A stretch of 64,000 nucleotides of DNA from Chloracidobacterium validum (lineage in GTDB: Bacteria; Acidobacteriota; Blastocatellia; Chloracidobacteriales; Chloracidobacteriaceae). The position numbers were made by a program, and so were the translations under genes. Of the stretch, positions 1 through 64,000 are shown piece after piece (within the stretch, counting starts at the first letter, position 1; every line of letters starts with the position of its first letter). Where the stretch lies: contig NZ_CP072648.1 in assembly GCF_018304825.1 (NCBI RefSeq), forward strand, positions 2,091,501 to 2,155,500. The letters run 5' to 3'. A model generated the notes under the pieces. The model was not told the DNA's origin and did no database searches. It saw nothing but the letters and a program-made list of their open reading frames with translations.

Positions 1-1306
1 CCCGGGCCGTCAGAATGTCGAGCGTTGCCTTGCCAATGCCCCGCGCCGGCACGTTGACAATCCGATCAAAAGCCGCGTCGTCGTGTGGATTGAGCAACAA
101 ACGCAGATACGCCAGGGCATCCTTGATTTCTGCCCGCTGATAGAACGAAAACCCGCCCACCAAAACATAGGGCAAGCCGCGGCGCCGACAGGCCTCCTCA
201 AACAACCGCGACTGGGCGTTTGTCCGATAGAGCACCGCCGCGCGCGTGTCGGCTTCAGGCAAGTGTTCACGCTGCCGCTGCCAGCGAATGATTTCACCCA
301 CCACGAAATCGGCCTCGGCTTCGGCGTCCGGGGCGACCACGCATCGGATTGGCTCGCCGGTGGCGTTCTGCGTCGTGAGGCTTTTTTCTCGTCGTGCGCG
401 GTTGTGGCGAATCACCGCGTTGGCGGCTCTGAGAATGGTTTTCGTCGAGCGGTAGTTCCGCGCCAGCGTGATGGTTTTCGCCTGTGGGTAGTGACGCTCG
501 AAATCGAGGATGTTGCGAATGTCGGCAGCGCGGAACTTGTAGATGGACTGGTCCGGGTCACCCACGACACACAAATTCTGTTGCCGCTGCGTCAGCAACC
601 GAACCAAGTTGAACTGCGGCGGGTTCGTGTCTTGATATTCATCAATGAGCAGGTAGCGGAACCGGTCGTTGTAGTCGTCGGCCACGTCCGGGAAACGCCG
701 GAGCAAGCGGACGGTCAGCAGGAGCAGATCATCGAAATCGAGCGCGTTGGCCGCGGCCAGGCGCGCCTCGTAGAGGCGGAAGGTTCGGACGATGGCGTCG
801 CGCTTCGGGTCTGAGCTTGGCGGCAGGGTGTCCGGGGTGTCGCCCCGATTTTTGGCGGCGCTGATGGCAGACTGAATCATTCGCGGGGGAAACTGCTTTT
901 CATCGAGTCCGAGTTCTTTCAAGCAGGCTTTGACGAGCCGCCCCTGGTCGTCCGTGTCGTAGATGGTGAAGTCGCGCGTATAGGTTCCGCCAAAGCGGTC
1001 GAGATGCCGCCGCAGGACTCGGACGCAAAAACTGTGAAAGGTCGAAACCAGCAGCTCACCCCGTCGGCGCGTGGGTGGGACAAGCTGGTGAACGCGCTCT
1101 TTCATCTCGAGCGCGGCTTTGTTGGTGAAGGTCACCGCCAGAATTTGCTCCGGGCGCGCCAGTCCCTGGTCAAGCAAATAAGCCATGCGGTGAACAATCA
1201 CCCGCGTTTTGCCGGAGCCAGCCCCGGCGATGACCAGCAGTGGGCCGTCGGTCGTCGTGACGGCCAAGCGCTGTTCTGGATTGAGTCCATCGAGTAGGGG
1301 ATGCAT
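1..1306 (-). CDS. pcrA: UvrD/PcrA-type ATP-dependent DNA helicase, N-terminal part (cut by window edge)
   Basis: Superfamily 1 3'-5' helicase used in repair and in clearing replication forks. Read on the minus strand from an ATG at 1306, it stays open to base 1, giving 435 codons. Visible motifs: NPEQ near residues 9-12, Walker A GAGSGKT at 28-34, motif Ia VTFTNKAA, the Walker B block DEYQDTN, motif III VVGDPDQSIYKFR and motif IV LARNYRST. These cover domains 1A and 1B and part of 2A/2B; motifs V and VI would lie beyond the window. PcrA, UvrD and Rep cannot be told apart without the C-terminus, so the symbol is tentative. The upstream side (1307-1437) holds a degenerate tandem repeat instead of an obvious promoter. 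Confidence 0.9.
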   Translation of the reverse strand, partial: MHPLLDGLNPEQRLAVTTTDGPLLVIAGAGSGKTRVIVHRMAYLLDQGLARPEQILAVTFTNKAALEMKERVHQLVPPTRRRGELLVSTFHSFCVRVLRRHLDRFGGTYTRDFTIYDTDDQGRLVKACLKELGLDEKQFPPRMIQSAISAAKNRGDTPDTLPPSSDPKRDAIVRTFRLYEARLAAANALDFDDLLLLTVRLLRRFPDVADDYNDRFRYLLIDEYQDTNPPQFNLVRLLTQRQQNLCVVGDPDQSIYKFRAADIRNILDFERHYPQAKTITLARNYRSTKTILRAANAVIRHNRARREKSLTTQNATGEPIRCVVAPDAEAEADFVVGEIIRWQRQREHLPEADTRAAVLYRTNAQSRLFEEACRRRGLPYVLVGGFSFYQRAEIKDALAYLRLLLNPHDDAAFDRIVNVPARGIGKATLDILTAR

Positions 1307-1366
1307 AAACCTCAGCGAGTGAATAACTGGTCAAGCCTAGCTTTCCAGGGGGCTTCGTCCATTTGT

Positions 1367-1470
1367 GGTCAGTGGTCAGAGTTCGGCGGTCAGTGGTTGG
1401 TGCGCGGTGGTCAGTGGCGCTGACCACGAATCACTGATCACTGGTCACGACCACAAGAACCGACCACCAG
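1367..1470. repeat. Degenerate 21-bp tandem repeat built on GGTCAGTGG
   Basis: The nonamer GGTCAGTGG occurs exactly at 1367, 1388 and 1409, a strict 21-bp spacing. Inverted variants (TGACCAC, CACTGATCACTGGTCA) follow at 1420-1470, so the block can fold back on itself. It lies between the helicase start and the small NfeD-like ORF, whose stop codon falls inside it. No coding function is seen. Confidence 0.7.
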
Positions 1471-1668
1471 CCACACGCGGTCGGTCCCAACCACCGTCAC
1501 GGGGCTTCCGTCCGCCACGAAACCTAGCGCTTGCGCTGCCCAGAGTTCACCGGCGATGGAGACGAAACCACGCGGATTGAGCGGGGTCACGGCGTGGCCG
1601 GCCGCGCCAATCGCTGCGGCATGGGTTCCATCCCGCTTTTCCTGCCGCGTCTTCCGCCAGTGCGCCAC
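1438..1668 (-). CDS. Small NfeD-like (OB-fold) protein
   Basis: A 76-residue ORF starting at a GTG 8 bp after the stop of the upstream LolA-like gene. The central part (AAGHAVTPLNPRGFVSIAG, then a strand-rich segment with GSPVTVVGTDRVWLVV) matches the soluble OB-fold C-terminal domain of NfeD proteins: the pattern G.a.T.L.P.G.v.i.G followed by G..V.Vv..... .L.V. NfeD domains accompany stomatin-like membrane proteases, but no membrane segment or stomatin gene is present here. It may be a stand-alone domain or the remnant of a longer NfeD gene. The stop lies in a repeat region, so the C-terminus may be recently altered. No strong ribosome site is visible. Confidence 0.5.
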   Translation of the reverse strand: MAHWRKTRQEKRDGTHAAAIGAAGHAVTPLNPRGFVSIAGELWAAQALGFVADGSPVTVVGTDRVWLVVGSCGRDQ

Positions 1669-1675
1669 CAGGCGA

Positions 1676-2689
1676 CTACAGGCGCAAAAAAATGTCTTCA
1701 TCCAGCTTGGCCAGGCGAAAGCGTACGTCACGAAGCTCGATCCGTTGCTTGAGCTTGCCATTTTCATAAAGCTCCTTGCGCATCGGGACAAGCAAGTTCT
1801 GGATGGCACGGAAGTCGTAAAATGACTCCCGAAAGCGCAGCGGCTTGTCGTCCGGCGTGGGCTGGACTTCATACTCAAGGTGCAAAATACGGTAGGTCTG
1901 GCTGCTGATGAAGTACTTTGTCTTGCTGCCATCCCGGTGGGTGAGTTCGAGTCCAATGGTATCAATCCCCATGATGCGCTCGCCTGGCACGCGCGTCACC
2001 GTCGTTCCGTCTTCCTTGTAGCGCAAAAGCGCCAAGTAGTCGTGCTTGAGCGACGCCAGAAACGTCGCTTGGGCTTCCGGCGTCAACGTGATGGACTGGC
2101 GATTTTGCGCCGCCCAGTTGGTGTAGCCATTGAAACCGAAGACCAACTGCTGTGGGTCATCCCCCTGGGGATCAGGCAACTCAACCTCGATGCGGACGCA
2201 GTTGCGGTCGGAAGTCTCGCGGCGCAGGATATGTTCCAAAATTTTGCCTTCAACCGGCGGACGATCATCGCTGGCCGAAATTTTGATAACCCCTTCCAAA
2301 CGGGCGTTGGTGAGCACATAGTCAATGACCGGCCGACTCCCGTAGGCGTAGATCACGATCTCGGCAATGGTTTCGCCATCCCAGGTTTCAGGTTTGCCGA
2401 GCTTGGCTGCCTTGGGCTTCTCTGCCTTGGGCGACTTGTCCTTGGCTGCGTCCGCCGACTCATTCGCGCGTTTTTTGTCATTACTTTTTTCTTTGTCCTT
2501 CTCGCCTTTATCCTTCTCAGCGGGCTTCGTCGCTGATTCCTGGGTTGACCACCGGGCAGTAGGGTGGCCGACTGACGACGAAAGCGCCGGATGCGGAGCC
2601 AGTCCAATCAGAGCAAAGAAACACACCCAAAAGCGCCGCCAAAGTTGTGGCCGGCGACCCGCGCCCTGGTTGACCGACCGAGAGCGCAT
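1676..2689 (-). CDS. Secreted LolA-like / outer-membrane lipoprotein-sorting-type protein
   Basis: 337 residues from the ATG at 2689. Residues 1-40 form a signal peptide (basic RRPQLWRR, hydrophobic WVCFFALIGLAP, then ALSSS), followed by a Lys/Glu/Ala-rich linker of about 60 residues that is probably disordered. The remainder is strand-rich (FGFNGYTNW, LELTHRDGSKTKYFISSQTYRILHLEYE, FRESFYDFRAIQNLLVPMRKELYENGK). It resembles the half-barrel of LolA/LolB and DUF4292 proteins, which bind lipid or lipoprotein in the periplasm. A purine-rich AGGAAGGA lies 14 nt upstream, and an earlier ATG at 2719 is an alternative start. The family call rests on pattern only. Confidence 0.6.
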   Translation of the reverse strand: MRSRSVNQGAGRRPQLWRRFWVCFFALIGLAPHPALSSSVGHPTARWSTQESATKPAEKDKGEKDKEKSNDKKRANESADAAKDKSPKAEKPKAAKLGKPETWDGETIAEIVIYAYGSRPVIDYVLTNARLEGVIKISASDDRPPVEGKILEHILRRETSDRNCVRIEVELPDPQGDDPQQLVFGFNGYTNWAAQNRQSITLTPEAQATFLASLKHDYLALLRYKEDGTTVTRVPGERIMGIDTIGLELTHRDGSKTKYFISSQTYRILHLEYEVQPTPDDKPLRFRESFYDFRAIQNLLVPMRKELYENGKLKQRIELRDVRFRLAKLDEDIFLRL

Positions 2690-2967
2690 TGCATTGAAAG
2701 GTATCCTTCCTAAAACCATCTTCAAGACATCCCAATCCAACAAAAGTGGTTAGTTTATAGCACTGTTTGGCGTGTCTGCTCCGCAATTGTATAGCGCAGA
2801 GCTGTTCCGTCGGCGGTATTCCCCAGCGAGCGCCCGCGTAGCTTACAACCCGTGGCGTCCGCGCGCGGCTGCCTCAAAAACACCGACACAACGAGATGTT
2901 TGTTCCACCAGGGCAGGTTGCGTTATACGTCTCAGACTCACATCTCTTCTGCCGCTTCATCTCAAGT

Positions 2968-3543
2968 ATGCAACGCGCGACAACGATCTTCTGGAAAGCT
3001 TTCATCAAGCACCCACGTCAGACAGGCGCAATTGTTCCAAGTTCGCGGCGGCTCGCCCAAGCGATGCTGGCGCGGACCCGCTTGCAAACCGCTCGCCTCG
3101 TTATCGAGTTGGGACCTGGAACCGGCGCGTTCACCGCGAGCATTCTCAATGCCCTGCCACCCGATGCCACACTTCTGGCCATTGAACGCAACCCAGAATT
3201 GGTTGAGTTTTTGTGTCGCCAGTGGCCGCGGGCGCAGATCATCTGCGATGACGCCGCCCGTCTTTCCCACTATCTTGCTCGCTATCCGCATCCACCAGCG
3301 GCGATTTTCTGCGGCTTGCCACTTTCGTGGCTGCCATCCCAGGAACGAACGAATGTGCTGGACGCGGTCGCCAGCGCGCTCCCATCAGGGGGAACGTTTA
3401 CGCTTTTCCAGTATCTTCATGCCGCGGCAACCCCGCCCGGACGGCGCGTGCGTCAGGAACTGCTGGCGCGGTTCCAGTCTGTCGAGCGTTATCCAATCTG
3501 GTGGAACTTGCCACCGGCCTATGTTGTACACTGTGTCCGCTGA
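2968..3543 (+). CDS. Phospholipid N-methyltransferase-like SAM-dependent methyltransferase
   Basis: 191 residues from the ATG at 2968; an upstream in-frame ATG at 2896 would add 24 residues with no similarity. The opening F.KAFIKHPRQTGAIVPSSRRLA is characteristic of the PmtA/COG3963 group, small membrane-associated methyltransferases that methylate phosphatidylethanolamine. SAM-binding motif I is VIELGPGTGAFT at about residues 45-56, followed by an acidic LLAIERNPE strand and an FCGLPLSWLP segment in the place of the rRNA-dimethylase NPPY motif. A KsgA/Erm-like rRNA methylase is the main alternative, but the short length and the opening motif favour a phospholipid enzyme. Confidence 0.65.
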   Translation: MQRATTIFWKAFIKHPRQTGAIVPSSRRLAQAMLARTRLQTARLVIELGPGTGAFTASILNALPPDATLLAIERNPELVEFLCRQWPRAQIICDDAARLSHYLARYPHPPAAIFCGLPLSWLPSQERTNVLDAVASALPSGGTFTLFQYLHAAATPPGRRVRQELLARFQSVERYPIWWNLPPAYVVHCVR

Positions 3544-3636
3544 ACGAGCGAAACGTCGTGCCAGCGGCGCGGCGGCGTGTCGTGCCAGCGCGCTCAATCA
3601 CCAACCGTTCCTATCTTCACCCTGGAGACTTCTTTC

Positions 3637-4455
3637 ATGTCCAAGCGCCCGCTCATGACGCTCTTGACTGATTTCGGGACGATGGATCACTTCATCGCCG
3701 CCATGAAAGGTGTCATTCTCAATATCCACCGGGATGTGGACATTGTGGATATTTCCCATGACATTCCACCCCACGACGTTTTTGCGGCGGCGTTTGTGCT
3801 CAACAACGCCATGTCGTACTTCCCAAGATTTACGACCCACATAGCTATCGTTGACCCAACCGTTGGCTCGGCGCGCCGGCCGATTCTGGTCATGACGGAT
3901 AACTACAACTTCATCGGACCGGACAACGGGATTTTTAGCTACATTTACCAGTCCGAGACGGTCAACCGCGTCATTCACATCACGGCCGACTACTATTTTC
4001 GCCAGCCCGTATGCCCCACCTTTCACGGACGCGACGTTTTCGCCCCCATCGCCGGCTATCTTGCCAAGGGCGTTGACCCCCAGAAAATGGGCGAACCGAT
4101 TACGGATTACGTGCGCTTTGACGTTCCACGCCCGGATGTTTCCGATCCGAAACGGCTCCGGGGTGCCATCTTGCACATTGACCGGTTTGGCAACTGTTTC
4201 ACGAACTTCACGAAAGAGCACATCCAATTGTCGGCACTGCGCGCTGGCGGCAAGTTCATCGTCATTCATCCGCAGGACCCGGCCAAGAGCCGTGAAGTCA
4301 CGAAGGTCGTGACGCACTATGCCGAGGCCCAACCAAATGAGCTATTTGCGCTCTTTTCAAGCACGGGAAACCTGGAGATTGCCGCGCTCAAAGTTCCGGC
4401 CGCGCGGGTGCTCGAAGCGCGCCGCGGGATGGAAGTGCAGTTCATCGTGCCATAG
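3637..4455 (+). CDS. SAM hydroxide adenosyltransferase (DUF62, chlorinase/fluorinase fold)
   Basis: 272 residues from the ATG at 3637, with CTGGAGA 8 nt upstream. The family splits S-adenosylmethionine into adenosine and methionine using water; the halogenating relatives are rare. The N-terminal LLTDFGTMDHFIAAMKG and DISHDIPPHDV carry the conserved Asp and His positions. YFP..THIAIVDPTVGSARRP and the GPDNGIFS segment are family hallmarks, and the C-terminal domain includes IDRFGNCFTNF. The length matches the hydroxide adenosyltransferases. It lies just after the phospholipid methyltransferase-like gene, both SAM users, and converges with gatB. Confidence 0.85.
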   Translation: MSKRPLMTLLTDFGTMDHFIAAMKGVILNIHRDVDIVDISHDIPPHDVFAAAFVLNNAMSYFPRFTTHIAIVDPTVGSARRPILVMTDNYNFIGPDNGIFSYIYQSETVNRVIHITADYYFRQPVCPTFHGRDVFAPIAGYLAKGVDPQKMGEPITDYVRFDVPRPDVSDPKRLRGAILHIDRFGNCFTNFTKEHIQLSALRAGGKFIVIHPQDPAKSREVTKVVTHYAEAQPNELFALFSSTGNLEIAALKVPAARVLEARRGMEVQFIVP

Positions 4456-4532
4456 TCACCGCGTTGGCGATTGCCGTCTGGAGAGGCTTTTGACGTAGCG
4501 TCCGGCGCGCCAAGCTCCCGGACTCCACACCG

Positions 4533-6029
4533 CTAGGTCGCATCGAGCAAACGCTTGAGCACGTCATTGACGACCTGCGGATTGGCTTTGCCTTTGGTCG
4601 CCTTCATGACCTGTCCGACAAAGAAGGCAAACAGTGGGGTCTTTCCGGCGCGGTACTCGGCCGTTTGCTTGGGGTTGCCCGCGATGACCTCATGGGCAAT
4701 CGCCTCAATCTGCCCCACGTCTGAAACCTGACCGCCGCCTAGCTCCTGAACAATCGCTTTGGCCGGTTTGCCGGTCGCCAGCATGCGCTCGAAGACGTCC
4801 TTGGCCAGCTTGTTGCTCAACGTGCCATCCGCGATGAGGGCAATGAGTTCGGCCAGCGCCGCCGGCGTGACCGGCGAGGTGGACAGGGAAAGTTTCTCGG
4901 CCGGCACCCGCGCCAGCAGCTCGTTGGCAATCCAGTTGAAGGCGGCGCGGGCGTTGCCGCTGGCTTCGACGCAAGCTTCAAAGAAATCCGCGATCTCACG
5001 GGTGGTTGTCATCAGCGACGAGTCTTCGAGCGACAACCCATAGCTTTCGGCAAAGCGCCGGCGGCGCGGCTCAGGCAGTTCCGGCGTCTTTGCCCGGAGC
5101 GCGGCGATAGTCTCCGCGGTGATGACCAGTGGGGGCAAGTCTGGTTCTGGAAAGTACCGGTAATCATGCGCCTCCTCCTTGCTGCGCATGGTGTACGTTC
5201 GCCCCTCCCGCTCGTTCCACAGGCGCGTTTCCTGGACGATCCGCCCGCCTTCCTCCAGCACCCGAACCTGCCGGGCGATCTCGTAGTCAATCGCCCGCTG
5301 AATGAATCGAAACGAGTTGAGATTCTTGGTTTCCGTGCGCGTGCCAAGGGTCGGGCTGCCACGCCGCCGGATGGAAACGTTGGCATCGCAGCGCAGGCTG
5401 CCTTCTTCCATGTTGCCGTCGCAGGCATCCACATACAGGAGCGCCCGCCGCAGGTACTGCACGTAATCGTAAGCCTCCCAACTGCTGCGGAAGTCCGGCT
5501 CACTGACGATTTCAACCAAGGGAACCCCACTCCGGTTGAGATTGACGTATGACGTGGTGGCCGAGTCGGGCATACCTTCGTGCAGGCTCTTGCCGGCGTC
5601 TTCTTCGATATGCATGCGTTGGATGCGAAACCGCTTCAGTTGCCACCCGGTGGGACGCCCCGTTTCATCCCGCTCACTCGTCGGAATTTCGACAAAGCCT
5701 GACACCGAAAAGGGCTGATCGTACTGAGAAATCTGATAGCCCTTGGGCAAATCTGGGTAGAAGTAGTTCTTCCGCGAAAAGACTGAAACTTCATTGATGC
5801 GCAGATTCAGCGCGAAAGCCGCGAAGATCGCCTTTTCGACGACGGCCTGGTTGAGCACCGGAAGCGCCCCCGGCAACCCCAGGCACACGGCGCAGGTGTT
5901 CGCGTTTGGTTCGGCGCCGAAATCGGTCGGACAAGGGCAGAAGATTTTGGTGCGCGTGCTCAGTTGGGCGTGAATTTCAAGGCCGATGACCGGCTCATAC
6001 TTTTCAAGCAGCTTGGCAAGTTCAGTCAT
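4533..6029 (-). CDS. gatB: Asp-tRNA(Asn)/Glu-tRNA(Gln) amidotransferase subunit B
   Basis: 498 residues from the ATG at 6029. GatB is the tRNA-binding and kinase subunit of GatCAB, which converts misacylated Glu-tRNA(Gln) or Asp-tRNA(Asn) to the amidated forms. Diagnostic segments: YEPVIGLEIHAQLSTRTKIFC, the zinc-binding cysteines in CPCPTDFGAEPNANTCAVC, CLGLPGALPVLN, YFYPDLPKGYQISQYDQP, LNRSGVPLVEIVSEPD and EGSLRCDANVSIR. A C-terminal YqeY/GatB tail ends in GKANPQVVNDVL. gatA and gatC are not in the window. A response-regulator gene starts upstream on the same strand, with its stop 36 bp before this start. Confidence 0.96.
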   Translation of the reverse strand: MTELAKLLEKYEPVIGLEIHAQLSTRTKIFCPCPTDFGAEPNANTCAVCLGLPGALPVLNQAVVEKAIFAAFALNLRINEVSVFSRKNYFYPDLPKGYQISQYDQPFSVSGFVEIPTSERDETGRPTGWQLKRFRIQRMHIEEDAGKSLHEGMPDSATTSYVNLNRSGVPLVEIVSEPDFRSSWEAYDYVQYLRRALLYVDACDGNMEEGSLRCDANVSIRRRGSPTLGTRTETKNLNSFRFIQRAIDYEIARQVRVLEEGGRIVQETRLWNEREGRTYTMRSKEEAHDYRYFPEPDLPPLVITAETIAALRAKTPELPEPRRRRFAESYGLSLEDSSLMTTTREIADFFEACVEASGNARAAFNWIANELLARVPAEKLSLSTSPVTPAALAELIALIADGTLSNKLAKDVFERMLATGKPAKAIVQELGGGQVSDVGQIEAIAHEVIAGNPKQTAEYRAGKTPLFAFFVGQVMKATKGKANPQVVNDVLKRLLDAT

Positions 6030-6065
6030 GTGGGCGTCTATGTGAGGCAGCGACGGCAAGCGTGG

Positions 6066-6437
6066 TCAGGCGCGGTTGCGCGTCGTGGCCTTGACGATGG
6101 AAAGTAACTGAGAGGGTGAAAACGGCTTGCGGAAATAGGTGACGACCCCGGCCTGCAAAGCCTCCATTTCGGTTTGAACGCTCGTGTTTCCGGTGAGGAT
6201 GATGACCGGCAGATCGGCAAGCGCGGGGATTTGCCGCAGGCGGCGGTAGGTTTCGCCGCCATTCATCTCCGGCATGTCGAGGTCAAGCAACAGGCAGGCA
6301 AAGTGCGGATCACGCTCGAGCATCTCCAGAGCGAGCCGACCATTTTCAACGGTAACGACCTCAAACTCACGTCCGAGGGTGCTTTTGATGACAGCACGAA
6401 TGCCAATGTCGTCGTCGGCGGCGAGAACACGCTTCAT
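6066..6437 (-). CDS. Single-domain response regulator (CheY-like receiver)
   Basis: 123 residues: a receiver domain with no output domain. The acidic pocket is D8-D10 (AADDD), the phosphoacceptor is D52 (LLLDLDMPEMNG), the switch Thr lies in IILTGNT and the conserved Lys in YFRKPF. Start ATG at 6437 is fixed by AAGGAG 9 nt upstream. Such proteins relay phosphate to a kinase, flagellar motor or diguanylate enzyme; no histidine kinase is adjacent, so the partner is unknown. It is in tandem with gatB downstream and 36 bp separates the two. Confidence 0.9.
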   Translation of the reverse strand: MKRVLAADDDIGIRAVIKSTLGREFEVVTVENGRLALEMLERDPHFACLLLDLDMPEMNGGETYRRLRQIPALADLPVIILTGNTSVQTEMEALQAGVVTYFRKPFSPSQLLSIVKATTRNRA

Positions 6438-6472
6438 ACAAGTCAACTCCTTACCTTCCAAGCGCAGTCTGA

Positions 6473-7237
6473 CTAGCGGCGCGGGCTTCGGTCTTCACGG
6501 TTCAGGCGCTCCTCCAAATCGTCCCACATTCGCTGCATTTCCGACTCGACAACGCGAAAGTTCTTGTACTTACGACGAATGCGCCACCGGCGGAACGGTC
6601 CCGTTACCCAGTCCCAAGCCGTGCGGAAACCAGTCAACTCAGGGCCCCGAACCGTCAGAAAACCCACGCCCAGCGCCCACAGCGCCGAAACGGAGTCTGG
6701 GTAGCCATAGAGCAAAAAGACGATGTCAATGGCAGCCGAGACGTAAAAAATTGTCCGACCGCGGAGCTGTACGAAATTGAAGAACGTCGGCGTATGCCAC
6801 AGACGGGCTGCAAAAACGCCCACCATGAGCGAAAACAGTGTCGCTGAACTGGCGGCAAATATAAACGATGGCACCGGCGACGGCAGCAGCAGGCCGACGC
6901 CCATGGCGGTCGCCAGCGTCCCCAGGTAGGCGGCGGCTCCACCGCCAAAACACAGCAGCAAAAAGCGCCCCGTGCCGAGCATGCGCTCAATCACATTCCC
7001 AAAGAGATACAGCACCAGTAACCCAATCAACCACCCAAACGGCGTCAGGGGGGTCACCGTGGCCGTGAGGAATTGCCACACCGCGCCGCTCACAACGGCT
7101 TCTGGCAAGAAGAAGAACGGGGCGGCCGGTAGGAGCGCCCGCACCACCACCATAACCGTTGTCGCGGCCATCAGAAACATCACACCCGGCAACGGACCGC
7201 CAACGCCCAAAGGTGGATCATCAAAAACACGGCGCAT
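6473..7237 (-). CDS. Rhomboid-like integral membrane protein, probable pseudoprotease
   Basis: 254 residues from the ATG at 7237, with about six hydrophobic segments between residues 18 and 205 and a basic cytoplasmic tail (WRIRRKYKNFRVVESEMQR). The arrangement VWQFLTATVTP, then LYLFGNVIERMLGTGRF, then a small-residue helix follows the rhomboid fold (compare the conserved W.F......H and the E/R motif of the L1 loop). In the helix that should carry GxSG this protein reads AASSA (S130). The later helix that should carry the catalytic His reads ALWALGVGFL and has none. It is therefore probably a non-proteolytic member, like the TMEM115/derlin-type proteins. The substrate is unknown. Confidence 0.6.
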   Translation of the reverse strand: MRRVFDDPPLGVGGPLPGVMFLMAATTVMVVVRALLPAAPFFFLPEAVVSGAVWQFLTATVTPLTPFGWLIGLLVLYLFGNVIERMLGTGRFLLLCFGGGAAAYLGTLATAMGVGLLLPSPVPSFIFAASSATLFSLMVGVFAARLWHTPTFFNFVQLRGRTIFYVSAAIDIVFLLYGYPDSVSALWALGVGFLTVRGPELTGFRTAWDWVTGPFRRWRIRRKYKNFRVVESEMQRMWDDLEERLNREDRSPRR

Positions 7238-7442
7238 AGTGTGAATGGGAACGTCTTGCAGGGTATCGCAGTGTCGCCAGAGTGCGCGTGCGCCACAATC
7301 GGCAACGCCCACTGCGACTATCGCACGGCATGGCGATCAAAGGCAACGCATTGCCTCACGCTATCGCCCAGCCTAAGTCTTTCCATCTCACCAAACAACA
7401 GCATACAATAGCCAGGTGACCCTGACTTGTGGAGCGCGTCGC

Positions 7443-7946
7443 ATGCTCACCACGATCAACTTTCGCCAGTGGATTGAAGACCACCGCCACCTGCTTCGCC
7501 CCCCAGTTGGGAATGCTCAGATTTGGAAAGACCGCGAGTTCATGGTAACGGTCGTGGGTGGGCCGAATCAGCGCAAGGACTACCACATTGACCCCGGCGA
7601 GGAGTTTTTCTATCAGCTCGAAGGCGACATGACGTTGCGCCTGATAGAAGACGGTCAGTTTCGGGACTTGCCCATCCGTGAAGGTGAAATCTTCTTGTTG
7701 CCGCCGTTGGTTCCACACTCGCCGCAGCGTGGTCCGGGGACGCTCGGACTGGTCATCGAACGGGTTCGGCGTGCTGATGAGCAGGATCGCTTCGAGTGGT
7801 ACTGCGATCACTGCGGCAACCGGCTGCACGAGGTAGCACTCCATGTGACCGACATCACCACCCAGCTCAAGCCGCTGTTTGATGCCTTCTGGTCAGATGA
7901 GCGCGCCCGCACCTGCGCCGCCTGTGGACATCAACTACAGCCCTGA
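7443..7946 (+). CDS. nbaC: 3-Hydroxyanthranilate 3,4-dioxygenase
   Basis: 167 residues from the ATG at 7443. The enzyme opens the ring of 3-hydroxyanthranilate to give the precursor of quinolinate, in the kynurenine pathway to NAD or in 2-nitrobenzoate/tryptophan breakdown. Cupin iron ligands are visible as H48 and E54 (YHIDPGEEFFYQLEGDM) and H92 (LPPLVPHSPQR). The C-terminal rubredoxin-like iron site typical of the bacterial enzyme is C121/C124 (YCDHC) and C158/C161 (CAAC). Family-typical opening: INFRQWIEDHRHLLRPPVGN. No other kynurenine-pathway gene lies nearby; nadD at 60.5 kb is the nearest NAD gene. Confidence 0.93.
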   Translation: MLTTINFRQWIEDHRHLLRPPVGNAQIWKDREFMVTVVGGPNQRKDYHIDPGEEFFYQLEGDMTLRLIEDGQFRDLPIREGEIFLLPPLVPHSPQRGPGTLGLVIERVRRADEQDRFEWYCDHCGNRLHEVALHVTDITTQLKPLFDAFWSDERARTCAACGHQLQP

Positions 7947-8029
7947 ACGCGCCGTCGAGCAACGCGGACCAGTAACGACCCCGACCTCAAATCACCCATT
8001 CCAAGTTCCCTGTTGAGTAACCTGCTGCT

Positions 8030-10102
8030 ATGAAAGCTAGCTATGATTGGCTTGAAACCTACGTCAAGCCCAACCTCTCGGCGCAGGAGCTGGCCGAACG
8101 GTTCACCGCCGCCGGACTTGCCGTAGATAGCGCCACGCCACTGGGCGATGACTTTATTTTTGACTTTGACCTGACGACGAACCGCCCAGATGCCCTGTGC
8201 CACTTTGGGTTGGCGCGCGAGGCGGCCGTGTTGACCGGCGCCAAGCTATCGTTTCCCGACATTCACTTCGCCGAGCAGCCAGCGACCGGCCGGCTGACGA
8301 CCCAGGTTGAAATCCTGGCACCACACCTGTGCCACCGCTACGCGGCGCGGCTGATTGACGGCGTGCGTGTCGGACCATCACCGGACTGGCTGGTGCGTCG
8401 CCTGACTGCCGTTGGGCAGCGCAGCATCAACAACATTGTGGATGTCACGAACTTTGTTTTGCTGGAGTTGGGGCATCCGCTTCATGCCTTTGATTTTGAA
8501 CGCTTGATTGAGCAGCGCATCGTTGTCCGCTGCGCCCAGCCTGGGGAGACACTGGTGACGCTCGACGGCATGACACGCGAGTTGTCGCCCGACATGCTGG
8601 TGATCTGCGACGCCAAGCGCCCGGTGGCCGTGGCCGGGATCATGGGTGGCGCGGAAACCGAAATTTCCGCCACGACAACGCAGGTGTTGCTCGAAAGCGC
8701 CTGGTTTACCCCGGCGTCGGTTCGCCGTACGGCACGAAAACTTGGATTGCACACCGAAGCGTCACGCCGCTTCGAGCGGGGGGCTGACTATGAAAACGTG
8801 CGCCGCGCGATTGACCGCTGCGCCCAACTGATTGCGGAAGTAGCCGGCGGCGACGTAGTCGGAGGCCCAGTTGACATCGCTGCCACGCCTCGGACGCCAA
8901 CCACAGTTCGCCTCCGGCACGCGCGCATCGCTGAACTAACGGGCCTTGACGTTGCGCCGTCCAGAGCCGCCGATATTCTGACCGGGTTGGGGTTTGAGCT
9001 GGTCATGGATGACGAGGGCGAAACCGAGTGGATTGTCCCGAGTTTTCGGGTGGATGTGTCCATCGAAGAAGACCTAGTGGAAGAAGTCGTGCGCCATGTA
9101 GGCTACGCCGACATCCCGACAACGCTTCCGGGATGGCATGGCGCGGGGGAGTATCTACCTGGCGCTGAACAGCGCCGGGCAGTACGTCAAACCCTGCTGG
9201 CGCATGGGTTTCACGAAGCCATTTCATTGAGTTGGTGCGCCGGTAACACGCGCGCCCTAGCTGGATTGCCGCCAGGGGTAAACATTGCCAATCCGCTTGA
9301 CCAAAATGAGAATGAACTTCGCACCTCACTGCTGCCAGGGCTTCTCACCGCAGTTGCGCGCAATTTCCGATTCGGCACGGAGGATGTCCGACTCTTTGAG
9401 ATTGGCAAAGTGTTTCATCTCGTGGACGGCAAGCTTGTCGAAACTGAACGCCTTGCCCTGGCACTCACCGGCCGCCTGTTGCCTAACGACTGGCGCGGGC
9501 AGCCGACGATGGAAAATTTTCACACGCTCAAGGGGGTCGTCGAGTCGCTTTGCGAGGCGGCGCGCTGCCCACAGATTGTCATCACAGCGCCGCCAAAGGA
9601 TGAATTGGATGAGCACATCCTGACCAGCTTTTTGCCGGGACAAGTCGGCATCCTGCAAATTGCTGGCCACGCCGCAAGCCACCCGCTGGGTCAGCTTGGG
9701 CGCATCAGCCAGGCGCTGGCCGCGCACTTTGACTTCAAGCAACCAGTCTATGTCGCCGAGCTTGAGCTAACTGAACTGATTACTGGCCAACGCACCCTCA
9801 CCGCCTATCGCCCACTGCCACGCTACCCACGGGTTGAGCGGGATATTTCGGCACTGTTCGACGCAGCCCTGCCATTTGCCGCCATCGAGTCCTTCATTCG
9901 TGGTCTGGCGATTCCAGAACTCGAGCAGATTCGGCTGCGAGATGTCTTTACCGGAGCGCAGATTCCACCCGGACAGCGCGCCGTTACGCTCAACTTGTGG
10001 TATCGTGCGCCTGATCGCACACTCACAGATGACGAGGTGACTGAACGTCATCACCAGGTTGTGGAGGCACTCCGCGCCCAACTGGCAGCGACGATTCGCT
10101 AA
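8030..10102 (+). CDS. pheT: Phenylalanine-tRNA ligase beta subunit, short form without the OB-fold domain
   Basis: 690 residues, against about 800 in most bacteria. The beta subunit of the (alpha-beta)2 synthetase carries editing and tRNA-binding domains. The N-terminal B1 part (MKASYDWLETYVKPNLSAQ) runs at about residue 40 straight into FDFDLTTNRPDALCHFGLAREAA. The roughly 110-residue tRNA_bind (EMAP-like, B2) domain that normally lies between them is absent. Retained parts: the B3/B4 editing domain (GQRSINNIVDVTNFV, GHPLHAFD), the B5 domain, the catalytic-like domain (EDLVEEVVRHVGYADIP), and a C-terminal FDX-ACB anticodon-binding domain (YRPLPRYPRVERDISALF). pheS is not in the window. Confidence 0.95.
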   Translation: MKASYDWLETYVKPNLSAQELAERFTAAGLAVDSATPLGDDFIFDFDLTTNRPDALCHFGLAREAAVLTGAKLSFPDIHFAEQPATGRLTTQVEILAPHLCHRYAARLIDGVRVGPSPDWLVRRLTAVGQRSINNIVDVTNFVLLELGHPLHAFDFERLIEQRIVVRCAQPGETLVTLDGMTRELSPDMLVICDAKRPVAVAGIMGGAETEISATTTQVLLESAWFTPASVRRTARKLGLHTEASRRFERGADYENVRRAIDRCAQLIAEVAGGDVVGGPVDIAATPRTPTTVRLRHARIAELTGLDVAPSRAADILTGLGFELVMDDEGETEWIVPSFRVDVSIEEDLVEEVVRHVGYADIPTTLPGWHGAGEYLPGAEQRRAVRQTLLAHGFHEAISLSWCAGNTRALAGLPPGVNIANPLDQNENELRTSLLPGLLTAVARNFRFGTEDVRLFEIGKVFHLVDGKLVETERLALALTGRLLPNDWRGQPTMENFHTLKGVVESLCEAARCPQIVITAPPKDELDEHILTSFLPGQVGILQIAGHAASHPLGQLGRISQALAAHFDFKQPVYVAELELTELITGQRTLTAYRPLPRYPRVERDISALFDAALPFAAIESFIRGLAIPELEQIRLRDVFTGAQIPPGQRAVTLNLWYRAPDRTLTDDEVTERHHQVVEALRAQLAATIR

Positions 10103-10193
10103 CCTGCCAAGTGCTGTTACCTAACCGATCGAGCTGGAGCATAAACCGAACTAGAAACATCCAACAAAACGTGATCGAGCCAGAGGGAAAGCC

Positions 10194-10478
10194 GTGACAA
10201 CGCTCAACGGAATGGAGAAGTTCAATCATCTGGAGGACAAGCTTTACCGCATTGTCGAGTACGCCAAACTGTTACGCCAAGAGAAGGAGTCACTCGAACG
10301 CGAAGTGACCACCCTCAAACGAGAAGCGGCTTCACGCGCCGAGGAAAACGAGCGCCTCAACCAGCGGTTGCACCAGATGCTCAACGAACGCGATGCAATC
10401 AAAAACAAGGTCGAGGCCATGCTCGATGCCATCGCCCTTGTCGAACCGGAACTGTCTGAGGCGGCGCGGCGTGGGTGA
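10194..10478 (+). CDS. Small coiled-coil protein, ZapB-like
   Basis: 94 residues, almost entirely a predicted coiled coil: LEDKLYRIVEYAKLLRQEKESLEREV followed by heptads to about residue 75. The start is a GTG at 10194, supported by GAGGGAAA 5 nt upstream. Its place immediately before zapA and its composition match the ZapB-like partner found beside zapA in other phyla, which bundles the Z-ring with ZapA. Sequence identity is too generic to prove ZapB, hence no symbol. Confidence 0.65.
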   Translation: MTTLNGMEKFNHLEDKLYRIVEYAKLLRQEKESLEREVTTLKREAASRAEENERLNQRLHQMLNERDAIKNKVEAMLDAIALVEPELSEAARRG

Positions 10479-10632
10479 ACCCAACGGCATAGCTCGCCAC
10501 GCTCCCGCCGGCACGGCTTGTCCGACACCATGCGCACGGGAAGCACGTCAGGGGGCGGCTTACGACAAAGGCTGACCAGGGAATCTTTGCGCCGGTTCAG
10601 TCGAGTTCCGGCACAAGCGCAGAGGCAATCCG
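10479..10632 (+). other. GC-rich spacer between zapB-like and zapA; possible structured RNA
   Basis: A 154-bp gap inside an otherwise tight gene pair. It holds GTCAG (about 10548) pairing with CTGAC (about 10572), and a GCCGG/CCGGC hairpin at about 10602-10624 just before the zapA start. In several phyla the 6S RNA gene (ssrS) is linked to zapA, which makes this spacer a candidate, but the fold seen by eye does not establish the 6S architecture. Confidence 0.2.
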
Positions 10633-10971
10633 ATGGCAAACCCACGTGAAGCTGGCACGCAAACGGTCGAAGTCCGTATTTACGGCCAGGTTTATAACAT
10701 TCGCGGCGACGGCAACAGCGCCTATATTTCGGAGCTAGCCGCCTATGTTGACCGCAAGATGCGGGAAGTGATGAGCAGCACCCACACGGTGGATAGTCTG
10801 CGCGTTGCGATCCTCTCTGCACTCAACATCGCGGATGAACTTTTCCAAGCCAATCGGCGGATCGAGCAGCTTGACGCGATGGTTGGCGAGCGTAGTAGCG
10901 ACTACGCCAACCTCATTGACTCGGTGCTGCGTAAAGAGAAAAGCCCCACCCGGGAAACTAGCTCTCAGTGA
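10633..10971 (+). CDS. zapA: Cell division protein ZapA
   Basis: 112 residues. ZapA is a small cytoplasmic protein that crosslinks FtsZ protofilaments. The N-terminal VEVRIYGQVYNIRGDGNSAYISELAAYVDRKM is the classic ZapA beta-hairpin and helix motif, and the C-terminal half is the coiled-coil dimerisation stalk (VAILSALNIADELFQANRRIEQLD). It follows the ZapB-like gene with a 154-bp spacer and precedes a small hypothetical ORF by about 60 bp. Length is normal for the family. Confidence 0.92.
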   Translation: MANPREAGTQTVEVRIYGQVYNIRGDGNSAYISELAAYVDRKMREVMSSTHTVDSLRVAILSALNIADELFQANRRIEQLDAMVGERSSDYANLIDSVLRKEKSPTRETSSQ

Positions 10972-11029
10972 TGCCACAATGCACTTTGCTCCACACATCG
11001 GCGGCGAACCCTCGCCACAGGGAAGACCT

Positions 11030-11395
11030 ATGACGCCCGAACAGTTTGACACCATCAATCGCCTATTTCAGTTGACCTACCAGATAGGCGACCGACTGGG
11101 CGCGGAATCAAGCGATCCAGCACAGCTTTGGCTGACCGACCACCCTGACTTGGGAAGTTGCCAGGCGCTGTTTCCGGCTGAGTACACCCTGGAAACACTC
11201 GATGATGAGCGATGGCAGGAATACTTGGCTGATGCTCCGGCGCTGACCGACCTGACGCGCGAACTTGGCGCTTGCGCGCTGCACCGTGGTCTTTACCGCC
11301 AGGATGAAGTCTCGTGGTGGATTGTCGCCTTTTGGGAAGCGCGTGCGCGCCTTGGCATGAATGTCTTGTTTCGCGCGCACCGCGTCGAGACATAA
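11030..11395 (+). CDS. Conserved-looking hypothetical protein
   Basis: 121 residues from the ATG at 11030, which has GGGAAGA just upstream; an in-frame ATG at 10979 would add 17 residues and nearly abut zapA. The product is acidic and helix-rich (MTPEQFDTINRLFQLTYQIG, then EYTLETLDDERWQEYLAD) with a Trp-rich C-terminus (DEVSWWIVAFWEARARLGM). No signal peptide, membrane segment or known motif was recognised. It is probably co-transcribed with zapA. Confidence 0.55.
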   Translation: MTPEQFDTINRLFQLTYQIGDRLGAESSDPAQLWLTDHPDLGSCQALFPAEYTLETLDDERWQEYLADAPALTDLTRELGACALHRGLYRQDEVSWWIVAFWEARARLGMNVLFRAHRVET

Positions 11396-11468
11396 CCTGC
11401 TCACCGCCGCCACTGAAGTGCGGTGGAGGCGCGCAGCGACAGTCTTGGTTTTTTTGGAACCGAGCACG

Positions 11469-11480
11469 GACAGGCCTGTC
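11469..11480. repeat. 12-bp perfect palindrome
   Basis: GACAGGCCTGTC at 11469-11480 is a perfect palindrome. It shares the ACAGGC/GCCTGT core with the two direct repeats that follow at 11502-11583, so it may be a degenerate third member of the same repeat family. Confidence 0.6.
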
Positions 11481-11501
11481 GTGCCACGCTGCCCAACACC
11501 G

Positions 11502-11583
11502 ACTTGTTACACAGGCAGGAATGCCTGCGCTACGCTCTATACCTACTTGTTACACAGGCAGGAATGCCTGTGCTACGCTCTAT
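11502..11583. repeat. Two direct repeats of a palindromic 39-bp element (REP-like)
   Basis: Copies at 11502-11540 and 11545-11583 differ at one base (GCCTGC versus GCCTGT), with a period of 43 bp. Each carries the hairpin ACAGGCAGGAATGCCTGT, a 7-bp stem with a GGAA loop that is perfect in the second copy. The block lies between convergent genes, a typical position for bacterial interspersed palindromic elements. Confidence 0.85.
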
Positions 11584-11590
11584 CCACAAG

Positions 11591-11914
11591 CTAGCTGATG
11601 GATTCCTCGCTGCCAAAACCCAGATAGTCGGTCACGCTCATGCCAATCCGCTTGGCAAATAGCTGCCCCATCGAGTGAATCTCACCCAGTGACTCATCGA
11701 GCAACACCCGCTCGACACGCCACATGGGAAAAAAACTGTGCGTCAAACCAATGTTGCTTTCCCCATTGCTGATGGCGCTCAACCAGTCATCAAAGGCATT
11801 GATGTCAAGCCCTCTGAGGTGAACGCCAGAAGGATCAAGGCTCGTCAGAATCCCCCACAGTTTTTCGCGCGGACTATGTAACCCAAGGACAACACAAGCG
11901 CCTGGTCGGATCAT
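11591..11914 (-). CDS. Hypothetical protein, 107 residues
   Basis: Start ATG at 11914 is set by a perfect AGGAGG 6 nt upstream. The N-terminal part looks like a small beta-barrel (GACVVLGLHSPREKLWGILTSLDPSGVHLRGLDINAFDDWL), and a Phe/Trp motif (THSFFPMWRVERVLLDE) follows. The C-terminal part is GQLFAKRIGMSVTDYLG. No known family was recognised and no membrane segment is present. It follows the FHA gene on the same strand with a 48-bp gap, so the two may share an operon and a function in signalling, but that is inference. Confidence 0.7.
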   Translation of the reverse strand: MIRPGACVVLGLHSPREKLWGILTSLDPSGVHLRGLDINAFDDWLSAISNGESNIGLTHSFFPMWRVERVLLDESLGEIHSMGQLFAKRIGMSVTDYLGFGSEESIS

Positions 11915-11962
11915 ATGAGCCTCCTAAAGATTCGGCCGCACTAGCCGTTCAACCACAAAGCA

Positions 11963-12964
11963 TCATTCGGAATCCAGCACCTTGCTCGTTTCAAAGAGAA
12001 TTTCGCTCCGTAGAATCCGAACTGTCGCGTTGCCAGAGGTGGGGTTGAGGTCATCGGCCGGCGCGTTCGCTTCGGCTGCCGCCAAGTCTGGCAACTCAGC
12101 CGGCGGGGGATCAAGCTCAAAACGCACCAAGGCCGTCCCCAGCCGGATGATGTCACCATCTTCAAGCTTGATCCCGGTCGCGTCGCTGGCTGGGGTCTCG
12201 ATGGACTGGCCAGCCCGCTCAACAGCAGTCCCGTTGGCGCTGCCCGTGTCAAACAGGTAAAAGTCACCATTGTCGAACACTATCGAGGCATGCTGCCGGG
12301 AAACACTTTTGTTGGGGGTGTTGGCCTGGTCCTGGCGCGCGTAAACAAAGTCGTTGCGCCGCAGCACTTCCCCTGACTTCAGGTCAAGAACCGTCCGCAG
12401 TCGCCCAAGGAACGTCGTCCGCTTGGTGATGATGAACGGCGAACGATACACCTCGCCATTCAGGGCAGTTAGGCGGGCTAGCCGTGGAATTTGCGGCTTG
12501 AAACCCTTGACATCCACGATGCGGCCGGATTGTTCGTCCACCGTCACGGAAAAGCCTTCAGTCGGCTCAGCCAGCGAAGACCATTCAAAGCTGACGGAGC
12601 AGTGCGATGGGACGCCAGCCCCCTCCAGGGTTGGACGAATCTCGATGGCCAGCGGTTCAAGCAAGCGGAAGCCAGAACCCGCAATGTAGTCATACACCAT
12701 CTTCGTAAAAACGATGGAGTTGAACAAAACCTCCAGCTCCTCCAGCTTGGCCGGACGCATACTGGGAACCGAAAACACCATGCGATGGGGAACAAACGTC
12801 TGATTCCCAACCCAGATAAAACGCTTGAGCGATAGTTGATCCAAAATTTGACGCACCAGAAGATTTGGCTTGACATCATCTGGCGTCAGGATTGGATTTG
12901 ACCGAATAGCCTCGGTCAAGAAGCGTTCAAGCTCAAGCAAGCTTCGGCGTGTGTCGTTATTCAT
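11963..12964 (-). CDS. FHA-domain protein with N-terminal DUF3662 (FhaA-like)
   Basis: 333 residues from the ATG at 12964. A GTG at 12976 (preceded by AGGAG) is an alternative start. Residues 1-130 match the DUF3662 domain of FhaA-type proteins (LERFLTEAI, VKPNLLVRQILDQL, FVPHRMVFSVP). The C-terminal half is a phosphothreonine-binding FHA domain: GRL at the first strand, NKSVSRQHASI (the conserved S-R-x-H), then DTGSANGTAVE. In actinobacteria FhaA works with PknB and cell-wall enzymes. Here it precedes a protein phosphatase in the same orientation, suggesting a phospho-signalling group; no Ser/Thr kinase is visible in the window. Confidence 0.85.
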   Translation of the reverse strand: MNNDTRRSLLELERFLTEAIRSNPILTPDDVKPNLLVRQILDQLSLKRFIWVGNQTFVPHRMVFSVPSMRPAKLEELEVLFNSIVFTKMVYDYIAGSGFRLLEPLAIEIRPTLEGAGVPSHCSVSFEWSSLAEPTEGFSVTVDEQSGRIVDVKGFKPQIPRLARLTALNGEVYRSPFIITKRTTFLGRLRTVLDLKSGEVLRRNDFVYARQDQANTPNKSVSRQHASIVFDNGDFYLFDTGSANGTAVERAGQSIETPASDATGIKLEDGDIIRLGTALVRFELDPPPAELPDLAAAEANAPADDLNPTSGNATVRILRSEILFETSKVLDSE

Positions 12965-13031
12965 TGGGGGCACCACCCATCACGAAACTCCTACCGGGCG
13001 CGACGCTCGGCTGGGGCAATGTTGACAAAAA

Positions 13032-13772
13032 CTAAACCGAAGAGCTTAGAAGGCATGGAATTTCTATCTCGTACGCCGATACCGACGAGTTCGGGTACTG
13101 CCGATAGACCGTCTGTGACTCAACGTGCAGGCAGCTCAGGCAGTCTTCCTCGGTACAGCCGGTATCCAACCCAATCGCGCTGCCAAATACATAGATCTCG
13201 CCCGGATTGCGAACGCCTTCCGTCGGAAGTAAGCGTGCTGGGGTATGGCCAAAAAAGCACGGCTTTTTGTCATAGAGCGTGAAAAAGTTCAGGTCGCGTG
13301 TCCACATGAGGACCTCTGGCTCACACTCAGCCGGATGTTTCCCAGCGGCGATACCCGCGTGAACGTAAAGCGCTCTATCGTCTTCGTAGAAAAACGGCAA
13401 GCTCCGCAAAAATTCGACATGCGTATCTGGAATGCCAATGGATAACGAAGCAGTGCTTTCGTCTATGTCAAAGCCATACTGCTGGAGTGTTTGAATCCCG
13501 CCATTTTCTGGAATCAGCCACAAGGGGTCGCCGTAATCCAGCAAGTCCAGTAGCATCTGCTCGTGATTACCCCGCAGGCAGACGACACCTGGGTTGCGCC
13601 GACAGAGTTGCAAAACGTATTCAACAACTTGCGGCGAATCATCACCTCGGTCAATGAGATCACCCACGAAGATGACACGGTCGCGGCGCTCATCGTAGTC
13701 AACAGCGTGGAGTATCTCCTGTAGCTGCCGCGCGCGGCCATGAATATCTCCAAACACATAGGTATTTCCCAT
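13032..13772 (-). CDS. PPP-family metallophosphoesterase (bacterial Ser/Thr phosphatase, PrpA-like)
   Basis: 246 residues. Two-metal phosphoesterase motifs are complete: GDIHG (residues 8-12), GDLIDRGDDS (about 37-46) and GNHE (about 69-72), with downstream metal ligands in YVHAGI and FFGHTP. Length and the GDLIDRG signature match the bacterial PrpA/PrpB group of protein phosphatases; a diadenosine-tetraphosphatase role is also possible for this fold. It lies between the HU gene and the FHA gene on the same strand. Confidence 0.88.
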   Translation of the reverse strand: MGNTYVFGDIHGRARQLQEILHAVDYDERRDRVIFVGDLIDRGDDSPQVVEYVLQLCRRNPGVVCLRGNHEQMLLDLLDYGDPLWLIPENGGIQTLQQYGFDIDESTASLSIGIPDTHVEFLRSLPFFYEDDRALYVHAGIAAGKHPAECEPEVLMWTRDLNFFTLYDKKPCFFGHTPARLLPTEGVRNPGEIYVFGSAIGLDTGCTEEDCLSCLHVESQTVYRQYPNSSVSAYEIEIPCLLSSSV

Positions 13773-13802
13773 ATCAAAACCCTACCCAAACCAAGGTGGA
13801 AA

Positions 13803-14066
13803 TCAATGCGCAAGCTCCTTGCCTGGCTTGAAACGAATGGTTTTTCCAGGTGGAATGTCAGCCGCCTCGCCGGTGCGCGGATTACGCCCAATCCCGCGCT
13901 TGCGCGGCTTGACCACAAACACGCCAAATCCGCGCAGTTCAATCCGTTCGCCCCGCTCAAGCGCCTGCTTGAGGCCATCAAACAAGGCATCCACGGCGAC
14001 TTCTGCCTTAGACTTGGCAATTCCCGTTGCTCCAGCAACCCGATTAACAATGTCTAGCTTGATCAC
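13803..14066 (-). CDS. HU-family DNA-binding protein
   Basis: 87 residues from a GTG at 14066. Longer in-frame readings exist, but the HU fold begins exactly here with IKLDIVNRVAGATGIAKSKAEVAVDAL. The DNA-binding arm is IELRGFGVFVVKPRKRGIGRNPRTGE, with the conserved R-N-P-x-T-G-E, and the C-terminus is IPPGKTIRFKPGKEL. HU compacts and bends DNA as a dimer. It lies 30 bp upstream of the phosphatase gene and is probably co-transcribed with it. Confidence 0.93.
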   Translation of the reverse strand: MIKLDIVNRVAGATGIAKSKAEVAVDALFDGLKQALERGERIELRGFGVFVVKPRKRGIGRNPRTGEAADIPPGKTIRFKPGKELAH

Positions 14067-14199
14067 GGCTGAGATACACCCAAGGTTATCGTGAAGTTGC
14101 CTATCTCCGTGGCTGGAAATAAGCCCCTGCTCACTAGAAACAAGTCTGACCGACCAGTACAGCGCAGATAAGGCAACGTAAGTGCCATGCCAAAACCTG

Positions 14200-15237
14200 T
14201 CAAGCTGGAAGTGACTCATCCAGCGGCTCAGTTTCCGGTGGTTCAGCTTCCGTCAACTGTCCCCAACTCAAACGCTCCCGCAAGAAAAGCAGCAGCCCGA
14301 GCAGTGTCAACGGAAGATACCAAATAATGTGTGAAACAAACGAAAACGCCAGGGCTGCTTCTTTCTCAACCCCAAACGCGCCTAGACTATGCGTGCAAAA
14401 CCACTGATAGGTACCGACGTATCCAGGCGCTGACGGTAGCATCGCGCCTAGGTTGACGTAACACATCACGTAGAGAATCTGCGTGATGCCGACTTCTAAG
14501 TTACAGGCCAGCGCGACAAACCAGGTCATGTAGAGACTGGCCAGCCAGATGAAGAAAGAATCCACCCAAACCCACGCCAGCGTGCGCAGCGAGCCACCAC
14601 AGCTTACGCCACGTAGAAACCGATTCGTGATGTCCGCCAGGCGTGGAGCGTACTTGGCAAGGCCAACCAGGGTCAGCGCGCGCTCGACAAGGCGCACGAC
14701 GGTGGGGCGTAACACAATCGCCGCGACGAGTCCGGTCGCGCACCCAAAACCCAACCAGGCCACGCCAGTCGCAATGACCTTACTTTCCGGCGGCAGCTTC
14801 AAGGTCAAAAGCGTGAAGGAAATGAGCAAAAGCAGCATCAGCACGTCCGCTAGCCGCTCCGTGACAATCGTGCCCAGGGCGAAGCTCTTGGTGGTGCGGG
14901 TTTTCCGTCCAACCAGATAAGCCCGCGCAACTTCCCCGATGCGCGCCGGGAGGATGTTGTTTGCCATGTAGCCAACCGTCATGACCGAAAAACAATCGCC
15001 AAACCGGATGGACTCATCTGGTGGACGGCCAACATCGAGCAGTCGCTTCCAGCGCACGGTGCGCCAAGCGAAACCCGCCCACATCAGCAAAAACGCAACG
15101 GCTAAGTACGGCCACTGGACGGCACGCAGCGCCAACCCAGTCTTCTTCCAATCAATGCCGTAGAAGGCAAGTCCGGCAAACACGATACTGAGCAGAATGC
15201 CAAGCCAGATCGTAATGATCTTAATTTTGCCCTTCAT
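14200..15237 (-). CDS. Lysylphosphatidylglycerol synthase TM-region / UPF0104 family membrane protein
   Basis: 345 residues with about eight transmembrane helices and short loops. Family hallmarks: WRTVRWKRLL after helix 2, the segment MTVGYMANNILPARIGEVARAYLV, RLADVLMLLLL, and PSAPGYVGTYQW near the C-terminus. Members of this family (AglD, UPF0104, the membrane half of MprF) act in flipping or transferring lipid-linked groups. The soluble aminoacyl-transferase domain of MprF is absent, so a transport or flippase role is more likely. The tail is acidic and Pro-rich (EAEPPETEPLDE). Confidence 0.8.
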   Translation of the reverse strand: MKGKIKIITIWLGILLSIVFAGLAFYGIDWKKTGLALRAVQWPYLAVAFLLMWAGFAWRTVRWKRLLDVGRPPDESIRFGDCFSVMTVGYMANNILPARIGEVARAYLVGRKTRTTKSFALGTIVTERLADVLMLLLLISFTLLTLKLPPESKVIATGVAWLGFGCATGLVAAIVLRPTVVRLVERALTLVGLAKYAPRLADITNRFLRGVSCGGSLRTLAWVWVDSFFIWLASLYMTWFVALACNLEVGITQILYVMCYVNLGAMLPSAPGYVGTYQWFCTHSLGAFGVEKEAALAFSFVSHIIWYLPLTLLGLLLFLRERLSWGQLTEAEPPETEPLDESLPA

Positions 15238-15376
15238 AAATCAACTTGCCCACCACCTGAAGCCCTCTGATGCCCGACAAAACGACGGTCCTTGCCACCC
15301 CTCGGCAGACAAACCAAGACAGCTCACCCGTAAGCGCCGGACGTTTCAGTCCGCCCTGGTTCGCCAGCCGACGACA

Positions 15377-17395
15377 TCACCGGTCGTAATATCCACGGCG
15401 CGTCCGAACCACAACGCCGGGGCGACGAGCGACCACCTTGACGCGACGCCACTGGTTGTTATGTTCAGTGCTGGATGGGTAATACGCCAAACCATAGACC
15501 GTACGCAATTCGGCAATGACTTTTTGATAGACGCCGGTCAGGTCCTCAACCCGCGACGCCAAGTACAACGTCGCACCGGAGGCATCGGCAACCTGCTGAA
15601 GTTGGGTGCGCGCCAATGCATAGACTTCAGCGGTTTCTCCCCAGTGATTCCGGTAGTTTTCCTCTTCCGTGTCTAGGTAAATGGGGTAAACCAAGGTTCC
15701 GGATTCCAAAATTGCCTCAACCATCTGGCGGAACGATACTCGCGACGGCGCGGGATAGGCCGCGCTAATGCTGTTGTCCACGCCATCGGTCATCACGACA
15801 ATGGCATTTCGTTCATCCTGAAATGGCGCCAGTACCTCGGTCAGCGTAAACCACATGGCTTCATAGTAGGCCGTGCCGCCATCCGTAGCGCGCATCTCGG
15901 CAATCCGCTGCTTGAGCAAAGTGCGATCATTGGTTGGGCGGCAGAGCACGTGCAGGCTGCGCGTAAACGTCACAATCGCTATCCGATCCTGTGGGCTAGC
16001 CGCCTCGACGAAGTGCCAGGCGCTTTTCCGAATGGAGTCAATCTTTTCGCGGGTGCTACCACTCAAGTCGAGCAGTAGGACGAGGTTGAAGGGGGTCGTC
16101 GTCGGCTTGAAGTGGGCGATTTCCTGTTTTGTGTCTTCATCAAAAATCGTGAAATCATCGGCGGTCAGGTTGGTCACAGCGCGACCGTCCTGGGTCGTGG
16201 CAACAACATTGAGATTCACCAGGCGCGCATTGATGCGAATGGTGTCAGCATCCGTAGCCGGGTCGGTCGCGTCGTCTGATGCCAGCTCAAGCGCGCGCCG
16301 GCGCAGCGTTGGGCGGTCGCCTGGTGTTGCGCGAAGGGGATCACGGCGTGGCAGATTGGACAACGCTTCATCCGCGGCCGAGAGACGACCGGCGTCTCTG
16401 CGTGGCACGCGAGTTGACGCGCTGGGGTCGCTATCGCCTCCGGGCGAGTAGGAAGGTATCGTTCCTCCAGACGGTCTTGGCGTGGACGTTGTCCCCGGTG
16501 GCGGGATGATGCGGACGCCAATCCCGCCTGACATCGTCGTGTCATCGCCAATGCGTTGTTGTCGCCGCCCCAGTCCGCCACTGCCGCCGTAAGTCGTGCT
16601 AAGGTCATCTTGGGACTGATGCCCCCCGCCAAAGATTGGCGTCAACGGACGGTCGGCTGGGCGGTCATCGGGTGGTGGAAAGCGGACTGACTGAACCGGC
16701 TGCTCATCGGCCGCCGTGGGTGTCACCGGTGATGGCTCGGCAATGGCGAGGCCCGCTCGAAGCGACTTGAGATCAATATGCCCACTTGACGACCGCATGA
16801 TCAGGGCCCGCCCACCGCGTCCGAGCCGGCCCTTGGTGGTGCGGCGGCTTTTTTCATCATAGCTGGTCAGTGTGAGATGACTGGTCGCCGTACCACTCTC
16901 TGAATAGAGTTCAATATCCGCGTCAAACCACCGCGGCACTTCAACGGCAATGTCGCCGGTGTCAGTTTCAGCCGTGGCGCTGGCAACTGGCCCAATCAGT
17001 TCAATTGCGCCAGACTGCGCCGATAGACGCACATGCGACTCCGCCGGGATGTAGAGCTTCAGGTTGACACCGCCCATCATCGGGATGCAGCGCACCGACA
17101 CGCGGGACGGCGAAGCTACGATGCTAATCTCTCGCTCATCCACCGGTCGCCCATCCGGGCGGGTTGCCATCACATGGATGAGGTCCTCGCCCCAGACTTC
17201 AACTTTCGTCGTCCCAGACGTGTTTTCGACATGAACCGTCCGGCCCAGACCGGCTTCGAAGCTTCGCTCAAACACTTTGAGCCGTTGGGCTGTCGCACGC
17301 TGTGCCAGTGCCGACCCGCCAAAGCAACTGCCCAGGACCGACAGGCAAACGAGCAAGGCCGCGAGCCGCCGCCACCAACATTGATAAGCTGTCAT
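15377..17395 (-). CDS. Secreted VWFA-domain protein of the Acidobacteria type with an N-terminal adhesin-like beta domain
   Basis: 672 residues, with AAGGAG 6 nt before the ATG at 17395. Residues 1-32 are a signal peptide ending near GSALA. Residues about 40-200 are strand-rich and resemble the DUF4097 beta-solenoid (VENTSGTTKVEVWGEDLI). A long Pro/Gly/Ser/Arg linker follows, and the C-terminal third is a von Willebrand A domain. The domain opens with INARLVNLNVVATTQDGRAV and FTIFDEDTKQEIAHF, has the MIDAS motif DLSGSTR at about 440, and carries MTDGVDN further on. This VWFA layout (TIGR03436 type) is abundant in Acidobacteria. It is probably exported and involved in adhesion or envelope assembly. 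Confidence 0.88.
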   Translation of the reverse strand: MTAYQCWWRRLAALLVCLSVLGSCFGGSALAQRATAQRLKVFERSFEAGLGRTVHVENTSGTTKVEVWGEDLIHVMATRPDGRPVDEREISIVASPSRVSVRCIPMMGGVNLKLYIPAESHVRLSAQSGAIELIGPVASATAETDTGDIAVEVPRWFDADIELYSESGTATSHLTLTSYDEKSRRTTKGRLGRGGRALIMRSSSGHIDLKSLRAGLAIAEPSPVTPTAADEQPVQSVRFPPPDDRPADRPLTPIFGGGHQSQDDLSTTYGGSGGLGRRQQRIGDDTTMSGGIGVRIIPPPGTTSTPRPSGGTIPSYSPGGDSDPSASTRVPRRDAGRLSAADEALSNLPRRDPLRATPGDRPTLRRRALELASDDATDPATDADTIRINARLVNLNVVATTQDGRAVTNLTADDFTIFDEDTKQEIAHFKPTTTPFNLVLLLDLSGSTREKIDSIRKSAWHFVEAASPQDRIAIVTFTRSLHVLCRPTNDRTLLKQRIAEMRATDGGTAYYEAMWFTLTEVLAPFQDERNAIVVMTDGVDNSISAAYPAPSRVSFRQMVEAILESGTLVYPIYLDTEEENYRNHWGETAEVYALARTQLQQVADASGATLYLASRVEDLTGVYQKVIAELRTVYGLAYYPSSTEHNNQWRRVKVVARRPGVVVRTRRGYYDR

Positions 17396-17490
17396 AGGGT
17401 CTCCTTTCGGACGTTCTGAAGGAACACCTGACGTAGCTCAAAGTGGCGCTAACCCAAATCCAGCTTGGTTGCCACACTTGGACTCGCTGC

Positions 17491-18324
17491 CTAACGCAAC
17501 CAGCCCGGCGGGACGCCAAGCCGCCGGGCCTCTTCTTGTAAAACCGCGTATTGCACGTACAACCCGGTCAGTCGCGCCTGGGCGTCTCGAATACGCTCAT
17601 TGACCTGTATCAGTTCTTGTTTTTCAGCCGAGATAACTTCTTGCGGCAGCATAATCTGGTTACCGAACACATCGCGGCCGAAAAGATAGGTTCGTCCTTG
17701 CTGATCAACCTTACGCTGGAGTGTCCGTGCCTGTTCGTTGAGTGAGCGGATGATTTCCTGTTGGGTATAAATCTCCGTAAAAATCGCCTGCGCCCGCCCA
17801 CGCCAATAAGCTTCGTCATTGGCGCGCGTCAGGGCTGGCACTGACTCGCCTCGATTTTCGGCCACATTCGATGACGGCGAGCTGGAAGCCGACCGCGAGC
17901 GTACGGCCGCGACATCACGCATTCCGCCCCCAAAGTCGGCATTGGTCAGCGTCCGGGTTGGTTTGCGTGCCGGTGGTGGTGCAGCCGCGCGCGGAGTAAC
18001 GGGCGATGGCGTCACCGCCTGGAGGGAAGTGACCTGATTATCCGCCCCAATCACACGGGGCAGCCCAGCTTTTGCTCGAAACTCGCCGTCACCTTGCCCA
18101 TTGACTCGCTCGGTTGCGGCAATGTCAATGTTGACCAGTGAAATGGAAACGCGCTTTCCGTCGGATGTCGTAAACACGGCAACATCATTGACGATGCGAT
18201 ACTCCGCCCGCACATCCAGGCGCTTGCCATCCCGAAGCACCAGTATGTAGTCTGCGGCAGAGGCAGTGCCTGACCAGAGCAGCGTTACCAGCCCAATCAC
18301 AGTCGTGGTCATCCAGCGCGTCAT
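17491..18324 (-). CDS. Secreted coiled-coil protein of unknown function
   Basis: 277 residues. The start ATG at 18324 follows GGGAGG by 5 nt. A signal peptide ends at ASA in TLLWSGTASAADY. The next 50 residues form a small beta domain (YILVLRDGKRLDVRAEYRIVNDVAVFTTSDGKRVSISLVNIDI), a pattern shared by other acidobacterial secreted proteins. A low-complexity Pro/Ala/Arg linker follows, then a C-terminal coiled coil (EIYTQQEIIRSLNEQARTLQ; INERIRDAQARL) of about 90 residues. No catalytic motif is seen. It precedes the VWFA gene by 95 bp and may form an envelope operon with it. Confidence 0.75.
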   Translation of the reverse strand: MTRWMTTTVIGLVTLLWSGTASAADYILVLRDGKRLDVRAEYRIVNDVAVFTTSDGKRVSISLVNIDIAATERVNGQGDGEFRAKAGLPRVIGADNQVTSLQAVTPSPVTPRAAAPPPARKPTRTLTNADFGGGMRDVAAVRSRSASSSPSSNVAENRGESVPALTRANDEAYWRGRAQAIFTEIYTQQEIIRSLNEQARTLQRKVDQQGRTYLFGRDVFGNQIMLPQEVISAEKQELIQVNERIRDAQARLTGLYVQYAVLQEEARRLGVPPGWLR

Positions 18325-18506
18325 AACGTCCTCCCAGCCCCGCCAAGTTCCCCACGAAAGCCACCATTTTGCGTAACCGAGTACGCATCACAGAATCCAT
18401 CAAGTGACATCCAAACATAGCACGGCGCTTTGCTCTTCGGCGATATGACGTGCTTAGATATGGTGACTCTCGACTGGATGCCAACCTTATTCCAGTACCC
18501 TGCACC

Positions 18507-20051
18507 ATGCCCGTGACGCATTCTGAACTCGCGCTGATTCTCGACTTTGGTTCGCAATACACCCAACTCATCGCTCGCCGCGCACGCGAGTTGGGTATTT
18601 ATTGTGAGATTGTACCCTGCCACACACCATTGGACGATATTCGCTCGGCGGCGCCCCAAGCGCTTGTGCTATCTGGCGGCCCGGCGTCAGTTTATACGCC
18701 GGACGCGCCCCGGTGCGATGCCGGGATTTTTACCCTTGGCATACCAATTCTCGGTATTTGTTACGGACTCCAAACCATGGCAGTTGAGTTCGGCGGAACG
18801 GTTGAGCCTTCCACCCGACGCGAGTTTGGATCCGCCCAGCTCCGCCACATTGGGACAAGCCAGCTCTTTGATGGCCTACCGGAAAGTTTCGATGTCTGGA
18901 TGAGCCACGGCGACCACGTCACGACCCCGCCGCCGGGCTTTACCGTGACGGCGCACACCGCCGATGCGTTGGGCGCGCTCGAAGACCCCAGCCGACGACT
19001 CTACGGTTTGCAGTTCCACCCGGAAGTTGTGCATACGCCACTTGGCCGCGACATTCTCCGCAACTTTTTCATCGGCATTGCTGGCATGCGCGCCGACTGG
19101 AACATGCAGAGTTTCGTCGAGTCGGCGGTGGCCGACATTCGCGCCCGAATCGGCCCGAACCGTGCCGTGTGCGGACTTTCTGGCGGTGTGGATTCGGCTG
19201 TGGCGGCGGCGCTGGTGGCCGAAGCCATCGGCGACCGGCTGACGTGTCTTTTCGTGGATAATGGACTGTTACGGCAAGGCGAGTTTGACGAAGTGCTGAC
19301 GATGTTACGCGACAAGATGGACTTGAATGTTAGGGGCATCGCCGCCGGTGAACGCTTCTTGACGGCGCTGGCCGGCGTCGAAGACCCCGAAGCCAAACGT
19401 AAAGTCATCGGGCGAGTATTTGTTGAGGTCTTTCAGGAAGAAGCCGCCAAACTCGGTCAAGTTGATTTCCTTGTCCAGGGAACGCTTTACCCGGATGTCA
19501 TCGAATCGGTATCGGTCAAAGGGCCGTCAGCCGTCATCAAAACTCACCATAACGTTGGCGGACTGCCGGAGACCCTCCATTTGAAGTTGATCGAGCCGCT
19601 GCGCGAACTCTTCAAGGACGAGGTGCGGGCCATCGGTCGCCACCTCGGACTGCCGCCGGAGCTTTTGAACCGGCATCCATTTCCAGGGCCGGGGTTGGCG
19701 GTGCGCATCATTGGAGAAGTGACCCCGGCGCGCGTTGCCTTGCTCCAACGCGCTGACGCCATTGTGACCGAGGAAGTCCGCGCTGCCGGCCTATATGACG
19801 ACATTTGGCAGGTCTTTGCCGTCCTGCTTCCCGTGCGCAGCGTAGGCGTCATGGGCGACGAGCGCACATACGAACACGTCTGCGCGATTCGCGCCGTGAC
19901 GAGCGAGGATGGCATGACGGCCGATTGGGTACGGTTGCCCTACGACGTGTTGCACCGCATCAGCCGCCGGATCATTGGCGAAGTGCGCGGCATCAATCGC
20001 GTGACCTACGATATTTCCTCGAAGCCCCCGGCAACGATTGAGTGGGAATGA
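18507..20051 (+). CDS. guaA: GMP synthase (glutamine-hydrolysing)
   Basis: 514 residues from the ATG at 18507. The enzyme converts XMP to GMP. The class I glutamine amidotransferase domain has the nucleophile in ILGICYGLQ (Cys about 83) and the His-Glu pair in LQFHPEV. The ATP pyrophosphatase domain has the PP-loop LSGGVDSA at about 222. The C-terminal dimerisation domain ends in PPATIEWE. Codons about 299-318 (19401-19460) are copied exactly at 21209-21268. The gene's 3' end, a known integration hotspot for genomic islands in other bacteria, borders the accessory region here. guaB is at 42.5 kb, so the two guanine genes are not linked. Confidence 0.97.
19401..19460 (+). repeat. 60-bp internal guaA segment, source copy
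   Basis: This stretch begins AAAGTCATCGGGCGAG and ends ACTCGGTCAA. It is identical over 60 bases to 21209-21268, in the same orientation. The flanks differ on both sides. Confidence 0.95.
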
Positions 20052-20174
20052 TCTGACGTCCGGCACAAGCCGGTAGGGTCTAGCGCCAACTTTTCCTGGC
20101 ATAGTCACTGGCACGGAAACGATGTCATGCCATGTCGGCTCTCGATACGGTGCACCCTGTTCTGAGGTAGTCAT

Positions 20175-20345
20175 AGTGCCGGAATCTTGTAGGCTGATGA
20201 CCTAAGACGTAGAGGCTTTGATGAAAGACCTCCGGGCTTGTAAGACTGAACTGCACAAGCTCATGGGGCGCGCAGTTCAGGGAGATGAGGGGATAGCCCG
20301 CAAGCAGCCCAAGGTCAGACGAGGAGGCGCTGCCGTCTGAACCTT
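20175..20345. ncRNA. Candidate structured non-coding element behind guaA (three consecutive stem-loops)
   Basis: No ORF with recognisable coding signal covers 20052-20407. Three hairpins stand in a row: 20212-20219 with 20224-20232 (GAGGCTTT/AAAG-A-CCTC, GATG loop); 20246-20254 with 20272-20280 (CTGAACTGC/GCAGTTCAG, 9 bp perfect, 17-nt loop); and 20311-20321 with 20334-20345 (AAGGTCAGACG/CGTCTGAACCTT, 11 bp with one bulge). GGGCT at 20234 can pair with AGCCC at 20295-20299 to enclose the middle hairpin. It could be a small RNA, the non-coding end of a mobile element, or an island boundary structure. No known class was recognised and the strand is unknown. Confidence 0.35.
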
Positions 20346-20352
20346 GCATTAG

Positions 20353-20389
20353 TGCTGTCATCCAGCTATAGCTGCTTTCATTGACAGCA
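20353..20389. promoter_or_regulatory. Inverted repeat upstream of the antitoxin gene, probable operator
   Basis: TGCTGTCA (20353-20360) and TGACAGCA (20382-20389) are a perfect 8-bp inverted repeat around a central AGCTATAGCT palindrome. It sits 18 bp before the antitoxin start. FitAB and VapBC complexes bind such palindromes to autoregulate their operons, so an operator is the best reading. Confidence 0.5.
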
Positions 20390-20407
20390 TAATGGAGGCA
20401 TTGCATC

Positions 20408-20662
20408 ATGGCGGTCTTGACGATTAGGAACGTGCCTGAAGACGTGCACCAGGCACTGCGGGTGCGGGCGGCACAGCATGGCCGCAGTACCGAGGCCGAG
20501 GTACGAGAGATCCTTGCCGCGGCAGTCAAGCCGGAAAACCGCGTGCGCGTTGGGGATGCTCTGGCTGCCATCGGTCGGAAGATCGGTTTGACCGAAGAGG
20601 ATTTCGCCGTCCTTGAGAGTATCCGGGACAAGACGACGGCCGAACCGCCGAGGTTCGAATGA
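20408..20662 (+). CDS. fitA: FitA/VapB-type ribbon-helix-helix antitoxin
   Basis: 84 residues. The N-terminal ribbon-helix-helix MAVLTIRNVPEDVHQALRVRAAQHGRSTEAEVREIL is typical of FitA-like antitoxins. The C-terminal tail (about residues 40-84) would thread over the toxin's active site. GGAGG lies 11 nt upstream of the ATG at 20408. The stop overlaps the toxin start as ATGA, so the two are translationally coupled. It probably represses its own operon through the palindrome at 20353-20389. Confidence 0.9.
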   Translation: MAVLTIRNVPEDVHQALRVRAAQHGRSTEAEVREILAAAVKPENRVRVGDALAAIGRKIGLTEEDFAVLESIRDKTTAEPPRFE

Positions 20663-21078
20663 TCGTCCTCGATACCAACGTCGTATCCGAGGCGATGAAG
20701 CCGGAGCCGAACGCGGCCGTCATGGCCTTTCTGAACGACCAGGCGGCGGAGACCCTGTACATCTCCAGTGTCACAGTGGCCGAGTTGCTGTTCGGCATTC
20801 AGGCGCTGCCGCAGGGTAGGCGCAGAAACATGCTGGACGGCGCTCTCAATGACCTGCTGGAGCTGTTCAAGGATCGTGTGCTGCCCTTTGACACGGATGC
20901 CGCGCGGCATTACGCCGAGCTGGCGGTTGCGGCCAGAAATGGCGGACGCGGTTTCCCGACACCGGACGGTTACATCGCGGCCATCGCGGCATCGCGTGGC
21001 TTCAGCGTGGCATCACGTGATACCGCGCCCTTTGAGGCGGTGGGGGTGGCCGTTATCAATCCTTGGGGCGGTGCATAG
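20659..21078 (+). CDS. fitB: FitB/VapC-type PIN-domain toxin
   Basis: 139 residues. PIN-domain ribonuclease with the acidic metal-binding residues D5 (LDTNVVSE), E42 (VAELLFG), D103 (PTPDGYIAAIA) and D121 (SRDTAPF), all intact. VapC-family toxins cut tRNA or rRNA unless bound by the antitoxin encoded immediately upstream. Unlike the neighbouring restriction genes, this pair shows no lesion, which fits the tendency of such modules to persist in decaying islands. Confidence 0.92.
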   Translation: MIVLDTNVVSEAMKPEPNAAVMAFLNDQAAETLYISSVTVAELLFGIQALPQGRRRNMLDGALNDLLELFKDRVLPFDTDAARHYAELAVAARNGGRGFPTPDGYIAAIAASRGFSVASRDTAPFEAVGVAVINPWGGA

Positions 21079-21105
21079 GCTCTGATACCTCCGAAGTTAC
21101 GCAGA

Positions 21106-21157
21106 TTGCCTGCGCTCGGCAGTGGCCATTTACCACTGGGCTGAGCAAGCACAGGCA
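21106..21157. other. Nested inverted repeat after the toxin gene
   Basis: TTGCCTG and CAGGCAA form an outer stem around CAGTGG/CCACTG separated by CCATTTA. It lies 30 bp after the toxin stop. There is no T-tract, so it is a possible factor-dependent terminator or a mobile-element relic. Confidence 0.4.
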
Positions 21158-21208
21158 ATGCACGACAGCAAACAAAAGCCTCCACCTTATTGGGATGGCT
21201 TAAGCAGC

Positions 21209-21268
21209 AAAGTCATCGGGCGAGTATTTGTTGAGGTCTTTCAGGAAGAAGCCGCCAAACTCGGTCAA
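21209..21268 (+). repeat. Exact 60-bp copy of an internal guaA segment
   Basis: Identical to 19401-19460 and in the same orientation, but outside any gene. It marks a duplication or a recombination joint inside the accessory region. It is not the guaA 3' end, so it is not a standard attachment-site duplication. Confidence 0.95.
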
Positions 21269-21309
21269 AACGACAGGTAGGTTCCCAAGGCTAAATGAGG
21301 CTTCGGGTA

Positions 21310-23972
21310 TTACAACGACTTATCTGGATCGGACCGCATCCATGAGGTGGAGTCCAACGCCTTCCTGATGAGATGCCACGCCCTATTTTCTACCCAGACA
21401 AAGCGGCAGCGCCCCTCGCTGCGCCGCGCCCACAACTCGCCGATGCGCCTCTTCTCTTGGCTGTTGTGACTGCTGGCGATGTACGCACCCTTGTACTCGA
21501 CGGCCAGCAGCGGGCCATCTTTCATTTGCACGATGAAATCAGGATAGAAACGGTCGGTGGCGGTTTGCAGCCAGAACGACGTCGGCTTGCGCTCGACGTT
21601 GCGTACCCACCAAGACACGCCCTCGAGATGGTTGGCGATGAACTCGGCGCACTCGAACTCCTCGCCGCTGCTCTTCAAGTTACCAATCACCGGGAAGAAG
21701 TGGCGCTTGAGCGGCATCAGTCCGGTGTACGGGTAGTCATAGGCATAGCGCCCCTGCTCCAGCGTGATGCTGTGTTCATCGCGCAGCGCGAACTTCTCCT
21801 CGTTGTTAAACAGCCCATCGAACACCCGCTGCTTGGCCAGCACTAGGCCCGCCGCCATCTTGCGCTGCAGCGCCCCACGCAGACGGAACTTGCGGTAGGC
21901 CAACTCGTCCAGCGTGAAGCCCCGCGCCTCGATCAAGTGGTTCAGCGCCGCTACGATCCAGGCCACCTTTTGGTCTCGTTCCGAATAAGGAAAGTACAGG
22001 TTGCGGTCCAGCCAGTAGATCAAATCGTTGAGCGTCCAGCCCTCTTCCCGGCCAAACAGCGCCAACTGGCTGTCGAGCCGGTCGTACACGTCGCACTCGA
22101 TTTTTTCCAGTTGCGAGATCGAAAGCGTTGCCCGGCGCATGGCCTCCACGTCGCGGGTAAACTCGCTCTCGGTTAGCTTCGGGTCGAAGTCGGTGATCTC
22201 CCAACCGGCATCCAGCAGCGGTGTTTCGTCGAACACATCGAAAAAGCCGCGCCGAGCGTCCTGGGTGTAGCTCAAGAGGGGCACGTGCACTTTGTGACCC
22301 TGCTCCGCCAAGCTGGGCACCCGCGCGGGCGGCGCGCTTTGCGCGGCCAGTGCCGTGTCCAGCCATTCGCGCACCTGCTTGGCAACTTCCTCATCCCGGA
22401 AGGTCCGCGCCAGTTGCTGAATCTGCTGTGGCGTCGCCCCGCCTTTGACCGTCAGCGTGCCGCTTTCGGGCGACACATCCACCTTGTCGCGCAGCGCCTT
22501 GGGTAGCGCGGACAGCTCCGCCTCATCCGGCACCACCACCGCATTCTCCATCTCCGGCAGCGGGATCACCAGATCGTCCTGCGGCGCAAACAGGCCTGGC
22601 GTGATGGAGACATCCGCCGCCGGGCAGATGAGGTCCCGGGTCTCCAACCGCTCGAAGCCGCTTTGCACCAGCCCGTCGCGCAGTCCCTGCACCGTGGCCG
22701 CCAGCTCCGACGACACCACATAGGCATAGCTGCGGTTGAGCGCCTCTCGCCGTTTGCGCGTGACGCGCGGCATGCGCAGCACCCGTCCCAACACCTGCTC
22801 CACCGCCGTAGCCGAAGTGGTGTTGCGGAAGGAAAACAGCACATAGGCATTGGGGCAGTCCCAGCCCTCGCGCAGCTTGTCCACGGTGATGATGAACTGC
22901 GGATAGTCTGGATCATCCAGCCGCTTGCCGGTCAGTTCGTCAAAGGCACCTGTGGCAATGGCAATCCGATCGGGCGGGACGTTGAAGTCCTCGATCAGAT
23001 GCTGCTTGACCCGCTCCGGCGTGAAGGTCTCTTTGTCTGCGGCCTTGCGCTCGGCCTGGATCAGCATCACCACCGGGCGGATGACCTCGCCAGTCTGCTG
23101 TTGCTCCAGTTCTGCCTCATTTTCTAGTTGGCGTAAGCGGGCAATCGCTTCGGCCAGCGAAACCCGCCACTCCGGGTGGACGGCTAACTCCAGCGGCAGC
23201 TTGAGCATGTCCTCCGCCTGCAACGTGGCGGCAGAGACGCTGCGCAGCACATTGGAGGGTTGGCTGGCGCGTCCGGCGTGGCCGTCAGCTCCAGAATGCA
23301 GGCCGGGTTTAGGCGCACCAGCGTGTCCACCGCCAACGGCGTCCCCTGGTTGTGCGCCTCGTCCACGATGACGAAGGGGCGGCGCAGGCGGATCACATCC
23401 ACCAGCGAGTGCTCGCCTTTCTGCTCAGGCGAAACGCCTTCGAAGTGTGGCATCAGCGCACCGTTTTGGCGATAGACACGCAAGCCCTCGGCCGTGTCGC
23501 GCTTGAAGCTCTGCATGGTGGCCACGATGAAGGTGTTGCCTGTGTTGAGCGTGGCCGGTTGCAGATACAGCGCCTCGGCGATGTCCAGCACATGCGCCGC
23601 ACCGAAGAGAGCGCGCATGTCCTGGTGCAGCAGTTCCCCTTGCGTCCTGAGTGCCCGCAGCGTCTGTTCGCGGATCGGGTCGGAGGGCACCAGCCACAGC
23701 ACCAGCGCGTGTTCCGTGGCCAGAAATGCCTCGTTCACCCGCCGGATGGCCTGCCCCGCAATGCGCGTCTTGCCGCCGCCGGTAGGCACACGCAAGCAGA
23801 CATAGGGCACCTGGGGCGCCCCAGGCAGCGGGTGGTACGGCAAGGCATGGCCGAAGTGGGCACAGGTCGATTCTGCAAAGGCGGCGACAGGGTTCCTAAG
23901 CTCGCGGCAGCGCTCCAGATACGCGGCAAAAGCGTCGAGCAGGTCTCTTTGAAAGTTCTTCAGTTCGTTCAT
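21310..23972 (-). pseudogene. Type III restriction endonuclease subunit (Res), frameshifted
   Basis: About 890 residues in two frames. The N-terminal part (23184-23972) has Walker A RVPTGGGKTRIAGQAI, the DEAH box FVIVDEAHNQG and motif III ELTATPD. It then leaves frame at about 23255-23290. The second part (from about 23250) continues in the next frame with SNVLRSVSAATLQAEDMLKLPLE, motif VI (ATAVEQVLGRVLRMPR) and a C-terminal PD-(D/E)xK nuclease signature (FYPDFIV...LLAVEYKGAY). One base lost or gained explains the split. Res needs the Mod subunit for specificity. Its start overlaps the upstream small ORF as ATGA. A sequencing error is the alternative to real decay. Confidence 0.85.
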
Positions 23973-24184
23973 TTTGGGGAACCACCGGAGGATGGCGCTT
24001 CACCGGGATGGACTGCGTCCACCTCGTCAGGCTTGATCAGCTTGACGCGCCCATCTTCGCTTATGACCAAAGCCGTTTGCGTTTGCCGCGCCAGCTCACG
24101 CGCGCGCCGCGCAGCGCGCTTAAGGGCCTCAAAAGAGGCAGAAATATCGAAATTTTTCACCTGATCCAAGGACCGTTGGTTCAT
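23969..24184 (-). CDS. Small coupled protein between zeta-like kinase and res
   Basis: 71 residues, basic and helical in the middle (FEALKRAARRARELARQTQTALVISEDGRVKLIKPDEV). The pattern suggests a DNA- or partner-binding helix followed by a short beta hairpin, as in small antitoxins. The ATG at 24184 overlaps the original stop of the kinase gene, and its own stop overlaps the res start. Coupling on both sides marks it as a real operon member, and it could be the antitoxin of the zeta-like protein. No family was recognised. Confidence 0.65.
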   Translation of the reverse strand: MNQRSLDQVKNFDISASFEALKRAARRARELARQTQTALVISEDGRVKLIKPDEVDAVHPGEAPSSGGSPK

Positions 24185-24687
24185 GATTTTTCACCCCAAT
24201 CCAGCAACCTCGGCTGCAACCCCGAATTGTCGTACAAAACCTAAAAATCCACGACAGCCGCATAATAGCGCTGCAAGTTCTCCAATCCTGCCTTGAAGCG
24301 GCGTCGGATGGTCTCGGGCGCAATGTCATGGCCGCCTTGTTTGACTCGCTGGGCCACGCGCGCCAGGGCTTCTTCAGGTGTGTTGAGCTTTAGAAAGATC
24401 AGCTCTACGGTATAGTCTGCCGCCTGCCAGCGCTTGATCCATTTCAGGTATCCACGCCCAGATAGTGTGGTCTCAAAAGCAAAACTTTCACCTGCGGCAA
24501 AATGGCGCTCCATTGCCTCTAACATCAAACGCCCTGCCTGCACAGCAGCGCGTTCCGGGGCAAATGGGGCAAGACCGGCGGCAATGAGAGCGGCATTGAT
24601 GAAGACCGGACAGGCAGCCTCGTTGGGCAGGAACTCGCGCGCGCAGGTCGTCTTCCCGGCGCCATTTGGTCCGGCGATGATGATCAC
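24181..24687 (-). pseudogene. Zeta-toxin-like P-loop kinase, nonsense-truncated near the C-terminus
   Basis: The ORF from a GTG at 24687 to a TAG at 24241-24243 gives 148 residues: Walker A MIIIAGPNGAGKTT, NAALIAAGL, ESFAFETTLSGRGYLKWIKRW, LIFLKLNTPEEALARVAQRVKQGGH and IRRRFKAGLENLQRYYAAVVDF. After the stop the same frame continues with VLYDNSGLQPRLLDWGEKS and ends at 24181, overlapping the next ATG. Family members normally read DFW.LYDNSG here, so a TGG to TAG change is the simplest cause. Zeta toxins phosphorylate UDP-sugars; members in restriction loci are little known. Activity may survive without the last 20 residues. Confidence 0.8.
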
Positions 24688-24698
24688 TTTGCGCTGTG

Positions 24699-26408
24699 TC
24701 AGAACCAGGTCTTCACCGCCAGTTCATAGGGCAGTTGGTGGAACGTGATGCGAAGTCGCGCGAGCTTGGCCTTGTCGAAGCGCGCGCGCGCCCCATACAC
24801 CACGCGCGGGCCGTCAAAGCTGGGCAGCGCCTCGTCCAGCACGGCTAGTGTGCGGCTGTTGAGCACGTTGCCGCCCAGGTCCGATTTGTCTCTGAGGATG
24901 CCGTTGTAGAGCAGATAGATGGCGCGGCCCTCGTGCACGCCGAGCAGCAGCGAATCAGCCGGGCCCGTGTAGCCGGTGCCGGTCTCGGCAAACCAGACGA
25001 ACTCGGCCAGTTGGGCAAAGGTCACGTCCGGGCGGATAGAACCATCCGCCCGGAACAACGGCTCCTCCGACAAGCGGCAAAACTGGAAGCCGCCGCCAAG
25101 GCCAGCGACGGCTCGGCCTTTGGCGTTGGTGTAGCCCTCGGCCACGTGCTTCACACGATTGCGCGTGACGTCGCGGGCGATGTTCCCGTCCATCTCGACA
25201 AGGATGAAGCGGCGGTGGCCGCCGTCTTCGGCTTTTGCTTGAGCACCCCATGCCCGGTGGTGCCAGAGCCTGCGTAGCTGTCCAGCACCAGCGCCGTGGG
25301 ATCGTTCATCATTTGAAGAATGCGTTCAATCAGCTCGACGGGCTTGGGCGTGTCGAACAGGTCGGCGGTGTTGAACACGTCGCGCAGGAATGCCTTGGCC
25401 TGCCGCATCGTCGGCAGGTCGGCCCAGATGCTTGGGTAAGGGCGCTTGGGGTCTTCTGGCGCGTACTCGCGCGTGTAGGGCTCCCATTGCGCTCAAACCC
25501 AACCCAAGCCATTCTGATGCCGCGTACTCGCGCGTGTAGGGCTCCCATACCGTCTGCCCCGGGCGTTCGCGCTGCTTCCAGATCAGGGTGCCGGCTGCCT
25601 TGTGGCGATCAATTCCGGCTCGACCCATTGCCCAGACAGCCTCCTCTCCGTTGTCATGGGTTGGGTGGACCTCGCTGCCATCGGGCGCGGTCAGAGGGAA
25701 GTACATCGTCGGGCGATCTCGCCGCAGACTGTTTCGCCCATTCTTCTTGAGCAGTCGGTCGCGGTAGCGGCGCCCTTCCTCATCGACCCGACCGTAGGCC
25801 TCGACAATGCCCGGCGCGGACATCTGCGCGAGCTTCAGGCGATCCTTGCTGCGGGCGTAGGCCAGCACGTATTCATGGTCTGGCGTAAGCGGGACTTTGT
25901 TGTCGTTCGGGCTATCGACCTTACGCCAAATGAAGCCAGTGATGAAGTTGCGAGCACCAAAGACTTCGTCCATCAGAGTCCGAAGGTTGCCGACCTCGTT
26001 GTCATCAATGGACACGAAGATCGCGCCGTCGTCGCGTAGGAACTGCTTCAGCAGCACGAGCCGCGGATACATCATGCACAGCCAGCGGTCGTGCCTATCC
26101 AGTGTCTCGCCTTCCTTGCCCACCACCTCGCCCAGCCACTTGCGGATCTCCGGGCTGTTGACGTTGTCGTTGTAAACCCAGCCCTCGTTGCCGGTGTTGT
26201 AGGGCGGATCGATGTAGATGCACTTCACCTGTCCCGCATAGCGGGGCAGCAGGGACTTGAGCGCATGCAGGTTGTCACCCTGCACGATGAGGTTGCCGCT
26301 CCCACTGTCGCCACCGGACAGCCCGGGCACCGGCTCCAGCAGGCGGAAGGGGACTTCCTTGTGATGCTTGACGACGGCTTCCTTGCCTATCCAGTTCAGT
26401 GTAGGCAT
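24699..26408 (-). pseudogene. Type III DNA methyltransferase (Mod), two frameshifts
   Basis: N-terminal part from the ATG at 26408: MPTLNWIGKEAVVKHHKEVP, then LIVQGDNLHALKSLLPRYAG and motif IV IYIDPPYNTGNEGW, an adenine-N6 beta-class signature. Frame is lost at WEPYTREYA, where a 28-bp block is duplicated 61 bp apart. The expected sequence resumes in another frame (MRQAKAFLRDVFNTADLFDTPKP, motif I LDSYAGSGTTGHGVLKQ) and shifts again near 25231-25245. It then continues as AEDGGHRRFILVEMDGNIARD to ITFHQLPYELAVKTWF at 24699. The order DPPY before FxGxG and the adjacent Res make it type III. As sequenced it cannot give a full enzyme. Confidence 0.87.
25459..25547. repeat. 28-bp direct repeat, 61 bp apart, that breaks mod
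   Basis: Copies at 25459-25486 and 25520-25547 (CGCGTACTCGCG...GCTCCCAT) are identical and separated by 33 bp. Removing one copy plus the spacer (61 bp, not a multiple of 3) would restore the mod reading frame, so this looks like a local duplication-insertion event. Confidence 0.9.
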
Positions 26409-26423
26409 GGCGCCTCGTGACCT

Positions 26424-26594
26424 TCAGTTCTGGCGGGCGTTGTTGCCGGCCGCGCTTTGTTCTTCATCGGCGTCCCCGGCGCGCACCCAGTCGTCCACCT
26501 CGGACAGCTTGAATTGCCGCAGCCGCCCGACGCGGTGCGCCGGCAGCCCGCGGTGTTCCCGTCAGCGATGGACGGTGTCCTCGGCCACGCCTCG
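26424..26594 (-). pseudogene. Excisionase-type helix-turn-helix regulator, remnant with nonsense codon
   Basis: Reading through a TGA at 26562-26564 gives RGVAEDTVHR-stop-REHRGLPAHRVGRL and then RQFKLSEVDDWVRAG. This matches the helix_turn_helix_17 pattern (V..DTV.RW....GLPAHRVGR..RF...EVD.W), with the stop standing where Trp is expected (TGG to TGA). The upstream part of the domain is not recognisable, so the N-terminus is also lost. It ends 15 bp before mod and was probably the first gene and regulator of the restriction operon. Confidence 0.65.
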
Positions 26595-27036
26595 CAATTC
26601 ACAACTATCAGTAAATACGCGATAGCTAGGAGATTGCGCAAGGTGTTGCTGGCCCACAAGCAAGCTTCTTGGGAATGGTCCAAGGTCTGGTATCAGTTGA
26701 TACTTAGCAGCGCGAGAACAAAGCCCGCGCAGAAACCAGCTCTTTTGTTTCAGCAACCGTTGCGCGCCGGCGCATTGGGCATTACGCTCCTCGCTTCCGA
26801 GTGATGTAGTCACCAGTCGGCCGAACAGTCACTGCCTTCCTGTTTCTGTGCCACTGCTGTTTCACAGGGGTAATCAACCAAACTATGTGTTACTGACCCT
26901 AACGTCATACCTGGAAGTTTCGAGAAGGCATCCGTGACGGCATGTTCCCAGGGCTTTAGTGGTTCGGCATCATAGTCTTTCGTTAAATAGGGCCTTGGGT
27001 GGTTGAGTGGAATCGCTATCGGGCGAAATAACAGTT
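26595..27036. other. Non-coding stretch at the island's right side
   Basis: About 440 bp without a credible gene on either strand. It holds the palindrome at 26690-26703, the presumed promoter of the restriction operon, and near its right end the motif TTGAGTGGAAT (27003-27013). That motif resembles the last codons of guaA (TTGAGTGGGAAT at 20038-20049). Confidence 0.5.
26690..26703. promoter_or_regulatory. 14-bp palindrome, possible operator of the restriction operon
   Basis: GTATCAGTTGATAC is an inverted repeat with 6-bp arms about 100 bp upstream of the recognisable part of the HTH remnant. Its place suggests a binding site for that regulator. Confidence 0.35.
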
Positions 27037-27852
27037 ATGTTCGTTGATTCGCACTGTCACGTAGATTTTCCCAGTTACGCCGAAGACCGGGCGGAAGTGC
27101 TCAACCGCGCGCGCGCGGCCGGCGTCGAAATGATGCTTGAAATTTGTGGTGGCGACATCGGGCGTGGGTCGCTGGACATCGGCATGGGAATCGTTGACCG
27201 GGAACCCGACGTGTACGGCGCGGTTGGCGTACACCCACACGACGCTGCCGATTATGGACCACCGCTGGAAGCCAAGCTGCTCGACCTGATGACGCACCCA
27301 AAGGTCATCGCCTGGGGTGAGATTGGACTGGATTACTACTACGACCGCTCGCCACGTCCGATGCAGCGCCAGGTGTTCACGCGGCAGATGACACTCGCCC
27401 GCGAACGCAACCTGCCGATCATTCTTCACATCCGTGACGCCGATGACGATATGGTCGCCATGCTGCGTGACTACTGGGTCGGCGTCGAGCGGCCGGGCAT
27501 TTTTCACTGCTTCAGCGGTTCTTGGAAGCTGATGGAAGCCGGCGTCGCGCTGGGCTTCCACATCTCGTTTTCGGGCAACGTGACCTTCAAGAAAAACCAC
27601 GAACTCCGTGCCATTGCCCGCGCCGTTCCGCGTGACCGTCTGCTCATTGAAACCGATTGCCCGTTTTTGTCGCCAGAACCCTTTCGGGGCAAACGCAACG
27701 AACCGGTGCGCGTCATCGAAGTCGCCCGGCAGTTGGCGCAGCTTCACGAAATGGACCTTGCCGACCTCGGCCGCCTGACAACGGCAAACTTTTACCGCCT
27801 CTTTCGCTTTGAAACACCTGTCTCGCCGGTGGCGACCAGTGGGACGGCATGA
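27037..27852 (+). CDS. tatD: TatD-family metal-dependent DNase
   Basis: 271 residues from the ATG at 27037. Metal-binding motif DSHCHVD is at residues 4-10, with further ligands in WGEIGLDYYY (Glu), LPIILHIRDADDD (His), FHCFSG (His) and IETDCPFLSPEP (Asp). TatD proteins are 3'-5' exonucleases or hydrolases linked to DNA repair and peroxide resistance. FRGKRNEPVRV and the TTANFYRLF tail are typical. Its stop overlaps the next gene's start as ATGA. Confidence 0.93.
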   Translation: MFVDSHCHVDFPSYAEDRAEVLNRARAAGVEMMLEICGGDIGRGSLDIGMGIVDREPDVYGAVGVHPHDAADYGPPLEAKLLDLMTHPKVIAWGEIGLDYYYDRSPRPMQRQVFTRQMTLARERNLPIILHIRDADDDMVAMLRDYWVGVERPGIFHCFSGSWKLMEAGVALGFHISFSGNVTFKKNHELRAIARAVPRDRLLIETDCPFLSPEPFRGKRNEPVRVIEVARQLAQLHEMDLADLGRLTTANFYRLFRFETPVSPVATSGTA

Positions 27853-29771
27853 GCCGCCTCATCCAAGTGGTTTTTGACCTCCTCGTGGTTGGGCTGCTGT
27901 TTTCGGGGTTACGCTTCGGCGGACACCTGATCGGGACAGCCCTGCGTCTGCCTACCGACCGGACAGCACTGGACGACCTGGCCCTGGGTGGCATTGGCGC
28001 GGCATGGCTGGCCTTTGCCGCGCAAACGTTTGGCGGCTACGGTCGGCCGCTGGCGTTTCTTTGGCTTGGACTGGGCTTGCTCGGACTTTGTGACCGGACG
28101 TGGTGGGCGGCCTGTGTTCAGTCCTGGCGCAGTCGGCAACCTGTTGGATGGGTGGCGCGCGCTGCCCAGGGCGTTGTGTTGCTGAGCCTCGGCAGCGCTT
28201 TGATAGCGGCGCTGGCCCCACCGGTTGCCAAGGATGCGCTCGTCTATCACTTGGCAGTTCAAAAGACCTATCTGGCGGCCGGGCGGTTCGTTGAGCTGCC
28301 ACACAACATTTTTGCCTACTTTCCACAGTTGGTTGAGGTTCTCTACGCCGTTGGACTGAGCGTGGGGAGTGACCGGACGGCCGCGCTCATCCACACCGGC
28401 TTTGGCGGCCTGCTGTGCGCCACCACCTACCGACTCGCCGGCCAGTGTGGACTCTCCACGCCGAGCCGGTGGCTGGCCACGGCGACGCTGGCGGCCACGC
28501 CCATGGTCTGGCTTGAAGCCGGGTGGCCCTACGTAGATTTGGCGCTGGCTTTCTATATCGGACAGACCATGGGCTGGCTGCTCAACTGGCAGGCAACCGA
28601 ACGCGCCAGCGCGCTGGTTTTGGCTGGCATCTTCTGTGGCGGCGCGGCCAGCATCAAATATCTCGCCTTGCCACTGGCCTTGGCGCTGACGCCGGTTTTG
28701 CTCGGATTGATGGCGGCACAATCGGTCGCGCCCTCGCTCTGGCGCGCGCTCCGCGTTCTGACGCTGTTTTTTGGCTTGCTGCTGGTGGCGGCCGCGCCGT
28801 GGTACGTCCGCAACCTCTGGCTGGTTCACAACCCGGTTTTTCCGATGCTCTACACGCTGTTTCCAACCCAAAGCACCGGGTGGGACGCCGACCGCGCCCG
28901 CCTGCATCTCGTATTTCTCCAGGGCTATGGCAGCGTGACGAAAGACTGGCTGGATTACGCCACGCTTCCCTGGCGCGTGTGTTGGTTGGCGCGCGCCGAC
29001 GACATCCGGCGCTATGACGGTGAAATCGGCATCGTGTACTTGGTCGTCGTTCTGGCCCTTCCCTTTTGGCGACGCATGAACTTGCCGGTGCGCAGCCTGA
29101 CGGGGTTCACGGTGTTCTTTTTTTGCCTGTGGGCGCTGTCGTCGCAACAGGTCCGCTTTTTGCTGCCGGTTCTCGCGCCAGCCGCGACGGTGAGCGCCTG
29201 GTTCGCGGTGGACTGGCTGGGTCCGGACGGACGGCTGCGCCAGACCGGGATACTGTGCCTTGGGCTGTTGATCGGGCTGAATACGCTGCGGACGGCGGAA
29301 CTCGCCGTTCAGGGTCAGTCGGTCGCCACGGGGCTAGGGCGGCTGTCGGCAGAACATTATCTTCGGTGGTATCTGCCGGAATACGCCAGCTTTCGCTTTC
29401 TGGCGGAGCACACCCCACCCCAGGCGCGGGTCTGGCTGGTCAACACCGGCGCACGAACGTACTACCTCGAACGTCCGTTCGTCACCGACTATGCTTTTGA
29501 GGATTACACGTTGGCGCGGATGGTTCGCGCCGCCCGCGCGCCGGATGAACTCGCGCGCCAGGTTGCGCAACTCGATGTGGATTGGCTACTCATCGCGCCG
29601 GACATCGTGTTCGACCCGCGCACAACCCCCTTTGAAAACGACACCGAACGAGCGCGCTTTGCCGATTACCTTCGGCAGCATGCCACGCTCGTTCGGCAGG
29701 ATGGGCGCTTGGCTCTGTTTCAGTTGCGCCATTCGGTGGCTTGGTCAGGCCGCCCGCGCTCCGGTGAGTAG
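27849..29771 (+). CDS. Polytopic membrane protein, probable GT-C-type glycosyltransferase
   Basis: 640 residues with about 12 hydrophobic segments up to residue 500 and a soluble C-terminal domain. The layout of helices and loops (LGSALIAALAPPVAKDALVYHLAVQKTYL; HNIFAYFPQLVEVLYAVGL; AAPWYVRNLWLVHNPVFPMLY) resembles the GT-C glycosyltransferases of family 39/83, which use polyprenyl-phosphate sugars to modify envelope glycans or proteins. The DxD-like acidic residues of the first loop cannot be assigned with confidence. It is coupled to tatD by ATGA and converges with the sigma gene, overlapping it by 27 bp at the 3' ends. Confidence 0.65.
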   Translation: MSRLIQVVFDLLVVGLLFSGLRFGGHLIGTALRLPTDRTALDDLALGGIGAAWLAFAAQTFGGYGRPLAFLWLGLGLLGLCDRTWWAACVQSWRSRQPVGWVARAAQGVVLLSLGSALIAALAPPVAKDALVYHLAVQKTYLAAGRFVELPHNIFAYFPQLVEVLYAVGLSVGSDRTAALIHTGFGGLLCATTYRLAGQCGLSTPSRWLATATLAATPMVWLEAGWPYVDLALAFYIGQTMGWLLNWQATERASALVLAGIFCGGAASIKYLALPLALALTPVLLGLMAAQSVAPSLWRALRVLTLFFGLLLVAAAPWYVRNLWLVHNPVFPMLYTLFPTQSTGWDADRARLHLVFLQGYGSVTKDWLDYATLPWRVCWLARADDIRRYDGEIGIVYLVVVLALPFWRRMNLPVRSLTGFTVFFFCLWALSSQQVRFLLPVLAPAATVSAWFAVDWLGPDGRLRQTGILCLGLLIGLNTLRTAELAVQGQSVATGLGRLSAEHYLRWYLPEYASFRFLAEHTPPQARVWLVNTGARTYYLERPFVTDYAFEDYTLARMVRAARAPDELARQVAQLDVDWLLIAPDIVFDPRTTPFENDTERARFADYLRQHATLVRQDGRLALFQLRHSVAWSGRPRSGE

Positions 29772-30470
29772 TTCTTGCATCCGGGCGCGTGCCTTGTGCA
29801 GTTGCGACTTGGACGTTCCGGCGCTGATACCGAGCAAGCCACCGATTTCCTCATGCTCATAACCCTTGAGGTCGTGCAGGATAAAGACCGTTCGGTAACC
29901 GCGTGGCAACTTTTTCACGGCGGAGAGCAGCGCCAGCTTATCCACCAGTGGCGTCTGCGACTGGCGAATCATGACCGGTGTCACATCTTCGGGCATCTCG
30001 CCTTCTTCGGTGACACTCTCAACGCGATTCGATTTTTTGCGGAAGTGCATGAGCACCTGATTGACGGCAATGCGGTGAAGCCAAGTCGTGAATGCAGCCT
30101 CGCCCCGGAAGCTGTCGAGTTTGCGGAGAACTTGCATGAACACCTCATGCGCAAGGTCTTCGGCGTCATTTGGGTTGCCGGTCATCCGCAGACAGATGGC
30201 GTACACGCGCCGATAGTGCTGGCGGTAGAGCGCCTCAAAGGTTTCGGACGAAGCCACAACCGCCGGTTCGGCTTCCGTAGCCGGTGGCAACGTCTCCGGC
30301 AGAGCATCTTCAGAATCGAACCCTTCATCCAATCCGGGAATGCCCGGTTCGAGACCGAACTCGTGGGTTAGATGTGGAATTTCATCCAGGCTTGATGAAG
30401 TCAGAACGGTAGCGGGTGAAGGGGTAAAAGCGACTGAGAATAAAGTGTCTTCAGTAGTCAACTGGCACAT
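29745..30470 (-). CDS. ECF-type RNA polymerase sigma factor with a long acidic N-terminal extension
   Basis: 241 residues from the ATG at 30470, fixed by AGGAGG 9 nt upstream. Region 2 is EALYRQHYRRVYAICLRMTGNPNDAEDLAHEVFMQVLRKLDSFRGEAAFTTWLHRIAVN; region 4 is LPRGYRTVFILHDLKGYEHEEIGGLLGISAGTSKSQLHKAR. The first 75 residues are acidic and low in complexity (IPGLDEGFDSEDALPETLPPATEAEP), which is unusual for this family. No anti-sigma gene is adjacent, so the extension may take part in control. A GGAAC...GTC pair upstream suggests possible self-activation. Confidence 0.92.
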   Translation of the reverse strand: MCQLTTEDTLFSVAFTPSPATVLTSSSLDEIPHLTHEFGLEPGIPGLDEGFDSEDALPETLPPATEAEPAVVASSETFEALYRQHYRRVYAICLRMTGNPNDAEDLAHEVFMQVLRKLDSFRGEAAFTTWLHRIAVNQVLMHFRKKSNRVESVTEEGEMPEDVTPVMIRQSQTPLVDKLALLSAVKKLPRGYRTVFILHDLKGYEHEEIGGLLGISAGTSKSQLHKARARMQELLTGARAA

Positions 30471-30519
30471 GGTGGAACGCCTCCTATCGTGGAAGTGGCA
30501 ATCACTGACTGCATATAAA

Positions 30520-30542
30520 GACAAGCTGCGTGCCAAAGTTCC
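30520..30542 (-). promoter_or_regulatory. Possible ECF-type promoter of the sigma gene
   Basis: On the minus strand GGAAC (30542-30538) is followed 15 nt later by GTC (30522-30520) and then TTTATATG. This resembles the GGAACTT / GTC-type elements of extracytoplasmic-function sigma factors, with spacing slightly shorter than usual, 50 bp before the sigma start. Confidence 0.3.
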
Positions 30543-30596
30543 CAGAAGACGGGCTAAAAAATGCCAACCCGCTTTTTTTCAGTGATTTAGGTCAAC

Positions 30597-30645
30597 AAAA
30601 ACGCGCTGCCGCGCCGCTGGCCAGGGCACCTGGCCAGCGGCGCGG
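30597..30645 (-). terminator. Rho-independent terminator of the M14 peptidase gene
   Basis: A perfect 17-bp stem (30609-30625 with 30629-30645) with a GCA/TGC loop is followed on the minus strand by CAGCGCG and TTTTT. It begins 37 bp after the peptidase stop and is the strongest hairpin in the window. Confidence 0.85.
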
Positions 30646-30681
30646 CGGCGGTGATCACACGATTTCGTGTACAGGGTTGGT

Positions 30682-33564
30682 TCAGCGCAGCCCCGTGCTA
30701 AACGTAATCGTTGGGCCAAAGATCAGCCCGTTGAGAAAAATACGGCGCTGCGCCTGCCAAATGGCGCGGTAGTGCGGATCGTCCGCAAACAAGATGACAT
30801 GGCCGGCGCCGAGCTGTTCCTCGATGACCGGTGCGGTGTTGCGCACAAAACGCTCCGTATTGCCTTTCCAAATAAAACCGGCGAGCGGGATGGGATTTTC
30901 AATGGTCAGTACGTTTGTGCCAGTCTTGGAAGGACGGAAGAACCGCTGACTGAGCAAGACTGGCATCTCCGCTTGCTCATGACTAAAGGTGAGGAAGTGT
31001 TCCCGGTTGACGACCGCTCGGAAAATAGCCCCTGGCAACGGCAGTGGCGCAGCCGACAGGGCTGTATCGGTTGGCGCTTGCTCCGCGCCTGAACCGACCT
31101 CGGCAGACTTTTTCTCATCTTTTGGGCTGGACTTTTTGCGACTCGGTTCGCCGTAGCGTGCCGCTGCACCGGTAGGTTCGTCCGTCGAGCCGGTATCTGA
31201 CGTTTTTTTATCTGGCGTTTTTTCGCCGGCCGACGCGGTTTGTCCGTCTTTTCCGGCCTCGTCATCCGCGTCAATCAGGCGCGCGCTGGTCAGATCGGTC
31301 TCCTTGTGGGACGCGAAGGCGGCCGCGCCGCCCAAGCAAATCAGTGTCCCTCCTTCCTGACACCAGAGTTTGAGCCGCTCAAGCCCCTCTTTGCCAAAGG
31401 CTCGGCGGTAGGCTCCTGGCGAACCATCCGGCAGAATGAGGACGTTGAACTCGCCCAAACGGAGGTCCAGGAAGGTGTCCACCGTGATGGGTGTGAACTC
31501 CATGCCGATGTCATTGGCCAGCATGAACCACAGCGCCCCGTATGAGGTTTGGCTTACGCCTTCCTGGGCAATGACAGCCACACGGGGTGGACGCAGGGTG
31601 TAAATGCCCTCCGAACCAACGCCAGTGATACCGGTGTCGGTGTAGGCTGAATTGACGGCTTGCACTTCGACGCCACAGGCTGCCGCCAACGCGGCCAGCC
31701 GCGTGTGCAGCGTTTCAGGGTTTCGCTCAACGCGCAAAACAAAGCTGCCCCGCGGATACGTGCGCTCGCCGGCCCGCAGGGGACGAACGGCCGTTGCCAG
31801 CCGATACCCTTCCTGCAAAAGCTGAAGCGCCAGCTTGGCGGCGGCATCGGAGTCATAAGCAAACACATAGGCGGTTTTGGCCGGCGCCGGCGACTGGGGT
31901 GGTGAGACCACAACCGATGCCACCGGGGTGGCGCTCACGGCTGGACGGCTGCCGGACCAGTAGGCCGGAACATCCAGCGCCAACGGGAGCGACCAGGCCG
32001 TAATGTCGTAAAACTCGGTTTCTTCCTTGGGCGCGTTTGCGCCACGGTTCGCATTGCGGCGGACTTTTTCCAGTTGACGCTCGATAAACGCTCGATCTTG
32101 CTTCGTGTCGGGTTCAAGCAGTGACTTCGCCAGTCGTCCGCGTGGCTGGTCGAGCGACACGATGAGCGTTCCAGGCGGAAAGTCCCGCGTTGGCTGTACG
32201 CGCCCGGCGTAGTCATGAACGGCTTTCAGCGTGAAAGCCGCCGTGGCCGTTTGTACTTCCACGCCGTGGTATAGCAGGGTTTGGACCAGCCGCTTGCGGC
32301 GCGTCGGGTCGCCCTCCGGCGGGAATACCACGCACTGCAATGGGCCTTGCTTCCCCTCGGCGATGGATTGGACGAAAAACGCCCGGTAGTCGCGCAACCG
32401 CGCCACGCGATTGGCGGCCGCCGTCTGTAGCGTGGCAAACGATGCCGTCACATGCCGGGCAATCCCATCCCGCAACGTCAGGATGGTTTCGTCGTCCCGC
32501 CGCCAGTTGAGTCCCTTCCAGCCGCCGCCATCGGTTTCATAGGTCATGCCGGTTGCGCCGTTGAGCGACGACCAGCTATCCCAGTAGCCGGGATAAAACA
32601 GGTCAAACACGTCCCGGACGTAGTATTGCCACCCATAGCGGTCAAATGCCGCCGCATTGCCGCGGCCGAAAATATCCAGCCACTTGTCGGATTGCCCCCG
32701 GTCGAGGTTCGGGTTGATGGGCAATGCCGCCGGTGGGAAGAAGTAGTTGACCGTCTGCCCATGGTGGTCGGCGCACACCTGCGGATGCCACTCCAGAAAA
32801 GCCTGCATTGCCGACTGTGATTCGACCTGCGACGCCACGAGCAAGTCCCGATTGAGGTCGAACAAATAGTGATTCAACCGACCATAGATGCTCCACGGCT
32901 CGCGGTGCTCGATGGCAAACGGTTCTGGGCGACCGATGCCCACGGCATTGTACCAAGTGACAAACCGCTCATGCCCATCCGGGTTTTGGCAGGGATTGAT
33001 GACCACCACGACTTGGTCGAGCAGGTCACGAATCATCGGGTTCTGGCTGGCAACCAAGTCATAGAGCACCTGGATCATGGCTTCAAACCCGGCCGATTCA
33101 TTCCCGTGAATGCTGTAGGCGAGCCAGACGATAATCGGTAGGTCCTGAGTGAGCGACTCAGCCGCGGCGTCCGAGAGCTGGCGCGGGTCGGCGAGCTTGG
33201 CGGCGTTGGCTTTGATGGCATCCAGGCGCGCAATGTTTTTTGGCGCGCTGACAACCAGGGTGTAAAGCGTCCGGTGCTCGGACGTGCGCCCCCGTTCAAA
33301 GACCCGAAGACGGTCAGACTTGGCGGCGTAATCGCGCACGACCCGCTCGAAGTTCGCATAGTTCGTGTGAAAGTCCCCGATGTCATAACCAAAGGTCGTC
33401 CAGGGCGAAACAAAGTCCGGCGAATGGGGGCCAAACTGCCGGAAATCAAAATCCACGGCGGATGTCACCGGCGCGGGAGGCAACTGGGCAAAGGAAGGCG
33501 GCAGCGGCATGAGCAAAAAAATTAGGCAGAACAGAGCAACCAAGGGGGTTTTCAGAGGTTTCAT
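30682..33564 (-). CDS. Secreted M14-family zinc carboxypeptidase with C-terminal glutamine-amidotransferase-like region
   Basis: 960 residues from the ATG at 33564, which begins a clean signal peptide (MKPLKTPLVALFCLIFLLMPLPPSFAQ). The peptidase domain has zinc ligands in YSIHGNESAGFEAM (His, Glu) and ADHHG (His), NPDGHERF, and the general base in MTYETDGGG. The downstream half includes a class I GATase-like part (RVAVIAQEGVSQTSYGALWFMLANDIGMEF; GGTLICLGGAAAFA). Before the final domain there is a Lys/Ser/Asp-rich insert of about 80 residues (KDGQTASAGEKTPDKKTSD...). The architecture matches large acidobacterial M14 peptidases of unknown substrate. A strong terminator follows. Confidence 0.88.
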   Translation of the reverse strand: MKPLKTPLVALFCLIFLLMPLPPSFAQLPPAPVTSAVDFDFRQFGPHSPDFVSPWTTFGYDIGDFHTNYANFERVVRDYAAKSDRLRVFERGRTSEHRTLYTLVVSAPKNIARLDAIKANAAKLADPRQLSDAAAESLTQDLPIIVWLAYSIHGNESAGFEAMIQVLYDLVASQNPMIRDLLDQVVVVINPCQNPDGHERFVTWYNAVGIGRPEPFAIEHREPWSIYGRLNHYLFDLNRDLLVASQVESQSAMQAFLEWHPQVCADHHGQTVNYFFPPAALPINPNLDRGQSDKWLDIFGRGNAAAFDRYGWQYYVRDVFDLFYPGYWDSWSSLNGATGMTYETDGGGWKGLNWRRDDETILTLRDGIARHVTASFATLQTAAANRVARLRDYRAFFVQSIAEGKQGPLQCVVFPPEGDPTRRKRLVQTLLYHGVEVQTATAAFTLKAVHDYAGRVQPTRDFPPGTLIVSLDQPRGRLAKSLLEPDTKQDRAFIERQLEKVRRNANRGANAPKEETEFYDITAWSLPLALDVPAYWSGSRPAVSATPVASVVVSPPQSPAPAKTAYVFAYDSDAAAKLALQLLQEGYRLATAVRPLRAGERTYPRGSFVLRVERNPETLHTRLAALAAACGVEVQAVNSAYTDTGITGVGSEGIYTLRPPRVAVIAQEGVSQTSYGALWFMLANDIGMEFTPITVDTFLDLRLGEFNVLILPDGSPGAYRRAFGKEGLERLKLWCQEGGTLICLGGAAAFASHKETDLTSARLIDADDEAGKDGQTASAGEKTPDKKTSDTGSTDEPTGAAARYGEPSRKKSSPKDEKKSAEVGSGAEQAPTDTALSAAPLPLPGAIFRAVVNREHFLTFSHEQAEMPVLLSQRFFRPSKTGTNVLTIENPIPLAGFIWKGNTERFVRNTAPVIEEQLGAGHVILFADDPHYRAIWQAQRRIFLNGLIFGPTITFSTGLR

Positions 33565-33576
33565 GGTAAATCGGCG

Positions 33577-33619
33577 GGCACGCAGGCGTGCCATTGCGTA
33601 GATTTCCCTACGCAATGGC
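33577..33619 (-). promoter_or_regulatory. Two overlapping, mutually exclusive hairpins before the M14 gene
   Basis: GGCACGC/GCGTGCC (33577-33583 with 33586-33592) overlaps GCCATTGCGTAG/CTACGCAATGGC (33590-33601 with 33608-33619), both perfect. They share bases 33590-33592, so only one can form fully at a time. They lie between the bamD stop and the M14 start and could attenuate or separate the two genes. Confidence 0.55.
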
Positions 33620-33644
33620 AACCAGAACATGGGTTGAACATTGG

Positions 33645-34835
33645 TTAGCGAGGCGGTTGAGCTTTTGATTTTTTGTTTTTCTTGGGGTCTGACACCTTTG
33701 GTGTCGGCTCAGAAACAGTTTTCGGTGCCGGGGTTGGTTGGGCTGCCGGCGGGGGCGTTGACGGTGACTGACCATCTGCGCGCTGACCATAGGTTTGAAT
33801 TTGCTTGCCCTGGCTTGTCACTGTGGATTCCGGCGTTACGACATCGGTCCGCACGCCCAGGCTCACCAAAAGCTCCTCGACCTCTGGATCAATCGTGTCG
33901 TCTTTCTTGAGGATGATGCCCTCTTTCGTCACGCTGGCCGTCGGTCCGAAAATCTCTTCAAACTTGCGCTTGATAAAGCCTTTGCGGACAACCTGCTTGA
34001 CTTCCGCGCCCTCAGCCGGGGCCGGCACTTCGACGCCAAACCGTTCCAAGTATTCCGCTGCCTTGTCGCGCCATTCGCTATTGGGGTATTCCCGGACAAT
34101 ACGGGCAAAGGACTTCGCCGCTTCTGGCGTGTCTTCCAGTTGCGTCAGCGAAATGCCGTGCAGGAAGAGGGTTTCATCCATATAGGTAAAATCCGGGTAA
34201 CTCCGAATGATGCCTTCACAGCGTCCCTTCACGGCGACATATTTTTGCTGCTTGAAGTACAGACGGGCCACCCCCAGGCTGTGCATGCCAAGCTGCTCGC
34301 GGGTGAACTTGAGATACTCCTGCACCTGTGGCTGGAGCTTTGATTGCGGATACTCGCGGGTCAAGCGTAACAACTCACGCTCGGCGCGGCGGGCCTCCGA
34401 GTTATCGAGGTTGGCCGGCCCAATCTGGCGAACGTGAATCTGTGCAATCTTGAGCAAGACGTCATCGGCGAGCGGATGCTGCGGAAAAAATTGTAACCAC
34501 TCACGGTACTCAACATCCGCTTGCGCGAGGCTGGACGATCCACCCTCACGGTAAAAAGAATCGGCAATCAGCAGTTTGGCCAACGGAAGCAGTGGACTAC
34601 TGTCGTAGCTGCCGATCAAGGTGCTCAACAGCAGGCGGCCTTCTTCGTAGCGCCGTTTGCGCATCGCCCGCAGCCCCTCGGCGTAAAGCTCACGGTCACG
34701 CCCCTCACGGATTTCCTCTGTTGTCACCTTCTTCTTTGGGCTTCCACAGGCAAGCGAAGCAACGACGAATGTCGCTAGCGCCAGCATGACCCAACCACGC
34801 CTCAATGTTTGCTCAAGGAACCCTTGTTTAAGCAA
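33645..34835 (-). CDS. bamD: Outer-membrane assembly lipoprotein BamD
   Basis: 396 residues from a TTG at 34835, chosen because GGAGGA lies 8-9 nt upstream and the result is a standard lipoprotein signal with lipobox SLAC (Cys30). An ATG at 34889 would lengthen the N-terminus by 18. BamD helps the BamA complex insert outer-membrane proteins. TPR-like repeats are visible: LYAEGLRAMRKRRYEEGRLLLSTLI, SSSLAQADVEYREWLQFFPQHPLADDVLLKIAQ and AAKSFARIVREYPNSEWRDKA. The C-terminal 130 residues are a Pro/Thr/Lys-rich tail not found in proteobacterial BamD. The window has no other bam gene. Confidence 0.85.
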   Translation of the reverse strand: MLKQGFLEQTLRRGWVMLALATFVVASLACGSPKKKVTTEEIREGRDRELYAEGLRAMRKRRYEEGRLLLSTLIGSYDSSPLLPLAKLLIADSFYREGGSSSLAQADVEYREWLQFFPQHPLADDVLLKIAQIHVRQIGPANLDNSEARRAERELLRLTREYPQSKLQPQVQEYLKFTREQLGMHSLGVARLYFKQQKYVAVKGRCEGIIRSYPDFTYMDETLFLHGISLTQLEDTPEAAKSFARIVREYPNSEWRDKAAEYLERFGVEVPAPAEGAEVKQVVRKGFIKRKFEEIFGPTASVTKEGIILKKDDTIDPEVEELLVSLGVRTDVVTPESTVTSQGKQIQTYGQRADGQSPSTPPPAAQPTPAPKTVSEPTPKVSDPKKNKKSKAQPPR

Positions 34836-34864
34836 GTTCAACGTCCTCCGCGAGTAAAACGCCT

Positions 34865-34892
34865 GAGATGGCTGTTGTGCCACAGCCATCTC
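34865..34892 (-). terminator. Hairpin between rpe and bamD
   Basis: GAGATGGCTGT (34865-34875) pairs perfectly with ACAGCCATCTC (34882-34892), with a 6-nt loop, 26 bp after the rpe stop. The minus strand continues CAGGCGTTTTAC, a weak T-tract. Because the bamD ribosome site follows within 25 nt, it may act as a partial terminator or attenuator. Confidence 0.55.
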
Positions 34893-34917
34893 GCCGCTAA
34901 GAATCCTTCACAAGAAA

Positions 34918-35682
34918 CTAAACGGCAGCGTAGGGGGTGGCGTATCCAGCGCCCGTTGCCGCCGCCCGCAACTGCTGCACGGCTAGTCCCGGATCGGGCG
35001 CGCCAAAAATTGAAGAACCGGCGACGATCCACGTTGCTCCCTGCTCGACCAGTGCGCGGATGTTATGCCGTCCAATGCCGCCATCCACCTCGATGGCAAC
35101 CTGCAACCCACGCGCATCAATCATTTGGCGTAAACGCGCGACCTTCGGTAGGCAAGCTTCGATAAAACGTTGCCCGCCAAAACCCGGATTGACTGTCATG
35201 AGCAAGACAAAATCAGTGAACGGCAGAATTTCATCGAGAAGCGCCAGGGACGTTCCCGGATTGAGAACGACACCAGGCCGCGCACCCAACGCCCGGATAG
35301 CATCGAGGGTTCGGTGCAAATGGTGAACAACTTCCACATGAACGGATATGGAATCGGCACCGGCCTCCCGGAAGTCCTTCAGAAAAGCATCTGGATTCGT
35401 CATCATCAAATGCACATCGAGCGGAAGGTGCGTTACCTTACGCAAGGCCGCAACGACCGGTGGCCCGATGGTCAAGTTGGGCACGTAGTGACCATCCATG
35501 ACATCTACGTGAATCATGTCGGCGCCAGCCGCTTCGACCCGCCCAACTTCATCACCAAGCCGGGCAAAGTCGGCGGACAAAATGGAAGGCGCAATTTTGA
35601 CTTCGGTTATGGGGTGCCCCGGCGCAAGCGGCTCGTTTGCGCCAGACAGAACATCAACAGGCTCATTGCGCGCGACTGACAT
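34918..35682 (-). CDS. rpe: Ribulose-phosphate 3-epimerase
   Basis: 254 residues, a TIM barrel that interconverts ribulose-5-phosphate and xylulose-5-phosphate in the pentose-phosphate and Calvin pathways. Signatures: IAPSILSADFARLGDEV, HVDVMDGHYVPNLTIGPPVV, VHLMMTNPD, LMTVNPGFGGQRFIE, IEVDGGIGRHN and the phosphate-binding VAGSSIFGAPDP. The N-terminal 28 residues before KIAPS are extra compared with most homologues. It overlaps the upstream PASTA gene by 20 bp, so the two are co-transcribed. Confidence 0.95.
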   Translation of the reverse strand: MSVARNEPVDVLSGANEPLAPGHPITEVKIAPSILSADFARLGDEVGRVEAAGADMIHVDVMDGHYVPNLTIGPPVVAALRKVTHLPLDVHLMMTNPDAFLKDFREAGADSISVHVEVVHHLHRTLDAIRALGARPGVVLNPGTSLALLDEILPFTDFVLLMTVNPGFGGQRFIEACLPKVARLRQMIDARGLQVAIEVDGGIGRHNIRALVEQGATWIVAGSSIFGAPDPGLAVQQLRAAATGAGYATPYAAV

Positions 35683-36010
35683 TGATTTTCACCGGAAAAG
35701 GCTTGCGGACGATGCTGCCCGCCTTGGGGTTTTGACGGGTGACCGTCCCAATCGGTTCAGGGGCGTCAGGGACTTCGATGACAACCACCCGCAACCCACT
35801 TTTTTCCAACAACTCACGCGCCTCGCGCTCAGTCTTCCCAACCACATTCGGGACGGCAACCCGCTCTCCGCGTGTAAAGTAACAGGTAGCAATGTTACCC
35901 GCCACGAAGGCCAGGACAAGCAAAATCGCCACCGTCAATCGCCACAAGGCGCGCTTTAGCCATGAACCTATCGTGCGGTGCGGCTGCTGACCACTCACTA
36001 CACTTGCCAT
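35663..36010 (-). CDS. Single-PASTA-domain membrane protein
   Basis: 115 residues from the ATG at 36010: a short basic cytoplasmic part, one transmembrane helix (residues about 22-44, WRLTVAILLVLAFVAGNIATCYF) and one PASTA domain (VAVPNVVGKTEREARELLEKSGLRVVVIEVPDAPEPIGTVTRQNPKAGSIV). PASTA domains bind peptidoglycan fragments or beta-lactams, usually on Ser/Thr kinases or penicillin-binding proteins. Here there is no catalytic domain, so it is likely an envelope-anchored binding protein. It overlaps rpe. Confidence 0.85.
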   Translation of the reverse strand: MASVVSGQQPHRTIGSWLKRALWRLTVAILLVLAFVAGNIATCYFTRGERVAVPNVVGKTEREARELLEKSGLRVVVIEVPDAPEPIGTVTRQNPKAGSIVRKPFPVKINVSRAQ

Positions 36011-36102
36011 GGGATGCGACTCTAGCACCCGCTTAGGAAAAGCAGCAACCAGTTCGTTAATTCATTTCTTCAGCCGTCATACTCGTTTTAGAGTCACGGG
36101 TT

Positions 36103-37890
36103 ATGAAGGATTTGCTGCGACTTCTCAGCTATACGCGCCCCCACGCCGGGCGGATTGCCCTGGCGATCCTCGCGGCGGCTGGCGTTGGTCTTTTTGAAGC
36201 GGCCCGGACGGCACTCATCCAGCCTATTTTTGACGGCCTGGGCGGCGGCGCACTCCCCGGCGTGGTTGGCGGGGTTGCGCTTCCGCGCCTGAGCGCCTGG
36301 CTTCCCTCTGGCAGCGCGTACTGGATGGTCGTTCTCGGCCTGCTCATCGGTTTCAGCTTGCTGCGTGGCGCATTGGAGTTCATGGCTAATTTTCTACTGA
36401 CCTCGGTTGGTCAACTGGTCATCGTCACACTGCGGACGGAGCTTTTCTCACATGCGCTCGACCAGTCGGCGGCCTTTTTCGACCGTCACCGCACAGCGGA
36501 ACTCACCACCTGTCTCATAACGGATGTCGAAAAAGTTCAGTCTGGCGTGGCGCAGTATTTGGCCGATGCCCTACGCGAAAGCTTCACGCTGGTTGGCCTC
36601 CTGATCCTGGCGCTGATGCTTTCCTGGAAGCTCACGCTGCTGACGCTTGGGGTCGTGCCGCTCATTGCAGTCCTGACGGCCAAGCTTGGCGGGCGCTTAC
36701 GCCAGTCGAGTCGGGCCACCCAACAGGCGCTTGAAGAGGTCCTGGCGCTGGCGCAGGAGGTGCTGGCCGGGTATCGCGTCGTCCAGGCGTACGGAGCGCA
36801 AACCCACGAGCGCAAACGCTTTCAGACGGCCGCCCAACGTCTCCGCCGCTTCAACCTCCGCACGGCACGCGCCCTCTTTCTGCCATCACCGTTACTTGAC
36901 ATTCTGGGCGTCATGGTGGGAGCAGGCGTCATTTTTTACACCCACCGACTGATTGCGACCGGCGAGCTAACGGCCGGAGCCTTCACGGCCACGCTCCTGG
37001 CCCTGGTACGTCTCTACGACCCCATTCGCAAACTCACCCAAACCTACCATGCTTATCAGCAGGTAACCGCTTCGGCGAATCGGTTGTTTGCCTTGCTCGA
37101 TGAACCACCGACCGTGACCGACGCGCCCGACGCGCGCGGGACGGCAGCCTTTCACGAAACCTTGGCGTTTCAGCACGTTTCTTTCACCTATCCCCAGACG
37201 GCGACACCAGCGCTGGAAAGCGTGACCTTTACGGTGCGGCGGGGTGAAACGGTCGCCCTGGTGGGTACCAGCGGCGGCGGCAAAAGCACGGTGATGGCGC
37301 TTCTGCTGCGGTTCTATGACCCAACCCACGGCACGATTACCCTGGACGGTCTGGACATTCGCCAATTTCAACGTCACGCGCTCCGCCACCTGATGGCGTA
37401 TGTGCCACAGGAAGCCATCCTGTTTGACGGCAGCTTTGCCGAAAACATTGCCTATGGTCGGCTGGATGCGACGCCCGCCGACATCGAACGGGCCGCCCGC
37501 GCCGCGCATGCGCATGATTTCATTGTCGAACGTGGCGGTTACGCAGCCCGCATTGGGGAAGCCGGCCGCGAGCTTTCGGGCGGGCAGCGCCAGCGTATCG
37601 CCATTGCGCGCGCCCTGTTACGCGATGCTCCAATACTACTGCTCGATGAAGCGACTTCGGCGCTCGATGCCGAATCAGAACACGCCGTACAAGCCGCGCT
37701 CGCCACGCTGATGCAGGGGCGCACCACGTTGGTCATTGCCCACCGGCTTGCCACGGTTCAACGGGCCGACCGCATTCTGGTCTTTGAGCGCGGACGCATT
37801 GTCCAGGTTGGCGACCATGCCACCCTGACGGCGGCCCAGGGCACGTATCGGCGGCTTTACGAACTGCAACTGCTGGCTCAAACCAGTTGA
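36103..37890 (+). CDS. ABC exporter, MsbA/type 1 family (fused permease-ATPase)
   Basis: 595 residues: six transmembrane helices (about 15-315), then an ATPase domain. Walker A GTSGGGKST is at about 388, the signature LSGGQRQR at about 490, Walker B ILLLDEATSALD at about 511 and the H-loop AHRLATV follows. A full transporter is a homodimer. MsbA-like members flip lipid A or other lipids; drug or peptide export is also possible. It stands alone, divergent from the PASTA-rpe operon and convergent with proS. Confidence 0.92.
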   Translation: MKDLLRLLSYTRPHAGRIALAILAAAGVGLFEAARTALIQPIFDGLGGGALPGVVGGVALPRLSAWLPSGSAYWMVVLGLLIGFSLLRGALEFMANFLLTSVGQLVIVTLRTELFSHALDQSAAFFDRHRTAELTTCLITDVEKVQSGVAQYLADALRESFTLVGLLILALMLSWKLTLLTLGVVPLIAVLTAKLGGRLRQSSRATQQALEEVLALAQEVLAGYRVVQAYGAQTHERKRFQTAAQRLRRFNLRTARALFLPSPLLDILGVMVGAGVIFYTHRLIATGELTAGAFTATLLALVRLYDPIRKLTQTYHAYQQVTASANRLFALLDEPPTVTDAPDARGTAAFHETLAFQHVSFTYPQTATPALESVTFTVRRGETVALVGTSGGGKSTVMALLLRFYDPTHGTITLDGLDIRQFQRHALRHLMAYVPQEAILFDGSFAENIAYGRLDATPADIERAARAAHAHDFIVERGGYAARIGEAGRELSGGQRQRIAIARALLRDAPILLLDEATSALDAESEHAVQAALATLMQGRTTLVIAHRLATVQRADRILVFERGRIVQVGDHATLTAAQGTYRRLYELQLLAQTS

Positions 37891-37933
37891 GAGCGCAGCG
37901 GCCGAGCGCCCCGGTCCATTTTCCGGCACATGC

Positions 37934-39502
<1,569 letters not shown>

Positions 39503-39608
39503 CTAGCGTAGTTGGCCATATTCCGCATATCGTCTATCTCACGCTTGGCGTTGTGGGGTGAAGGTCCTGCGCGTTCAACCGGATTGCACGAGCTTTGGTT
39601 GTTGCCTT

Positions 39609-40985
39609 ATGAAAGTCATCGTTATTGGCGCTGGTTTGGCCGGACTGGCCTGCGCCGTCGAACTGGCCGACAACGGCTATGAGGTCGAGGTTCTGGAAAA
39701 ACGCCCGGTGCTAGGTGGACGAGTGTCCTCGTGGCTTGACAAGGACGGCGACTGGGTCGAAACCGCCCCGCACGTCATTCGCGGTAGCTACAAGTCACTG
39801 ATTGCCTTGATGGAACGAGTCGGGATTGCTGACCGCATCAAGTGGAAGAAACAACAATTGGTTTATGCGAGCAAGGGTGGAAAAATTTCCAACATCTCGT
39901 TCTCACCGTCGGCCGGCCCGGTTGAGATTCTGCGCTCGATGATTGGCAGCGATTTGCTCGGTTTCGGCGACAAGCTCAAGCTGCTTACCGGATTGCTACC
40001 GGCGTTTACTGGTGACAAGAACTTCATCGAAAATCAAGACATCAAGAACTTCAGCGACTGGGCCACCAACCTAGGCGTCAACCGGGAAGCCATCGGGCGC
40101 TTTTTTGATCCCTTGTCGCGGACCGTCAGCTTTCTCCGCCCGGATGAAGTTTCGGCCCGGGTCATCATTTTCCAGATGGCTTCCATTGCCCAAGGGTTGA
40201 ACGCCACCCGCATTGGCTTTCTGGATGGCGATCCGTGCCAGCGCTTGTTCCAACCAATTCAGGCGTATCTCGAAAAGCGTGGCGCACGAATTCGCACCAA
40301 TGCTCGATTGGCACGGATTGACTTCGCCAATGATGAGCCACGTGCCCTCGGCCTTGAGTTGACCAATGGCGACTACCTGACCGGCGACGTTTACGTTTCG
40401 GCCATGGAACTCCACGCGCTGCGCGAAGTTTTGCCCGGACAGGCCTGGAGTTTCCCCTTCTTCTCACGGCTCTGGCAGGTCGAAGAAATTCCGGTCATCA
40501 CCGTGCAACTTCGTTTCGACCGCCAAGTGGTGACCATGGACAACGCGGTGTTTGCCATTGGCACGGTGATGTCGCTGGTCGTCAACCTTTCAGTGACGAG
40601 TCCGGGCTATGCCGATGACGTGTGCTTGATCGAAATGATTGTCGCTCCGGCCAAAGACATCTTCCACCTCGATGATGGCGAGATTGTCCGCCTGTGTCTC
40701 GATGACCTGACGGAGTTGTTTCCCGAAGTCGCGCAGGCCAACTTGGTCAAGAGCACCGTTGTGCGCATCCCGCAAGCCCTGTATCGCTGCGAACCAGGGG
40801 CGGAAAGTCGCCGGCCGACCCAAAAGACGCCAATTGAGAATTTTTACCTCTGTGGGGATTTTACCCACCACGGCTACACGCCGAGCATGGAAGGCGCGAC
40901 CTTGTCCGGCTTTCGTGCCGCGCAAATGATTTTAGAAACGTACGGACGCAACCTACAGTGGCATGGTGGCACGCCACCAAGCTAA
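39609..40985 (+). CDS. Phytoene/zeta-carotene desaturase-like FAD oxidoreductase (plant/cyanobacterial CrtP-CrtQ type)
   Basis: 458 residues from the ATG at 39609. The N-terminal dinucleotide fold MKVIVIGAGLAGLACAVELADNGYEVEVLEKRPVLGGR is standard for amine oxidase-like flavoproteins. The middle (DKNFIENQDIKNFSDWATNLGVN, FFDPLSRTVSFLRPDEVSA) and the C-terminus (NFYLCGDFTHHGYTPSMEGATLSGFRAAQMI) closely follow the CrtP/CrtQ group of carotene desaturases. In a phototrophic acidobacterium it may act on carotenoids; hydroxysqualene dehydroxylase (HpnE) is an alternative. No other carotenoid gene is adjacent except the flavoprotein that follows by 82 bp. Confidence 0.7.
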   Translation: MKVIVIGAGLAGLACAVELADNGYEVEVLEKRPVLGGRVSSWLDKDGDWVETAPHVIRGSYKSLIALMERVGIADRIKWKKQQLVYASKGGKISNISFSPSAGPVEILRSMIGSDLLGFGDKLKLLTGLLPAFTGDKNFIENQDIKNFSDWATNLGVNREAIGRFFDPLSRTVSFLRPDEVSARVIIFQMASIAQGLNATRIGFLDGDPCQRLFQPIQAYLEKRGARIRTNARLARIDFANDEPRALGLELTNGDYLTGDVYVSAMELHALREVLPGQAWSFPFFSRLWQVEEIPVITVQLRFDRQVVTMDNAVFAIGTVMSLVVNLSVTSPGYADDVCLIEMIVAPAKDIFHLDDGEIVRLCLDDLTELFPEVAQANLVKSTVVRIPQALYRCEPGAESRRPTQKTPIENFYLCGDFTHHGYTPSMEGATLSGFRAAQMILETYGRNLQWHGGTPPS

Positions 40986-41067
40986 AACGCCAAGCCAACA
41001 CAAGCTCAATAACAACGGTCTAAACTCACCCGAAGCGCCGACAGCGCACACTGTCGCACTCATCAGA

Positions 41068-42165
41068 ATGGATGTCGCTATCATTGGAGCCGGACTGTCC
41101 GGACTGACAGCGGCCTACACGTTGGTTCAGCGCGGTTTCAACTGCGAGGTTCTGGAAAAGAGCCGCGCGTTGGGCGGGCGCATGGCCACCCGCCGCTACC
41201 TGGATGCCGTTTTCGACCACGGCGCGCAGTATTTCACCGTCAAACATCCGTCCTTTGCCGACTTTCTGCGGGAGGTTGGCGTAACGGATGCCATGCGCCC
41301 GCTCGCGGCACCGGTGGTCAGCTATCCTTTTCAGAACTTCGACGCCGCGCTGGCCGAAGCCGTTGACGAGGGGACACCTGGAAACGGGGCGTTTCCCTAT
41401 CGCTATGTGTTTCAGTCCGGCATGACTACGCTGGCCAAGGCGATCGTTCAGCGGATCGGCGAGGACCGCATCATTCGGGAGTGTTTCGTCGAAGCCATCG
41501 CCTGGGATGGAGCAACGCGGCAATGGACGCTCCACACCCGTGGCGACAACACGACATTGGGCGGAACGCGCCAAGCCGATTGGGTTATTCTGGCCCTTCC
41601 GGCACCGCAAGCCGCGCAGCTCTTGTCCCGCAGTCACCCATTGCCAGCGCCATTTGCGGCGTTGCAGCTAGCCCTGGAAGGGATTGACTACCATCCGTGT
41701 CTTACCATTGTCTGGTCAACGTCAGCCCATGGAGCATACCCTGGCGCGGGAGCCTTTCGGGCCACGTCCGGTGACGCCGTCATTGGCTGGTTGATGTGGC
41801 TCGACCGCACAACGCCCCATCGCTTGCCGGCCGGGCAAAGCGTTGCGGTTGCCCAGTTGACCCCCAAAGCGAGTCGCGCTCTGCTCGACCAGCCCGAAGG
41901 AATGGTGCTTCAAACTCTGGCGTCTGCGCTGGATGCCGACTTACAGATGGACCTGCCGACGTTGCAGTGGGTGCAAGTCAAGCAGTGGCGCTATGCGAAT
42001 CCAGCCACCATTCTGACTGACCAGAGCTGCCTAGCTGCCGTCGCTGATTTCAACCTCGATGCCTGCGGCGACTACCTGCTTGGCGGGCGTGTTGAGTCTG
42101 CCTTTTTGACCGGACTCGCGGTCGCTGATCGCCTCAGTGACCGAATCGGATTTCAGCGCCAATAG
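41068..42165 (+). CDS. Renalase-like NAD(P)/FAD-dependent oxidoreductase
   Basis: 365 residues from the ATG at 41068. Rossmann motif MDVAIIGAGLSGLTAAYTLVQRGFNCEVLEKSRALGGRMATRR is followed by FDHGAQYFTVKHPSFADFL, a hallmark of the bacterial renalase-like group. The C-terminus (LDACGDYLLGGRVESAFLTGLAVADRL) completes FAD binding. Bacterial renalase oxidises aberrant dihydronicotinamide isomers; other members are uncharacterised. It follows the desaturase-like gene and is probably co-transcribed, but a shared pathway is not proven. Confidence 0.75.
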   Translation: MDVAIIGAGLSGLTAAYTLVQRGFNCEVLEKSRALGGRMATRRYLDAVFDHGAQYFTVKHPSFADFLREVGVTDAMRPLAAPVVSYPFQNFDAALAEAVDEGTPGNGAFPYRYVFQSGMTTLAKAIVQRIGEDRIIRECFVEAIAWDGATRQWTLHTRGDNTTLGGTRQADWVILALPAPQAAQLLSRSHPLPAPFAALQLALEGIDYHPCLTIVWSTSAHGAYPGAGAFRATSGDAVIGWLMWLDRTTPHRLPAGQSVAVAQLTPKASRALLDQPEGMVLQTLASALDADLQMDLPTLQWVQVKQWRYANPATILTDQSCLAAVADFNLDACGDYLLGGRVESAFLTGLAVADRLSDRIGFQRQ

Positions 42166-43936
<1,771 letters not shown>

Positions 43937-43937
<1 letters not shown>

Positions 43938-43969
43938 GGCGACACCAACCCAGTGGGGCTGTGTCGCCT
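43937..43969 (+). terminator. Hairpin terminator after guaB
   Basis: AGGCGACAC (43937-43945) pairs with GTGTCGCCT (43961-43969), with an inner CCC/GGG stem. It begins on the guaB stop codon and is followed only by TTC, so it may serve both guaB and the convergent ndk. Confidence 0.6.
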
Positions 43970-44038
43970 TCAAACCTTGGCTTTGAATGAAAATGATGGA
44001 GCGGCGGCCCCGTTACGCGGGGGCTGGGTGGCTGCCGT

Positions 44039-44458
44039 TTACAGCAAGTCGCTCGTCGCAAAGAAGAAAGCGACTTCGGACACGGCGTTTTCCGGCGAGT
44101 CTGAGCCATGCGCCGCATTTTCGCCAACGTCCGTTCCAAAGTCGCCCCGAATGGTGCCTTTGGGGGCGTCTTTCGAGTTGGTTGGTCCCATGAGGTCGCG
44201 CCAGGCGCGGACGGCGTCTTCCTTTTCGAGCGCCATGACGACGACCGGCCCGGAACACATGAAATCCACGAGTTCACCAAAGAAAGACCGTTCGCGGTGA
44301 ACGGCGTAAAAGCCTTCAGCTTGCTGCCGAGTCAAATGCATGAGGCGCATGCCGCGCAGCCGGAAGCCGGCGTCGGTAATGCGTTGGACGATGTGGCCGA
44401 TATTGCCAGCGCGGGTGGCGTCCGGCTTGATGATGGCAAGCGTCGTTTCGAGCGACAT
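44039..44458 (-). CDS. ndk: Nucleoside diphosphate kinase
   Basis: 139 residues. It balances nucleoside triphosphates through a phosphohistidine. K11 is in LAIIKPDATRAGNIG and the active-site His117 in NAAHGSDS; RSFFGELVDFMCSGPVVVMALE is typical. Start ATG at 44458 is preferred over an upstream ATG four codons earlier. It lies 127 bp downstream of sucD on the same strand, linking NDP kinase with the nucleotide-yielding succinyl-CoA synthetase. Confidence 0.97.
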   Translation of the reverse strand: MSLETTLAIIKPDATRAGNIGHIVQRITDAGFRLRGMRLMHLTRQQAEGFYAVHRERSFFGELVDFMCSGPVVVMALEKEDAVRAWRDLMGPTNSKDAPKGTIRGDFGTDVGENAAHGSDSPENAVSEVAFFFATSDLL

Positions 44459-44585
44459 GGTTCGATTCAACTCCCGAAAAACAAAATAGAGCCAGGGCAG
44501 GTTAGCGATGCCACACCTGCAACGGCAACTGGAATAAGCTGAAGCCGGGCCGTCGTGACGCTGGGTAGCTCACGCCGTATGGCCC

Positions 44586-45464
44586 TCACGCTGTATGGCC
44601 AATGACTTCGGCGACCTTGGCGCCCAAATCAGACGGACTTTCAACCACATGCATGCCGGCGGCGCGCATGGCGTCCATCTTTTCAACTGCCGTGCCTTTG
44701 CCGCCGGCAATAATGGCGCCGGCGTGTCCCATGCGGCGTCCGGGCGGGGCCGTTCGTCCGGCGACGAAGCCAATCACCGGCTTGGTCATGGCCTCTTTGA
44801 CGAAAGCGGCGGCAGTTTCTTCGTCCGTGCCACCGATTTCACCAATCATAATGACGGCATCGGTGTCTGGATCGTCCTGGAAGAGCCGCAGCACGTCCAC
44901 GAAGCGCAGGCCAATGATGGGGTCGCCCCCGATGCCTACGCAGGTGGATTGACCCAGGCCCAGTTGCGTGAGCTGGTGAACGGCTTCATAGGTCAGTGTT
45001 CCACTGCGCGAGACAACGCCGATCCGTCCGGGACGGTGAATGTGGGCGGGCATGATGCCTACCTTGCACTCGCCAGGCGTGATGACGCCCGGACAGTTCG
45101 GCCCGATCAGCCGGACACCATGCTTTTTGACGAAGTCGAAGGCGCGCATCATATCCACGGTGGGAATGCCTTCCGTGATGCAGACGATGAGCGCTACGCC
45201 GGCTTCGGTAGCTTCCATGATGGCGTCCGCGCCAAAGGCCGGCGGCACGTAGATGACGCTCACGTTCGCACCGGTGGCGTTGACCGCCTGCGACACCGTG
45301 TCGAAAACCGGAATGCCCTCGTGGGTTGTGCCGCCCTTGTTCGGCGTCACGCCGGCCACGATGTTCGTGCCGTAATCCTTCATTTGGCGGGCATGAAACG
45401 TCCCCTCACGTCCAGTAATGCCCTGCACCACCAAACGCGTTTCTTTGTTGACCAGGATACTCAT
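44586..45464 (-). CDS. sucD: Succinyl-CoA synthetase alpha subunit
   Basis: 292 residues from the ATG at 45464. CoA-binding Rossmann domain: [45 protein letters not shown]. The phosphorylated His247 is in [17 protein letters not shown], and ligase motif [19 protein letters not shown] is present. It catalyses the TCA-cycle step between succinyl-CoA and succinate with the beta subunit SucC, which is not in the window. An MlaD-family gene lies upstream and ndk downstream, all on the same strand. Confidence 0.97.
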
Positions 45465-45480
45465 AAGCAGCATAGCTCTG

Positions 45481-45513
45481 CCTGCCGCGTGAACCGGTCG
45501 CTCACGCAGCAGG
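45481..45513 (-). other. Hairpin between the MlaD-family gene and sucD
   Basis: CCTGCCGCGTGA (45481-45492) pairs with TCACGCAGCAGG (45502-45513) except for one mismatch. It lies 17 bp upstream of the sucD start and has no T-tract, so it could be a processing or attenuation element. Confidence 0.4.
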
Positions 45514-45525
45514 TTGGAAAAGGAC

Positions 45526-46662
45526 TCAGAACCTGAGTCGGATGTACTTGAAGGGCGAGGCGCGCACGTCATAGACCGTTTTGGTCAGTTCGGCCGTGAA
45601 GGTGGCCAACTCCCGCCGGAGGCGAGCATCGTGCAGAAACTTCCCGGCGCTGCCTTCGGCCTGGTTTAGCCGCGCTTGGAGGCGACTGACGCGGTCGCGC
45701 GTCGTCTGGAGTTGCTGACGCAAGGTTGCGTCGTTCTTGGTTAATCGTCCCAGCGCGCCTTGGTCAGCCACGCGCTGAAGCCCATCCAGGCGCGTCGTCA
45801 GGTCGCCATAGCGTGTCTGGAGTCGGGTGATACGTTCACGCCAAGCTGGATCACCAAGGAAGCGGCCCGCTGTCCCGTGTCCGGCGTCAAGATCAGCGCG
45901 AAGCTGGTTGGCAGCTTGTTGAAGCGCCGTCAGTCGAGGTTGCAACCGCCGACGGGTCACGGAGGCAAACCCCGGGCCGGTCTGGAGCGATTGTTGAAGT
46001 CCGGTCAGTTCAGCTTGAAAGGTGGCAATGGCGGCTTTGAGTTCTTCGCGCTTGAGCGCCGCGCCCAGTGTGCCTTCTCCGCGTTCGATGCGTTGCTGAA
46101 CGGCTAGCAGGCGCTCGCGCATCCCAGCCAAGTTAGCGTTCACGTCGGCGCTGCGCAGGGCAATGGTGCGTGAGTCACCTTCGATTCGCCCGGCAATGAA
46201 ATCACCCTCCGCCACCAGTGGCGCCGCAACGCTGCCGGGCACGATGTCAACGATGCGGTCGGCCAGCGTCCCGTCGCGCCGCAGAACCGCGACAGCATCG
46301 CGGTGAATGAGCTGCGCCGCGTTCAGTCCTGTCAGGCGACGGTCAATGCCAAGCGCCACTTGAACCTGTGGGGTGTCGCGCCGAACCGTCCGCTGAATAT
46401 CCGCGAACGTGATCCGCTGCACCGCCCCAACCTTGACGCCGGATAAGCGAACTTCCGCGCCCGGTCGCAGACCATCCACATCGTGAAAGACCACATAGAG
46501 CGTAAAGCGATTACGTGCTTGGTAGGCTTGCCAAGCAACAGCGACCGCAACCACGGAAAGCGCCAACACAACCAGCCAAAACGTGCGCCGCTTGGCCGGT
46601 TCATAGCGTTCGGCGCTGCGCGCTGGGGCAATTTCTTCTTCGATGGGCGGAAGCGGCATCAT
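45526..46662 (-). CDS. MlaD/MCE-family lipid transport protein
   Basis: 378 residues. One N-terminal transmembrane helix (about 27-47, [21 protein letters not shown]) anchors a single MCE domain (about 50-165: [36 protein letters not shown]...[19 protein letters not shown]). A long coiled-coil C-terminus follows (about 180-365). MCE proteins form hexameric periplasmic tunnels that move phospholipids between membranes. No MlaE/MlaF permease or ATPase gene is next to it. The start is a double ATG at 46662. Confidence 0.87.
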
Positions 46663-46867
46663 GCGGTGAGCGCCAGGATGGGGTCAACCGTGCGGAGCAA
46701 AGCATAGTGCGCCGCGTGGGCCGAGGCAACCGCTTGGCTGATGACAAAACTTTTCTGGAACATATCAAGCGAAAAACAGTATAGCTGCGTGCAGTAAAAC
46801 TGAAACCAACTGACTCGGCAGCGTTTGTCTTCCCCCACAACCTGCCGCTTACCTTTGGGACACTGTC

Positions 46868-49800
46868 ATGCAATGTATCCTTCGCGCTTCCTGGCTACTG
46901 GTGGTTACGGTGGCCTTGTCAAGTCTTGGTTTGGCGCAAGACGGCACGCGCCCCTTGCTGGCTCGAACGCCGACCGCAAGTCGTACGCACATTGTGTTTT
47001 CCTTCGCTGGCGATCTATGGCGCGCACCGCGCGCAGGCGGCGAAGCGGTTCAACTCACCAACCATCCTGGGATTGAAGCCGAGCCGCTTTTTTCCCCAGA
47101 CGGGAGCTTGATTGCGTTTACAGGTCAGTATGACGGCAATACAGATGTGTATGTCGTTCCGGTAACGGGCGGCATTCCGCAACGGCTGACCTACCATCCC
47201 GACCCAGACCGGGCCGTAGGCTGGACGCCCGATGGCAAGCGCGTGTTGTTTGCCAGCGCCCGACTCAGCGAGTCTGGCCGTACCCAACGATTGTTCACCG
47301 TTGACAAAAACGGCGGCCCGGCCGAGCCGCTGCCATTGCCAATGGCAACGTATGGGAGTTTTTCACCGGACGGCGCGAAGCTGGTTTACGAGCCGGTCCC
47401 ACGCGCCTTTGCCGCCTGGAAGCGCTACCGCGGCGGCCGGGCGTCTTACCTGTGGATTGCCAACCTGGCGGATTCGAGCGTGACGAAAATTCCACGCGCC
47501 GACACCAATGACTTCAACCCGATGTGGGTTGGCAAGACCATCTACTTCCTCTCCGATCGGAACGGGCCGGTGACACTCTTTGCCTATGATCCAGCTTCCA
47601 ACAAAGTGACGCCGGCCCTGAAACATGATGGGCTGGACATCAAATCGGCTTCCGTAGCGGTCGGCGGTGATGACGCCATCGTGTATGAGCAGTTTGGCGG
47701 CCTTCATGTGTTTGATGTGAAGAGCGGCAAGCATGCGCCCATCAAGATCACGCTCAATGGCGACATGGCCGGCGTGCGCCCACGCTTTGAAAAGGCCGGC
47801 TCACGAGTCACGGCTTCGGCAATTTCACCCACCGGCATGCGCGTTGCCTTTGAAGCGCGCGGGGACATCCTGACCGTGCCGGCCGAAAAAGGCGCGATCC
47901 GCAACCTCACGGCGACGCCCGGCGTGGCGGAACGCGATCCGGCCTGGTCGCCAGACGGGAAATGGGTGGCCTACTTTTCCGACGCCTCTGGCGAATATGA
48001 ACTGCACCTGCGGGAGCAAACCGGGCTGGGTGAACTCAAGGTCATCAAGCTCGAACCATCGTTTTATTACTCGCCTACTTGGTCTCCCGACAGCAAAAAG
48101 ATTGCCTTCACTGACAAACGGCTCAACTTCTGGCTGGTGGATGTCGAAAGTGGCACGCCGACCAAGTTTGACACGGCGCGGACCACGGGCGGGGCCGGCT
48201 TTCGTCTGCGTGGTGTGGAATGGTCGCCGGACAGCCAGTGGTTGGCCTACACCAAACCCATGCGCTCGGCCTACAGCGCCGCCTTTGTTTACAGCCTCGA
48301 AAGCAAGCAGGTGACGCAAATCACAGATGCCGCCAGCGACGTGACGAGTGTCTGCTTCGACCGCAATGGCAAGTATCTCTACTTGTTGTCGAGCACCAAC
48401 ATTGGCCCGGCGCTCAATGGCTTCGACATGTCGAGCTACGCGCACCGGAATGACACGGTTCGGTCGGTCCATGCCGCCGTGTTGCGCAAGACGGATCCAT
48501 CGCCGGTTGCCCCGGAAAGCGATGACGAGAAGACTGCCGAAGATAAAAAGCCAGGCGACGGCGTCCCGCCAGGCAGCCCGCCAAACGGCATACCAGGGCG
48601 ACCGGGTGACAAACCCAGGGAAGCGCCAAAGGTGGTGATTGATTTCGAGGGACTCAACCAACGCATCGTCGCGCTGCCGATTCCAGCCCGCGCCTTCGTC
48701 GGTTTCGACGCCGGCAAGCCCAACATCCTCTACATCTATGAGTCCACGTTTGGCGGAACGGGCATCCCCGGACTCATCGTTCACAAGTTTGACGTCGAAA
48801 AGCGCAAGCTCGAAAAAATCCTGGAAGGCATTTCTAGCTTCCAACCGACGGCGAATGGCGAAAAGTGCCTGTATCGGCAGGGTCAAAACTGGTTCATCGC
48901 ATCCTTGATGGCACCGATCAAGCCAGGCGAGGGCAAACTTCGGACGGATGAAATGGAAGTTCGGGTTGAGCCGCGCCTGGAGTGGGCGCAGATGTACCGC
49001 GAGGTGTGGCGGCTGGAGCGCGACTTCTTCTACGATCCAACCCACCACGGCTTGAATCTCCAGGCAACGGCCCAGAAATATGAGCCGTATCTCAACGCCG
49101 TGATGCACCGGGCGGATTTGAACTACCTTTTTGATGAAATGCTCGGCGAGTTGAGCGTTGGACACCTCTACGTGCGTGGCGGCGATGTGCCGGAAGTCAA
49201 GCGCGTGCCGGGTGGTTTGCTTGGGGCGGATTACGTCGTTGAGAATGGTCGGTACCGGATCGCCAAGATTTATCAAGGCGAAAACTGGAACCCACAGCTC
49301 CGCGCCCCGCTGACCCAGCCAGGTGTCAATGTCAACGTGGGCGATTACATCCTGGCGGTCAACGGACAGGAGGTCGTCGCTACCGAGGACATTTACCGTT
49401 ACTTTGAGGCAACCGCCGACAAGCAGGTAGTGCTCAAGGTCAGCCCAAGCCCGGACGGGTCCAATGCGCGGACGGTGACGGTCGTCCCGGTCGCCAGTGA
49501 AGCCAGTCTGCGCAACTTGGACTGGATTGAGACCAACAAACGGCGCGTCACCGAACTGAGCGGCGGCAAGCTGGCCTATCTCTGGCTGCCAGACACGGCA
49601 GCCGGTGGGTACACCAACTTCAACCGTTATTTCTTCTCGCAACTCGACAAGCAAGGGGCGGTCGTGGACGAACGCTTCAACGGCGGCGGACAAGCGGCGG
49701 ACTACATCATTGATTACCTGCGCAAGCCGCTGCTGAGTTACTGGGCAGTGCGCGACGGCGAAGACTTCCGCACCCCATTTGGAACCATGCCCGGCCCAAA

Positions 49801-50179
49801 GGTGATGATCGTCAACGAATATGCCGGCTCCGGCGGTGACTTGATGCCTTGGATGTTTCGTCAACTGGGCATCGGCCAGTTGGTGGGCAAGCGCACTTGG
49901 GGGGGACTGGTCGGGATCGGCGGTTATCCGGTGCTGATGGATGGCGGAACCGTAACCGCTCCACACTTTGCCTTCTATTCGCCGGAAGGCAAGTGGGAAA
50001 TCGAGAATCGGGGCGTAGCGCCGGACATCGAGGTTGACCTTGACCCGCAAGCGTGGCGCGCCGGACGCGATACCCAGCTCGAACGGGCGGTAGCGGTCGT
50101 CATGGAGGCACTGAGCAAAAATCCACCGCCGGCGAAGCCCAAGCGCCCGGACTACCCGAACTACCACCGCAAGAAGTAG
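46868..50179 (+). CDS. Secreted tricorn-like protease
   Basis: 1103 residues. A signal peptide (about 1-23) is followed by two beta-propellers of WD/PD40-type blades (FSPDGSLIAFTGQYDGNTDVYVVPVTGG; WSPDGKWVAYFSD; WSPDSKKIAFTDK). Then come a Lys/Pro/Gly-rich insert, a tricorn C1 domain (EVWRLERDFFYDPTHHGLN, GELSVGHLYVRGGD with the catalytic His), a PDZ domain (VNVGDYILAVNGQEVVATEDIY) and a C2 serine-protease core (NEYAGSGGDLMPW, nucleophile Ser; RGVAPDIEVDLDP). The fold matches archaeal Tricorn, which degrades proteasome products, but the signal peptide puts this one outside the cytoplasm. It is common in Acidobacteria and Bacteroidetes. Confidence 0.92.
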   Translation: MQCILRASWLLVVTVALSSLGLAQDGTRPLLARTPTASRTHIVFSFAGDLWRAPRAGGEAVQLTNHPGIEAEPLFSPDGSLIAFTGQYDGNTDVYVVPVTGGIPQRLTYHPDPDRAVGWTPDGKRVLFASARLSESGRTQRLFTVDKNGGPAEPLPLPMATYGSFSPDGAKLVYEPVPRAFAAWKRYRGGRASYLWIANLADSSVTKIPRADTNDFNPMWVGKTIYFLSDRNGPVTLFAYDPASNKVTPALKHDGLDIKSASVAVGGDDAIVYEQFGGLHVFDVKSGKHAPIKITLNGDMAGVRPRFEKAGSRVTASAISPTGMRVAFEARGDILTVPAEKGAIRNLTATPGVAERDPAWSPDGKWVAYFSDASGEYELHLREQTGLGELKVIKLEPSFYYSPTWSPDSKKIAFTDKRLNFWLVDVESGTPTKFDTARTTGGAGFRLRGVEWSPDSQWLAYTKPMRSAYSAAFVYSLESKQVTQITDAASDVTSVCFDRNGKYLYLLSSTNIGPALNGFDMSSYAHRNDTVRSVHAAVLRKTDPSPVAPESDDEKTAEDKKPGDGVPPGSPPNGIPGRPGDKPREAPKVVIDFEGLNQRIVALPIPARAFVGFDAGKPNILYIYESTFGGTGIPGLIVHKFDVEKRKLEKILEGISSFQPTANGEKCLYRQGQNWFIASLMAPIKPGEGKLRTDEMEVRVEPRLEWAQMYREVWRLERDFFYDPTHHGLNLQATAQKYEPYLNAVMHRADLNYLFDEMLGELSVGHLYVRGGDVPEVKRVPGGLLGADYVVENGRYRIAKIYQGENWNPQLRAPLTQPGVNVNVGDYILAVNGQEVVATEDIYRYFEATADKQVVLKVSPSPDGSNARTVTVVPVASEASLRNLDWIETNKRRVTELSGGKLAYLWLPDTAAGGYTNFNRYFFSQLDKQGAVVDERFNGGGQAADYIIDYLRKPLLSYWAVRDGEDFRTPFGTMPGPKVMIVNEYAGSGGDLMPWMFRQLGIGQLVGKRTWGGLVGIGGYPVLMDGGTVTAPHFAFYSPEGKWEIENRGVAPDIEVDLDPQAWRAGRDTQLERAVAVVMEALSKNPPPAKPKRPDYPNYHRKK

Positions 50180-50216
50180 CCCAGGGCGTTGGTGAACGGG
50201 TATTGGTGACACACTG

Positions 50217-50255
50217 GCTTGCCTGCGTGGTGGCATTCCCGCCGCGCAGGCAAGC
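50217..50255. terminator. Hairpin between the tricorn gene and the convergent small gene
   Basis: GCTTGCCTGCG (50217-50227) pairs perfectly with CGCAGGCAAGC (50245-50255), an 11-bp stem with a 17-nt loop, 37 bp after the tricorn stop and just beyond the stop of the convergent ORF. There is no strong T-tract on either strand. Confidence 0.5.
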
Positions 50256-50268
50256 ACCGGCCGCGTTG

Positions 50269-50463
50269 TTATCCATGCCGCCAGAAGCGCGCCAGTCGCC
50301 ATCCGCCGTAAAGCACGAGGACGACTCCCGCGCCAAAACGGAAGGTGAGGGTTCGAGGGGTGGTGGTTCCCCACTCGATGATGTACCACGCGCCCACCAG
50401 AATGAAAAACAACGGGAGAAGCCAGCCCCCAAGTGGACGACGAGGTTTCTTTTCTGGCGTCAT
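50269..50463 (-). CDS. Small two-helix membrane protein
   Basis: 64 residues from the ATG at 50463 (a longer reading starts at 50508). Two hydrophobic segments, WLLPLFFILVGAWYII and FGAGVVLVLYGGWRLA, are joined by a short TTTPRTL loop and flanked by basic residues (PEKKPRRP; RFWRHG). No family was recognised. It lies between two plus-strand genes on the opposite strand; the membrane pattern is the main sign that it is real. Confidence 0.5.
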   Translation of the reverse strand: MTPEKKPRRPLGGWLLPLFFILVGAWYIIEWGTTTPRTLTFRFGAGVVLVLYGGWRLARFWRHG

Positions 50464-50558
50464 CGGCGTAGCTTGTTCCACGGCAGCAAAGTTCCCACAC
50501 CATGCCATAGCTTGACCGGCTTGCCAAAAGTGACGCCGGCACTAGGGAAAAACGTACG

Positions 50559-51260
50559 GTGGAGTTGACTGGAAGTGTCGCTTTGGTAACGGGAGGCGCG
50601 CGCCGCTTGGGGGCGGCCATGGCGTGCGCGCTGGCGGTACGGGGCGTCCAGGTCGCGCTCCATTGCCATGGGTCGCGGCCGGTAGCCGAAAACCTAGCGG
50701 CCGAGTTGCGCGCCACCGGGGCCACGGTTGAAGTTTTTTCAGCCGATCTGCGGCAAGCCCCGGCGGTGGACGCGCTCTTCGCGGCGGTCGAACGGCGGTT
50801 CGGCACGCTTCACATTCTGGTCAACAACGCTGCCGTGTTTGAGCGCCGTCCGGTGCTCGAACTCACTGATGCCGACTGGGAGCAGACGTTGGCCGTCAAC
50901 CTGACCGCGCCCTTCTGGTGTGCGCGCCGGGCCGCGAAACTGATGCTGGCGCAGGGGCGCGGCAAGATCATCAACTTGGCTTGTGTTGGGGGCGTGCGTC
51001 CGTGGTCGGCCTACGTTCACTACAACGTCTCGAAAGCCGGCCTCATCATGCTGACCGAAGGTCTGGCCAAAGCCCTTGCGCCGGTCATCCAGGTCAATGC
51101 CATTGCGCCGGGGATTGTTGACCTGACCGGCGCTCGCCAGGGCGTCACGCCGGACGACATCACGCGGGCGTTGCTGTACTTGCTCGATACTGACGCGGTG
51201 ACGGGCGAAACGCTGTTTGTGGATGCGGGCTACCGACTGGGTATCAAGCCCAACGTGTAG
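50559..51260 (+). CDS. Short-chain dehydrogenase/reductase (FabG/FolM-like)
   Basis: 233 residues from a GTG at 50559. The cofactor motif is LVTGGARRLGAAMA (TGxxxxxG), and NNAA is at about 86-89. The active-site Tyr and Lys are in YNVSKAG. The position of the catalytic Ser reads Cys (IINLACVGG), a departure also tolerated in some pteridine reductase-like members, which lack the Ser. The C-terminus QVNAIAPGIV.....TPDDITRALLYLLDTDAVTGETLFVDAGYRL is family-typical. Basic residues after the glycine motif suggest NADP(H). Substrate unknown: a 3-oxoacyl-ACP or a pteridine. Confidence 0.83.
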   Translation: MELTGSVALVTGGARRLGAAMACALAVRGVQVALHCHGSRPVAENLAAELRATGATVEVFSADLRQAPAVDALFAAVERRFGTLHILVNNAAVFERRPVLELTDADWEQTLAVNLTAPFWCARRAAKLMLAQGRGKIINLACVGGVRPWSAYVHYNVSKAGLIMLTEGLAKALAPVIQVNAIAPGIVDLTGARQGVTPDDITRALLYLLDTDAVTGETLFVDAGYRLGIKPNV

Positions 51261-51335
51261 CTTGAGCCTGAGCGGCATGCTATAGTCACCTGACTTCGTG
51301 TAAAAACTTCGATGTCCTAACGTAAAAGAGAGAAA

Positions 51336-53501
51336 ATGATGAAGTTGCTTTCTGTGGTGTTGATGCTCTGGGGCGTGCTTGTCGGGGCGGTTGCGCCAGC
51401 TTGCAGGGCGTTGGCCGCGGCGGAGACGCCGGCGCCGGGGTTGACATCTGAGCTTGCTGCGCAAACCGAATGGAAGGTCACCGGCCCCTTTGGAGGGACG
51501 GTGCGCGCCCTGGCGCAAGACCCAACCAATCCGAAGCGCATGTTCATTGGGACGGCAGACGGGCAAATCTACGCGACGACAGATGGGGCGCAGACTTGGC
51601 AGTGGCTACCGACCTTCAATCGCCCGCAGTACATCATCGAAAGCATCACGATTGACCCAACGGCAACCAACACGCTCTATGCCGCCGTTTGGGTGCTTGA
51701 AAATGACCGCGAAGGCGGCGTGTACAAATCCACCGATGGTGGTGAGACCTGGCGGGCTGTCCTGAAGCACGAATCCGTCCGGGCCTTTGCCCTTGCGCCA
51801 GGCAATGCCAGTGTCCTGGTGGCCGGTTCGCGCAGTGGAGCTTTCCGTTCCACGGATGGTGGGGAAACTTGGGCGCGGTTTTCTCCAACTGACCAGACCG
51901 GCATTCGGAATATCGAGTCCGTGGCAATTGATCCACGCAGTGCCGATACGGTGTATGTCGGCACGTGGTACTTGCCGTGGAAGACCGTGGACGGTGGGAA
52001 TAACTGGACGTTCATCCACGGTGAGACCTCAAAGTTGATTGAAGATTCGGATATTTTCAGCATTGCGATTGACAACTTTGATCCAGACCGCGTCTATTGC
52101 AGCGCGTGCAGTGGCATCTACCGGAGCCTCGATGGCGGGCGTAACTGGACAAAGTTCAAGGGCATTCCTTCGAGCGCCCGTCGGACACACGTCATTTTCC
52201 CGCACCCAACCCGCGAGCGAGAAATCTTTGCCGGCACGACCGAAGGCCTCTGGCGTACCACGGATGGCGGGGAAACCTGGCGGCAGGTGCTGCCTTCGAC
52301 AACGACGATCAACGAGATTCGCGTTCACCCCACGGCCCCCGACCGAGTCATCGTCGGCACGGAAAATAGTGGGGTTCTCATCAGCGAGGATGGCGGAACT
52401 ACCTTTCGGCCCTTCAACCACGGATTTGTTGCGCGGCGCGTCTCCGGGCTGTTGGCAGACAGCATGCAGCGCGGACGGCTGTTTGCAAGCGTGATGTTCA
52501 ACGGTGCCGAAGGTGGCGTCTATGTCTCAACCGATCTGGGCCAAACGTGGCAGCCGGCTTCGCAGGGGCTTGGCGCACGCGATGTGTATGGCCTCCATGC
52601 GCCCGTTGGTAACTCGCGCCGCCTCTATGCGGCAACGAACGATGGCGTCTTTTTCACGGAGAATGGCGGAAGCCTCTGGCAGCCGGCCAACCCGGCCGCA
52701 ACCTGGAAGCCAACGCCGGTGGCACCAGGCGGCCGCCCACCTGCCCCGGTGACAACCGCGCCTAGCCCACGCCCGGCTGCCAAGAAACGCCAAGTGGCAG
52801 CGCGTCCGTCCACGCGCCGAACGGTCCTCCGGCAGCGGCTGAAAGGCCATGTTGTGGAGCTAGCCTCCACGGGAGAAGGCTGGCTCTATGCCGCTGCCTG
52901 GGATGGTCTTTTCCGAACGGATAATCCAGCCAAGGGCTGGGAAAAAATCAATCTAGGTGCTTATCGCGGACGGCTCTTCTCGATTGCCGTGTCGCCCCGC
53001 AACCCGGATGTCTTGCTTGCCGGGATTTCAGACGGTTTGCTGATGAGTTCAGACGGCGGCGTCACTTGGCAGCGGGCCGACCTACCGATGAAAGCCGTCA
53101 AGGATGCGACCTGTGTCCAGGAAATTGCCATTCACCCACGCCAGCCAGAAACCATCCTGGTCGGCACGCGCCGGACGGCCTACCTAAGCCGAGACGGTGG
53201 CAAATCCTGGGAACGACTCGCCCGCGGCATCGGTTTTGGCGATATTGCTGTCATTCGGTTCAACCCACGCAACGCCGACGAAGTCCTGATTGGTGATGCC
53301 CAGGGTGGGGGGCTATATCTTTCCGTCAATGGTGGGCAGCTTTTTCACCGCCTCGACCAGCGGGCCGTCTTGCCTGGACGCCGGATGTGGGCGGCGGCAT
53401 TTGACCCCTTTACGACCGGGCGCGTCTATGCTGGCTCAGTGACGTCCGGGGTCATGATTGCCACGATCCCCGGCGTTGCGCCGCTGTCGGCCAGCCAGTA
53501 A
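51336..53501 (+). CDS. Secreted BNR/YCF48-type beta-propeller protein
   Basis: 721 residues. The signal peptide (about 1-28) ends near ALAAA. Multiple sialidase-type Asp-box repeats follow: STDGGETWRAV, STDGGETWARF, TTDGGETWRQV, SEDGGTTFRPF, STDLGQTWQPA, SSDGGVTWQRA and SRDGGKSWERL. These predict two beta-propellers like the VPS10/photosystem assembly factor (YCF48) group. A Pro/Ala/Arg-rich linker at about 460-500 separates them. Such proteins bind or assemble partners outside the membrane and are usually not glycosidases. It precedes mutM by 15 bp. Confidence 0.85.
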   Translation: MMKLLSVVLMLWGVLVGAVAPACRALAAAETPAPGLTSELAAQTEWKVTGPFGGTVRALAQDPTNPKRMFIGTADGQIYATTDGAQTWQWLPTFNRPQYIIESITIDPTATNTLYAAVWVLENDREGGVYKSTDGGETWRAVLKHESVRAFALAPGNASVLVAGSRSGAFRSTDGGETWARFSPTDQTGIRNIESVAIDPRSADTVYVGTWYLPWKTVDGGNNWTFIHGETSKLIEDSDIFSIAIDNFDPDRVYCSACSGIYRSLDGGRNWTKFKGIPSSARRTHVIFPHPTREREIFAGTTEGLWRTTDGGETWRQVLPSTTTINEIRVHPTAPDRVIVGTENSGVLISEDGGTTFRPFNHGFVARRVSGLLADSMQRGRLFASVMFNGAEGGVYVSTDLGQTWQPASQGLGARDVYGLHAPVGNSRRLYAATNDGVFFTENGGSLWQPANPAATWKPTPVAPGGRPPAPVTTAPSPRPAAKKRQVAARPSTRRTVLRQRLKGHVVELASTGEGWLYAAAWDGLFRTDNPAKGWEKINLGAYRGRLFSIAVSPRNPDVLLAGISDGLLMSSDGGVTWQRADLPMKAVKDATCVQEIAIHPRQPETILVGTRRTAYLSRDGGKSWERLARGIGFGDIAVIRFNPRNADEVLIGDAQGGGLYLSVNGGQLFHRLDQRAVLPGRRMWAAAFDPFTTGRVYAGSVTSGVMIATIPGVAPLSASQ

Positions 53502-53516
53502 CCATCTTTCTTCGGC

Positions 53517-54380
53517 ATGCCTGAGCTTCCTGAAGTGGAAGGCGTTGCGCGTGAGCTACGGCAACGCCTCAACCAGCGGCAGATTGTGCGCGTGGTGGTG
53601 ACTCGCCCACGGCTTGTCGCGCCGCAGTCGGTGGAATCATTTGCCGAATGTTTGCGTGGCGCGTCCTTTGTTGACGTTGGCCGCCGGGGCAAACATTTGC
53701 TTCTGCACCTCGACAATGCACACACGTTGGTCATTCACTTACGGATGGCCGGGCGTTTTCTCTATGTTGCGCCGACCGCGCCCTTGCCCAAGTTCATCCA
53801 TGCCAGATTTGAGCTTGATAATGACCGTTGGTTGGCATTCCAGGATCAGCGCCATTTTGCCATCATGCGCCTCGCGCCAACGGATAGCCTTCACCAGCTT
53901 AAGGAACTCCGCGACCTTGCCCCGGAGCCGCTCGGACCGGATTTCACTCGCGACTACCTACGGCGCACGCTCGCCGGTACGCAGCGCCCGATCAAGGAGG
54001 TCTTGCTTGACCAGACCCGCGTCGCCGGACTCGGCAATATCTATGCGGCGGAGGCACTTTTTGCGGTTGGTATCCATCCTCTGACGCCGGCCAACGCTAT
54101 TCCCAAAGCGAAAGTTGATTACCTGTGGCAAGTCATCCGCATCTTACTTGAGTCAGCGATTGAGGCGGGCAGCACCATTGATGTGAACCCAGAAAACATC
54201 ACCGGCCAGTATTTTGGCGCTGCCTTTGCCGAAGCCCTGCTGGTTTATGACCGGGAAGGCGAACCATGTGTGCGGTGTGAAACGCCCATTGCCCGAATCC
54301 GCCAAGCGCAACGCTCAACCTACTTTTGCCCCAAGTGCCAGCGTCCGCGTGCCAAGACCACACGACAAGCCCGAAGTTGA
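53517..54380 (+). CDS. mutM: Formamidopyrimidine-DNA glycosylase (Fpg)
   Basis: 287 residues. It removes 8-oxoguanine and cuts at the resulting abasic site. The catalytic N-terminal PELPEVEGVARELR is exposed after Met removal, with the beta-lyase Lys in VGRRGKHLLL. The H2TH region is GPDF...IKEVLLDQTRVAGLGNIYAAEALF, and the C-terminal zinc finger has C...C in CVRCETPI and C...C in YFCPKCQ. It is co-oriented with the BNR gene and with the signalling gene after it. Confidence 0.97.
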   Translation: MPELPEVEGVARELRQRLNQRQIVRVVVTRPRLVAPQSVESFAECLRGASFVDVGRRGKHLLLHLDNAHTLVIHLRMAGRFLYVAPTAPLPKFIHARFELDNDRWLAFQDQRHFAIMRLAPTDSLHQLKELRDLAPEPLGPDFTRDYLRRTLAGTQRPIKEVLLDQTRVAGLGNIYAAEALFAVGIHPLTPANAIPKAKVDYLWQVIRILLESAIEAGSTIDVNPENITGQYFGAAFAEALLVYDREGEPCVRCETPIARIRQAQRSTYFCPKCQRPRAKTTRQARS

Positions 54381-54469
54381 TGTGCTAGGGTTTCGGAACT
54401 TATTTCTAACCCCCGAAGTTTTTTGATGGTCAGCAACGGAAACCGTTTTTGGAAAACAGGGTGCTTCGT

Positions 54470-56137
54470 ATGGATCAGCAAACAACCAATGCGGCCTGGG
54501 GAACGCTCAAGTATCGAGACGCGGCTGGAAAAGAAGTCGTTCTGGCTTTGAATAAACCACTTTTTCGCATTGGGCGTCTCGCCGATAACGATTTGCAGTT
54601 GGACGACCCTTACGTGTCGCGCCTACACGTCGAGCTGCGGTTTGACGGCACGCAAGCAGTGCTGGTGGACCGAAGCAGCACCGGGGCAACCTACGTCAAC
54701 GACCAACGGGTTTCAGAGTCTCGGTTACGAAATGCCGACCGGCTATCCCTCGGCCGCAAGATGGCTGGGGCGGAGATGATTTTTGAGTATGTCAATCAGG
54801 ACGCGAAGCAGCCGGAAGGCAACGACCCCCACCAGGTGATGTCGGTGATTGACCACTCCCAGACGCGCTATCTCAATACCTCGCTGATTCGCGCCGCAAA
54901 TCTAACCAACGCCGCGACCGTCAATCGCTTGAAGGCGCTTTACGAGATCACGAGCGCGATCCTGGCCGTTACAACCCGTGAGGAACTGGCCGAAAAGCTT
55001 CTGACGCTCCTGTTTGACTTGCTGCCGGCCGAGCGGGGTGTGATTTTACTGGCCGATCCCAAGGACAACAGCCTACGCCAGCAAGCAGCGCGGTTGCGGA
55101 ATGGGGATGCCGCCCAGGTTTCGCCGAGTCAAACAATTGTGCATCGCGTCTATGAGGGCAACGTGGCTGAACTGTGCCTTGACGCCCGCAATGACGCCCG
55201 TTTCGCGAGTCAGCAAAGTATCATTTTTCAGTCTATCCGGTCGGTGATGTGCGCGCCCATCAGCTCGGCGACCCGGACGTGGGGCGTTTGCTACCTCGAC
55301 AATCTGACGACCAAGAAAACGTTTGAAGATGAAGAGCTTGAATTTTTGATGGCGGTTTCGCGGCAGGCCGGGTTGGCGTTAGAAAACATTTACTTGCTGG
55401 AAGAGCAGAAAATTACTTTCCAGAGCTTCGTGACGACGCTAGCGGCTTCGATTGATGCCCGCGATGACCTGACCGCTGGCCATTCAGCGCGGGTAGCCCG
55501 CTATTCACGCTCGATTGCAAAGTATATGAATCTGTCCGAAGCCGAACGGCGACGGATTTACTACGCCGGATTGCTGCACGATTACGGTAAAATCGGGACG
55601 CGCGAGGCCATCCTGTGCAAGCCGGGCAAGTTGACGCCGGAAGAGTACGCGCACATGCGCGACCACGCCAAAAACACCTTTGACATTTTGTCAAAGATTC
55701 ATTTCACGCGAGAGATGCAAGACCTGCCCCTCGTGGCAGCCGGGCATCACGAAAACCTGGATGGCAGTGGCTACCCGTTTGGCTTGAAAGGTGATGAGAT
55801 CCCAATCGGAGCGCGGATCATTGCCGTGGCCGATTTTTTCGACGCGCTCACCCACAAGCGCCACTACCGAGAACCGATGCCGATTGAAGAGGTTCTCGAA
55901 CTCATTGATGAAAGTACCGGATCAAAGTTTGACCCACGGGTGGTCGCCGCGCTCAAGCAGTTTGTCGTGAATGAGTTTCTACCCAACCAACGAAAGCGTG
56001 CTGAAGCCGAAGCGCGCCGCGCACAGTCTGTCCAGCAGGTAGGCGACATCACAGGCGAAGTGACCGCTCCCAGTGAAGATACGACGATGGCCGTAGCTCC
56101 CCCAAAGACGGTCTCTATGGACCCGGTTCTGCTCTGA
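54470..56137 (+). CDS. FHA-GAF-HD-GYP signalling protein, probable c-di-GMP phosphodiesterase
   Basis: 555 residues from the ATG at 54470. An FHA domain covers about 12-105 (FRIGRLADNDLQLDDPYVSRLHVEL, VDRSSTGATYVN). A GAF domain covers about 155-300 (RGVILLADPKDNSLRQQA; MCAPISSATRTWGVCYLDN). The HD-GYP domain covers about 325-490, with LLHDYGKIG and HHENLDGSGYPFGLKG at about 425-435. Both key motifs are intact, so hydrolysis of c-di-GMP is likely. The FHA domain would receive a phosphothreonine signal, linking kinase signalling to c-di-GMP. Confidence 0.92.
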   Translation: MDQQTTNAAWGTLKYRDAAGKEVVLALNKPLFRIGRLADNDLQLDDPYVSRLHVELRFDGTQAVLVDRSSTGATYVNDQRVSESRLRNADRLSLGRKMAGAEMIFEYVNQDAKQPEGNDPHQVMSVIDHSQTRYLNTSLIRAANLTNAATVNRLKALYEITSAILAVTTREELAEKLLTLLFDLLPAERGVILLADPKDNSLRQQAARLRNGDAAQVSPSQTIVHRVYEGNVAELCLDARNDARFASQQSIIFQSIRSVMCAPISSATRTWGVCYLDNLTTKKTFEDEELEFLMAVSRQAGLALENIYLLEEQKITFQSFVTTLAASIDARDDLTAGHSARVARYSRSIAKYMNLSEAERRRIYYAGLLHDYGKIGTREAILCKPGKLTPEEYAHMRDHAKNTFDILSKIHFTREMQDLPLVAAGHHENLDGSGYPFGLKGDEIPIGARIIAVADFFDALTHKRHYREPMPIEEVLELIDESTGSKFDPRVVAALKQFVVNEFLPNQRKRAEAEARRAQSVQQVGDITGEVTAPSEDTTMAVAPPKTVSMDPVLL

Positions 56138-56157
56138 GGTTGCGTCGAAAACGACCA

Positions 56158-57207
56158 CTAGGGACAAGCTTCTTCCAGATCGCGCGCGACTCTGGACGCC
56201 GCGCCAAGTCCAATGCAGCCGCGCACTGGGTCATACCGGTAGGGTTCACCGCTTGGATCAAGCGGCAGGCGGTCATAGCGGCTGAAGCGCCGCGAGAATT
56301 CCTCGTGAAAAAGCGCTAGCGGCCGCCCAAGCGCATCGTAAGCCTCAGCGCGATGCTCGGCGATGAGCGGGAACACCTCGCTGAACGTGGCTGGGTTGCG
56401 TTGGTGAATTTCCCGAAAGCGAGCAATCATCCGGGTCATGAACTCACGCTCATCCAGCGATGTCAGTTGCTGGAGTCGCCACTCAGCGCCCAAGCGCGCA
56501 CCCTCATGCTCGGCTTCATCACGGAGCTGCTGAAACAGTAAGTATGACGTCCGTCGGTCGCCGCCACGGGTTTTGGCCGCGCCGACCATGACGGCTGTCC
56601 AATCGCGATCCTTTGAACCCAACGCCAGCTCAGAAGCGCGTTGATAGGCCTCGGCGCACTCATCGTAGCGCTTGGCGCGCCAGCAGATGGCGCCGTAATC
56701 CGACCACATGCGGAATAGCGTTTTCTGGTCCTTCTGCGCAGCAATCCCTTTGCGCAACAGTGCCAGCGCCGCATCGTAATCGAACTCCGCCAGAAAAATG
56801 GCCCCGGTTCGATAAGCCGCTACGAAGTTCGGGTCAACGGTGGTTGTGATGTCAAGCATGGGCGCAAGGATCGGCATGTCATCCTTGGAGAGTCGTGAGA
56901 AATCCACGGCCCCCTCGCCGGTCAGCCCACCCGTCAGCTTTCGACCGAAATACTGCACGGTACGAATCCAGTAAAGGTCGGATACAACGCCGTCAAATCC
57001 AAATGACAAGCGTCGTACCGTTTCACCAGAGCGGATGTAAAGCGTTTCCTCAACCGCGCGACTGGACTGAAACGTCGCATCGAATCGGGCTTGCAGTGGG
57101 TAGAGACAGGTCAGCCCAACCAGGATGACGCCCCAGCACAGGTAAGCCCGGCGGCGTTCTTCGTTCGTTCTGGCTGAGCTATTTGAAGTTGCGTCGTTCA
57201 AAGACAT
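56158..57207 (-). CDS. Membrane-anchored TPR-like protein of unknown function
   Basis: 349 residues. One N-terminal transmembrane helix (about 22-41, YLCWGVILVGLTCLYPLQAR) precedes a predicted periplasmic helical domain. SFGFDGVVSDLYWIRTVQYFG and the TPR-like MLDITTTVDPNFVAAYRTGAIFL and YDECAEAYQRASELA repeats resemble proteins found next to ABC-2 permeases in Acidobacteria. The upstream permease gene overlaps it by 29 bp, so it probably belongs to that transporter. The exact role is unknown. Confidence 0.75.
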   Translation of the reverse strand: MSLNDATSNSSARTNEERRRAYLCWGVILVGLTCLYPLQARFDATFQSSRAVEETLYIRSGETVRRLSFGFDGVVSDLYWIRTVQYFGRKLTGGLTGEGAVDFSRLSKDDMPILAPMLDITTTVDPNFVAAYRTGAIFLAEFDYDAALALLRKGIAAQKDQKTLFRMWSDYGAICWRAKRYDECAEAYQRASELALGSKDRDWTAVMVGAAKTRGGDRRTSYLLFQQLRDEAEHEGARLGAEWRLQQLTSLDEREFMTRMIARFREIHQRNPATFSEVFPLIAEHRAEAYDALGRPLALFHEEFSRRFSRYDRLPLDPSGEPYRYDPVRGCIGLGAASRVARDLEEACP

Positions 57208-57973
57208 AGATCGTCAGTGAGAGCAGAATACCGAGATAGACCACGCCATACAGGCAGGCAAGGCCAAGCTGTGCGCTGGTGATGGGGATGCCATGCGCCG
57301 TACGAGTAATGAAGTTGAAGTTGTTGAGGTTGGGGAGCAGGTAGTAAAGCCCCCAGAGAACGACCTGGGTCACACGCAGCGACGGATAGGTTTCAACGTT
57401 GAGGACATCGGCGAACAGCTTGAGATCAGGCGTGAAGTTACACACCAAGTAGCTTACGATGCTAAAGAGCGTTGCCAGCGCCGGTGTCGTAAACGATGAA
57501 AAAAGCAGCGCCAGCGCCGTTGCCAACAGCAGTTCGACGTAGAGCAAGAACGCCGCCGGGATAATACCAAATGGCGATGGGTCGGTTGGCCGTCGCACGT
57601 AAAACAGCGCCACAATCAAGGCCACAAGCATGACTGCGCAATTGACCAACAGCGTGAGCGATAAACCAAAAAACTTCCCAAGAATGAACTCGTAGCGATG
57701 CAGAGGTTTTGACAAGATGGTGTAAATCGTGCGCCGTTCGATTTCTTTGTAAACCAGCCCGGTGCCGATGAAGACGGCAATGAGATAGCCAAACAGCAGG
57801 AGCGTGCTCAGGCCGAGGTCCACCATCGCCTTGCGTTCCTGATTGATGGAAAGCTCGCCGATAAGAAGTGAGGCGGCGATGAGGATGAGCACCGCCACAA
57901 CCAAGTTATAAAGAACCTTGTCGCGTACCGATTCGCGGAAAGTATTGAGTGCGACGATTGAAATCTGTTTCAC
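57179..57973 (-). CDS. ABC-2-type transporter permease
   Basis: 264 residues with six hydrophobic helices. The loop KEIERRTIYTILSKPLHRYEFILGKFFGLSL is the hallmark of the NosY/ABC-2 family, which exports drugs, polysaccharides or lipids. The opening ISIVALNTFRESVRDKVLYNLV is typical of the acidobacterial subgroup. No ATPase gene is next to it in the window. It overlaps the TPR-like gene by 29 bp, indicating one operon. Confidence 0.87.
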   Translation of the reverse strand: MKQISIVALNTFRESVRDKVLYNLVVAVLILIAASLLIGELSINQERKAMVDLGLSTLLLFGYLIAVFIGTGLVYKEIERRTIYTILSKPLHRYEFILGKFFGLSLTLLVNCAVMLVALIVALFYVRRPTDPSPFGIIPAAFLLYVELLLATALALLFSSFTTPALATLFSIVSYLVCNFTPDLKLFADVLNVETYPSLRVTQVVLWGLYYLLPNLNNFNFITRTAHGIPITSAQLGLACLYGVVYLGILLSLTIYVFERRNFK

Positions 57974-58065
57974 TCTGCCCCCCTGCCCTAAGCCGCCAGG
58001 AACTCTTTATCTACGTTCTATAGTTAGGCGTAAATTATTCGCATGCATAGAACAACGGCAAGCCG

Positions 58066-59013
58066 ATGACCCACAAGATTCAGGAACAACTGGTCGTTAC
58101 AGACCGTCAACCATTCAACTGGCGGCTGCGTGATGGCGAACTGGCGCTGGGCACAACCACGCGCTTGATGGGGATTCTCAACGTCACGCCGGATTCATTC
58201 TCGGATGGAGGGCATTATGCGAGCCACGAAGCTGCCGTAAACCACGCCCGGGAGATGGTCGAGCTTGGCGCGGACATCATTGATGTCGGCGGCGAATCCA
58301 CGCGCCCCGGTGCTCAACCCATAGACGAAAAGGATGAAATGGCGCGCGTCCTGCCGGTGATTGAGGCCCTGGCCGGGACGATTGCCGTTCCACTTTCGAT
58401 TGATACCTACAAGGCTTCGGTAGCGGATGCAGCGCTCAAGGCTGGCGCTTCGATTGTCAATGACATTTCAGGCTTTCGTTTTGATGCGCGCATGCCCGAA
58501 GTCATTGCGCGTCACAGCGCTGGGGTGGTGATCATGCACAGTCGCGGTCGGCCCGGTGAGCTTCACGGACTTTCGCCAGTGCTTGACATCTTCGCCGATG
58601 TTGAAGCCAGCTTCCGCCGTAGCCTCGTTGTCGCCCAAACGGCCGGTATCAACCCGAACTGCATCGTGTTCGACCCAGGGCTGGGATTTGGCAAGACGCT
58701 GGACGACAACCTGTTCCTGCTTGGCGGGTTGCCGCGCCTATCCAGGCTTGGCCGTCCATTATTGGTTGGGCCCTCGCGTAAGTCATTCATTGGCGTCGTC
58801 ACGCAACGACCTGAGCCATCCACGCGCTTACTCGGAAGCGCCGTCAGCGTAGCGTTGGCAGCCGCCGGGGGGGCGCATATTGTTCGCGTTCATGATGTCG
58901 CCGCGATGCGAGAAAGTCTTGCCTTGGTGGATGCCATCCGCCAAGCAACCCACGCGACCAAAGATCGCTTGGCGGGTTTCGAAAAAAGTGATTCGGGCGA
59001 GTCGGTCGCTTGA
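58066..59013 (+). CDS. folP: Dihydropteroate synthase
   Basis: 315 residues, the sulfonamide target of folate synthesis. Signatures: RLMGILNVTPDSFSDGGHY, ELGADIIDVGGESTRPGAQPI, PLSIDTYKASVADAALKAGASIVNDISGF, IVFDPGLGFGKTLDDNL and LLVGPSRKSFIG. The N-terminal extension of about 20 residues before the barrel and the C-terminal tail of about 25 are slightly longer than usual. No other folate gene is adjacent. Confidence 0.96.
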   Translation: MTHKIQEQLVVTDRQPFNWRLRDGELALGTTTRLMGILNVTPDSFSDGGHYASHEAAVNHAREMVELGADIIDVGGESTRPGAQPIDEKDEMARVLPVIEALAGTIAVPLSIDTYKASVADAALKAGASIVNDISGFRFDARMPEVIARHSAGVVIMHSRGRPGELHGLSPVLDIFADVEASFRRSLVVAQTAGINPNCIVFDPGLGFGKTLDDNLFLLGGLPRLSRLGRPLLVGPSRKSFIGVVTQRPEPSTRLLGSAVSVALAAAGGAHIVRVHDVAAMRESLALVDAIRQATHATKDRLAGFEKSDSGESVA

Positions 59014-59103
59014 AGTTTCTCGGCAAAGGAATCAGCAAACTTTGCTACGCTTGGCAGGGCGCGGCTGAAAGCCAATACTTCGACTGCGAAAGGAGCCCCG
59101 ACC

Positions 59104-60015
59104 ATGTCCGCCTCATACGAGTTGGCGTTGCCGACCATGGATGACCTCCCCAGCGAGTTTGAAGGAGAGGAAGCCTTGCCTGACGAGTTTCACGCTTTCC
59201 TGGCTTACCTGCTCATCGAGACCTTCCGTCCCCCCAAGTTCCTCCCCGACCGCTACTTCTCGGCACTGGACATGTATCTCTACTACCAGGCGCAGCCGAC
59301 CTTGCACGGCTTGCGTCCCGACTGGTTTGGCGTCGTGGATGTGCCGCTGCTGCGCGAGGGGCGGCAGCGGACAAGCTTCGTGGTGTGGGAGGAAAAGGCC
59401 ACGCCGCTCATCATCGTGGAGGCACTTTCGCCCGGCACGACGCGGAATGACCTTGGCCGGGGGGCGTTGCCGGCGCAGGACGGCCCGACGAAGTGGGAGG
59501 TGTATGAGCGGCATTTGAAAGTACCGTACTACGTGACGGTGAATCACCATCGGCGGCCGGCGGAGGTGCGATTTTTCCGGCACGACGGGGTTGGGTTGCG
59601 GGAGGTGACGAGTGGGGAGGGGCGGCTGTGGCTGCCGGAAGCCGGGTTGGGGATCGGGGTTTGGCGCGGGCGGTTCAAGCGGCTGGAGGGGGACTGGGTG
59701 AGGTTTTACGACGCGGAAGGGCGGTGGCTTGCCACGGACGAGGAGCGGGCGGAGGCGGAGCAGGCAGCAAAGGAACGTGAGCGAGCGGAGAAAGAGCTGG
59801 CTTGGCAGCAAGCTGAACAAGAGCGCGCCGAGAAAGAACATGAGCGCACTGAGAAAGAACATGAGCGTGCCGAGAAAGAGGCGGCTTGGCGGCAAGCCGA
59901 GCAGGAGCGATTGGCGAAGGAAGCGGCCCTGGCGCGCGAGCAACAAGAACGCGCGGAGAAAGAACGCCTGGCGGCGAAGCTGCGCGCCCTAGGACTGGAC
60001 CCAGACGCAGTGTGA
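59104..60015 (+). CDS. Uma2-family (DUF820) putative nuclease-fold protein with a heptad-repeat tail
   Basis: 303 residues; AAGGAG 9 nt before the ATG at 59104 sets the start. Residues about 30-190 match the Uma2 domain: DMYLYYQAQP, RPDWFGVVDVP, PLIIVEALSPGTTRNDL, KWEVYERHLKVPYYVTVN and FYDAEGRWLATDEE. This is a PD-(D/E)xK-like fold of uncertain activity that is expanded in Cyanobacteria and some Acidobacteria. The last 95 residues are a charged coiled coil of AEKEHER/TEKEHER-type heptads. Copy-number expansion of this family is common, so it may be a mobile or host-specific gene. Confidence 0.85.
   Translation: MSASYELALPTMDDLPSEFEGEEALPDEFHAFLAYLLIETFRPPKFLPDRYFSALDMYLYYQAQPTLHGLRPDWFGVVDVPLLREGRQRTSFVVWEEKATPLIIVEALSPGTTRNDLGRGALPAQDGPTKWEVYERHLKVPYYVTVNHHRRPAEVRFFRHDGVGLREVTSGEGRLWLPEAGLGIGVWRGRFKRLEGDWVRFYDAEGRWLATDEERAEAEQAAKERERAEKELAWQQAEQERAEKEHERTEKEHERAEKEAAWRQAEQERLAKEAALAREQQERAEKERLAAKLRALGLDPDAV
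59821..59880 (+). repeat. 21-bp tandem repeat encoding the heptads
   Basis: Nearly three copies of GAGCGCGCCGAGAAAGAACA plus T, at 59821, 59842 and 59863, with one to three differences. Each unit encodes one heptad (ERAEKEH, ERTEKEH, ERAEKE). Slippage here could change the coil length without shifting the frame. Confidence 0.8.
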
Positions 60016-60096
60016 TTCAAAAGCGGTGAGGTGGGTCGTGCCGTCCTCGATGGATGTCATGCTTCCTGCAGAGGGAACGGTCAGGTAAGGGTGTGA

Positions 60097-60531
60097 CTAC
60101 ATAACCGGCAATGGCGCATCCTCACGGATAACAAGCTTGCCAGCGTCACTCCACAGGCGCTCCAGTCCATAAAATTCCCGTTGCTCAGGCGTGAAGACAT
60201 GGACGATAACATCCCCGTAGTCCATCAAAACCCACTCGCCATCGGCGTAGCCCTCGATGTGCCGTGGATAAACCTTGAGCGTTGCCAGTTGCTTTTCGAC
60301 TTCATCGGCCAATGCCTGTACGTGGCGCGACGACGTGCCGGTGGCAATCACAAAGTAATCGGCAAAGGACGTCAGCTCGCTAATATCAAGCACAATTGGC
60401 GCGACGCCTTTTTTTTCCTGCAAGGCATGCAAGGTCTTCCACACGCGGCGGTCTTCAACGTTGGGTGGAGTGCGCTCGGTTTGGCTGGCGACGTTATGCG
60501 CTAGCGAAGTCGGTGAAGTGTCGTTCGTCAT
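60097..60531 (-). CDS. rsfS: Ribosome silencing factor RsfS
   Basis: 144 residues. It binds ribosomal protein L14 and blocks subunit joining in starvation. The core PIVLDISELTSFADYFVIATGTSSRHVQALADEVEKQL and WVLMDYGDVIVHVFTPEQREFYGLERLW is highly typical. About 30 extra residues precede it. Its start overlaps the stop of nadD as ATGA, the usual nadD-rsfS pairing. Confidence 0.95.
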   Translation of the reverse strand: MTNDTSPTSLAHNVASQTERTPPNVEDRRVWKTLHALQEKKGVAPIVLDISELTSFADYFVIATGTSSRHVQALADEVEKQLATLKVYPRHIEGYADGEWVLMDYGDVIVHVFTPEQREFYGLERLWSDAGKLVIREDAPLPVM

Positions 60532-61286
60532 CGAGTGTGGTGTCCGTTTGAATAAAGTCCATATACATGAATATACCGCTCAACCAGCGGCGGAACGAAG
60601 CGCGCAATCGAGCGCCCTTCGCTCACGGCCTGGCGAATGTCGGTGGCCGAGACATCCAGGGCAAACAAATCTGTCAGAAAGACATGCATGCCAGCGTCGA
60701 GGTTGCTGGTGACGGCTTGCTGGCTTGCGCGGCCGCCACGCAAGTCAATGACGCGCCGCGTGCCGTAGCGTTCGGCCAGGGTCGCCAGATCACCAACTTC
60801 GTACTTCGGACGGGTCATGACAATCAGATGGCAACTATCCAGCAGGGTTTCATAGCGTTCCCACTTGGGCAGGCTCACGAATGAGTCCGCGCCCATCATG
60901 AAAAACAAATGTGCGTCTGGGCCATAGGACTTCCGAAACGTCGCCACCGTGTCGGCCGTGTAAGGTCGCTCCGGGGCAAAGATTTCGACCATCGAAACGC
61001 GGGCAATGTCCATTTGGAGCGTCGCCAGCACCGTCATCGCATAACGGTGGTAGGCTGACGTCACACGGTCGAAGTCCTTGTGCGGGGGGCTGTAGGTCGG
61101 AATGAACAACAGTTCATTGAAGTTGAAAATAGCTGCCAAACTTTCCGCCAGCCGTAAGTGCCCGTAATGAATCGGATCAAATGTTCCGCCCAGCAAGCCG
61201 ACCCGCCGGCGCGGTGTGGCAGTCGGCACGGGGGCGCTGGTGAGTGGTGTCGTCCGCGGCTTAGGCTTTTGGGTGCGCCCGGTCAT
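60528..61286 (-). CDS. nadD: Nicotinate-nucleotide adenylyltransferase
   Basis: 252 residues. It transfers AMP to nicotinate mononucleotide in NAD synthesis. The nucleotidyl-transferase motif [19 protein letters not shown] holds H40 and H43. The SPPHKD substrate loop, [21 protein letters not shown] and the ISxTxxR-like [20 protein letters not shown] complete the pattern. The first 27 residues ([13 protein letters not shown]...) are unconserved and overlap the xerC 3' end by 26 bp, so a later start is possible. It is in an operon xerC-nadD-rsfS. Confidence 0.95.
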
Positions 61287-62196
61287 AAACTTCCATGAGG
61301 CGATCGGTTGAAACGTGTAAGTACTGCTGCGTCGTCGTCAACCGGGCGTGGCCGAGCAACTCCTGGATAGCACGCAGGTCGGCCCCCGCTCCGAGCAGGT
61401 GCGTGGCAAACGAGTGGCGCAGACTGTGCGGGCTGATGTGGTGCAGGTCGCTGCACTGGCGAATGTACTTATCAATCAGCCGACCAACGGAGCGGGTGGT
61501 GAGCCGTGTTCCCTGGTAGTTGAAAAACACGCAGTTGGGTTCACGCTTATCCTCTGGGGCGTGCGCGAGGAGTTGCCCACGGACGCCTAAGTAAAGTTCC
61601 AGCGCCTTGGAGGCATATTCGCCGAACGGGACGATGCGCTCTTTGCGTCCCTTGCCGCGAACCCTGACGCACTGGTTTTTGAAATCAATGTCTTCGAGGT
61701 TCATCCCGACCAACTCCGAAACGCGCACGCCGGTGGCGTAGAGCATCTCCAAAATGGCTCGGTCGCGCTTGCCCAGAACGGTTTCCAGGTCGGGCATCTC
61801 GACAAACCGCATGGCCTCTTCGACAGTAAGGTGATTCGGTAGCTTTTTCTCTAAACGGGGTGATGCCACCAGTTGGGCCGGATTGAGTTCAAGCACCCCC
61901 TCCCGGCAGAGATGGCGGAAAAAAGCCCGGAGGGTGGCTAGTTTGCGCGCGATTGACGTTTTCTTTTTCCGCTTGTCATACAGCGTGGTCAGATACTCGC
62001 GAATGGTGATGTTATCAATGTCGTGAATATCAACCGCGCGCCGAGTACCTTGCGCATCTGGTGGACACAAGAAGTCATGAAACTGTTCCAAATCCCCAAG
62101 GTAGCACCGCAAGGTGTGCGCCGAGGCGTTCCGCTCGTACATCAGAAATTTTTTGAAGTCCTCGATGTAGTCGGCCAACGTTGGCACATCCGGCAT
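61261..62196 (-). CDS. xerC: Tyrosine site-specific recombinase XerC/XerD
   Basis: 311 residues. The N-terminal core-binding domain ([33 protein letters not shown]) is followed by the catalytic domain with all six residues: R158 (ATGVRVSEL), K182 ([12 protein letters not shown]), H257 and R260 ([14 protein letters not shown]), H283 (LGHARL) and Y292 (QQYLHV). It resolves chromosome dimers at dif with its partner. XerC and XerD cannot be separated by sequence alone here. It is a chromosomal type without phage features, so it is not a candidate integrase for the 20-27 kb island. Confidence 0.93.
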
Positions 62197-62314
62197 CCGG
62201 CTTTCAGCTCCTCCCTATCCATTTTCCCAAGTCGTTTTGCTATTGTGCGTGACTGATGGCGTGCTCGGCAATGGCGACTGCCTTGCCCTGCTACCCAGAT
62301 GGCTATCATGCATC

Positions 62315-63493
62315 ATGTCCCTGCTTGCGCTTCAAACTGAACTTGCAGATGAACTGGAAACCATCCGGGCGTCTGGCCGCTGGCGTGAGTTGAGGGCAGC
62401 TCAGTCGCCACCAACGGTAACCTTTGTGCGCGAGGATCGGACGTGGCTCAACTTTTCCAGCAACGACTATCTCGGTTTAGCGACCCATCCGCGTCTCATT
62501 GCTGCGGCACAGACCGCTACAGCCGCCTGGGGGGTTGGGGCGACGGCCAGCCGCCTGATTTGCGGCACACTGACCCTGCACAGTGCGTTGGAAACTGCCC
62601 TGGTGGATTTCAAGGTCGGTGGTCAGCCGGGCTACCGGGCGCTGCTGTTCAACAGCGGCTATCACGCTAACCTAGCATTGTTGGCCACTTTAGCTGGTGC
62701 CGGGGATGTGATTTTTTCCGACGCGCTCAATCATGCCAGCTTGATCGATGGCTGCCGCTTGAGCCGTGCTACCGTCGTCGTCTATCGGCACAACGATGTG
62801 GATGACCTGCGCGCCAAACTTGCCGAGCATCCACGAGCACGCCGTAAGCTCATTGTCACCGAAGCCGTGTTTTCAATGGACGGTGACGTTGCGCCACTCG
62901 ATGAGTTGCTTGCGCTGGCAGAAGCCTTTGGGGCCTGGGTGGTGCTTGACGAAGCCCATGCCACGGGCGTACTAGGCCCGCATGGGCGCGGTCTGGCGGC
63001 TACGGTTGCATCAGCCGATCATCCACTCATCACCATGGGAACACTAAGCAAGGCGCTTGGAAGCTTTGGCGCGTTTGTCGTCGCGCCCGAAGTGGTTATT
63101 GAGCTACTCACGAATCGGGCGCGGCCGTTTATCTTCACCACGGCCCTCCCCCCAGCCCCAGTTGCCGCCGCGCTGGAAGCCGTCTGCTTGCTACAGGAAA
63201 GCGATCAGTTGGTCCGTATGCTGCGCGCCAATATCGTTGAGATGGCGACAGCGCTTGGTCTCCCGCCGACGTGGCCGACGCCGATCTTCCCGGTTGTGCT
63301 GGGCAGCGAACAAGCCGTGATGTACGCCATGCAAACACTCCAGGACGCGGGTTTCTATGTGGTTGGCATCCGTCCGCCAACCGTCCCGCCCGGCGCTTCC
63401 CGCCTGCGGTTAACGGTTACGGCTGCCCATACCGAAGCCCAAATTGGGGCTGTGGCCAAGGCCATCCGCGCTATTTGCCGACCGCCAGCGTGA
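62315..63493 (+). CDS. bioF: 8-Amino-7-oxononanoate synthase (BioF)
   Basis: 392 residues from the ATG at 62315; a TTG at 62237 would add 26. A PLP-dependent alpha-oxoamine synthase in biotin synthesis that joins pimeloyl-ACP/CoA and alanine. [70 protein letters not shown] and the PLP Lys in [12 protein letters not shown] (about 246) are typical. KBL or another family member is possible. No other biotin gene is in the window. Confidence 0.9.
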
Positions 63494-63575
63494 AGTCACC
63501 AGCCTGAACCCAGTCCACTCGCTTGCCGCTTGGTTCCATTCTTAGCCTCCGCCAGAGCAGCACCGGTTCCGTGGG

Positions 63576-64000
63576 TCACTCATAGCGGAGGGCTTCAGCC
63601 GGATCGAGGTAAGCCGCTTTGATGGCCGGAATGAGTCCAGAGATGAGGCCGATGCTGACCGAGATAACAAATCCCACCATAACCCAGAACATTGAAACGC
63701 TGGACGGTAGGACTGGAACCGTGGCATTGAGAAGTGCACTGATGGTGATGCCGGCCACAATACCAATACAACCACCGAGTCCCGTGAGTGACATGGCTTC
63801 AATGAGAAACTGCATGATGATGTCACGTCGGCGCGCACCCAGAGCACGGCGCGTACCGATTTCTTTCGTCCGCTCCGTAACGGAGACCAGCATGATGTTC
63901 AAGACACCAATGCCCCCAACGAGGAGGGCCATGCCGGAGATTGGGACGACAATGGCGGCCAGCACGAGCGTAATTTTCCCAAAACCTTCTTTCTCAGCCG
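63576..64000 (-). CDS. MacB/FtsX-family ABC transporter permease, C-terminal part (cut by window edge)
   Basis: At least 140 C-terminal residues of a reading frame open to the window edge. The final three transmembrane helices are present (GMALLVGGIGVLNIMLVSV; GGCIGIVAGITISALL; MFWVMVGFVISVSIGLISGLIPA). The loop ERTKEIGTRRALGARRRDIIMQFLIEA and the ending PAIKAAYLDPAEALRYE are hallmarks of MacB-type permeases, which export macrolides, lipoproteins or peptides together with an ATPase and an adaptor. Those partners would lie upstream, beyond the window. Confidence 0.9.
   Translation of the reverse strand, partial: AEKEGFGKITLVLAAIVVPISGMALLVGGIGVLNIMLVSVTERTKEIGTRRALGARRRDIIMQFLIEAMSLTGLGGCIGIVAGITISALLNATVPVLPSSVSMFWVMVGFVISVSIGLISGLIPAIKAAYLDPAEALRYE

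Follow-up and report, generated by a model that had tools for sequence, protein, structure and literature searches.

Organization of the guaA-tatD region

The window, as we call the whole 64-kb stretch of Chloracidobacterium validum DNA analysed here, contains a guaA gene that is separated from tatD by an insertion (Table 1). In order from guaA, the insertion carries an antitoxin-toxin pair, a short copy of part of guaA and then, on the opposite strand, a res gene in two frames, a zeta-like kinase gene and a mod gene in more than one frame. The split of the res frame is either a real frameshift or a sequencing or assembly indel. A 71-aa ORF (23969-24184) also lies between res and mod of this type III system. 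The guaA copy sits between the two modules and not at the edge of the insertion, the right edge being 5.8 kb away.

Table 1. Coordinates of the features in and around the guaA-tatD insertion (positions of the window)
Feature	Position	Strand	Evidence
guaA, glutamine-hydrolysing GMP synthase, intact, 514 aa	18507..20051	+	NCBIfam NF000848 E 6.5e-236; Pfam GATase, GMP_synt_C
Donor segment in guaA, 20 codons	19401..19460	+	four relatives have the homologous segment at its place in guaA
Insertion between guaA stop and tatD ATG, ~7 kb	20052..27036	.	absent here in 5/5 relatives compared
Antitoxin, FitA-like ribbon-helix-helix	20408..20662	+	PF22513 E 3.7e-21
PIN-domain toxin, VapC-like	20659..21078	+	PF01850 E 1.6e-17
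Second copy of donor segment	21209..21268	+	exact match, in accessory DNA
Type III restriction subunit (res), two overlapping frames	21310..23972	-	PADLOC REase_III E 2.4e-76 (21310-23250), 3.4e-32 (23184-23972)
Zeta-toxin-like kinase ORF between res and mod	24241..24687	-	PF06414 E 8.7e-9
Type III DNA methyltransferase (mod), broken into frames	25178..26408	-	PADLOC MTase_III E 1.1e-109 for 25326-26408
28-bp direct repeat, copy farther downstream in mod	25460..25487	-	exact repeat search
33-nt insert	25488..25520	-	exact copy of chromosome 2, C2:587773-587805
28-bp direct repeat, copy farther upstream in mod	25521..25548	-	exact repeat search

The guaA-tatD junction was compared in five relatives (G001, G003, G005, G006 and the MAG contig CALGZC010000040.1); two other genomes of the genus, G002 and G004, gave no match and were kept outside this comparison. 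In all five, guaA is followed by tatD, and nothing between them matches 20052-27036, save that the guaA gene itself matches the 60-mer in four. In three relatives, 7-24 bp separate the aligned ends. G001 and G005 carry other sequence at this place, of 1,547 and 531 bp respectively, so that what follows guaA varies within the genus. The initial annotation had placed the copy in an accessory region beside an antitoxin-toxin pair, and this is borne out by an insertion that has no counterpart in any of the five relatives and by the FitA-like ribbon-helix-helix and PIN-domain genes that adjoin the copy. It had also suggested searching related genomes for the second copy, and none of the relatives searched carries it.

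The island is matched by 268 plasmid records, including 3 at 90-95% and 15 at 80-90% identity. The plasmid matches listed (20 of the 268) all fall on the antitoxin-toxin pair or on mod, never on the guaA copy. For the copy with its flanks (21067-21400) there was no phage match and a single weak plasmid match of 36 bp; the stretch 20052-20367 had no plasmid match, and the first 28 bases of the 60-mer had 0 exact matches in viral contigs. When the copy and its res side were searched in 396 genomes of the phylum, nine places were found besides the two in the window, four of them in guaA and five corresponding to short res pieces, with no empty site among them.

An exact copy of an internal guaA segment

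The exact duplication with unrelated flanks that had been described for this region stands: the two segments agree at 60 of 60 bases, in the same orientation and 1,808 bp apart, and the bases next to them agree at 3 of 15 positions on the left and 4 of 15 on the right. No 8-mer is shared between the 150-bp flanks of the two copies, and the flank comparison revealed no guaA similarity past the 60 bp on either side of the copy. Throughout the 3.66-Mb genome (two contigs totalling 3,659,143 bp, of which the first has 2,659,040 bp) the 60-mer is present twice, the next match by score being 17 bp long. The chance of an exact 60-mer repeat arising in 64 kb is about 1e-27 by arithmetic, which is negligible.

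It is also the longest exact repeat in the window, followed by repeats of 28 and 26 bp. A survey of 46 stretches that add up to 920 kb, or 25% of the genome, with CRISPR arrays excluded, yielded 125 exact repeat pairs of at least 24 bp. Only three of these were isolated, that is, at least 300 bp apart and with unrelated flanks: one is the guaA 60-mer, another measures 34 bp, and the third, of 24 bp, is part of a REP-like repeat. The guaA-tatD insertion contains one end of two of these pairs. No isolated pair of the same kind was found in 200 kb of each of two relatives, words seen more than 12 times being skipped. The REP-like palindromic repeats form a family (core CAGGCAGGAATGCCTG) that occurs at several places in the genome, partly in tandem (window 11502-11570; C1:1953038 and 2249150).

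The donor segment corresponds to codons 299-318 of the 514 codons of guaA and not to the 3' end of the gene, in agreement with the earlier description of an internal piece distinct from the 3'-end duplications of integrases. The copy, extended by some bases on its left, is 83-87% identical to guaA of the four relatives over 66-67 columns (13-17% differ); since those genes differ while the two copies in the window are identical, the source of the copy is guaA of this very lineage. From this comparison we infer that copying took place after the split from those four relatives, or that identity to guaA has been kept since. The initial annotation had suggested that the event was recent and that it may date from the formation of the island. 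The absence of any difference in 60 bp, with relatives 13-17% away, agrees with the first statement, but it only sets a bound: 0 differences in 60 still allow about 5% divergence since copying (95% limit, by arithmetic), so that "recent" is to be taken loosely. The second statement, on timing, was not borne out, the copy lying between two modules within the island.

Recombination between the two copies, with deletion of what they bracket, had been proposed as well. This is geometrically possible for the antitoxin-toxin pair, a "structured stretch" and the 3' part of guaA, but it would truncate guaA. The product would lose 1,808 bp, comprising both genes of the antitoxin-toxin pair and all of guaA beyond codon 318 (the last 196 of 514 codons), and with them the C-terminal domain of the enzyme (residues 422-513). 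As the deletion would leave a truncated GMP synthase, the repeat pair is not plausible as a switch.

The "structured stretch" does not stand out: the folding z score of 20052-20407 is -1.63, 6 of 100 shuffled sequences were as stable, and it has no Rfam match. The fold of 21079-21309 is likewise ordinary (z -1.32), and a comparison of 18000-27500 with Rfam at E values up to 1 gave one match, far under the gathering score and outside the island. A strong imperfect hairpin (21106-21162) is seen between the PIN toxin gene and the guaA copy, the stretch 21100-21170 folding at -29 kcal/mol. This hairpin has no second copy in the genome, no phage match and, in plasmids, only one weak match of 36 bp.

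A 28 + 33 insertion in the methyltransferase gene

The mod gene is broken 4.2 kb from the guaA copy. A homologue from Azospirillum can be aligned to mod both before the break (26294-25521) and after it (25486-25178), and the ORF at 24699-25193, for which no family match was found, may be the end of mod. The break measures 61 bp and consists of a 28-bp target duplication and 33 nt, the two 28-bp copies thus being 61 bp apart. Both of them encode WEPYTREYA and the frame shifts between them, and the Azospirillum homologue has the corresponding WVPYAREYAPE once. Because the stretch is single there and double here, with a change of frame, we conclude that 61 bp were inserted and that mod was broken thereby. 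The match of the insert to chromosome 2 is 34 bp long, one base being in common with the 28-bp repeat, and an exact 34-mer would turn up in this genome by chance with a probability of about 2e-14 (arithmetic). By eye, the frame at the source reads like that of a tetratricopeptide protein.

A complete type I-E system (cas1e, cas2e, cas5e, cas6e, cas3, cas7e, cas8e and cas11e) is present on chromosome 2. The operon and its array of 44 to 45 repeats extend from C2:533900 to about 545640. The period of the array is 61 bp in 39 of 43 intervals (39 of 44 when a looser rule gives 45 repeats), and the last base of the repeat is a G in 43 of 45 repeats. In E. coli, the 33-nt spacer adjoining the 28-bp duplicated unit begins with that G. 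The insert in mod begins with a G and, at the source, this G is preceded by GA. GAG is an accepted PAM of type I-E systems in general, though not necessarily of this strain. A spacer length of 33 bp is given in PMC9699676. Since the 61 bp inserted in mod equal the unit length of the strain's own type I-E array, the insertion looks like an off-target spacer, and a natural off-target type I-E integration of a self-derived spacer, by which the methyltransferase gene was broken, is in our view likely. The sequence of the target speaks against it: in one orientation it agrees with the native array repeat at 11 of 28 positions, a score reached by 1499 of the 13916 28-mers of the island (about 1 in 9), and in the other orientation at 13 of 28 (unranked).

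Outside the array segments, 840 kb were searched for exact runs of 27-30 bp with periods of 40-120. A period of 61 was encountered three times and periods of 42, 84 and 91 once each; one of the three cases is a REP-like tandem array. Another isolated 28-bp repeat with a 61-bp period lies at C1:501786-501874, where there is no recognised gene, behind a frame that by eye resembles ribosomal protein L20. The 33 nt between its copies also start with a G, which makes them a candidate second off-target spacer. Even when up to 3 mismatches are allowed, the genome contains no further match to this 33-mer, and 23 of its bases gave 0 exact matches in viral contigs. Chromosome 2 further bears three other Cas1 genes and at least three other arrays. 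The spacers of four arrays, compared with 520 kb of sequence, had only 15-16-bp matches outside the arrays, with no self-targeting spacer among them.

Off-target integration is known to occur naturally in Yersinia pestis and Sulfolobus islandicus. For E. coli, non-canonical, or off-target, integration of spacers by the type I-E Cas1-Cas2 proteins has been described (Nivala et al. 2018, as cited in PMC11788318 and PMC9456107), and the portions of PMC8390005 and PMC10284694 available to us hold nothing on natural cases. We make no claim that off-target self-spacer insertions of this kind are unreported. If confirmed, the insertion in mod would show that CRISPR adaptation can act as a mutator and inactivate genes in a natural isolate, the array of the host serving as a yardstick, and in this respect it is more worth following up than the guaA 60-mer.

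Origin of the 60-bp copy

Integrases are recognised by a duplicate of the target gene's 3' end at the edge of the element, transposases and Cas1-Cas2 by a duplicated target; classical end-joining requires Ku. No target-site duplication was found at the 60-mer: the best candidate agrees at 3 of 5 bases, and 932 of 1000 random junctions do as well or better. The same test detects the 28-bp duplication in mod. Ku was found in none of nine genomes, this one included (two of the nine are less than 90% complete), which argues against capture by classical end-joining. With none of the marks of an integrase, of a transposase or Cas1-Cas2 or of end-joining found, what is left is a template switch, or a single-stranded fragment, at a fork or gap. 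We thus infer, with a probability of roughly three in four, that the 60 bp at 21209-21268 are a one-off templated insertion, by template switch or short-fragment capture, and that they are probably without function. The initial annotation had spoken of a recombination or template-switch event, and we judge this the best explanation of an exact copy with an intact donor and unrelated flanks. While the inserted DNA beside guaA was being replicated or repaired, a growing strand, or a short single-stranded fragment, would have gained 60 nt of guaA; the template would have been 1.8 kb away, and the strand would then have gone back, leaving guaA intact. Template switching usually shows itself by microhomology at the junctions, which is read against the empty site; searches of the phylum genomes, plasmids and phages gave no empty site for this part of the island. 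What fits a templated insertion less well is that the copy begins on a codon boundary, spans 20 codons and extends an open frame of 52 aa (21122-21280), the boundary start and the whole-codon length together being a coincidence of about 1 in 9.

The composite nature of the island would suit a different history, in which the island was built in a sibling strain or guaA-linked DNA arrived by transformation, the 60 bp being a leftover homology anchor or a trimmed larger guaA duplication. Among the plasmid matches listed, a Variovorax record shares 78.7% identity with the antitoxin-toxin DNA (20367-21066), and the Mod protein matches that of Azospirillum at 53% over 259 aligned columns. However, such an origin is unlikely, as guaA similarity stops at the 60 bp on either side and guaA is intact, so that no partial cross-over product is visible.

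The nearby insertion in mod raises the question of the host type I-E machinery. We consider it improbable that this adaptation machinery wrote both self pieces into the island, mod receiving a canonical 28 + 33 spacer and the 60-mer being a longer, unprocessed fragment integrated with no target duplication; all that the two insertions share is that they are short pieces of host DNA in the same island. For the 60-mer taken by itself, off-target integration of a self fragment by Cas1-Cas2 could draw on the complete type I-E system of the genome and on the 28 + 33 signature elsewhere in the island, but the copy is 60 nt long instead of 33 and is surrounded by no duplication, of 28 bp or otherwise. 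Wrong length and missing duplication concern the two defining features of a spacer integration, and on their account the off-target spacer reading fails, leaving it very improbable.

A function of the copy is highly doubtful. Read-through from the res side along the minus strand (21268-21209) would give 60 nt perfectly antisense to the guaA mRNA, and on the plus strand a 52-aa peptide would contain 20 GuaA residues. The res frame ends 41 bp from the copy and points at it, and a terminator-like site is found just past the copy on the minus strand (21198-21182), but one such site was found where 1.0 is expected in shuffled sequences, and no conservation was seen, as none of the searched relatives has the copy.

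That the second copy is an assembly artefact is scarcely credible. The frameshifts in res suggest that small indel errors may persist, and PacBio reads are the only ones named for the assembly. Strain BV2-C was, according to the part of its description available to us, sequenced on the PacBio Sequel and assembled with Canu (PMC8245765, which names BioProject PRJNA717397), and such long reads should span repeats 1.8 kb apart, which makes an assembly error unlikely. An integrase-type element with guaA as its attachment site, for which the start of the insertion at the guaA stop codon would speak, can be dismissed almost entirely, as the repeated segment comes from the interior of guaA and its second copy stands well within the island, 5.8 kb short of the right edge, with no integrase among the eight island proteins tested by domain search and no tRNA, hence no tRNA integration target, in the 64-kb window.

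Comparison with known systems

guaA is a known integration site of genomic islands. The present insertion resembles integrase islands at the guaA 3' end in lying directly behind the gene, and differs from them in that its repeat is gene-internal and within the island and that no integrase was found among the proteins tested. A diversity-generating retroelement, which likewise has two copies of a short coding segment, was rejected: 0 of 60 positions differ, and there are no adenine-directed changes.

The insertion in mod is like off-target integration by type I-E Cas1-Cas2 in its 28-bp duplication, its 33 nt of self DNA and the presence in the genome of an array with 61-bp units, and unlike it in a target that poorly resembles the array repeat (11/28; 13/28 in the other orientation). 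The 60-mer differs from such integration by its wrong length and by having no duplication.

Altogether, the guaA copy illustrates cleanly what a short templated insertion looks like in nature, here in a bacterium in which the search for Ku found none. The closest known systems are templated insertion by template switching and SPDIR, short-patch double illegitimate recombination. As in these, a short segment of the same genome was copied, the donor stayed intact and the junctions are abrupt; the 60-mer is a fresh instance of a kind of event that is already known.
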